Part shown: positions 1 to 54,532 of the stretch, in pieces
How positions within the stretch are numbered: position 1 is the first letter of the stretch
Layout: every line of letters begins with the position of its first letter
Origin: an uncultured Synergistales bacterium
Lineage (GTDB): Bacteria; Synergistota; Synergistia; Synergistales; Aminobacteriaceae
Assembly (NCBI GenBank): GCA_905233725.1
Contig: CAJOEM010000007.1
Location: 1-54,532, forward strand
Direction of reading: 5' to 3'
Length of the DNA: 54,532 nucleotides
Made by a program: the position numbers and the translations under genes
The notes under the pieces: model-generated
Told to the model about the DNA's origin: nothing
What the model saw: the letters and a program-made list of their open reading frames with translations, nothing else
Databases searched by the model: none

Positions 1-3000
1 AACGGCGAATCTGTTTACACGAATGATGACACTTATATTTCCCTGCGCTTGGAAAAAACTTACGAATATGCAGATTCTGATTCCAGAAGCAAGAACAGTA
101 ATAAGGCAAAAATCCCAACTCCGACAAAGTTCAAGAAATTGGCAAACGGCAGATTCATCGCAATAGATCCGAAATTCGAATCAAGTGCAAGTTCCAATGA
201 TCGCGCTTTACCTGAAGGCTTCAAACGATTTGAGAACGCGTTTGTAATCGGTGAAGGCAAAGGACGTTACTCGTATTATGATCCAACTGAGGACATGAAC
301 GTTGTCGTCGGACAGGAAGCTCACGAATTTGACATCTTAACTGATGAAGATTATTATTTCGGAATTGTGCCTTTCAATTTTGATGAGGATTGGTGGTACT
401 CAATTGATTTTGTTGACGGTGCTGACGAGGCTTTCAAGACCAGAACGTTCTCTTGGGAATTTTCTGACGATTTGTCACGCTTGAATGGCAGCGCAGATCT
501 TCATGAACTGAAATCTACGAATGATCAAATGCCCTACGTCAAACTCACAAGCCCGGACGAAAACGGAAATTACACGGCTCTCGAATGGCGAATTGTCAAA
601 GCTAAGAATCCCTCACAAATCATAACGTCGAATTTGCCAAATCATATATTTTTCGGAATTTACGGGAAATCTGGCTATTGGAACTGGTATGATGAATATA
701 CTGCAGAATCCGAAAAAGCCAGCGGAATAATCGAGATTGAACCAATCGCAAGCAATGATGTCAGTTACATCAGTGCCGGTACTTACGGCGACAATATTGA
801 CTATTACTGGCACTTTGAGAATATCGCCCCACCTGTAATCACGACAACAAAACTTCCAAACGGCAAAGTCGGTCATTATTACAGCCAGGAAATTACATCG
901 TCATGGGAAAATGGTTCTTCTCCGACTTGGGGTATCGTTTCGGGTGAACTTCCTGATGGTTTAACGATTAATTCGTATTCGTACACTGCTTACATATCTG
1001 GTCATCCTGAAAAATCCGGAACTTTCACATTCACCGTTCGTGCAACAAACGAAGCCGGCTATTCTGAACGTGAATTTACGATTACGATCGTCAATAATTC
1101 TGGCGGAAATATTCCGTACTTCAGCGACACTGATTTGCCAGTTGCTTTCGTGAACGAAACTTACGGCGCGAAAATTCTCATCGAAGGCTCTCCAACATCG
1201 ATCAGCCTGGATCAGGGAATTTTGCCTCCGGGGTTGAACATGACTGTCGATGCGTCAAAAACTCCTGCTGAAATCTTAATCACAGGTACACCTACGGAAA
1301 CTGGTTATTTCGGGTTCGAGATTACCGCGAAAAATTCCTACGGTGAAGACTGGCACGAGTTCGGAATTGAGATCGATTCTCCGGCAGACAGCTTGAAACT
1401 TACGCCGAATTATCACAATTACTCGCAACTTGTCAGCGGTGAATCCGTTCATGATGACAGCTTCGTGTATGTGAATTTTAATCTTAACCGCTCATACGAA
1501 GAAAACGATTTCAGAACAAAATCCGCAAAACCTGAGAAAAAATTCCGTAGAACAGTAGACGGTAAACTCGTGAAAATTGACACGTCGAGTAATAAAGCTC
1601 TCGATCGCTCTGCAATTAACGAACGCATGACCGCAGCTTTCACAATCGGTGCAGGCTCGGGCAGCTATTCGTACAGTCTTCCGGATTCTTATCAGGTAAC
1701 TGTAGGAGAAGAAGCTAAGAATTTCGATATAATCGCGAGAGATTACGGTTTTCAGATTTATCCGTCCGAAGCCAATGATGATACTGATTATTATTATTCG
1801 ACACAATTCAGTGACGGTGCAGATGAAACTTTCAAAATCAGAACATTCTCTTGGAATTTGCCGAATCACGCGCACCTGAACGGCAGTACGAAGCTTGAGA
1901 ATTTCCGTTCGACAAGTAACCAGTTGCAAACGGGCGTTCCTTTCGTTAAACTCACAAGTCAGGACGAATCTGGAAAATTCACGGCTATCGAGTGGCGAAT
2001 CGTAAAAGCTGATGATACTTCAACACCTATTACACCGGATTTTTCAGCAGGAATTACTGTTGGGATTAGCTCACCAAATCACTGGAATTCTGAATATTAT
2101 CAGATCGAATCTGGAAATATAAACACTGCCAGCGGGATCATGGAGATCGAGCCAGTCTCAAATTCTGAAGTCTCTCACATTCGTGTCGATATTTACGACG
2201 AAGACGGCAATTACGACTGGTTTTTTGATAACGTGAATTACATGAGCATTCCCGAAATTTACCAATCGATCCCTGAAGCTTACTTGAACGAGAGTTACGG
2301 CACATCGTTGGGCTACGGAACTGACACAACTTGGGAAATAATTTCCGGCGATCTTCCTGCTGGTCTCGAACTTAATGCAGAATCTGGAATAATCTCAGGC
2401 ATTCCAACTGAATCAGGCGAATTTACTTTCACAGTTCAAGCTTCGAATGCAGCTGGTTCTGTCTCGACGCAAATCACTCTGACAGTTTTGAGTGAACATG
2501 CTGCACCGACAAACGTTAAATTGCGGCTAAACTACTGGGCAGAGGCGGATTTTGACGGGAACGGGAAAATATCCTACAATGAGAACTATTCTCCTTGGGT
2601 ATACGTTTATCTTCAAAAAATCTGGGATGATGCTTCAGATACAGATTCGAACACGAAATCCGACAAAGCTTCCGTTGCTGCAAAAACAAGATTGGCTGTA
2701 ATGTCAAAAATTGCTGAGAAACGCAGACTTGCGCACGAATCCGGTAAACGCGATCTTGACACTCAAACTGCTCCAGAAGCTGACAGAGAACTCGTTGAGG
2801 GTGCTTCGTTGACAATTTCTAACAATGCTGCTCCGTATTCGTTTGCAGATGGCAGAGTTGCGAAAAAGAATTCAAAGCAAACATTCGATATTTATGAATA
2901 TCAGGACATATATGCGCTTAACATAGACGGTTATGGCTTTGATTTCTACAATGGCGCTGATGCTGCGTTCGAAAATGCTATATTCGAATGGAATTTCCCG

Positions 3001-5589
3001 GGCGAATTATCCAAGCTCAATGGCAGCGAGAAACTCACGAACTTCAGGTCTTTGAAGACTCAGCTCAACAATGCAGTTCCGTACATCGAATTTGCTGATG
3101 ATGACGGGGACGGAAATTTCTCGAAGATAAACTGTCGATTCGTGAAACCCAACAAGACTTCAACACCTGTTAAGCTTGGGCTTGATGTGTACGGTTGGAT
3201 CTACTTGAGAACTACGAGCGAAAACACTTTTTTTGACTTTAGCTTGACCTCGAAAGAAGCTGAGGCAGGAGAGTTTCCGCTTGACACGCCGGTAGCACTC
3301 AAGAATTTGCGCTACATCTACGTTTTGTACTCTGACGGCAGCGTTGATTATTACTGGGAGTTCGAAAATCGCGTGAAAATCTCAACGATCAATTCCAAAA
3401 AGAAAACCGTTGACGTAACTGACTCAGAATACTCCGTCACTGTCAAAGCCGACGCAGCAAATACTCCGATCAAATTCACAGCCAGCGGACCGTTCGATCA
3501 CTGGGAGATTAATAACAAACCGGATTGGCTGAAAGTTTCTGGCGACCTGAACGACGAAGAATTAGTACTCGTGGCTGAACCGACATTCGAGGATTCTTTG
3601 AACGGACTTGTATATTCTGTTGAGGTACAGGCTGTGGGTACAAACGAAACTTCATCAACAGTAACGCTCAATATTACAATCGACCAGAATCTTAAGAAGC
3701 CGCAAATCTCAACGTCAAAACTTCCGAACGGGGAATATAACCAAGATTACGCCGTTACATTCGCTCTCAAAAACGAAACTCATATCGACGAGTGGAAATT
3801 AACCGCCAAAGATTTATCAACTGACGCGGCACTCCCGAACGGTCTCAAATTTGATTCGCAAACTGCAACTCTAAGCGGCAAACCGTCTGAAACTTGGAAG
3901 GGCGATGTCTGGATCGTTGCGACGAACTCGGCTGGGACTGCTTCCAAAAAGTTCACGCTCAATATCAAAGGCGACAAACCAAAATTCCCGAAGAAAATCA
4001 CATTGCCAGACGCTGTTACAGGTTTCGAATATTCTCAGGACATTGTTCTCGAACAGGGCGATCCTACGATAACGTTCACTCCGTCAAAATTCCCGAGCTG
4101 GTTGAGCTACGACGTAGATTTCTCCGGAACGTTCCCGAAAATTACGCTGCACGGAACTCCGACAAATTCTGACGCAAAAACTCACAGCTTCTCACTCAAG
4201 GCTGCGAACCCAATCGGCAACGAGAACAAATCTTTCAAGATAGTCGTGAATTATCCGTTAGCAATTTCTGTGGACGCAACGTTACCTGACGCGACTTACA
4301 ACAAGAGCTACAATGCGAAAATGAAACTAGTTGGCGCAAAGTCTGCATCTTGGGAAATTTCCAGCGGCGATTTGCCACCAAACCTGAAAATTAACGCAAA
4401 GAACGGCACAATCTCAGGCAAACCTACTGTAACAGGGACTTTCACGTTCACGCTCAAGGCCAGCACAACAGGCGATTCCGTCACAAAGGATTTCACGCTG
4501 AGAATTTTGCCGGTCGCTCCGAAGATCACAGCATCAAGTTTGAAAGCTGCGAAAGTCGGGCAATATTACAGCCAAGTCATCAAAGCTACAGGCAGTGAAG
4601 CATCGTGGGATATTACGAATCTCGAAGTTCTCACAAACGTCGGTCTTAATTTCGACGAGAATACTCACACAGTCTATGGCACACCGTTCACGGATTTGAA
4701 AAAGAATACCCCTCTCGAAGTTGTGGCTCGTAACGGCGGCGGCGTTTCTGAGAAAGAGATAAAATTTACAGTCACCGGAACAAAACCGGCTATCTCACTC
4801 GCGAATTACAAGTCGCTTCCAAATGCCTACAACGCTCAGAATTACCCCAACGTCGCGCTGAATATCACAGGTACTCGTCCGATGAATCTGACTTTGACGA
4901 ATACAAACAATCTTTCGGGCTTGGAATTGTCAACGAATACGCTGAATTCCGGCGATGTTTGTGAGTTGATATTCGGCACGCCGAACGAGACTTTCACGGG
5001 CAATATTACAGCCAAGACTTCCAAGACTTACAAATTCACGGTCAAGGCTGAGAATAATACCGGCTCAGCTTCAAAGCAATTCACGCTGAAGATTTTCGCA
5101 CTTAATCCCAATCCGAACAACACGTCCGACGCTCCTGAGAAAGACAACGCAGATTCCTACGAGTACGAACTCACCGAAGAATCCGAATTCGAACCAGAAC
5201 CTGAATCTGAGTCTGAACTTGAATCAGAATCCGAACTTGTCGCACAAGAATCTCAATCTGAATCTAGCTCCGAATCTGAATCCGACAAAGCAATCTCGGG
5301 TGCAAAATACGTAATCGTGGCCGAACTCGGTGAAATCGAAGTAGACGAGAGCAAGCAATATGACTTCACGGTCGAACTCGATGAAAATGCAACTCAGGGT
5401 GCGAAACTTGTCTGGCTTGCAAATCCTGTTAATTCAGAACCCAGCGATGACGATGAGATAGCAGATTTTGCTGACGAATCTGGAACTGAGATCGAATCTG
5501 TCCCGGAAAGCAGGATCATTATCGTGTCTCCTTGGCTGAATGCCGGCGTGAAATACAAGCCTTCAATCGCGATAAAGATCAATAACTAA
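1..5589 (+). CDS. Giant repeat-built surface/secreted protein with putative Ig (He_PIG) domains, 5' partial
   Basis: The frame is open from base 1, so the start lies outside the window. The first TTG at base 49 is not a credible start: bases 1-200 encode the beginning of a module that recurs near 1390-1580 and 2515-2880. About three copies of this 280-residue module are visible, each with a DGADEAF-type motif and a 'YYW-FEN' end. They alternate with cadherin/Ig-like putative-Ig repeats recognisable by LP-G/DLP-GL...SG-P...G-FTFTV-A-N motifs (about 830-1110, 1120-1375, 2245-2500, and a run from 3380 to 5100). A Ser/Glu-rich acidic linker (about 5170-5290) precedes a last 95-residue domain ending at TAA. 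No Synergist-CTERM tail or LPxTG is present at the C-terminus. The likely role is an adhesin or matrix protein; this is inferred from architecture only. Confidence 0.85.
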   Translation, partial: NGESVYTNDDTYISLRLEKTYEYADSDSRSKNSNKAKIPTPTKFKKLANGRFIAIDPKFESSASSNDRALPEGFKRFENAFVIGEGKGRYSYYDPTEDMNVVVGQEAHEFDILTDEDYYFGIVPFNFDEDWWYSIDFVDGADEAFKTRTFSWEFSDDLSRLNGSADLHELKSTNDQMPYVKLTSPDENGNYTALEWRIVKAKNPSQIITSNLPNHIFFGIYGKSGYWNWYDEYTAESEKASGIIEIEPIASNDVSYISAGTYGDNIDYYWHFENIAPPVITTTKLPNGKVGHYYSQEITSSWENGSSPTWGIVSGELPDGLTINSYSYTAYISGHPEKSGTFTFTVRATNEAGYSEREFTITIVNNSGGNIPYFSDTDLPVAFVNETYGAKILIEGSPTSISLDQGILPPGLNMTVDASKTPAEILITGTPTETGYFGFEITAKNSYGEDWHEFGIEIDSPADSLKLTPNYHNYSQLVSGESVHDDSFVYVNFNLNRSYEENDFRTKSAKPEKKFRRTVDGKLVKIDTSSNKALDRSAINERMTAAFTIGAGSGSYSYSLPDSYQVTVGEEAKNFDIIARDYGFQIYPSEANDDTDYYYSTQFSDGADETFKIRTFSWNLPNHAHLNGSTKLENFRSTSNQLQTGVPFVKLTSQDESGKFTAIEWRIVKADDTSTPITPDFSAGITVGISSPNHWNSEYYQIESGNINTASGIMEIEPVSNSEVSHIRVDIYDEDGNYDWFFDNVNYMSIPEIYQSIPEAYLNESYGTSLGYGTDTTWEIISGDLPAGLELNAESGIISGIPTESGEFTFTVQASNAAGSVSTQITLTVLSEHAAPTNVKLRLNYWAEADFDGNGKISYNENYSPWVYVYLQKIWDDASDTDSNTKSDKASVAAKTRLAVMSKIAEKRRLAHESGKRDLDTQTAPEADRELVEGASLTISNNAAPYSFADGRVAKKNSKQTFDIYEYQDIYALNIDGYGFDFYNGADAAFENAIFEWNFPGELSKLNGSEKLTNFRSLKTQLNNAVPYIEFADDDGDGNFSKINCRFVKPNKTSTPVKLGLDVYGWIYLRTTSENTFFDFSLTSKEAEAGEFPLDTPVALKNLRYIYVLYSDGSVDYYWEFENRVKISTINSKKKTVDVTDSEYSVTVKADAANTPIKFTASGPFDHWEINNKPDWLKVSGDLNDEELVLVAEPTFEDSLNGLVYSVEVQAVGTNETSSTVTLNITIDQNLKKPQISTSKLPNGEYNQDYAVTFALKNETHIDEWKLTAKDLSTDAALPNGLKFDSQTATLSGKPSETWKGDVWIVATNSAGTASKKFTLNIKGDKPKFPKKITLPDAVTGFEYSQDIVLEQGDPTITFTPSKFPSWLSYDVDFSGTFPKITLHGTPTNSDAKTHSFSLKAANPIGNENKSFKIVVNYPLAISVDATLPDATYNKSYNAKMKLVGAKSASWEISSGDLPPNLKINAKNGTISGKPTVTGTFTFTLKASTTGDSVTKDFTLRILPVAPKITASSLKAAKVGQYYSQVIKATGSEASWDITNLEVLTNVGLNFDENTHTVYGTPFTDLKKNTPLEVVARNGGGVSEKEIKFTVTGTKPAISLANYKSLPNAYNAQNYPNVALNITGTRPMNLTLTNTNNLSGLELSTNTLNSGDVCELIFGTPNETFTGNITAKTSKTYKFTVKAENNTGSASKQFTLKIFALNPNPNNTSDAPEKDNADSYEYELTEESEFEPEPESESELESESELVAQESQSESSSESESDKAISGAKYVIVAELGEIEVDESKQYDFTVELDENATQGAKLVWLANPVNSEPSDDDEIADFADESGTEIESVPESRIIIVSPWLNAGVKYKPSIAIKINN

Positions 5590-5603
5590 GCAATCACAAT
5601 TTG

Positions 5604-5639
5604 CGAAAAACTCCTCCCAATTCAACGGGGGGATTTTTT
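5604..5639 (+). terminator. Rho-independent terminator after the giant surface gene
   Basis: A 7-bp stem (5612-5618 with 5627-5633, one G-U pair) encloses an 8-nt loop and is followed by TTTTTT. It ends the upstream gene just before the ahpC promoter. Confidence 0.75.
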
Positions 5640-5660
5640 ATGCGTTTTTAAGCGTTATCA

Positions 5661-5669
5661 TGCTATAAT
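5661..5669 (+). promoter_or_regulatory. ahpC promoter (extended -10)
   Basis: TGCTATAAT is a perfect extended -10 element lying between the upstream terminator and ahpC, about 60 nt before the start. No good -35 is visible, as is usual for extended -10 promoters. No OxyR or PerR box was recognised. Confidence 0.5.
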
Positions 5670-5728
5670 ATTTTCACGTAAGTTCGATATTACAAACTAT
5701 TCAAAGTGATCAAAAGGAGAGGATTCTT

Positions 5729-6292
5729 GTGTCATTAATCAACAAAGAAGTCAGCGATTTCTCAGTCATGGCGTATCAAAACAAAGATTTCAAGCCCGTC
5801 ACAAAATCAGATATTCAGGGCAAATGGTCAGTATTCTTCTTTTATCCGGCAGATTTCACATTTGTATGCCCAACTGAACTCGAAGACCTGCAAAATAATT
5901 ACGCGAAATTTCAGGAAGCAGGTTGCGAAATTTACTCAGTCTCGTGCGACACGCATTTCGTTCACAAAGCTTGGCACGATCATTCAGACAGAATCAGCAA
6001 AATCACGTATCCCATGTTAGCCGATCCTGCACACGTCCTCGCAAAAGAATTTGACGTGTTAATCGAAAATGACGGTCTCGCAGAACGCGGAACTTTCATC
6101 GTGAATCCCGAATGCAAAATCGTAGCCTACGAAGTAAACGCTGGTAACGTCGGACGCAATGCCGAAGAATTATTCAGGAAATTACAGGCGTGTCAATTCG
6201 TTCACGAACATGGCGATCAGGTCTGCCCGGCAAAATGGAAACCAGGCGCGGAAACTTTGAAACCGAGTCTTGACTTGGTGGGCGAGCTTTAA
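5729..6292 (+). CDS. ahpC: Alkyl hydroperoxide reductase subunit C (2-Cys peroxiredoxin)
   Basis: This 187-residue typical 2-Cys peroxiredoxin reduces H2O2, organic peroxides and peroxynitrite in the cytoplasm. The peroxidatic Cys47 lies in FTFVCPTE and the resolving Cys166 in DQVCPAKW, the same spacing as E. coli AhpC. The length matches the family. The start is GTG with a strong AAAGGAGAGGA ribosome binding site 5-8 nt upstream. The stop is followed after 2 nt by the flavoprotein that is presumably its reductase, so the two form a dedicated peroxide-scavenging pair. This makes sense next to an oxygen-sensitive pyruvate formate-lyase operon. Confidence 0.97.
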   Translation: MSLINKEVSDFSVMAYQNKDFKPVTKSDIQGKWSVFFFYPADFTFVCPTELEDLQNNYAKFQEAGCEIYSVSCDTHFVHKAWHDHSDRISKITYPMLADPAHVLAKEFDVLIENDGLAERGTFIVNPECKIVAYEVNAGNVGRNAEELFRKLQACQFVHEHGDQVCPAKWKPGAETLKPSLDLVGEL

Positions 6293-6294
6293 TA

Positions 6295-7911
6295 ATGAGC
6301 GAAATGTATGACGTTGTTATCGTTGGTGGCGGTCCTGCAGGATTAACGGCTGCGATTTATCTGGCGCGTGCGTGCTATCGTGTCGTAGTCGTTGAGAAAG
6401 AAAAATTCGGCGGTCAAATCACAATCACCAGCGAAGTCGTAAATTATCCCGGCTCTGAACCTGTCAGCGGAACTGAACTCACGGATCGAATGCGTCGTCA
6501 AGCTGAGAATTTCGGGGCAGAATTTATGCTCGCGGAAGTCAAAGCTCTCGATATGTCCGGAACTATCAAGAAAGTCACAACTACTAAAGGCGTTCTCGAA
6601 TGTTTCGGCGTTCTTCTGGCGACGGGTGCTCACCCAAGAATGATCGGATTCAAAGGCGAAGCAGAATTTCGTGGACATGGTGTTGCGTATTGTGCGACGT
6701 GTGACGGAGAATTTTTCACGGGCAAAACTGTTTTCGTAGTCGGCGGAGGATTTGCTGCTGCTGAAGAGAGCGTTTTCCTGACGAAATATGCTTCACACGT
6801 CAACATACTAATCCGCAAAGATGATTTCTCTTGCGCGAAAGCTACGGCTGATGAAGCGAAATCTAACCCGAAAATTTCTGTATTCACGAACACCGAAGTA
6901 GAATCAGTCTCAGGTGACGACGTTCTCCGGAAGATTATATACAAGAACAACAAAACCGGTGAGATTACAACTTTTGCTCCGGAGAATGACACGTTCGGAG
7001 TATTCGTGTTTGCCGGATATTCGCCTTCAACTGAGCTTGTGAAAAATATCGCGGAACTCAACGAACAGGGCTATATCATAACTGACCGTCAACAGAAAAC
7101 TTCGTGCGAGGGATTATACGCTGCCGGCGATGTGTGCGTGAAAAATTTGCGGCAAGTCGTAACGGCTACGGGTGATGGGGCTTTAGCCGCGACTGAACTC
7201 GAAAAATACGCTGCGAAATTGCAGAAAGAAACCGGCATCAAACCAGCTCAACCAGTCACTCACAAAACGCAGATTCAAAACCAGAAAACAGAGCCACAAA
7301 AATCCGGAGCATTGTTTGACCAAGACATGATTAAGCAGCTCAATACGGTCTTCTCACGAATGCAGGACAGCTTGATTCTGGAATTGCATCTCGATAATCA
7401 GGAAATTTCGCGTGAACTTGAGAATTACGTGAATGAACTCGCATCACTTACGGACAAAATCACGATCCAGAAAGCAGCTTCCCCGATGGCAAATGCTCCG
7501 TGCGTGAAAGTTTTGAAATCAGACGGCAGCGAAACTGGAATGGCTTTTCACGGTGTGCCCGGCGGACATGAATTTCAGTCGTTCGTTCTGGGATTATACA
7601 ACATGGCTGGTCCCGGTCAGAAAATCGACGAGGCTGTGAAAACCCGCGTGCAGAATCTCGACAGGGATATTAACATGCAAATACTGGTGTCTTTATCATG
7701 CACGATGTGTCCGGAATTAGTCGTGAGTGCTCAGAGAATCGCGTCGCTGAATCGTCACGTCAAAACCGAAGTTTTCGATTTAGCGCATTTCCCGGATTTA
7801 CGCGCAAAATATAACGTTATGAGCGTTCCATGCTACGTAATCAACGACGGCAAACCGATGTTCGGCAAAAAGAATATCGAGCAGTTAATGGACGTTTTCG
7901 AAAACTTGTAG
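6295..7911 (+). CDS. ahpF: AhpF-like NAD(P)H:peroxiredoxin reductase with permuted domain order (TrxR domain first, AhpF N-terminal-type thioredoxin folds last)
   Basis: Residues 1 to about 315 are a thioredoxin-reductase/AhpF flavoprotein core: FAD motif GGGPAG (11-16), redox pair C133-A-T-C136, NAD(P)H motif VVGGGFAAAE, and the C-terminal AAGDV FAD signature. After a Gln/Lys/Pro-rich linker (about 315-345), residues 345-538 resemble the double-thioredoxin N-terminal domain of AhpF, with C469-T-M-C472 and a cis-Pro 'SVPCYV' motif. In E. coli AhpF the thioredoxin folds come first; here they come last. The expected electron path is NAD(P)H to FAD, to C133/C136, to C469/C472, to AhpC. There is no good SD of its own, so it is probably translationally coupled to ahpC. 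The gene symbol reflects inferred function. Confidence 0.85.
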   Translation: MSEMYDVVIVGGGPAGLTAAIYLARACYRVVVVEKEKFGGQITITSEVVNYPGSEPVSGTELTDRMRRQAENFGAEFMLAEVKALDMSGTIKKVTTTKGVLECFGVLLATGAHPRMIGFKGEAEFRGHGVAYCATCDGEFFTGKTVFVVGGGFAAAEESVFLTKYASHVNILIRKDDFSCAKATADEAKSNPKISVFTNTEVESVSGDDVLRKIIYKNNKTGEITTFAPENDTFGVFVFAGYSPSTELVKNIAELNEQGYIITDRQQKTSCEGLYAAGDVCVKNLRQVVTATGDGALAATELEKYAAKLQKETGIKPAQPVTHKTQIQNQKTEPQKSGALFDQDMIKQLNTVFSRMQDSLILELHLDNQEISRELENYVNELASLTDKITIQKAASPMANAPCVKVLKSDGSETGMAFHGVPGGHEFQSFVLGLYNMAGPGQKIDEAVKTRVQNLDRDINMQILVSLSCTMCPELVVSAQRIASLNRHVKTEVFDLAHFPDLRAKYNVMSVPCYVINDGKPMFGKKNIEQLMDVFENL

Positions 7912-7920
7912 ACCTGCAAA

Positions 7921-7983
7921 AAAATTTCCCCTCAACTGTATAATCAATCACATGATAATTACAGCCGAGGGGATTTTATTTTG
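7921..7983. terminator. Bidirectional terminator between convergent ahpF-like and cbiK-like genes
   Basis: TCCCCTC (7927-7933) pairs with GAGGGGA (7967-7973). An inner CTGTA/TACAG pairing extends it, and the hairpin is flanked by A-rich and T-rich tracts, so it can terminate transcription from both sides. Confidence 0.75.
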
Positions 7984-7991
7984 CGTATTAA

Positions 7992-8780
7992 TTACGCCTT
8001 CACAAGATCGTTGAATCTCTTCGTGTAAATTTTCCTGAACGCTTCGTACTCGCCAAGACCTTTGCCCGTGAATACAGTTCTGTAACCTGCCTTGCGCAAC
8101 TGCCACATGAACGAATTATCCGAGTTATAAAGCTCTCCAGCCATGTAATCGCCCCAAGCTACGACCAACGGAACTATCTCAACTTGCGCGTCTCTCGAAA
8201 CTGCCTGACGTTCTTTCAAATGCGCAACTGCCTGCCCTACGCTGTCACGATCGCTCAGTTTAACGACTTCCATGTTGTGATGACCTTTCTCGTGAAGTTT
8301 TTCGCCGAGTAAATCATAGCCTTTGTCGTTATATGCCGACGCTTCATGCCCGACCAGAATATATTCACTCGCTGGATTGGGCTGGATAATATCGATCATA
8401 ATATCCGCAACTTCATCGCATGATTTCGGACTGTACATAACCGCGTTCGTCATGCGAATATCAATCGTCTCGCGGTAAAAATCAAGTCTGCTTCTCAAAC
8501 TGTTATACAACTCGCCCTCAGCAAAAAATACCGGAACTGCGATTGCCTCGGAATATTTATTCACGATTGATTCCTGAATTGCTGCTTCAACCGTGAAAAT
8601 TCGTTTGCCGTTAATCCCGTCTACTGCTTTAGCCGTAGCGTTGTCCGTGAAAACCTGAAGCACACGCAGACCCGTAGCCGCTTCGAGATCAGCCTGAATT
8701 TTGTCGTAACTTTCCTCAGCAGCTCGTAATATGCTCGTACCGAAACTTGCCAAAAATATTACTGTATCTTTGTTCGTCAT
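7992..8780 (-). CDS. CbiK-type sirohydrochlorin cobaltochelatase family protein (second catalytic His replaced)
   Basis: This 262-residue protein has the class II chelatase fold signatures: N-terminal FLASFGTS, the metal-ligand region AEGELY (Glu90), GHEASAY (His145) and VPLVVAWGDY. CbiK inserts Co2+ into sirohydrochlorin in anaerobic B12 synthesis using two histidines and a Glu. Here the second His (GDH in CbiK) is Tyr212, so activity or metal specificity may differ. The reading frame is open 37 codons further upstream, but that region overlaps pflA. The ATG at 8780 has an AGGGAG ribosome binding site, lies 14 nt after the pflA stop, and gives the normal family N-terminus. It is the last gene of the pflB-pflA unit. 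No other cobalamin gene is in the window. Confidence 0.8.
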   Translation of the reverse strand: MTNKDTVIFLASFGTSILRAAEESYDKIQADLEAATGLRVLQVFTDNATAKAVDGINGKRIFTVEAAIQESIVNKYSEAIAVPVFFAEGELYNSLRSRLDFYRETIDIRMTNAVMYSPKSCDEVADIMIDIIQPNPASEYILVGHEASAYNDKGYDLLGEKLHEKGHHNMEVVKLSDRDSVGQAVAHLKERQAVSRDAQVEIVPLVVAWGDYMAGELYNSDNSFMWQLRKAGYRTVFTGKGLGEYEAFRKIYTKRFNDLVKA

Positions 8781-8794
8781 GATATTTACGCTCC

Positions 8795-9526
8795 CTATAT
8801 TATTCCCAAAATTTTCTTCGCGTTGATTATTTGTGCTTCCGACGGCGGTTCGATATTTTCCAGCGGATATTTCAGACCGAGTTTGCGCCACTTGTCAGCA
8901 CCGAGTGTGTGATACGGGAGAATTTCGATCTTTTGCACGTTTCCAAGTGTGTCGAGAAATTCGCGCGTTTTTCGCAGGTCTTCGTCATTATCTGTTATAC
9001 CGGGAACTAACACATGTCTGATCCAAACCGGCTTGTTAATTCCGGATAAATATTTCGCCGCGTCGAGAATATTTTCGTTTCCAAAACCTGTCAAATTCTT
9101 GTGCTTATTCGTATTGATCTGCTTAATATCAAGCATCACTAAATCCGTATGCTGCATCAAGTTCTCGAATTTTCCGAAAAAAGGCTCATCCCTCGTGAAC
9201 GGTTGTCCAGACGTGTCCAGAACTGTGTTAATATTGCGTTCGTGCGCTTTGCTGAATAACTCGATCAAAAAATCAATCTGCAACAGCGGTTCGCCGCCAC
9301 TGACCGTAATTCCGCCAGTTTTGCGCCAGTAAGTTCTGTAACGTTCAGCTTTATCGAGAAGCTCGTCTGTGCCGGAAATTTCTGCTCCGTCAAATTCCCA
9401 GGTGTCTGCGTTATGGCAATATTTACAGCGCATGTTACAGCCTTTGAGAAATATCAGGAATCTTATTCCCGGGCCATCGACAGCTCCGAATGATTCCGTC
9501 GAATGGATCAAGCCTTTAATCGTCAT
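8795..9526 (-). CDS. pflA: Pyruvate formate-lyase activating enzyme (radical SAM)
   Basis: This 243-residue glycyl-radical activase uses SAM and a [4Fe-4S] cluster to install the glycyl radical on PflB. The cluster motif is C30-N-M-R-C34-K-Y-C37, followed by HN. The N-terminal region contains the GAVDGPGIR motif typical of the family, and GGEPLLQ is the SAM-binding GGE motif. It follows pflB after 15 nt. The spacer holds a TTTGTAAAT tandem repeat and no convincing SD, so translation may depend on coupling to pflB. Confidence 0.95.
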   Translation of the reverse strand: MTIKGLIHSTESFGAVDGPGIRFLIFLKGCNMRCKYCHNADTWEFDGAEISGTDELLDKAERYRTYWRKTGGITVSGGEPLLQIDFLIELFSKAHERNINTVLDTSGQPFTRDEPFFGKFENLMQHTDLVMLDIKQINTNKHKNLTGFGNENILDAAKYLSGINKPVWIRHVLVPGITDNDEDLRKTREFLDTLGNVQKIEILPYHTLGADKWRKLGLKYPLENIEPPSEAQIINAKKILGII

Positions 9527-9541
9527 GTCAAATTTACAAAT

Positions 9542-11797
9542 TTACAAATGTTTGTGACAGGTTCGAGCTATAACGTCAAGCTGCTGTTCTTTCGTCAAGT
9601 TTATGAACTTCACAGCGTAACCCGAAACTCTGATCGTAAAGTTCGCATATTCAGGTTTCTCCGGATTATTCATGCAGTCGATTAATTTCTCCGTGCCGAA
9701 AACGTTCACGTTCAAATGATGCGCGCCTTTGTCAAAATATCCGTCCATTGCGTTCATCAGCGTAACTTTCTGTTCATCGAGCGTGTGTCCCAAAGCCTGC
9801 GGACTTATCGTCTGAGTGTTGGAAATTCCGTCGAGCGCGTATTCATACGGAAGTTTTGCGACTGAGTTCAACGACGCTAATAATCCGTTCAATTCTGCTC
9901 CATATGATGGATTGCCGCCGGGTGCGAATGGTGTGTAGGCTTTGCGTCCGTCCGGTGTAGCTCCCGTAGCTTTGCCGTAAACAACGTTGGAAGTAATTGT
10001 CAAAATCGAAGTTGTCGCTTCAGAATTTCTGTACGTGTGGAATTTCTTGATCTTGTTCATGAACGTTTTTAACAGCCAGATTGCAATATTATCGGCTCTG
10101 TCATCATCGTTGCCGTATTTCGGGAAATCGCCCTCGACTTCGAAATCGACAGCCAGACCAAGTTCGTCACGAATCGGTTTTACTTTCGCGTATTTAATCG
10201 CAGACAGAGAATCTACAACGTGTGAAAATCCCGCGATACCCGTTGCAAATGTTCGCCGAACGTCCGTATCGATTAACGCCATCTCAGCAGCTTCGTAGTA
10301 ATACTTGTCGTGCATATAGTGAATCAGGTTCAGAATATTCACGTACAGACCCGCGAGCCAGTCCATCATTTGATCGAATCGGTGCATGACTTCATCGTAA
10401 TCGAGATATTCGCTGGTAATTTTCGGAAGTTCAGGACCAACCTGCTCGTGAGTTTTCACGTCAATTCCGCCGTTCAGAGCGTATAACAGGCATTTTGCGA
10501 GATTCGCTCTTGCTCCGAAGAATTGCATTTCCTTGCCCGTCTCAGTTGCGGAAACACAGCAGCAAATCGAATAATCATCACGCCAAATCGGTCTCATAAC
10601 GTCATCATTTTCGTACTGAACTGAGCTGGTATTAATCGAAATTTTCGACGCATATAACTTGAACGGTTCCGGCAATGACGAGCAATATAACACCGTCAAA
10701 TTCGGTTCTGGTGAAGGTCCCATATTTTCGAGAGTGTGTAAAAATCTAAAATCATTCTTCGTGACCATGTGCCTGCCGTCCATGCCTTTGCCAGCCATCT
10801 CAAGCGTTGCCCAAATCGGGTCTCCAGAGAATAATTGATTATAAGACGGTACACGCGCAAATTTCACCATTCGGAATTTCATCACGATATGATCGATTAA
10901 CTCCTGAGCTTCGGATTCTGTCAAAGTGCCTTCACGGAAATCACGCTCAATGTAAATATCCAGGAACGTCGAAATTCTGCCGACACTCATAGCAGCGCCA
11001 TTCTGAGTTTTTATCGCAGCCAAGTAACCGAAATACAGCCACTGCACAGCCTCACGGGCATCAACAGCCGGTTTTGAAATATCGAATCCGTAAACTGCAG
11101 CCATTTGTTTCATGCCATCGAGAGCACGAATCTGTTCCGAAATTTCTTCGCGTTGACGAATAATATCATCAAGCATCGTTCCTGAACCGCAATTCGCAAA
11201 ATCTTCTTTCTTTTTCTTGATCAGGAAATCGATCCCGTATAACGCAACTCTGCGATAATCACCGACAATTCGTCCGCGTCCGTAAGTATCCGGCAAACCC
11301 GTTACGATATGAGCGTGTCTGGCACGTTTCATTTCGGGAGTGTATGCGTCAAAAACCGCCTGATTATGTGTCTTGTGATAGACCGTGAAAATTTCCGAGA
11401 ATTTCGGGTTAATTTTATAACCGTAAGTACTCGCTGCCTGCTCAGCCATTTTGATCCCACCATAGGGCATGAACGCACGTTTGAGCGGCTTATCCGTCTG
11501 AAGTCCGACAACTTTCTCAAGCTCTTTCATGGACGTGTCGATATATCCCGGACCATACGCAGTCAATCCAGAAACAACTTCCGTCTCGCATTCAAGTACA
11601 CCGTGATTTTCGCGCTCCTGCTTCTGAAGTTCCTGCAGCCTGCCCCAAAGTTTATTCGTAGCTTCTGTGGGGGGTGCTAAAAAACTTTCGTCGCCATCAT
11701 AAGGCGTGTAATTATTCTGAATGAAATCTCGCACGTTTATATCTTCAGTCCAGTGACTGCCCTTGAAACCTCTCCACGCTTCTTTAGCTTCACTCAT
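9542..11797 (-). CDS. pflB: Formate C-acetyltransferase (pyruvate formate-lyase)
   Basis: This 751-residue glycyl radical enzyme converts pyruvate and CoA to acetyl-CoA and formate under anaerobic conditions. The paired active-site cysteines are in [10 protein letters not shown], and the C-terminal glycyl radical loop is RVSGYAV. The [15 protein letters not shown] segment is typical of true PFL rather than HpdB- or glycerol dehydratase-type relatives. I start it at the ATG giving MSEAKEAW. The frame extends 16 codons upstream, but those codons include the ribosome binding site (AAAGGAG), which lies 13 nt before this ATG. It is the first gene of the pflB-pflA-cbiK-like operon. Confidence 0.96.
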
Positions 11798-11834
11798 GAA
11801 TATAATCATTCTCCTTTCGCGTATTATTATAGTT

Positions 11835-11862
11835 AGTATAAACAAACATTATTAAAAGTCAA
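11835..11862 (-). promoter_or_regulatory. pflB promoter
   Basis: On the minus strand, TTGACT (11862-11857), a 16-bp spacer and TATACT (11840-11835) form a near-consensus sigma70 promoter, about 38 bp upstream of the pflB ATG. Confidence 0.7.
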
Positions 11863-11924
11863 TCTCGTAAATTATCGCAAATTTTCATTACATATCCCAA
11901 AAAAATTTTCATGACGAATCAAAC

Positions 11925-11962
11925 TTTCACGCAAATACGAAAACTTGTGATAATATTCTCGC
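11925..11962 (+). promoter_or_regulatory. Leaderless promoter of the LytTR regulator gene
   Basis: TTCACG, 17 bp and GATAAT preceded by TGT (extended -10) end only 8 nt before the ATG at 11963. The predicted transcription start would fall at or within 1-2 nt of the start codon, and no Shine-Dalgarno sequence is present. Confidence 0.5.
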
Positions 11963-12703
11963 ATGATTAACATTGCAATCGTTGACGATAATTTGCCTGA
12001 TGTTGTGAAGCTTGAGAGTTATATTCAGAACTGGAATTTAAGCAACGTATCTTCGTATAATAACGGCTCGGAGTTCCTGAGGGAATTTGAACCGGGAATT
12101 TTTCACGTGGTCTTCATGGATATTATAATGGACGGGCTTTCGGGCATTCAGACAGCACGGCAGATTCGCAGCGAAGATTCGCAAATACTGATCGTATTCA
12201 TAACTACGTCGCGAGAATATGCTTTTGATGCGTTCAGCGTTCACCCGTTCGAATACATTATCAAGCCATTCAACGAAAATTCCGTTGCAAAAGTTCTTGA
12301 CGAAGCCGCGAGATTTTTTGCGTCACCTGACCCAAGCGTTGCGATAAAAATTCCGCATTGCGAGTATAATATCCCGATTCGCTTAATAATTTCAGCGGTA
12401 TCCAGCAATCATTCAGTCGAGATTAACTTGTCAAACGGTAAGAATTTGCTCAGCAATATGAGATTCGCTCAAATCGAGAAAATGCTCGTGCAATTCCCGA
12501 ACTTTCTTGCGTGTAATCGTGGCGTAATCGTGAACATGTCACAAATTTCTGCTCTTGATAAGGACGTATTCGTCATGAAAAACGGCGAGAGATTCCCGAT
12601 TCGTGTGAACGGTCGTGCGAAAATAATTTCCAGATTCTCACAATTCCTGATCGCTAACATGAGAGGCAGTGTGACAAATAATGCTTCTGAGATACGTGCT
12701 TAA
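11963..12703 (+). CDS. LytTR-family response regulator (AgrA/LytR type)
   Basis: This 246-residue cytoplasmic transcription factor has a receiver domain (residues 1-120; acidic D8/D9, phospho-acceptor D53 in VFMDIIMDG, switch Lys in IIKPF) and a LytTR DNA-binding domain (about 145-235; motif FLACNRGVIVNMSQI). The ATG is immediately preceded by a -10-like element with no ribosome binding site, so it is probably translated from a leaderless mRNA. The cognate kinase gene overlaps its last 23 nt. The direct repeats at 13841-13869 match the LytTR half-site consensus and are the best candidate target. Confidence 0.93.
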   Translation: MINIAIVDDNLPDVVKLESYIQNWNLSNVSSYNNGSEFLREFEPGIFHVVFMDIIMDGLSGIQTARQIRSEDSQILIVFITTSREYAFDAFSVHPFEYIIKPFNENSVAKVLDEAARFFASPDPSVAIKIPHCEYNIPIRLIISAVSSNHSVEINLSNGKNLLSNMRFAQIEKMLVQFPNFLACNRGVIVNMSQISALDKDVFVMKNGERFPIRVNGRAKIISRFSQFLIANMRGSVTNNASEIRA

Positions 12704-13841
12704 ATTCGCGATTGTGATCCCGGCTGTGATTTTTGCGATTTTGCCTGTGCGCGAGAATATCGGGAAAAATTTTCGTGTGAAGCTTAGCTTGGGGAAAAAA
12801 TTATTCTGCTTGTTCAACGCGATTATGCTGTGTATGTTTAGCAATTTCATGACGTTATTTCTGGCGGCTGAACTCGAACTCACGAATAATCTCTGGTACG
12901 AGAAGAATCTTGTGACGATTGAGTCCGGGATTATGCGTTTGAGCATTGCGTTTGTGTTGGGGATAATTTTCTTCAGGACGCTGCATGATAAAATCCCAAT
13001 GCTGATGCAACAAGAACGTATCGACAAAATCTGGAATTTCCTGTGTTTGATCCCGATGTTTATGACGCTGTTTATCTGGTGGGCAAGTCCGCTGCACCCG
13101 AAAGTTATGTTGGAAGGACGCGTGCGAGCGGTTGCAGTTGCGATTGCGTGTGTGTTGCTGGCGATGATATTTATCATGTATCAGGTGTTCTGGTGGACGG
13201 CTGAGAATCTAATCGAAGGGGCAAAATTGCAACAGGAGAACACGTTATTATCAATCGAGGGCAAACGTTACCGTGAATTGCGAAAATACATGGACGCGAC
13301 ACGTGCATTACGACACGATTTCAGGCAGCATATTCGCGTGATAACGCAACTATCAAATTCCGGGAATTTCGCCGAGCTGCGAAAATATCTGCAACAGTTC
13401 AGCGAATCCACCGAAAAAAATTACGCTGCTTATTGCGAGAATATTTCTGTTGATGCGATTGCTTCGTATTACGCGTCATTTGCCGAGAATCAGGGAACGA
13501 AAATTATTTGGCAGCTGAATTTGCCGAGTGAATTGCCGTTACGAGAGTCCGAATATTGCGCGATGTTGGGAAATTTGCTGGAGAATGCGCTGCGAGCCGT
13601 GAAGAATTTGCCCGAACAAGATCGTCACGTGAAAGTAATCTCGTCATTATTATCTGAATATATCATTGGACTTTCGATTGACAACGTGTTTTACGGCGAA
13701 ATAGAATCCGTGAAGCCTGGAATTGGTCTCACGTCCGTAATGAACACTGTGAAAAGATTCGATGGGTCTATGAGCATCAAGTGTGAGAATAATATTTTCT
13801 CGGTCGATATAATTCTTTACTGTGACGCGCAATTTGCGTAA
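12681..13841 (+). CDS. GHKL (AgrC/CitA-like) sensor histidine kinase
   Basis: This 386-residue membrane kinase has about five transmembrane helices in residues 7-170, a coiled linker, and an HPK10-type phosphoacceptor motif R211-H212-DFRQH. The ATPase domain (about 285-380) has an N-box around ENALRAVKN and a GIGL-type G box (KPGIGLTSV). It has no obvious periplasmic sensor domain, so a membrane-embedded sensor for a peptide or small molecule is plausible. The start overlaps the regulator gene in another frame. No autoinducer-peptide gene is recognisable next to it. Confidence 0.9.
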   Translation: MLLRYVLKFAIVIPAVIFAILPVRENIGKNFRVKLSLGKKLFCLFNAIMLCMFSNFMTLFLAAELELTNNLWYEKNLVTIESGIMRLSIAFVLGIIFFRTLHDKIPMLMQQERIDKIWNFLCLIPMFMTLFIWWASPLHPKVMLEGRVRAVAVAIACVLLAMIFIMYQVFWWTAENLIEGAKLQQENTLLSIEGKRYRELRKYMDATRALRHDFRQHIRVITQLSNSGNFAELRKYLQQFSESTEKNYAAYCENISVDAIASYYASFAENQGTKIIWQLNLPSELPLRESEYCAMLGNLLENALRAVKNLPEQDRHVKVISSLLSEYIIGLSIDNVFYGEIESVKPGIGLTSVMNTVKRFDGSMSIKCENNIFSVDIILYCDAQFA

Positions 13842-13869
13842 ACGTTTATTTTTTTGCGTAAACGTTTGT
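13841..13869 (+). promoter_or_regulatory. Candidate LytTR operator (two direct half-sites)
   Basis: AACGTTTAT (13841-13849) and AACGTTTGT (13861-13869) both fit the published LytTR half-site pattern [TA][AC][CA]GTTN[AG][TG]. They lie on the same strand with a 20-bp period. The surrounding 15-bp segment TTTGCGTAAACGTTT is repeated exactly at 13833 and 13853. The second site ends 9 bp before the -35 of the next gene, an activator position. Confidence 0.65.
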
Positions 13870-13878
13870 TCGAGTGTA

Positions 13879-13907
13879 TTGGATTTTTCGAAAGAACTTG
13901 GAATAAT
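13879..13907 (+). promoter_or_regulatory. Promoter of small exported protein gene
   Basis: TTGGAT (13879-13884), 17 bp, and AATAAT (13902-13907) preceded by TGG. The predicted leader is about 30 nt and includes the AGGAGG ribosome binding site at 13928. The weak -35 fits an activator-dependent promoter. Confidence 0.55.
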
Positions 13908-13944
13908 AATTGCAATTTTAATTCAACAGGAGGTTCTCTTAATC

Positions 13945-14370
13945 ATGAAGAGATTTGTATTAAGTTTGGCATTAGTATTCGCGTTTAGTTTTGCGGCATT
14001 TGCTGGCGTTCAGGATTTCGGCGCGTACACGGTTGACGTTCCCGAGGGTTGGACAGCTGAACAGGACGGCTCAACGGTCAATATTCTCAAAAACGACAAC
14101 TCAGCACTCTTGAGCATTACTTACGATGACGCTGAAGGAATGAGCGCGGCTGATTTAGCGAAGGCATTTTCGGAACAGTTCGGCGGTTCAGCACCTGCAA
14201 AAGACGGTGAAAATTACACGTTCGAGTTCAAGAATGCTAACGGTGTTGCGAGTACCGGAATCGTAGCAGTTGATTCTGGCAGCGGAAAATTTGTTCTGTT
14301 CGTGATCACCGGCGCGGAAAATGCTCCTGAAGAAATTTCCGGAATGATTGGCTCTCTTCAAGACAAATAA
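13945..14370 (+). CDS. Small exported protein, DcrB/PsbP-like fold suspected
   Basis: The 141-residue product starts with a signal peptide (MKRFVLSLALVFAFSFAAFA, predicted cleavage after AFA). The mature part begins GVQDFGAYTVDVPEGW, a pattern seen in DcrB/DUF1795 and PsbP-like small periplasmic proteins, and ends with an acidic helix. The family assignment is tentative. The ATG at 13945 has AGGAGG 11 nt upstream; the frame extends to 13822 but would bypass the signal peptide and overlap the kinase gene. It is the likely output gene of the adjacent LytTR two-component system. Confidence 0.8.
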   Translation: MKRFVLSLALVFAFSFAAFAGVQDFGAYTVDVPEGWTAEQDGSTVNILKNDNSALLSITYDDAEGMSAADLAKAFSEQFGGSAPAKDGENYTFEFKNANGVASTGIVAVDSGSGKFVLFVITGAENAPEEISGMIGSLQDK

Positions 14371-14401
14371 TTATTAATCCCAATAAGCATTAACACAAAA
14401 C

Positions 14402-14449
14402 AAAAATAGCTGAGTGAATCATGATTGCGATCCATTCAGCTATTTTTTC
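14402..14449. terminator. Bidirectional terminator
   Basis: A stem of about 16 bp (AATAGCTGAGTG... with ...CATTCAGCTATT, one mismatch and one G-U) is flanked by an A run and TTTTTT. It separates the convergent small exported gene and the M15 peptidase gene. Confidence 0.85.
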
Positions 14450-14456
14450 GCATTAT

Positions 14457-15143
14457 TTACCTGTAATCCGGATAGAGCTTTTTCACAACATCGTCCGGTA
14501 TTTCGAAATGCTGGTAATCTTTCACGCTCTGCCAATTACCGCCCCATTCGAAGCCCTTCTCGATGAATAATTTGTAGCACAAGTCATCCGTATCGATCTT
14601 GTACGGGAAATTCCTCGTGCGATCTACATAATCTGCGGCGTTCGCTGGTTCGAGAATATTCTTGCCGTCAACAACTTTCACGTAAGGATTATAGCGTGTG
14701 TTAATATCGACTGCCAAACCCAAGCCGTGTTTCGAAATCTTTGTCGTGTGCGAGATAAACCTGAAGTTAAAGCTCGACGAGTTATTATCGCGCATCGACA
14801 TCTCATCATCAGCATCGTACTCGTCAACAAGTCTGATTCGCTCAATCGGGTAATCTGCCTCGAAAAGTTTACGCAGAATTTCCAGAACATCATCGGCAAT
14901 ATAAGCGTTGCAAATCATTTCGCCCTCGTGAATATTCCCGTCCAAATCTTTGTGCAGAACGTGCAAATATCTCAGGTCGTCAAGACTCAGCGGACAATTA
15001 TCTTTGAAAGACTTGCCTTTAATCCGCGCGAAAATCTCGTCCGTAATCTTAGACGTGTAAAAATCCTGCGTATCTGCGAATGCCTGCGTGCATAATAATA
15101 ATATTACAATACTTGCTGCCAAAATAATAATCGTGTTTTTCAT
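14457..15143 (-). CDS. Exported M15-family peptidase (D-Ala-D-Ala carboxypeptidase/endopeptidase-like)
   Basis: This 228-residue protein has a signal peptide (1-23, cleavage after AFA). The zinc-site signature of peptidase M15 is present: H139-GLGLAV-D146 and H212 in DYQHFE, with W203 (GGNW) nearby, as in the M15C (Ply500/YcdD-like) group. It probably cleaves peptidoglycan stem peptides in the periplasm. It is the last gene of a minus-strand run after the FAD oxidoreductase (12-nt gap). Confidence 0.88.
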   Translation of the reverse strand: MKNTIIILAASIVILLLCTQAFADTQDFYTSKITDEIFARIKGKSFKDNCPLSLDDLRYLHVLHKDLDGNIHEGEMICNAYIADDVLEILRKLFEADYPIERIRLVDEYDADDEMSMRDNNSSSFNFRFISHTTKISKHGLGLAVDINTRYNPYVKVVDGKNILEPANAADYVDRTRNFPYKIDTDDLCYKLFIEKGFEWGGNWQSVKDYQHFEIPDDVVKKLYPDYR

Positions 15144-15155
15144 GATAAATATAAT

Positions 15156-17072
15156 TTACTCCTTTTCTATTTTTTCCATTGCTCTCACGACCAGATCAAC
15201 TGCTTGGCCTCTGGTTGTGTTCTCGTTAGTGTAAAGCGAAATTTTCTTGCCAGTGATTTTCTCGGCACGCTCCATCATCTTGAGCATGTCATCGCCAGAA
15301 ATAACTTGCTCTACACCGAATACGCCAACAACTTTCGGATTATCATTGCTTACGTCGCTAATATTGTACGACTGCAAATCCGGATATTCGAGCGGCTCGA
15401 TTAACCTGTATAGATTCGCGATCTGAATGCTCGTGTAATACCTGTGAGACTTTGGCACGTCCGAATACATGCACAGCGACAAATCAACGCCCGAATCCAG
15501 CAACTCACGCTGAACTTGTAGCGCAGAAATTTCACGCGGCTGTTTTGCATTCATGACCGATAACGCTGCCAAAGCTCCGGCTGCTTGACCAGTCATCATA
15601 GTAATCGGCTGAAGTCTCAAAGCTCCGGCTGCAAGTCTCGACATGGACAAGTTTTTCTCAGCTGCGATTAGCCCGTCAATTTTCTTGGGGATCAATATGC
15701 TCAAAGGCACCTGAAAATTTCCTCGGGGTTTGTGCGAAATTGCGTACTCAACACGTTCTCCAAGATCAGCTTCCATGTCTAGATCCGTGTTCCCACCGTG
15801 CAAGTCAAACGCGTAACAGCCAATCGCAATCGCGTCTTGAATTTCGTCATTCTTGTTCCCGTCTCTGTAGCTGAGCGAGTTCTCGAATAATTCCTGCGTC
15901 GTCAAAACATGTTCGGCAATTATGCGTCGTGATTCGCGCACATACGGAATCGGCGGCATGTGTCTGGCAATCTCCTGCCATTCAGGCGGCAAATCTTCCG
16001 CTGCGTGCGGCAAATCGTGATATTCGTTCGTATCAACTGACCAATTCTCGTGCAGCTCATTCTGGATATAATAAACGAAATGCAAAGTCTGGATTAACGC
16101 GTCACGTTCGATTCTTGCACGCAAGTTCCTGTCCTCAAGATAGGCAACCGGCAAACCCATTCTTCCTCGCCACAAATATTTCCCGGGAAATTCGTTCCCA
16201 AGATTCACGCAGGTTTTCATGATTTCGCTTCGAGTTTGCGAATCCGAGTCGTAATTCCCAGTCGAGAACGAATCCGGCAGACCACGATACGCATTATACG
16301 TCACGAAATTCACCGGCAGCGTTATCGGATAGCCTGAAAAATCCGCGCCATCTCGTGTCAAGTAATTCTCGTAATTCCACTTCGCAAAATCATAATTCGG
16401 CAAAGACTTCTTCGGTCGTAAATTCTCCGGAATGCCATCAGGATATTTTCGCAGAATCGCTACCCAGGTTATATTCTGGATCATTGCGTCTGGACTAGCG
16501 TTTCCTGCACGATATTCCGCACCGGTAAGCGGCAATATATCCCCGTATTCCGTCGCGTCAATCAGGATCTTGCACGTGATATTTCGCAATTCATTCGGAG
16601 TTTTCACAAGAACGCTATTAACTCTCGAAGCCTGAACATTCACGGCGATTATTTCCGACTTGAGCAATATATCCGGAGAATTTGCATTAGCCGTTAGCAT
16701 ATCCCGCAGAATTTTCGCTCCAACATGCGGCTCGAACGCTTTCGAAATCGAATCCCAATAGCATGTGCCGATTGATTTTCCGCGCCTGGAATAATAATCC
16801 CGAATGCGATTCATGAATTCCAGATATATGCCGCTCTCCTGCAAACTCAAATCGTCCATCGTGCAAACTCCCGCAGCAATCGCCTGTCCTCCGATTGAAC
16901 TCGAACTCTCGACAAGCAAAACGCGCATTCCCATCGACGACGCCTGAATCGCAGCAGCACAGCCACCAGTTCCAGCACCAGCTATCACGACATCATAATC
17001 ATCACGCAAATCAGCGAATGCTCCCGAAATCGCGAAAATCACGATCGCAAACGCTAATAAATATTTTCTCAC
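15156..17072 (-). CDS. Exported FAD-dependent oxidoreductase with SLH-like C-terminal region
   Basis: This protein of about 638 residues has a signal peptide (RKYLLAFAIVIFAISGAFA). Its FAD-dependent oxidoreductase domain (PF12831-like) has the dinucleotide motif AGAGTGG and the FAD-end motif MTGQAAGALAAL. Substrate unknown. The last 110 residues contain 'YSDVPKSHRYYTSIQIANLYRL' split here as YSDVPKSHRY and IANLYRL, plus TRGQAVDLVVRAM. These resemble S-layer-homology elements and suggest attachment to the cell envelope. The GTG at 17072 is preferred because GGAGG lies 8 nt before it; the longer frame from TTG at 17096 would translate the ribosome binding site. It lies 30 nt downstream of the glycosyltransferase. 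Confidence 0.85.
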   Translation of the reverse strand: MRKYLLAFAIVIFAISGAFADLRDDYDVVIAGAGTGGCAAAIQASSMGMRVLLVESSSSIGGQAIAAGVCTMDDLSLQESGIYLEFMNRIRDYYSRRGKSIGTCYWDSISKAFEPHVGAKILRDMLTANANSPDILLKSEIIAVNVQASRVNSVLVKTPNELRNITCKILIDATEYGDILPLTGAEYRAGNASPDAMIQNITWVAILRKYPDGIPENLRPKKSLPNYDFAKWNYENYLTRDGADFSGYPITLPVNFVTYNAYRGLPDSFSTGNYDSDSQTRSEIMKTCVNLGNEFPGKYLWRGRMGLPVAYLEDRNLRARIERDALIQTLHFVYYIQNELHENWSVDTNEYHDLPHAAEDLPPEWQEIARHMPPIPYVRESRRIIAEHVLTTQELFENSLSYRDGNKNDEIQDAIAIGCYAFDLHGGNTDLDMEADLGERVEYAISHKPRGNFQVPLSILIPKKIDGLIAAEKNLSMSRLAAGALRLQPITMMTGQAAGALAALSVMNAKQPREISALQVQRELLDSGVDLSLCMYSDVPKSHRYYTSIQIANLYRLIEPLEYPDLQSYNISDVSNDNPKVVGVFGVEQVISGDDMLKMMERAEKITGKKISLYTNENTTRGQAVDLVVRAMEKIEKE

Positions 17073-17102
17073 GACATTTCCTCCAAATTCTCCCAAAATT
17101 AA

Positions 17103-18038
17103 TTACACGTACAAAATCTGAGCAAGTGCCCTGAACCAATCCTGCTTCAAGAAACCTCCGCGCAATAATCTGCAGATTCTCACGGGTTTACAAGATTTGT
17201 GCAAGTTTATGAACTCGTCAATAATACGCAAATTCTCCGGGTGAATCTTGTCAAAATATCTCTCACGGAACAATTTCGCCTGCTCCAGATAATCTCTAAG
17301 TGTTTGGGCAATATTCTCACGCGCGAAAAATCGCTTTAACCTGTAGCGAAATCCCCGCAATTTTACAAAACCGAACTCGTTATTGGCGTGTTGCCTGTAA
17401 AACATGAGTTTCTCTGGAATATAGCGAATCACTCCGCACGCGCTCGCATAAATCGCAAACCACCAGTCGTGAATCATGATTCTCTCGTCAAATTCGCCGA
17501 TATTTCCGAACACGCTGCGATTACACATCAAGACACAGCCACCGACACCGCAATTCTCGACCAGCAATTTATTAACGCGCAAGAATTTCTCCGGAATATT
17601 TCGCACGGGATTATTATTTATCGGCTGCAAATTCTCATCAGTAGCTTGTGACGCAGCAAATACTAGAATCGGCGTAGACTTGCCAAATTCAGCTTCAAGT
17701 TTGCGCAATTCAGAAATGCTAATCTCGATCTTGTTCGCGAACCAGTAATCGTCCTGATCCGAGAACATCACGTATTCACAATCTGAGTCCGTATTCTTCA
17801 AGAGCTGGAAAAAATTTCGGGTCGGGCTTTTACACGTAACGTCATCTTCGACTACGCGCACAAATTCCGGGTATTGCGCCTGATATTCACGAATGATTCT
17901 CTGCGTTTCATCGCTCGAACCATCATCGCGGATTATAACGCGAAAATCACGAAACGTCTGAGCAAGTATCGAGTCTATCTGCGCACGAATATATTTCTCG
18001 CCATTGTACGCAGCCAACAGAATATTTACAGAACTCAT
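17103..18038 (-). CDS. Family 2 glycosyltransferase (rhamnosyltransferase-like)
   Basis: This 311-residue cytoplasmic GT-A enzyme has the N-terminal motif VNILLAAYNGEKYI, a DDGSSD nucleotide-sugar site, the DxD-type SDQDDYW, and a HDWW acceptor-region motif. These are typical of dTDP-rhamnose or galactose transferases acting on cell-surface polysaccharides. The acceptor is unknown. It starts 11 nt after the rho stop codon without a clear SD, so it is likely co-transcribed with rho, an unusual neighbour for a glycosyltransferase. Confidence 0.92.
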   Translation of the reverse strand: MSSVNILLAAYNGEKYIRAQIDSILAQTFRDFRVIIRDDGSSDETQRIIREYQAQYPEFVRVVEDDVTCKSPTRNFFQLLKNTDSDCEYVMFSDQDDYWFANKIEISISELRKLEAEFGKSTPILVFAASQATDENLQPINNNPVRNIPEKFLRVNKLLVENCGVGGCVLMCNRSVFGNIGEFDERIMIHDWWFAIYASACGVIRYIPEKLMFYRQHANNEFGFVKLRGFRYRLKRFFARENIAQTLRDYLEQAKLFRERYFDKIHPENLRIIDEFINLHKSCKPVRICRLLRGGFLKQDWFRALAQILYV

Positions 18039-18049
18039 GCTTAATCCAG

Positions 18050-20389
18050 CTAGTCCAGCTTAATCGATGCCAGAAATTCCTGATTATCTTTCGTCTGCTT
18101 GAGCTTGTTGATTATCACTGACAATGCGCTTGCCTCATCAATCCCAGTGATTCGCTTTCTCAAAGCCCAAAGTCTTGTCAAATCATCCGGCGGAATTAGC
18201 AGCTCTTCGCGTCGAGTTCCGGAGAGTGTTATATCAATCGCGGGGAAAATTCTCTGGTCTGCGAGCCTGCGTGACAAATGCAATTCCATGTTGCCCGTGC
18301 CTTTGAACTCTTCGTAAATAATATCATCCATTCTGCTGCCGGTATCAACCAGCGCCGTGCCAATTATCGTCAAGCTGCCTCCCTCGACAAAATTACGCGC
18401 TGCTCCGAAGAATTGTTTTGGGAAATGCAATCCTGAAGCGTCAACGCCGCCCGACAAAGTTCGCCCTGATGACGGTGCTAACAAGTTTGATGCTCTGGCA
18501 AGCCTCGTGATCGAATCAAGCAGGACTACTACATCACGATGCGCTTCAACAAGTCTCTTGGCTTTCTCAAGTACAAGGCTGGCAACTCGAATATGTTCAT
18601 CTGCGGGTCTGTCAAACGTTGACGAGATTATTTCACCCTCGATTGACATTGATATATCCGTAACTTCTTCGGGGCGTTCATCGATTAACAGCGCAATCAG
18701 CACAACCTCCGGGAAATTTCGCGAAATAGCACTTGCAATATCTTTCAGGAGCGTAGTTTTTCCGGCTTTCGGCGGTGAGACTATCAGTGCTCGCTGACCA
18801 AGTCCAATCGGCGCGAACATGTCGATCAGTCTGGTCGATAGCTCTTCAGGCTTTGACTCAAGCGTAAGTCTCTTATCCGGGTACATCGGCGTTAATTCCG
18901 TGAACAATGGTCTATTAGTTAGAGAAGCTGCCGCAGTGTAATTCACAACGTCAACTCGCAATAACGCGTCATAATGCTCCTGCTCGCGTGGCGCACGGAT
19001 TAATCCCCAGACTATATCACCGTTTCGCAGGCCAAATTTGCGAATCTGTGAAGCTGAGAGATACACGTCATTTTCAGTCGGCAACATTCCCTGAGATCGC
19101 AGAAATCCGAAGCCCTCCTGCATAATTTCCAGAGTTCCGCCACCAAACCTGAAGCCCGTTCCATCGATTTGAGCCTTAAGAATTGCGAATATAATATTTT
19201 CTTTGTGCTTAGTCGGCGACAAACGCAGATTGAATTTCTTCGCTATTTCCCTGAGTTCGAATACGTCCCTGGAATTAAGTGCTGCGAATGTGTAAGCGTT
19301 TCTTGAAGCACGATTTTGTGTTTGTGCTGCGTGTTCTGAGTCTCTCGCGTAGCTTGCTTCGTCAGGAACATTCTTGAACTTCGGTTTAACATTCCCGCGA
19401 TCGTACAGGTCGGACATGCGAAATGATCCAGGAATTCGCTGCTGATTTTTATTATGCTGATATTTCTGCTGATATTTCTGTTTGTGTTGCTGCTGAAAAT
19501 TCTGATTCGAGTCGGGCTTGGGTTTTCGTAACGTTTCGGATTGAGTTTGAGATTGAGCTTGTGTCGGAACTTGTGCTTGCGATGGTTTTGCTGGTTCGTG
19601 TTTCTGCCTTAAATCGATTAATTCAATCGGAGCATTTGACTTGCTTTCTGCTTGAGCATCGTAGACCATTTGGTTCAGTCTTGCATGTTCGCGGCGTTGT
19701 TCGCGTTCTTTGAGAAGTTCACTTTCTTTTAAGCGTTCGCGTTCTCTTGATAGTTTGTATTGCTTCAGAATTTCGTCACGATTTGGCAAGGTTCTCGTTC
19801 GTAAACTTGAGTTTTGATTCCTGTCCCGCCTGTGTGCAAAGCGTTCGTTCCTGTTAGTGTCCCTGAAATTCTCAGATGTTCGAGATGAAATCGTCTCCTG
19901 AATTTTCGCGCGAATTTCGTCTCGGGTTTCTGTGCGTGTTTTCATCTCAGGTTTTAATTCCGGCTTTGTTTCAGGGATTGCTTCCGGTATTGACTCGTTC
20001 TTTGGTGCTTGAACTTGCGTTTGCTCTGGCTCTGGTTCGGGCTTGGGTTTTGGCTTCTCTGAGAGCTTCTCTAAGAGTTTGCGTGCGTTTTCGATTGCTT
20101 CTTTCTTAGGTTGGCGTACGATTATTCGTGTTGGTGGCTCAATTTCCAGTGGTTTTCGTGGTGGGATTCCAGTCAAATCCTTGAACTTATTATCATCAGT
20201 AACTCTGTCGAGATTGAAATCTTCAAGAACTTTCCTCGCAGTTTTCGTAGGATTTCGTGGTGTTTTCGACAAAATTTGCCTTATTATTTCCTCTGCAGAT
20301 CGCCGTCGCTTGTCTGGATTCAAATCCAGAGATTGCGTCAACGTCTTTTGTTCTCGTTTGCGCTTTGTTTCGGTGTTATTATTTTCCAT
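18050..20389 (-). CDS. rho: Transcription termination factor Rho with long charged N-terminal extension
   Basis: The last 420 residues are canonical Rho: Rho_N helix bundle (NSRDVFELREIAKKF), CSD RNA-binding motif GFGFLRS, Walker A PPKAGKTT, Walker B VVVLLDS, Q-loop GGVDASGLHFPKQF and R-loop FKGTGNMEL. The first 360 residues are an Arg/Lys/Glu/Gln/Pro-rich low-complexity extension with repeated KPEPEPE and Gln tracts, likely disordered and RNA-binding. It is much longer than in E. coli (419 residues in all). I start at the ATG giving MENNN, 10 nt after AAGGA; an ATG three codons upstream is only 1 nt from it. A TATAAT promoter element lies at 20460-20465. Confidence 0.95.
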   Translation of the reverse strand: MENNNTETKRKREQKTLTQSLDLNPDKRRRSAEEIIRQILSKTPRNPTKTARKVLEDFNLDRVTDDNKFKDLTGIPPRKPLEIEPPTRIIVRQPKKEAIENARKLLEKLSEKPKPKPEPEPEQTQVQAPKNESIPEAIPETKPELKPEMKTRTETRDEIRAKIQETISSRTSENFRDTNRNERFAHRRDRNQNSSLRTRTLPNRDEILKQYKLSRERERLKESELLKEREQRREHARLNQMVYDAQAESKSNAPIELIDLRQKHEPAKPSQAQVPTQAQSQTQSETLRKPKPDSNQNFQQQHKQKYQQKYQHNKNQQRIPGSFRMSDLYDRGNVKPKFKNVPDEASYARDSEHAAQTQNRASRNAYTFAALNSRDVFELREIAKKFNLRLSPTKHKENIIFAILKAQIDGTGFRFGGGTLEIMQEGFGFLRSQGMLPTENDVYLSASQIRKFGLRNGDIVWGLIRAPREQEHYDALLRVDVVNYTAAASLTNRPLFTELTPMYPDKRLTLESKPEELSTRLIDMFAPIGLGQRALIVSPPKAGKTTLLKDIASAISRNFPEVVLIALLIDERPEEVTDISMSIEGEIISSTFDRPADEHIRVASLVLEKAKRLVEAHRDVVVLLDSITRLARASNLLAPSSGRTLSGGVDASGLHFPKQFFGAARNFVEGGSLTIIGTALVDTGSRMDDIIYEEFKGTGNMELHLSRRLADQRIFPAIDITLSGTRREELLIPPDDLTRLWALRKRITGIDEASALSVIINKLKQTKDNQEFLASIKLD

Positions 20390-20459
20390 GTTGTCCATAT
20401 CCTTAGTTAGTATAGGTTTAGTCACTGTCCTTACGTGATATATATTCCCCCTGCCGCAT

Positions 20460-20465
20460 ATTATA
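20460..20465 (-). promoter_or_regulatory. rho promoter -10
   Basis: TATAAT on the minus strand, with a poor -35 (TTCCCC, 17 bp away). It gives a leader of about 65 nt for rho, long enough for Rho autoregulation by attenuation, although no specific structure was identified. Confidence 0.45.
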
Positions 20466-20530
20466 CTATAACATCGAGAACAGGGGAAATATATTTGCAA
20501 ATCAATTCATGTTAATTTTATTTAATCATG

Positions 20531-21496
20531 TTAATTCATCTTTGTAATCAAGCTCAGCAATTCCGGGCTTAATGACTTATGCTCGCTCCAAGCTCTCTCT
20601 AGATCACTGAATACCAGCTTATGATTAATATTCCCGACCATTACGCCGGATTTGCCGATTAATAATCCTTCAGTGGCAAATGCTCCCATTCGCGTCGAAA
20701 GAACTATGTCAAACGATGTCGGAGAGCCGCCGCGCTGAATATATCCCAAAACTGTAACTCTCGGATCATAGCCGCCAGTGTCCTGCAATTTTTCGCACAT
20801 TTGCGCCGCAGACATTACGCCCTCAGCGAGAATTATAAGCGTGTGACTCCGGTGTTCCGCGTACGAAGCTTTGAGCTGTTTGCATAATTGACCGATGCTC
20901 AGAGGCAATTCCGGCACAACGACGTATTCAGCACCACTTGCCACAGCAACTTCGAGTGCAAGAAATCCAGCGTTACGTCCCATGACCTCAACGATGAATA
21001 ATCTTTCGTGACTTGACGCAGTATCGCGCAATTTGCGAATCGCTTCCAGAGCCGTGTTCACAGCCGTGTCAAAGCCGATCGTCTCATCAGTTCCAGTTAT
21101 GTCATTGTCAATCGTTCCTGGAATGCCTACTGTTGGGAATCCCATATCATGCAAGGCCTTCGCTCCGTGAAAAGATCCATCGCCGCCGATCACGACCAAG
21201 CCATCGATCCCAGCTTTGCGCATCTGTTCAAGAGCCAGTTCGCGCCCTTCAGAAGTTTTGAATCTCTCGCTGCGAGCTGTCTTCAAAACCGTTCCGCCTC
21301 GGTGCATAATTCCGCCGATAGCCTTGCGATCCAATGGCACAAAATCGCCCTCAATTAGTCCTTCGTATCCGCGCATTACACCGATACATTCTTTGTCGTT
21401 GAACATACATGTTCTCGCGACAGCCCTGATTGCCGCATTCATTCCCGGTGAGTCGCCGCCGCTTGTGAGAACAGCGATACGATCCATCTTGTTCAT
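20531..21496 (-). CDS. pfkA: ATP-dependent 6-phosphofructokinase
   Basis: This 321-residue glycolytic enzyme phosphorylates fructose 6-phosphate. It has the ATP motif TSGGDSPGMNAAIR, the IGGDGSFHGA phosphate site, the catalytic GTIDNDITGTD (base Asp in TIDND), and MGRNAGFLAL. A Gly after GGD (GGDGS) supports ATP rather than PPi use. Length is standard. The start ATG (MNKMDR) is preceded by AAAGGAAG at a somewhat long spacing of about 14 nt. It lies 71 nt downstream of the exported coiled-coil protein gene. Confidence 0.97.
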   Translation of the reverse strand: MNKMDRIAVLTSGGDSPGMNAAIRAVARTCMFNDKECIGVMRGYEGLIEGDFVPLDRKAIGGIMHRGGTVLKTARSERFKTSEGRELALEQMRKAGIDGLVVIGGDGSFHGAKALHDMGFPTVGIPGTIDNDITGTDETIGFDTAVNTALEAIRKLRDTASSHERLFIVEVMGRNAGFLALEVAVASGAEYVVVPELPLSIGQLCKQLKASYAEHRSHTLIILAEGVMSAAQMCEKLQDTGGYDPRVTVLGYIQRGGSPTSFDIVLSTRMGAFATEGLLIGKSGVMVGNINHKLVFSDLERAWSEHKSLSPELLSLITKMN

Positions 21497-21567
21497 GATA
21501 AAAATACTGACTTCCTTTCTAAATCATCTATATACATCTGCAAGTTTTATAGGCTCCTGATTTATTA

Positions 21568-22374
21568 TTAATTCTGTGATTGCAACTCATCAATTCTAGT
21601 GCTGACCTGATTATACTCCGAATTTATCGCGTCAATTTGTTTCTGCAAGTCATCACGATCCGTGCGCAACTTGTCCAGACGCTTGAGCAACCTGTCAATT
21701 TCCAAGCGTGTCGCAGCTTTGCCAGTTGTGACTGAACTTCCGCCGCGATCCCTGTTCAAATCCCAGACCCACAGAATATCGCCGCCTTTCGACGACATCG
21801 CGTAACTTATCGACGAGTCAAGCACTACACGCAAATCACGCGCACCTGCAAGAATTTCCTTGCCTGTCTTGGGATCATATCTTGGAAAATGCACCATTCC
21901 GTCACGATCGCCGATGATCTTGAAATTAAATCGCTTGTCGTAATCAACAGGATCATAGCGATTCTTCCCGACTACCATGTGAATATGCTTGTCAAACGGT
22001 TGCGCATAAATCGGCATGCCGTAAACCGTGAACGAAATATGAATCGGAATCGTCTCGGCTAAGTTCAGATTTTTCAAGAGCGTGTACTTATAATTTTCCA
22101 TCTCGTCCTGAGTCCAGAGATTTTTCTCAGCTTCGGAGTTGACGAGTTGTTCGACATATTCGTTCGAGTAATACGTTGCGCGAATCATGACTTCCTGATC
22201 GCCGTCTTTCGTGCGTAGATCGTTCGTGTGCGTCCAAGGGCTGACCTGCTTCGACGTGGAATTTTCTTTTTTGGGCTTGCTCTTTTTCTGAGCTGCAAAT
22301 GCACCCGTACTCGCTATTATCATGATCACCAGCATAAACACTGCTGCAAATTTCACTCGTGACCGCATAAACAT
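21568..22374 (-). CDS. Exported protein of unknown function with C-terminal coiled coil
   Basis: This 268-residue protein has a signal peptide ending near TGAFA (about residue 27) and then a Lys-rich segment. A central soluble domain (about 50-215) holds YGMPIYAQPFDKHIHM and DRDGMVHFPRYDPKTG, and a C-terminal heptad region (about 225-268) is predicted coiled coil. I do not recognise the central domain. AAAGGA lies 5 nt before the first ATG; a second in-frame ATG two codons later is also possible. A minus-strand TATAAT lies about 65 nt upstream. Confidence 0.75.
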   Translation of the reverse strand: MFMRSRVKFAAVFMLVIMIIASTGAFAAQKKSKPKKENSTSKQVSPWTHTNDLRTKDGDQEVMIRATYYSNEYVEQLVNSEAEKNLWTQDEMENYKYTLLKNLNLAETIPIHISFTVYGMPIYAQPFDKHIHMVVGKNRYDPVDYDKRFNFKIIGDRDGMVHFPRYDPKTGKEILAGARDLRVVLDSSISYAMSSKGGDILWVWDLNRDRGGSSVTTGKAATRLEIDRLLKRLDKLRTDRDDLQKQIDAINSEYNQVSTRIDELQSQN

Positions 22375-22476
22375 TCATTCCTTTCTGACTGAGCTAAAAC
22401 TCTAAGACTTATCATAATCATTAACGCGCGTATTATACAACATAACCAGTATTTTTCATCATGCGTACGGCTGATT

Positions 22477-24027
22477 TTATTCCCACTCGATTGTCGCAGG
22501 TGGCTTCGACGTTATGTCCAAAACAACTCGATTCACTCCACGAACTTCGTTGCAAATTCTCTTCGCCGTAATATCCAGAACTTCGTAATCAATCTTTGAC
22601 CATTCAGCTGTCATAGCGTCCTGTGAATTCACCGCACGTAACGCCACGACTTCCTGATACGTGCGCCCGTCGCCCATCACGCCAACGCTGCGAACCGGTA
22701 ATAATACGCAAAACGCCTGCCAAATATTCCCGTACAAACCTGAACGCCGCAATTCCTGCGTGAAAATATTATCAGCTAATCTCAGGACATCAAGTCTTGA
22801 CTGCGTGATCTCTCCCAGACATCTAACCGCAAGTCCTGGTCCGGGAAACGGTTGTCGCGAAACTATCTCGTCCGGAACTCTGATTAACTCGCCGATTTTG
22901 CGAACTTCATCTTTGAATAAATCACGCAACGGTTCGAGTAATTTCAGATTCATGTTCTCAGGCAAGCCTCCGACGTTGTGGTGGGATTTTATCACGACAG
23001 CTCCCTTTTTGCCAGCGGATTTCACACCGCCACTCTCGATCACGTCCGGGTAAATCGTGCCCTGAAGCAGCCATTTCACACCAGGAATTTTCGCAGCTTG
23101 TTCATCGAACACATCAATGAATAATTTGCCTATTATGTGACGCTTTCTCTCAGGATCCGTAACGCCTGCAAGTTCACTCAGAAATCTCTCGCTCGCATCA
23201 ACGTAGATTATATTCAGACCCATGTTCTCGTAGGACTTCAGCACAGATTCAGGCTCATTCAGGCGCATAAGCCCGTGATTCACGAACACACACGTCAGCT
23301 GCTCACCCACTGCACGATTCACCAACGCGGCCGCAACACTTGAGTCAACTCCGCCGGATAATCCGCAGACAATTTTCTCGCCGCCAACTTGGGACTTGAT
23401 ATTCGCAATCGCATTCTCGACCCAGTTTTCCAGATCCCAATCGCCTGAACATTCGCAAATCCTGAACGCAAAATTTCTCAGAATATCCATTCCGTGTTCA
23501 GTATTCGCGACTTCCGGATGAAATTGCAGCCCGAAATATTTCCCGGACTCGTCCTCAATCGCGGCGCAAACTCCGTTCAAAGTCTCAGCCGTCACAGAAA
23601 ATTTCCCGGGTAATCTTGAGACGTTATCACCGTGACTCATCAAAGCGTTGATATTCTCAGGCAGATTCCCAAGCAATCGCGATTTTTCCCCAGTCAGGCG
23701 TATTCGTGTCAAACCGTACTCTTCTGAATCTCCGGAACTCACAACTCCACCGAGCAATTTCGCTAACAGCTGCATGCCGTAGCAAATTCCCAGAATTGGG
23801 CAATCAAGCTTCAGAATTTCAGGAGCAATCGTTATCGAATCGGGCGCGTTCACGCTGTCAGGACCGCCGGAAATTATCACGCCGTGAATTTTCGCGTAAC
23901 TCGAAATTTTTTCGACGCTAGAATCCCACGGAAGAATCACGCTATGAATTTTCAACTCGCGCAATCTCCGAGCAATCAGCTGTGTAAACTGTGAGCCGCA
24001 ATCCAAGATAATAATATTTTCCCGCAA
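22477..24027 (-). CDS. guaA: GMP synthase (glutamine-hydrolysing)
   Basis: This 516-residue enzyme converts XMP to GMP. The class I glutamine amidotransferase domain has the nucleophile Cys82 (GICYGMQ) and HPE in LQFHPEV. The ATP pyrophosphatase domain has the PP-loop SGGVDSSVAA, and the C-terminal dimerisation domain ends ITSKPPATIEWE, as in family members. The start is TTG with AAAGGAGAG 8 nt upstream. It is divergent from metY across a 315-bp gap. Confidence 0.98.
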   Translation of the reverse strand: MRENIIILDCGSQFTQLIARRLRELKIHSVILPWDSSVEKISSYAKIHGVIISGGPDSVNAPDSITIAPEILKLDCPILGICYGMQLLAKLLGGVVSSGDSEEYGLTRIRLTGEKSRLLGNLPENINALMSHGDNVSRLPGKFSVTAETLNGVCAAIEDESGKYFGLQFHPEVANTEHGMDILRNFAFRICECSGDWDLENWVENAIANIKSQVGGEKIVCGLSGGVDSSVAAALVNRAVGEQLTCVFVNHGLMRLNEPESVLKSYENMGLNIIYVDASERFLSELAGVTDPERKRHIIGKLFIDVFDEQAAKIPGVKWLLQGTIYPDVIESGGVKSAGKKGAVVIKSHHNVGGLPENMNLKLLEPLRDLFKDEVRKIGELIRVPDEIVSRQPFPGPGLAVRCLGEITQSRLDVLRLADNIFTQELRRSGLYGNIWQAFCVLLPVRSVGVMGDGRTYQEVVALRAVNSQDAMTAEWSKIDYEVLDITAKRICNEVRGVNRVVLDITSKPPATIEWE

Positions 24028-24249
24028 GAATTATACTCTCCTTTTCGACATAATTTTCTCACGGGAAATTATCGCACAAAAATCGCAATTTGTAGCTGCA
24101 AAATCAGCCGCGAATTTCATCACCGAACTCGTCGTAAGTTCCTGAATGTTAAATTTCTGAATCGCTATATCTATTTCAGCGTTTTCACTTGAACAGTACG
24201 TAGCGTATCATTTATATCTTGGATACTAGAGCTTCGTAAAATATTACAC

Positions 24250-24277
24250 TTGACACACGCAATTTTTCAGGTAGAAT
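24250..24277 (+). promoter_or_regulatory. metY promoter
   Basis: TTGACA (24250-24255), 16 bp, TAGAAT (24272-24277). The 315-bp region between guaA and metY otherwise shows no gene. The leader of about 60 nt contains the inverted repeat ACTT-GAT-AAGT (24297-24307), a possible operator. Confidence 0.65.
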
Positions 24278-24342
24278 TTTTCCAAAACGATTACCAACTT
24301 GATAAGTATGTTTCTATATATTTTCAAAGGAGAAATTAATTC

Positions 24343-25629
24343 ATGGCTAACAAATACAGATTTGAAACGTTAGAATTACACGCCGGACAAGAATCACCCG
24401 ATCCGGCAACAGATGCGCGAGCAGTTCCGATTTACGCGACAACTTCGTACGTGTTCAAAGACTCGGCAACCGCAGCAGGAAGATTCGCTCTGACCGAACC
24501 CGGAAATATTTACACGCGCTTGATGAACCCGACAAATGATGTTTTCGAGAAACGCATTGCAGCTCTTGAGAACGGTGCAGCAGCTCTGGCAACAGCTTCT
24601 GGATCAGCGGCGATAACTTACGCTGTGCAGAATATCGCGACATGCGGCGATCACGTCGTCTCATCAACGAATCTTTACGGCGGAACGTTTAATCTTTTCG
24701 CGAACACTTTACCAGAACAAGGCATCAAAACAAGCTTTGTAGACCCGTCAAATCCTGAGAATTTCGAGAAAGCAATCAAGCCCAACACGAAATTATTATA
24801 CGCGGAAACTCTGGGCAATCCAAACTCAGACGTAATCGATCTCGAAGCAATCGCAAAAATCGCACACGCTCACGGACTGCCACTAATCGTAGACAACACG
24901 TTCGCGACACCGTACTTGCTGCGACCGATTGAACACGGAGCTGACATTGTTGTGCATTCGGCGACAAAATTCATCGGAGGACATGGCTCTGTTATGGGCG
25001 GCGTTGTCGTTGATGGCGGAAAATTTGACTGGGCTCAGAACGAAAAATTCCCGGGTTTATCAAAGCCTAATCCGTCATATCACGGCGTAGTCTTCACTCA
25101 GGCAGCAGGAAATCTCGCGTATATTATCAAACTTCGCACAACGTTAATGCGCGATCAGGGAGCATGTTTGTCGCCGTTTAATTCGTTCCTGTTCATTCAG
25201 GGGCTTGAGACCCTGTCACTGCGAGTCGAACGTCACGTGCAAAACGCTCTGAAAGTCGTCGAGTTCCTGAAAAATCATCCGCAAGTTGAACGCGTAAATC
25301 ACCCGTCACTGGAAAGCGGCAAGGCTCAGGAATTATACGCAAAATATTTCCCAAACGGAGCAGCTTCGATTTTCACATTTGACATCAAGGGCGACTCTAA
25401 CACAGCCAAGAAATTCACGGAAAGCTTGAAATTATTCTCGTTATTAGCGAACGTAGCTGACGTGAAATCACTGGTAATTCACCCGGCTTCGACGACACAT
25501 TCACAACTCGATGAGCAAGAGTTATTATCATGTGGCATCAGACCGACTACGATCAGATTATCAATCGGCACTGAGCATATTGACGACATAATCGACGACT
25601 TGAGAAACGCTTTTGAAGCTGTGAAATAA
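24343..25629 (+). CDS. metY: O-acetylhomoserine sulfhydrylase (PLP-dependent)
   Basis: This 428-residue Cys/Met-metabolism PLP enzyme carries the motif [11 protein letters not shown] with the Schiff-base Lys, [15 protein letters not shown], and [13 protein letters not shown]. Length and the large insertion after the PLP motif match O-acetylhomoserine sulfhydrylases rather than the roughly 390-residue cystathionine enzymes. It would make homocysteine from O-acetylhomoserine and sulfide. AAAGGAG lies 11 nt before the ATG. It is followed after 1 nt by an Rrf2 regulator, which suggests sulfur- or Fe-S-responsive control. Confidence 0.93.
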
Positions 25630-25630
25630 C

Positions 25631-26062
25631 ATGCTAATATCAACTCGCGGAAGATATGCCCTGAGATTCATGATTGACTTGGCTGAAAATCAGGATTACA
25701 ACAACAGCAACGCCTTCATATCGACACGGGAAGTTGCAACTCGTCAGAACGTTTCGTTGAAATACGCCGAGAGATTATTCGGGATATTATCCAGCTACGA
25801 ATTTGTCCATACTCAGCGCGGTAAAGGCGGCGGCTACAGATTGAATCGTGCGCCGGAAGATTATACCGTGACAGAAATTTTGCTGGCGATGGACGAGGAT
25901 TTGAGTCCGGTTTCCTGCATGAAGTGTGACCCCAACAAATGCGAACGAGCTTCCAAATGCAAAACGCTCCCGATGTGGCGAAAACTTGGGAGTATAATCA
26001 ACAGTTTTTTTGATGGGATAACGATTGCTGATCTAGTTAGCGAAAATATCTGGGAAGTTTAG
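25631..26062 (+). CDS. Rrf2-family transcriptional regulator with Cys cluster
   Basis: This 143-residue winged-helix protein starts MLISTRGRYALRFM, with the helix-turn-helix followed by RGKGGGYRL, characteristic of the Rrf2/IscR/CymR family. C96, C99, C104 and C110 lie where IscR ligates its [2Fe-2S] cluster with three Cys, so metal or redox sensing is likely. CymR-type members, which control cysteine genes, lack such Cys. Its position directly behind metY suggests that it controls metY, probably by autoregulating the whole unit. Confidence 0.92.
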   Translation: MLISTRGRYALRFMIDLAENQDYNNSNAFISTREVATRQNVSLKYAERLFGILSSYEFVHTQRGKGGGYRLNRAPEDYTVTEILLAMDEDLSPVSCMKCDPNKCERASKCKTLPMWRKLGSIINSFFDGITIADLVSENIWEV

Positions 26063-26063
26063 C

Positions 26064-26939
26064 ATGACAATCTCGCAAGAATTACTTTTTGAGGCAAAAC
26101 GTCGTGACACAAAGACAGAACGCTTCAAGTTCCTGCTGGATTCCGGAGCTGATATTAACGCACGGAGCAATTCCGGCAGAACAGCACTGATGTACGCTGC
26201 TAAATGCAACAGAAATCTCGAAGTCGTGAAATTTCTCGTTGATGCTGGCAGCGATGTTTTGCTTCGAGATTCTAGCGGATTTAATGCTCTTATGTTGGCT
26301 GCTCGTAATAATCCTAATCCTGAAGTCACGAAATTTTTCCTGAGCTTGGGTCTCGAAATCGAGGCAAAAAATCTTCGAGGCGAAACGGCGTTGATATTAG
26401 CTGCGAGTTCAAACAGGAATCCAGACGTTGTGAAAATTTTGCTTGATTCCGGAGCTGACATTAACGCTAAAAGCAACAATGATTTCTCGGTTTTGGAAAA
26501 TGCAGCCTTATGTAATACGAATGCAGAAATCGTGAAAGTTTTGCTCGAAGCTGGAGCAGTTGTCAGTGAGAAAAGTACCAGATTTGCCGCATCTTGGAAC
26601 GAAAATTACAAAGTTCTAGAATTGCTCTTGAATGACGAGTCTGTTTCGGAAAAACGCGATGAATATTTGTCCCGGAGATTGCATGAAGCAGCGTGTTATA
26701 ACAAACCGAGAGTGATCAAATTCCTGCTGGATTCCGGAGCTAACGTGAACGAGAGATTCTACAATGGTCAAACATCGTTGATGGCAGCCGCATGTTTCGG
26801 GCGCAGTAAGAACGTTTTGCAGCTTTTGCTCAAATCCGGCGCTGACTTGAACGCACAGGACAACGATGCCAAGACAGCAATAGATCACGCTAGAGACGAC
26901 AAAACCCGGAAAATTCTTCTTGACGCGATGAACTCATAA
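26064..26939 (+). CDS. Ankyrin-repeat protein
   Basis: This 291-residue protein has six or more ankyrin repeats with consensus pieces such as VVKFLVDAGSDV, GFNALMLAARN, VVKILLDSGADINAKS and GQTSLMAAACFGR. A degenerate repeat in the middle (about 175-205) breaks the series. There is no signal peptide or membrane segment, so it is probably a cytoplasmic protein-binding module. It begins 1 nt after the Rrf2 stop and is followed by a terminator, so it is the third gene of the metY unit. Its target is unknown. Confidence 0.9.
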   Translation: MTISQELLFEAKRRDTKTERFKFLLDSGADINARSNSGRTALMYAAKCNRNLEVVKFLVDAGSDVLLRDSSGFNALMLAARNNPNPEVTKFFLSLGLEIEAKNLRGETALILAASSNRNPDVVKILLDSGADINAKSNNDFSVLENAALCNTNAEIVKVLLEAGAVVSEKSTRFAASWNENYKVLELLLNDESVSEKRDEYLSRRLHEAACYNKPRVIKFLLDSGANVNERFYNGQTSLMAAACFGRSKNVLQLLLKSGADLNAQDNDAKTAIDHARDDKTRKILLDAMNS

Positions 26940-26950
26940 TCGCAAATTAA

Positions 26951-26993
26951 CCTCACGGATTCTATAATGCTATATTGATCCGTGGGGTTTTAT
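26951..26993 (+). terminator. Terminator of the metY-rrf2-ankyrin unit
   Basis: A 10-bp stem CCTCACGGAT (26951-26960) pairs with ATCCGTGGGG (26978-26987, one G-U) and is followed by TTTTAT. Confidence 0.8.
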
Positions 26994-27062
26994 AATGCGA
27001 TTCGAATATTTTCACGCAATCACTCGAAGCTTGGACTAAAATTTCGCCCCCAAGTCCTTTCC

Positions 27063-27091
27063 TTGGCAAAAAATTTTTACTCTGTTATAAT
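27063..27091 (+). promoter_or_regulatory. Promoter of MATE gene
   Basis: TTGGCA (27063-27068), 17 bp and TATAAT (27086-27091), about 48 nt before the TTG start. The remaining bases between the upstream terminator and this promoter show nothing else. Confidence 0.7.
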
Positions 27092-27138
27092 GCCGGACAC
27101 TTGAAAAATCATTTGATAACAACGAAAGGATTTGTATC

Positions 27139-28476
27139 TTGTCAACAAAAGCTGAATATTTTAGCTCAATGCCCGCGAGTAAAGCCGTAATCTTCAACGC
27201 GATCCCTGCTCTCGTGAGCGAATTAATGCTGCTGGTTTACAATCTTGCTGATACGTTTTTTATCGCGCAGACCGGTGACGCGTATCAAGTTGCTGCTGTA
27301 TCCATTGCTACTCCGATATTCTTGTTAATGCTCTCAATGAGTATAATTTTCTGTGTTGGCGGCATGTCTTGTGTGTCACGCGCGCTCGGGGCGAGAGAAT
27401 TTCAGCGTGCGAAAAATTTCTGTGCTTTTGCTATTTGGTCGAGTGTTATTGCTGGATTCATTTTGCCGGTTATACTCGTGCTATTCATGAATGCGATATT
27501 GCGATTTATCGGTGCGAGTTCTGAGACGTTCGGATTTACGCGGGATTATTTGTCAATCGTGAGTTTAACCGGGCCGTTCTTCATGTTCAGCATTTGTTCA
27601 ACGGGTGTGATGCGTGCGGAAGGTCAGGCGCGTCGTGCGATGACTGGTCAGGTAATCGGGAATTTAGCGAATATAATTCTCGATCCGATTATGATTCTAA
27701 ACATGAATCTGGGAATAACTGGTGCTGCGATTGCGACGGTCTTGGGAAGTATGATTGGAGCTGCGTATTACGCGTCATATTTTGTGATGGGAAAATCTGA
27801 ACTCGGGATTAATATCAAGAATTTCAAAGCTGCTGACGGAATTGCACGGGGAATTTTCGAGATAGGCATTCCTGCATGTTTGGATCCGGTCTTGATGAGT
27901 GTGTCACAAATTATTCTCAACAGCATGATGACGGCTTACGGGGACATGGCTGTAGCAGCTGGAGGAGTTGCTATGAAAGTGAATCAAATGGCAACACTTG
28001 CAGCAATGAGTTGCGGTCAGGGAGTGCAGCCTCTGTTGGGATTTTGTGTCGGTGCTAAGACTTGGAAACGTTATGACGAATTATTCTCGTTCGCGATGAA
28101 ATTTACGATTACGATGGTGTTGAGTGTCTCGGCTTTGTGCTTTGTGTTCAGTCGTGAAATCGTGGGAATGTTCCTGGCTGTTCCTGAGGCTCTGAATTAC
28201 GCGGTGAATTTCAATCGGATTTTGCTTTCGAGTGCGGCGGCGTTTGCATCGTTCTTCATAATTATAAATGCTTTGCAGGCGATGGGAGCTGCCAGGGCAT
28301 CATTCGTTTTGAGCGTGTGCCGTCAGTGCGTGATTTACGTTCCAACGATGTGCGTTCTGAATTTTTTCTTCGGGGAATACGGGCTTGTTTGTGCGTTGCC
28401 TGTGACGGAAGTTCTGTCGCTAATCCAGACGATAATTCTATACAGGAAAGAGCTTCATGTGCTGAGAAACTCTTAA
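27139..28476 (+). CDS. MATE-family multidrug/cation antiporter
   Basis: This 445-residue polytopic inner-membrane protein has about 12 helices and the two-fold MATE pattern (N-half LADTFFIAQTG, QGVQPLLGF in the second half). It probably exports organic cations or drugs using Na+ or H+; the substrate cannot be inferred. The start is TTG (MSTKAEYF) with AAAGGA about 11 nt upstream. The remnant of a surface-protein gene begins at its 3' end. Confidence 0.92.
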   Translation: MSTKAEYFSSMPASKAVIFNAIPALVSELMLLVYNLADTFFIAQTGDAYQVAAVSIATPIFLLMLSMSIIFCVGGMSCVSRALGAREFQRAKNFCAFAIWSSVIAGFILPVILVLFMNAILRFIGASSETFGFTRDYLSIVSLTGPFFMFSICSTGVMRAEGQARRAMTGQVIGNLANIILDPIMILNMNLGITGAAIATVLGSMIGAAYYASYFVMGKSELGINIKNFKAADGIARGIFEIGIPACLDPVLMSVSQIILNSMMTAYGDMAVAAGGVAMKVNQMATLAAMSCGQGVQPLLGFCVGAKTWKRYDELFSFAMKFTITMVLSVSALCFVFSREIVGMFLAVPEALNYAVNFNRILLSSAAAFASFFIIINALQAMGAARASFVLSVCRQCVIYVPTMCVLNFFFGEYGLVCALPVTEVLSLIQTIILYRKELHVLRNS

Positions 28477-29123
28477 ACACGAAAGCATTTTTTCGAGTAA
28501 CGCGGCTTTTGGAGACGTTGAGATTAACGCGACGAATTTTCCTGACGAGATTTTCAGGACGTACGTTAGCGAAAATTTCGACGATAATAGTGACGACATT
28601 TCCTACGTAACTTGGATTGATGTTCAGGGAATGGGAATTGCGAGCGTGAAGGGAAGCGAATTTTTCACGGCGTTAGAAGGCTTGAATTGTGACGAGAATA
28701 ATCTCAGCGAAATCGACGATAGTTTCTATGGACACAAACTCAACAAGCATACTCGATATCAAACTCGCGGTGACATCTTCGGATAATACGGCTGATTGCG
28801 TCGGTGAAAATATTGCGAAAATTACAAGCGTAACAGCTTTCGACGAAAACGCTTCTGAAATTTCGGCGCGTTACTCAGCGTCAACAGGTATCGCGGAATT
28901 TGCGAATCTTCCCGACACAGTTGTATATTTCTATGACACAGGATACACGGGTACATCTCAGAACGTCCCGAAAACAATGCAAGTCACAGTTACAGCAGAA
29001 TTTGTCGCAAGTCCTGACACAACTCCCACAACTCACAGAAGCAGCGGTGGCGGCGGTGGCTGTAATTTCGGATTCGGATTTCTCTGGCTAAGTCTCGCAG
29101 CTTTGGCAATCGTGAAGAAATGA
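28466..29123 (+). pseudogene. Broken leucine-rich-repeat surface protein with Synergist-CTERM-like tail
   Basis: Frame 2 from 28466 reads ...FGDVEINATNFPDEIFRTYV...FFTALEGLNCDENNLSEID, the standard N-terminus of LRR surface proteins, but it has no start codon or intact signal peptide and runs to a stop at 28784. Frame 3 (from about 28690 to 29123) carries the C-terminal region of such proteins: VTAFDENASEI, YFYDTGYTG, then GGGGGCNFGFGFLWLSL and a basic end. The LRR block between them is missing. So the gene has lost its 5' end, most of its repeats and its frame. The tail resembles the Synergist-CTERM sorting signal (Gly-rich, Cys, hydrophobic helix, Lys-Lys). Confidence 0.8.
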
Positions 29124-29140
29124 TATTTGATTCAGACAGA

Positions 29141-29175
29141 AACTCTCTTGGTCACGCAACACGATCGAGAGAGTT
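29141..29175 (+). terminator. Strong hairpin, probable terminator
   Basis: A 13-bp stem with two G-U pairs (29141-29153 with 29163-29175) follows the pseudogene. Only a weak T tract follows, so efficiency is uncertain. Confidence 0.5.
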
Positions 29176-29177
29176 GT

Positions 29178-29186
29178 TGCTATAAT
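29178..29186 (+). promoter_or_regulatory. Extended -10 promoter of the unknown-kptA pair
   Basis: TGCTATAAT directly after the hairpin; leader about 27 nt including AGGAGG at 29204-29209. Confidence 0.55.
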
Positions 29187-29219
29187 CTTGATAATTTTTT
29201 CACAGGAGGTGTTTTGTAA

Positions 29220-29636
29220 ATGGCGAAAGAATTAGAACGCGAAGATGTCGGCAACGGATATTATTTCACGTATAAGCAAAAAGCAAACGGCTTGGGAGGC
29301 TATTACTCGTCAAACGTGGAATTTCATAACGACCAGACAGGCTTGCACAAAAAAATAACGGATCGCTACGGAGTTTTCTTTGATTTCCCGGGCGTAGTTT
29401 ATGGTGATTGGTGCAAAAAATTAAAATTTGCCTTTCATGAGGAAATTAATTTCGTGTTTCGTGCGTATTATTGCGAAGATGGGCGCGTGAAATTTCTCTG
29501 GATGGTTCAGCCTGATGGCAGATATTACGCTGATGATGACGGCTTCGGCATGGAAAACGATGAGGAAATCATGTTGTTCTCGTATCTGGATAGCAACGGG
29601 AATTTTACGCAGCCATTCGAGGAGGAAATATCATGA
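29220..29636 (+). CDS. Unknown 138-residue protein translationally coupled to kptA
   Basis: A soluble acidic protein with no signal peptide, rich in aromatic residues (GYYFTYKQK, YGVFFDFPGVVYGDW, VFRAYYC). I do not recognise a family. It has a strong AGGAGG ribosome binding site 10 nt before the ATG. Its TGA overlaps the kptA ATG (ATGA), which predicts translational coupling and fixed stoichiometry. It could be an accessory, inhibitor or substrate-delivery protein for KptA; this is inference from position alone. Confidence 0.75.
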   Translation: MAKELEREDVGNGYYFTYKQKANGLGGYYSSNVEFHNDQTGLHKKITDRYGVFFDFPGVVYGDWCKKLKFAFHEEINFVFRAYYCEDGRVKFLWMVQPDGRYYADDDGFGMENDEEIMLFSYLDSNGNFTQPFEEEIS

Positions 29637-30190
29637 GATTAGCAGATTACAGCAAATTTATCGCACTGATTTTGCGCCACAAACCGGAAATTATCGGAAT
29701 CACTCTTGACGAACACGGCTGGGCAAATGTCGCGGAATTAATCGCAGGCATTCGGAAAGTTAAGTACGCAAATTTCGATATGGCGTTATTAGAAGATGTA
29801 GTCAGGAATAATAACAAGCAGCGATTCTCTTTCAACGATGACAAAAGCTTAATTCGCGCAAATCAGGGTCACTCGATTAACGTTGACGTAGAGTTAAAAG
29901 AATGCACGCCACCTGAGACTTTATATCACGGAACCGCGGAAAAATCTGTTAATTCGATTCTTGCGTCTGGGATCGTCGCGAAAAATCGCCTGTACGTTCA
30001 CTTATCAAAAGATATTCCCACTGCGATTAACGTCGGGAAAAGACATGGTAAACCAGCAGTATTCGCAATCAAAGCCGAAATTATGTCACAAGCTGGCTAT
30101 AAATTCTTCATATCAGAAAATGGCGTGTGGCTCACCAAGTCCATCCCAACAGATTTTTTAGAGCTTATTACCGAACCTGAATCTTGTTAG
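29633..30190 (+). CDS. kptA: RNA 2'-phosphotransferase (KptA/Tpt1 family)
   Basis: This 185-residue NAD+-dependent enzyme transfers an internal RNA 2'-phosphate to ADP-ribose. The complete catalytic tetrad is visible: R15-H16 in LRHKPE, R75 in IRANQGHS and R137 in GKRHGKP, plus LYHGT and ENGVWLT motifs. Bacteria have no known tRNA-splicing pathway that makes 2'-phosphates, so the physiological substrate is open. RNA or DNA 5'-end ADP-ribosylation has been described for homologues. It starts inside the stop codon of the unknown gene and overlaps the convergent SUMF1-flavodoxin gene by 23 nt. Confidence 0.95.
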   Translation: MRLADYSKFIALILRHKPEIIGITLDEHGWANVAELIAGIRKVKYANFDMALLEDVVRNNNKQRFSFNDDKSLIRANQGHSINVDVELKECTPPETLYHGTAEKSVNSILASGIVAKNRLYVHLSKDIPTAINVGKRHGKPAVFAIKAEIMSQAGYKFFISENGVWLTKSIPTDFLELITEPESC

Positions 30191-31544
30191 CTTCGAGCCA
30201 TCGTGCAATATCTCGCGTGAGATTCGCCCCGCCCGAGTAATGCACAGAAAGTCCCTGCGTTATCTTCGCGTTCGGAACAAGTTTCGCGATTGCTGTTAGA
30301 GTTTGACCGAAACGCCCGCCGCCATGTGAACAAAACGGCATGATTATTTTCCCCGAGAAATCATACTCCTCAAGAAATGACGCAACAGGCATAGGAATAG
30401 AAGCCCACCAATTCGGATAACCCAGCATAATCACGTCATATTGCGCAAAATTCTTCACATGATTGCGGATTTTTGGACGCGCACGCCTGCGTTGATCACG
30501 TTGAGCTTCTTTCAAAACTGTGTTGTAATTCGACGAATATGACGGCTCCGGTTCGATTTCGAAAATGTCAGCAGCGGTTTGTTTGCGAATTTCTTCTGCG
30601 ATACCCTGAGTATTTCCGCTCCACGAGAAATACGCAATCAGGATTTTTGCACTCGAACCTGAATCTTTTTGTTCGGCAATCGTCGTGATTAATCCGGAAT
30701 TTAAAGCACCACGAGCAAGTCTGAAGCCTAAATTGAAGCTGCGATTTTCCTGAGGAGTTGCTGCCCTGTACGCAGAACGCATATTCTTCGCAAAATCGTT
30801 CCATGCACCGCCACGGTTCACTCGACGTGTTCCTGATGATTTTCCCGTTGGATTATTCGTGTCATGCAAGTCATATTCGCCGTAAACGTCCCAGCACCAT
30901 TCAGCAACATTTCCGTGCATGTCATAAAGTCCAAGCTTATTCGGAGCAAACGAGCCTACTCGCAAAGTCTCGCCACGATAAATTCCCGGCTTAGTCGTCA
31001 AATTCCCCTGAGAGAAATAATTTTCTTCGATTTCATACGGATAATGCCCGTAATAATTCGCCTCGTTCGCGCTGATTGAGTTTTCCGTGTTGAATTGCGT
31101 TTGAGTACCGGCTCTGCAAGCGTATTCCCATTCAGCTTCGGTTGGCAATCTGTAGCCGTCGGATTGCGTGTTCCAAGTTACGGAGTTGCCGTTGATTGTG
31201 TAAACTGGTTCGAGATTTTCGCGTTGACTGAGCAAGTTGCAGAATCTCACAGCATCGAGCCAGGAAATATTCTCAACCGGAAATTCCCCGCCTTCCTGAA
31301 AATTACTCGGATTAGTTCCAGTTAATGCTTCGTATTCTGATTGCGTGACTTCGTATCTTGAGATATAAAAATCGCTGAGTGTTACTTCGTGTTGAGTTTC
31401 GTCCGTACTGCGCCAATTTTCGGACTCAGGACTGCCCATCAGGAATTTCCCGCCCTTAACGAGAATCATGTCGCTGTTCGAGAACGCAAATGACGCACTC
31501 GCACTCGCAAAAATAATCGCTGCAATTAGCAAGAATATTCGCAT
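30168..31544 (-). CDS. Exported SUMF1 (FGE-sulfatase) domain fused to a flavodoxin domain
   Basis: A signal peptide (1-20, ending SASFAF) is followed by a SUMF1/formylglycine-generating-enzyme-like domain (about 24-275: GGKFLMGS, YEVTQSEYEALTG, RLPTEAEWEYACRAG, GLYDMHGNVAEWCWD, VNRGGAW, GFRLARG). After a short linker comes a flavodoxin (about 300-458) with the FMN phosphate loop YFSWSGNTQ and YPNWWAS. The final motif is GFRLA, without the Cys used by true FGE, so formylglycine formation is unlikely. A periplasmic or surface flavodoxin is unusual, because these proteins normally bind FMN in the cytoplasm. GGGAGG lies 7 nt before the ATG; TTGCAC-16-TATTTT is a possible promoter. Confidence 0.88.
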   Translation of the reverse strand: MRIFLLIAAIIFASASASFAFSNSDMILVKGGKFLMGSPESENWRSTDETQHEVTLSDFYISRYEVTQSEYEALTGTNPSNFQEGGEFPVENISWLDAVRFCNLLSQRENLEPVYTINGNSVTWNTQSDGYRLPTEAEWEYACRAGTQTQFNTENSISANEANYYGHYPYEIEENYFSQGNLTTKPGIYRGETLRVGSFAPNKLGLYDMHGNVAEWCWDVYGEYDLHDTNNPTGKSSGTRRVNRGGAWNDFAKNMRSAYRAATPQENRSFNLGFRLARGALNSGLITTIAEQKDSGSSAKILIAYFSWSGNTQGIAEEIRKQTAADIFEIEPEPSYSSNYNTVLKEAQRDQRRRARPKIRNHVKNFAQYDVIMLGYPNWWASIPMPVASFLEEYDFSGKIIMPFCSHGGGRFGQTLTAIAKLVPNAKITQGLSVHYSGGANLTRDIARWLEANKIQVR

Positions 31545-31639
31545 AAGTAATTCCTCCCATGAAAATAGAAAATAGAAAATATTTTTTTACGTGCAAATTC
31601 TACGTGATAAATCGCATTTTCGCAATCGTGCACTCATGG

Positions 31640-31645
31640 TATAAT
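31640..31645 (+). promoter_or_regulatory. Promoter of tandem small exported genes
   Basis: TATAAT preceded by TGG (extended -10), about 30 nt before the ATG at 31675; CGGAGG ribosome binding site at 31661-31666. The divergent SUMF1-flavodoxin gene shares this 130-bp region. Confidence 0.55.
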
Positions 31646-31674
31646 CAGGAAAATTTCTATCGGAGGTATGTGGC

Positions 31675-32079
31675 ATGAAGCTGAGAAGGTTTATTTTCGC
31701 GTTTGTATTAGTTGGGGTTTTCGTTGGAGCTGCGGTCGCGCTGGATCTGGATTTCAGATTGATCAACAAAACCGGCAAGACTATGTACCGGCTCTACATG
31801 AACCCGTCGGAATTTTCAAAGTGGAATTTCGACGATGATGAAATATCCGGTGAAGGACTGCCTATTGTTCCCGGGGATTACGCAAACGTTTCGATCACAG
31901 ACAAGGATCGTTTGGGTTACAGGCTCTGGGACATGCGCGCGTATTTCAGAGACGGCGAGTACTGGGAGTATCATAACATCAATTTGTCGCGCATAAGTTC
32001 ACTCACGCTGAACGTAGACGGAAGAGCTGTTGACAATCTGGGCAAATACTACAACAAGACCAAGAATCGAACTCGTTAA
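31675..32079 (+). CDS. Small exported protein, paralogue 1
   Basis: This 134-residue protein has a signal peptide (cleavage near VALDLD) and the mature pattern DLDFRLINKTGKTMYRLYMNPSE...WNFDDDEI...GLPIVPGD...KDRL-YR-WDMR-Y-RDG-Y..Y-N. It aligns along its length with the next gene. The beta-rich 'N-TG-T--R-Y--PS' start resembles extracellular calcium-binding or PapC-like beta proteins, but I assign no family. CGGAGG precedes the ATG by 8 nt. It probably forms a two-gene unit with its paralogue. Confidence 0.8.
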   Translation: MKLRRFIFAFVLVGVFVGAAVALDLDFRLINKTGKTMYRLYMNPSEFSKWNFDDDEISGEGLPIVPGDYANVSITDKDRLGYRLWDMRAYFRDGEYWEYHNINLSRISSLTLNVDGRAVDNLGKYYNKTKNRTR

Positions 32080-32102
32080 GTGTTAAGTCTGGAGGCATAA
32101 TC

Positions 32103-32486
32103 ATGAATTTCAAGAAAATTCTTTTCGCGTGTGTACTAGTAGGAATTTTTGCGAGTACAGCTGCTGCGTTGAACCTGAATTTCAAGCTCGTGAACAGAAC
32201 CGGAGCAACATTTTACAGAGTTTATCTCAAACCATCAGAAATCAGTAACTGGGATGCGGATCTTGACGAAATCGTCGGGGGATTGCCGCTCGAGGATGGC
32301 GAAACGCTCAACATAAACATGAGCAATAACAAAGACCGTTTGATATACCGTCACTGGGATATGAGAATTTATTTGCGGGACGGCTATTACTTGCAATACA
32401 ACAATGTTGATCTCTCATCAATCAGCAAATTCACGATTGATTCGCGTGGACGTGCAACTGACGATTTGGGTCATTATTACGAGTAA
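32103..32486 (+). CDS. Small exported protein, paralogue 2
   Basis: This 127-residue protein has a signal peptide (cleavage near AAALNLN) and clear similarity to the preceding gene: LNLNFKLVNRTGATFYRVYLKPSEISNW, KDRLIYRHWDMRIYLRDGYY, and a shared RGRATDDLGHYY-type end. It arose by tandem duplication, 23 nt downstream, with its own GGAGG. Its stop codon is in the same frame as, and 6 nt before, the TTG start of dnaX. Function unknown. Confidence 0.8.
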   Translation: MNFKKILFACVLVGIFASTAAALNLNFKLVNRTGATFYRVYLKPSEISNWDADLDEIVGGLPLEDGETLNINMSNNKDRLIYRHWDMRIYLRDGYYLQYNNVDLSSISKFTIDSRGRATDDLGHYYE

Positions 32487-32492
32487 ATATTC

Positions 32493-34220
32493 TTGAGCAT
32501 CTCGCTTTACCGAAAATATCGCCCACAGGATTTTCAAAGCGTAGTTGGACAGGACGCTGCCGTAGAAATTCTCAGGAACTCTATATCTAAATCCCGTGTG
32601 GGACATGCGTATTTATTCTCAGGACCTCGTGGTTGTGGAAAAACTTCAGCCGCGAGGATTTTTGCGAAGGCGTTGAATTGCCTCGAACCCGTGAATCTCG
32701 AACCGTGCGGGAAATGCAAAAATTGCTTGGCTACGACTGCCGGGGAAAATCTCGACGTAATAGAAATTGATGGCGCGTCAAATAACACCGTCGACGAAAT
32801 CCGCGAGTTAAAAACACACGTCTCACTCGCACCGTTCAATTCGAAGTACAAGATTTATATCATCGACGAAGTTCACATGCTGTCAATCTCCGCGTTCAAT
32901 GCGCTGCTGAAAACTCTCGAAGAACCGCCCGATTACGTGATATTCATTCTCGCAACAACAGAGCCTCAGAAAGTTCCCGTCACGATTAGGTCTCGCTGTC
33001 AACACATACCGTTCAGCAGGATTAGCACTGAGGATATTTTCGCAAGACTGTCTTACGTATGCAAAGCCGAGAATATCAACGCAAATGCCGAAGCACTCTG
33101 GGAAATTTCGCGTCAGGCTGATGGAGCTTTACGTGATGCGCTGTCAATTCTTGAGCAAGTCGCCGCTAGTTCGCAGTCAAGTTCTGAAATCACAATCGAA
33201 ACAGTAGAAAATGCTCTCGGAGCCGGCAGCCGTCATGCGTTCGAAAATTGGCTGCAAGTTTCGCGTGAGGATTTTGCGAAGTCATACACAGTTTTGAAAG
33301 CGATATTTGATTCAGGCACATCACCCGTCAGAATCTTCGAGGAAATTTTCGTGTCAATCCGGAATCTGTGGCTCGTCAGGAAATATCCGCAGATTATATA
33401 TTCACTCGGCTTGTCGGACTCAGAGGAGGAATTTCTAAAGGAAGAATGTCTTCACTGGGAGATTCAGCGTTTACATGATATGCTGCTTGCAACGGTGAAA
33501 ATTCTCGCACAGGCGCGTTCCGGTGTCAGAGGCGACGTGTTGCTGGGATTATTCGCGCTGGAAATCGACCCGGATAATGCGAAAATTCCAGAGCCAATTC
33601 CTGCGTCACGAATGCAAGCCCCCGTGTCAACGCCGAAGCCTATGCCGATTCAGCCTCAGATTCCTGTTTCAAAACCAAAGCCCAAGCCAGAGCCAGAAAT
33701 TATTCCCAACATTCCAAACGATGACGCTTTGAAAGACGAATGCCTGAGAATTGCGCGCGAGAATAATTTCATGATTTTCTGCGGAATTTTACACGCTGAC
33801 TTTTACACGCGAGACGGGAATTTGTGCGTGAGATTTGCCGATGATTACGCGTTCAGGACTTTGCAGCTCAGCAACAATCCTGCGAAAATACACGCGATGC
33901 TTCATGAAAAAGCAAGTTCTGGAGAAGTTCTGCTCGAACACTCCGGAGAATTTTTCACGTGTCCAAAGTTCACAACTCAGTCTCAGACACTAATCAAGCC
34001 TGCTCCAGAAATCATCACGCAAATATCACCAGAGCCGCTTGGAACCCAGAACTCTAAGCCAAAGACTGTGTTTGAGAAATTCCTGAGTGACCTGCAGCGA
34101 TTGCCAGTTCAGAACGAGATAATATTACGGCGCAAAAATACTCCTGATGAAATTCCGGATCAAGAGCAAGACCAAGAGCAAAATCAAGAACCAGAATCAG
34201 ATAACGAGGATAACGACTAG
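32493..34220 (+). CDS. dnaX: DNA polymerase III subunit gamma/tau
   Basis: This 575-residue clamp-loader ATPase starts MSISLYRKYRPQDFQSVVGQD. It has Walker A GPRGCGKTS, the zinc-binding CLEPVNLEPCGKCKNC cysteines, Walker B IIDEVHML and the sensor/SRC motif TIRSRCQ. The C-terminal third (Pro/Lys/Glu-rich linker and a tau-like domain) is short and ends in an acidic Glu/Gln tail. The start must be the TTG at 32493: the only upstream in-frame codons are ATA and TTC after a stop. No Shine-Dalgarno is visible, so expression may depend on coupling to the upstream gene. dnaE follows after 2 nt. Confidence 0.96.
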   Translation: MSISLYRKYRPQDFQSVVGQDAAVEILRNSISKSRVGHAYLFSGPRGCGKTSAARIFAKALNCLEPVNLEPCGKCKNCLATTAGENLDVIEIDGASNNTVDEIRELKTHVSLAPFNSKYKIYIIDEVHMLSISAFNALLKTLEEPPDYVIFILATTEPQKVPVTIRSRCQHIPFSRISTEDIFARLSYVCKAENINANAEALWEISRQADGALRDALSILEQVAASSQSSSEITIETVENALGAGSRHAFENWLQVSREDFAKSYTVLKAIFDSGTSPVRIFEEIFVSIRNLWLVRKYPQIIYSLGLSDSEEEFLKEECLHWEIQRLHDMLLATVKILAQARSGVRGDVLLGLFALEIDPDNAKIPEPIPASRMQAPVSTPKPMPIQPQIPVSKPKPKPEPEIIPNIPNDDALKDECLRIARENNFMIFCGILHADFYTRDGNLCVRFADDYAFRTLQLSNNPAKIHAMLHEKASSGEVLLEHSGEFFTCPKFTTQSQTLIKPAPEIITQISPEPLGTQNSKPKTVFEKFLSDLQRLPVQNEIILRRKNTPDEIPDQEQDQEQNQEPESDNEDND

Positions 34221-34222
34221 AC

Positions 34223-51390: not shown

Positions 51391-52185
51391 TTAAAATAAC
51401 ACCTCAGAATCGCATTTATTTTCTCTCATAAGTCTTAAGAGTTTATGAGTGTTTGAGATAAAAATATCAACGAACTTTTCGACCGTTTCATATTTATATT
51501 TATGAGCTGCATAATCGGTCAAAAGCAAAAATTTATCATCGTCCTGTCTTAATTCAACATCAATAATATTATCCGATGTCCCGTTGCCTTTTGAAAAATC
51601 ATTGAAATCAATAACCATGCTTTCAAAGAGATTTATTTTTGCCGGAACGTCGTAAAGACCGCTATGATATATAAAGCAAAGAATATCGTCCTGCAAAATT
51701 TTTTCGTCAAGCATTGTGTAGGGATAATCTCTGTGTAACAAACTGTCCTTTACCTGTTCCCTTATGCTTTTGAAAATCTGGTTTACGGTAATATTTTTTA
51801 AATTCAAAGCTAAAGGCATATCCATAATCATATTCCCAATTATGTTATGATGAAATTTCTTCCAGCGTCCTTTATATGTCCATGTGTTAAGTACGTTTTC
51901 GGCATTGTTGAACATCGCGGTAGATAAGAGAGATATTGCGGAAAAAAATTCGTTATATGTCAAATGATAGTTTTTCAGAATATCTAAATCACCCTCAAAA
52001 ATTTCAATGTCCCTGAACAAAAGCCCCTGCGCATTTTCCCTTCCATCTGGGAAATCAGTTTCAGGATATCTGCTCCAATCTGTGTTCCCGTAAAGATTTT
52101 CATAATACAATTTGCTTTCCTGATAATGAGGAGAAAATTTTGCCTGCTCTCTCTTCAAGATATGAAAGCCAGCCGTCACGCTCAA
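51391..52185 (-). pseudogene. Condensation-domain protein, C-terminal fragment (frameshifted)
   Basis: This frame carries the C-terminal two-thirds of an NRPS condensation/acetyltransferase-like fold: FSPHYQESKLYYENLYGN, ITVNQIFKSIREQVKDSLLHRDYPYT and a YETVEKFVDIF ending. Its apparent Met start (MSVTAGF) lies in DNA that the other frame translates as part of the same protein. The natural junction is just after EERA/KREQAK, at the GA tract 52147-52157. The downstream neighbour is the MATE-ATPase gene, 2 nt away. Confidence 0.75.
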
Positions 52186-52645
52186 GTTCTCCGCCGGCGT
52201 ATGCTTTATCTAAATCGTAAACGAAGACAGCTTTTGAAAAAGCATCGCAGAAAACATGATATGTATCAAAGAAAAAATATTTTGCCTTCTCAGTTTCAAA
52301 CAGTCTTAATCTTATCGGTACATCGCAAGAACTAAACGGCTGTACTAACGTATTTATCATTGATTGAAATTCAGCTTCCGAAATTTTTTCAATTTTTACA
52401 TCGCTTATTAAGTTAGGAACGTATTTTTGAAAAGGTACTCCGTTATGTTCTTCGATAACCGAAAAACAAGCCGGATGAGCCTGAGCGGTTTTGATTAAAA
52501 TCTCAGACATTTTTTTCATGTCCACCCAATCTTTTAGCTTCATTAACATTGGATACATGTTGAACAGCGGAGAATCTGGAAATTCTTTTTGACGTTCGTA
52601 CATATAAAGCTGTTCTGGGGTTAAAGGGTATTCAAAAATCTTAAT
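52100..52645 (-). pseudogene. Condensation-domain protein, N-terminal fragment (frameshifted)
   Basis: This frame encodes the N-terminal third: YPLTPEQLYMYERQKEF (typical condensation-domain opening), then FFFDTYHVFCDAF. The HHxxxDG catalytic motif is reduced to YHVFCDA, keeping one His and the Asp. Removing one G from the minus-strand tract GAAGAGAGAGC joins it in frame to the C-terminal fragment (LEREQAKFSPHY), giving about 415 residues. The natural N-terminus begins upstream of ATG 52603. The only start there is an ATT at 52645, 4-5 nt after AAGGAAG and overlapping the previous stop codon. Confidence 0.7.
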
Positions 52646-54020
52646 TACTTCCTTTCAAAATAATTTTTTTCAAACCGTAATCGTAATATTGGGCAAACAT
52701 TATGTTTGTGTTTCCTTCAGGGCTTTCCTCAAAACCTCCTGCCCATAACGCACTTTCATTCAATGCCCGCCAACGTGTGATTATAGCAACTTTTGAAGAT
52801 CTTATGTTGGGAATGAAGATAGAATCGTTATGTTTTTGTTCTTCTGCCAGCCTGATAATATTTTTAATCTGTCTTGAGAAATCAAAATCAGAATAAACAC
52901 ACAAAGCCATATCTGAAAATAATATGACCATTGCCAAATATTTCAGCCAATTCGGGAAAATTACATCTTGAAGAGCCGACACCGAAGCAATTAGCAAAAA
53001 TATTACGGCAGAATATCCGCCACGCTCAGGGAAATCGGGAGAGAACATCATGACTGAAAGGCTGAAAATTCCCGACACAGCCAAAATAAAAATATAAACT
53101 CCCCTAAGATCAAATCCGTTTTTGAAAAAATAATGAATTATAGGAATAAATATAATCCATGCACGAAGTATTACAGGCAAAAATCCAGAAAGAAAATTTT
53201 TGGTAAACATTTCTTTTTTCATGTAAGATTCTTTAGGAATTAAATAATCAGGAAACTGCTCACGAAGAAGCTGAACATGAACAAAATTTCCAGGAGCAAA
53301 AATCAAAGCCGCATACCCTGCGCAGAAAGCTAAAAATCCTAAAACTTGCCATGAACTTATATAGTTATAGTTAGAAACGAAAGAACTTATGATACAACCC
53401 AGCGTAAAAAAGAAAACTCCAGCTCCGCCAAATTCATTTGAAAATCCAGCTAAAAATCCGAGAACAATCATAAATCCGATGTTAAAATCACATGGATTAA
53501 AATAATTTAAGGCATAAGGAATTATGAAAGAACACTGAAGCACAGCCATAAACATGTAAACACACGAACCGCAAATCCAGAAACTTGTAATGAGCAATGA
53601 AGGAATGCAGAACCAATAACAGAACAAAATCCAGAAAACTAAATCAGATGAGACAAATTCAAATCCCGTTTTTCCATTCTCAATAATTCCAAGCTGGTAA
53701 ATCAAAAATATGAGCACGACAAAAGCTATAGTATTTATAATGTTGAAAAATTTTTTACCGATTAAGATGAAAAACTGAATCAAGAAATGTGCAGTGAAAC
53801 GTCCTGACCATGTTAAATAATGCGAATACTGTGAAATAAAAATGTCTTTTACGGATTTAACGCGCTCCCTTTTTCCGATCCCGTTCATTAAATTCCCTTT
53901 GTCTTTTCCGTTCCAGATGAAAGCGTACGAATAATCATCAGCAAACAAAGGCACTAAAAAATTTCTCACCGCAAAAATTCCAAAAATCGCCAACAACAAA
54001 ACACATGAATATTTTTCCAT
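52641..54020 (-). CDS. Polytopic membrane protein, DUF6056/GT-C-like
   Basis: This protein of about 459 residues has 10-11 hydrophobic helices and the N-terminal extracytoplasmic loop LFADDYSYAFIW, typical of DUF6056 and GT-C-type lipid-linked sugar transferases, where the Asp pair sits in the first loop. The C-terminal soluble tail (about 400-459) contains RWRALNESALWAGGFEESPEGN. I start at ATG 54020 (MEKYSCVLL), 10 nt after the deacetylase stop; the longer frame lies entirely inside that gene. AAGGAG is about 16 nt upstream, rather far. AT-rich, like its neighbours. Confidence 0.8.
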   Translation of the reverse strand: MEKYSCVLLLAIFGIFAVRNFLVPLFADDYSYAFIWNGKDKGNLMNGIGKRERVKSVKDIFISQYSHYLTWSGRFTAHFLIQFFILIGKKFFNIINTIAFVVLIFLIYQLGIIENGKTGFEFVSSDLVFWILFCYWFCIPSLLITSFWICGSCVYMFMAVLQCSFIIPYALNYFNPCDFNIGFMIVLGFLAGFSNEFGGAGVFFFTLGCIISSFVSNYNYISSWQVLGFLAFCAGYAALIFAPGNFVHVQLLREQFPDYLIPKESYMKKEMFTKNFLSGFLPVILRAWIIFIPIIHYFFKNGFDLRGVYIFILAVSGIFSLSVMMFSPDFPERGGYSAVIFLLIASVSALQDVIFPNWLKYLAMVILFSDMALCVYSDFDFSRQIKNIIRLAEEQKHNDSIFIPNIRSSKVAIITRWRALNESALWAGGFEESPEGNTNIMFAQYYDYGLKKIILKGSN

Positions 54021-54030
54021 AGTTAAATAT

Positions 54031-54532
54031 TTAAATCTCCTTAAAGTTTGCAATTTTGACATTATTAATTTTAATTCTATCTTTAACTTCATCTGATTTC
54101 AACGTGTTTAATTCTGCTTCAAAATCATGATCCCAATTTAACGATGCTTGCAAAATTTCGTTATTGCTTCCAATATGAACCATAATTTCGGCCGTAGTTT
54201 CAATATCATTAATCACAGAACACAGCCATTTTTCATTAATCGAACCTCCTGCAACAATTCCGAAAAATTTATCTGGCATGGCAAAATTTAATTTTTTAGC
54301 TTTATCTCTTGCCCGCAATGATAAAAAATTCAGCGCAACTTTGCTGATTTTGCAGGCTCCTCCCCAGCCATTAAGGTAAGCATGAGGCATTCTCATAGCT
54401 TTGACGTTTAATTTTATTGCCATATCCGACACTATTTCAAAAACTTTCGGCAAAACATGTAAATGCTGGTGACTGTCAACGTGTGAGATTTTTACTCCGG
54501 AATTTTGAATTTTGTATGCCTGTGCTGACAAT
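54031..54532 (-). CDS. ChbG/YdjC-like carbohydrate deacetylase (5' partial, cut by window end)
   Basis: The visible 167 codons include the metal-binding motif HVDSHQHLHVLP and later MRMPHAYLN and EIMVHIGS, characteristic of the YdjC/ChbG/HpnK family of carbohydrate deacetylases. The N-terminal part with the first Asp-Asp ligands lies beyond the window; the TTG near 54531 is not a true start. It likely removes an acetyl group from a lipid-linked or oligosaccharide substrate and heads, or is early in, the minus-strand cluster. AAGGAG within its last codons probably serves the next gene. Confidence 0.85.
   Translation of the reverse strand, partial: LSAQAYKIQNSGVKISHVDSHQHLHVLPKVFEIVSDMAIKLNVKAMRMPHAYLNGWGGACKISKVALNFLSLRARDKAKKLNFAMPDKFFGIVAGGSINEKWLCSVINDIETTAEIMVHIGSNNEILQASLNWDHDFEAELNTLKSDEVKDRIKINNVKIANFKEI

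Follow-up and report, generated by a model that had tools for sequence, protein, structure and literature searches.

A candidate LytTR two-component circuit with a conserved direct-repeat site ahead of an exported-protein gene in an uncultured Synergistales bacterium

We analysed a 54,532-nt stretch of DNA from an uncultured Synergistales bacterium (the window), which is contig C7 of a 1.87-Mb genome. It carries the genes of a LytTR response regulator, an AgrC-like membrane histidine kinase and a small exported protein, here called EX (Table 1). The regulator combines the receiver (PF00072) and LytTR (PF04397) domains in one protein, each above its Pfam cut-off, and its LytTR domain was the only one found in a search of the genome. 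Residues D53, T81 and K101 were invariant among the relatives aligned. BtsR, the best NCBIfam match, was dropped as a name for the regulator, since the match reached 53 of 246 bits, far below the cut-off. The kinase gene overlaps the end of the regulator gene, and the adjacency of the two is kept in relatives. In Pfam searches, the kinase matched HATPase_c_5 above the cut-off (39.6 bits) and SPOB_a below its cut-off; hydropathy predicted ∼5 membrane helices, and the phospho-acceptor box reads RHDFRQH. Two parts that most relatives have are missing from this protein, a stretch of ∼50 residues (read as two membrane helices) and a loop close to the ATP lid, and its sensor part may have changed. 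The gap between the kinase and EX genes is 103 bp, with little room for a peptide gene. Convergent to EX, a gene at 14457–15143 on the minus strand encodes an exported M15 peptidase (PF13539), which was not found close to EX in the relatives fetched.

Table 1. Genes and putative regulatory elements of the locus, with positions in the window.
Feature	Position	Strand	Basis
LytTR response regulator (receiver + LytTR domain), 246 aa	11963–12703	+	PF00072 62.3 bits, PF04397 33.2 bits
AgrC-like membrane histidine kinase, 386 aa	12681–13841	+	Pfam, hydropathy, alignment with 9 relatives
Putative operator half-site 1, TGCGTAAACGT	13835–13845	+	Exact repeat, relatives' alignment, matrix score
Putative operator half-site 2, TGCGTAAACGT	13855–13865	+	Exact repeat, relatives' alignment, matrix score
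−35-like element, TTGGAT	13879–13884	+	Position conserved in 28-site alignment
−10-like element, AATAAT, 17-bp spacer after −35	13902–13907	+	Position conserved in 28-site alignment
Exported protein EX, 141 aa, signal peptide, PsbP/Mog1/DcrB fold (predicted)	13945–14370	+	AlphaFold2, PDB fold matches, homologues

Between the kinase and EX genes, the 11-bp sequence TGCGTAAACGT occurs twice in identical form, with a period of 20 bp. The initial annotation had pointed to two 9-mers in direct orientation at this period, and both are indeed present: AACGTTTAT (13841–13849) and AACGTTTGT (13861–13869) lie on the plus strand, 20 bp apart, with an 11-bp gap. A longer exact repeat, TTTGCGTAAACGTTT, covers 13833–13847 and 13853–13867. 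Within the window, the 18-mer TTTGCGTAAACGTTTRTT had two exact matches, as against ∼0.2 expected at up to three mismatches. Using a scoring matrix built from relatives' sites but not from those of the window, the pair scored 33.7 versus a best score of 18.5 in 30 random windows, and any other half-site spacing from 12 to 30 within the window scored at most 23.3. The repeat pair is thus confirmed as real and far above chance. Separately, a lone good half-site, TGCGTGAAAGT, was seen on the minus strand at 11923–11933, in the gap between a pyruvate formate-lyase-like gene and the regulator gene. We rejected it as a third operator, as it has no good partner at 20 bp and its pair score (11.6) is within the random range; a half-site as good as this one also lies inside a gene at 7501.

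The pair of 9-mers lies 9 bp upstream of the −35-like element, which matches TTGACA at three of six positions. This agrees with the earlier placement of the pair, 9 bp ahead of the −35 of the small exported gene and behind the regulator and kinase genes. Because a generic sigma-70 scan did not flag the −35/−10 pair, the promoter call rests on its conservation in relatives. The 11-bp gap between the 9-mers had been considered slightly short, a view that the literature does not bear out: LytTR repeats elsewhere have gaps of 11–13 bp and lie ∼10 bp before the −35 (PMC6193735). A gap of 11 bp and a distance of 9–10 bp to the −35 are within this range, so the spacing is not odd and the window fits the known LytTR plan.

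The initial annotation also suggested searching relatives for conserved repeats. Our comparison set comprised 61 genomes, namely the window genome and 60 relatives, and close homologues of the regulator were present in most of those from the same genus. An alignment of 28 sites gave the half-site TKCGYRAACGT, repeated at exactly 20 bp, with the second copy followed by 13 bp, TTG...A, 17 bp and TGAAATAAT. The conserved half-site reaches further 5′ than the LytTR consensus. While the 9-mers do fit the LytTR half-site pattern exactly in the window, as had been claimed, conservation across the 28 sites does not extend to the third T of GTT. Relatives' loci showed two arrangements: either the repeat was upstream of the regulator gene, with the regulator, kinase and EX genes tightly packed behind it, or it lay between the kinase and EX genes, as in the window. 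Of the 43 genomes of the genus, 36 had the site according to a sequence-only model, at up to 13 copies per genome and with the 20-bp period and a nearly fixed promoter distance; 24 genomes representing other genera in the order gave one weak partial match. In the window genome, the same model found one strong site (E 4.5e-15), the next best having an E of 0.014. Since this genome has just one LytTR protein and a single strong site, the pairing of site and regulator is nearly forced.

We then counted the first gene downstream of 74 sites from the relatives and the window; start codons lay at a median distance of 108 bp from the site. The regulator itself was the most frequent (15 sites), followed by EX and aspartokinase (8 each), an AGCS symporter (7), an unnamed 188-aa exported protein (6), LprI-like and surface-type proteins (4 each), and a Bmp-type binding protein and a 155-aa protein (3 each); 13 sites preceded other genes, and no gene was found for three. 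Pfam families among the targets included aspartokinase (AA_kinase, ACT), Na_Ala_symp fused to SBP_bac_3, LprI, Bmp, SH3_3, TMEM43 and a C1 peptidase with a lectin-like domain. A crude criterion assigned a signal-peptide-like start to 46 of 71 targets, versus 14 of the 44 genes in the window (p = 0.001). Together, these data support the view that in relatives the same site would control a wider regulon, mostly of exported or membrane proteins and often including the regulator operon. Given this wider regulon, and a site that often stands before the regulator operon, the earlier description of the circuit as self-contained fits the window genome but not the family as a whole. The genus-wide DNA site, its regulator and the target list are now testable for uncultured gut and rumen bacteria. 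At one locus (L164), a minus-strand gene starting 220 bp past the site encodes a sodium:alanine symporter that carries a fused family 3 solute-binding domain, and symporters of this family are found behind the site in several genomes.

Across the 43 genomes of the genus, a strong site was present in 28 of 29 regulator-positive versus 3 of 14 regulator-negative genomes (p = 7e-7), and when the comparison was restricted to sites distant from the regulator the counts were 18 of 29 versus 3 of 14 (p = 0.02); as the site model was trained near regulator genes, which makes the co-occurrence partly circular, and the genomes are related and hence not independent, these p-values serve as a guide only. 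Among the regulator-negative genomes with strong sites, in G010 an intact site is followed by a truncated regulator gene (L237, 1320–1487), and in G021 the regulator gene is broken. The third, G006, has three strong sites and a kinase gene directly after an aspartokinase gene (L227, 4470–7129, minus strand); no regulator was found in this genome, including between these two genes. Conversely, five genomes (G007, G013, G014, G019 and G029) have kept EX genes, with both the regulator and the upstream site absent; upstream scores were below 0 in these genomes versus 24–35 where the site is present.

The regulators split into two groups in the tree, with support of 100/100. Type I regulators are mostly encoded beside genes for aspartokinase, LprI-like proteins or the 188-aa exported protein, and type II regulators mostly ahead of EX genes. 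Base 2 of the second half-site, one of several positions inspected, was G in 9 of 12 genomes with type I only and T in 14 of 18 with type II only (p = 0.008). The window regulator groups with type I and its half-sites carry the G that type I predicts, with an EX gene as the putative target. Two regulator subfamilies with slightly different sites offer a case in which to study how LytTR specificity changes.

EX homologues were present in 36 of the 61 genomes and have formed tandem families. No Pfam family matched the window EX above its cut-off, and the names NPCBM_assoc, IPI_T4 and PsbP were rejected for the family, their matches being weak and mutually inconsistent. An AlphaFold2 model computed on 45 EX sequences (pLDDT 90.5) matched PsbP by Foldseek (E 5.6e-5), and the best PDB relatives of this predicted model include Mog1, PsbP, LpqN, Tsi3 and DcrB, with VIA Z scores of 8–11 (Mog1: Z 10.8, rmsd 3.1, 121 aligned; Tsi3: Z 9.7, rmsd 2.9, 103 aligned). 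The mature domain is therefore predicted to have the PsbP/Mog1/DcrB fold. EX has this fold in common with the proteins named above at no more than 18% identity among the structural alignments listed, and function is not transferable from such a match.

The locus combines a protein with receiver and LytTR domains, an adjacent GHKL membrane kinase and a direct repeat with fitting spacing, as expected of a LytTR two-component system. With AgrCA of Staphylococcus, and other LytTR regulators with AgrC-type kinases, it shares a GHKL-type HATPase_c_5 kinase and a LytTR regulator, and it resembles them in having a putative direct-repeat operator upstream of the −35 and in its predicted control of exported proteins. 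It differs from them in its half-site, TKCGYRAACGT, and in having PsbP-fold exported proteins among the predicted targets. In Agr quorum sensing, the peptidase AgrB acts on the AgrD pro-peptide. AgrB (PF04647) was found in none of the 43 genus genomes, in a search of poorly supported sensitivity, whose control matched 1 of 14 genomes only, below the cut-off; we therefore do not consider this a full Agr quorum-sensing system. The promoter spacer is 17 bp, compared with 18–20 bp at AgrA promoters (PMC4227749). LytTR Regulatory Systems (LRS) of the HdrRM/BrsRM type are alike in having direct repeats with an 11–13 bp gap ∼10 bp before the −35 and in being often autoregulatory (PMC6193735). LRS, however, have a membrane inhibitor and no kinase, whereas here there are a kinase and a receiver domain with a phosphate site, which sets the locus apart from them. 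We found no description of LytTR regulation in Synergistota in the literature searched, and although the circuit type is known, its branch in this Synergistaceae gut bacterium looks undescribed.

Comparison of the genomes shows the putative site, its spacing, the promoter position and the link with the regulator. The sensor–regulator–effector unit with a putative operator proposed in the initial annotation gains support from the genus-wide conservation, the co-occurrence, and the fact that the window genome has just one LytTR gene and one strong site. It is highly probable that these elements form a LytTR two-component circuit controlling EX through the two half-sites. The AgrC-like kinase would sense a signal through its membrane part and, going by what is known of the family, autophosphorylate at the first His of RHDFRQH and pass the phosphate to D53 of the regulator. 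The phosphorylated regulator would then bind the two copies of TKCGYRAACGT, 20 bp apart, with a pair of subunits sitting on the same face of the DNA. From ∼9 bp upstream of the weak −35, it would help RNA polymerase to start EX transcription; we infer activation from the position of the site and the weakness of the −35. In the window genome, the EX promoter would be the sole strong target. With its one regulator and one strong target, the window species offers the simplest setting in which to seek the signal.

A regulator that binds but represses, or acts without phosphorylation, so that the kinase signal turns EX off, is quite unlikely. The five genomes listed above retain EX genes but lack both the site and the regulator, which indicates that EX can be expressed independently and speaks for such a scheme. 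Activated LytTR promoters, however, have the site just upstream of the −35 without overlap (PMC6193735, PMC4227749), as is the case here, and the −35 of the window, with half of its positions off consensus, also argues for activation.

The site might also belong to another transcription factor, for example a LacI/PurR-type repressor reading the window core AAACGTTT, a perfect palindrome, in which case the LytTR neighbourhood would be incidental; the strong sites of G006, where no regulator was found, likewise count against LytTR ownership. Yet the palindrome is not conserved, as a T follows AACGT in only 10 of the 28 sites; what stays constant is the left part, directly repeated at 20 bp, and the site tracks both the presence and the type of the LytTR regulator. 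Ownership by another factor is thus very improbable. As for the repeats being a chance or structural feature, such as a portion of a kinase-gene terminator, the first half-site does overlap the kinase stop codon (TAA, 13839–13841). We nevertheless see practically no chance of this: there was no terminator-like or Rfam match, the score of the pair is far above that of random sequence, and both sequence and position are conserved genus-wide, far from kinase genes too.

What the LytTR circuit and its wider regulon might serve is a more speculative matter. They could defend the cell envelope, with the kinase sensing attack on the wall or membrane and the regulator inducing exported shield proteins, an idea that we rate as unlikely. 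Hints in this direction are LprI-family proteins, a bacterial SH3 protein and aspartokinase among the targets; the LprI family is named for lysozyme inhibition, and aspartokinase supplies precursors for peptidoglycan. A further hint is that EX shares its predicted fold with Tsi3, a muramidase-immunity protein, and that EX copies occur in tandem and are diverging.
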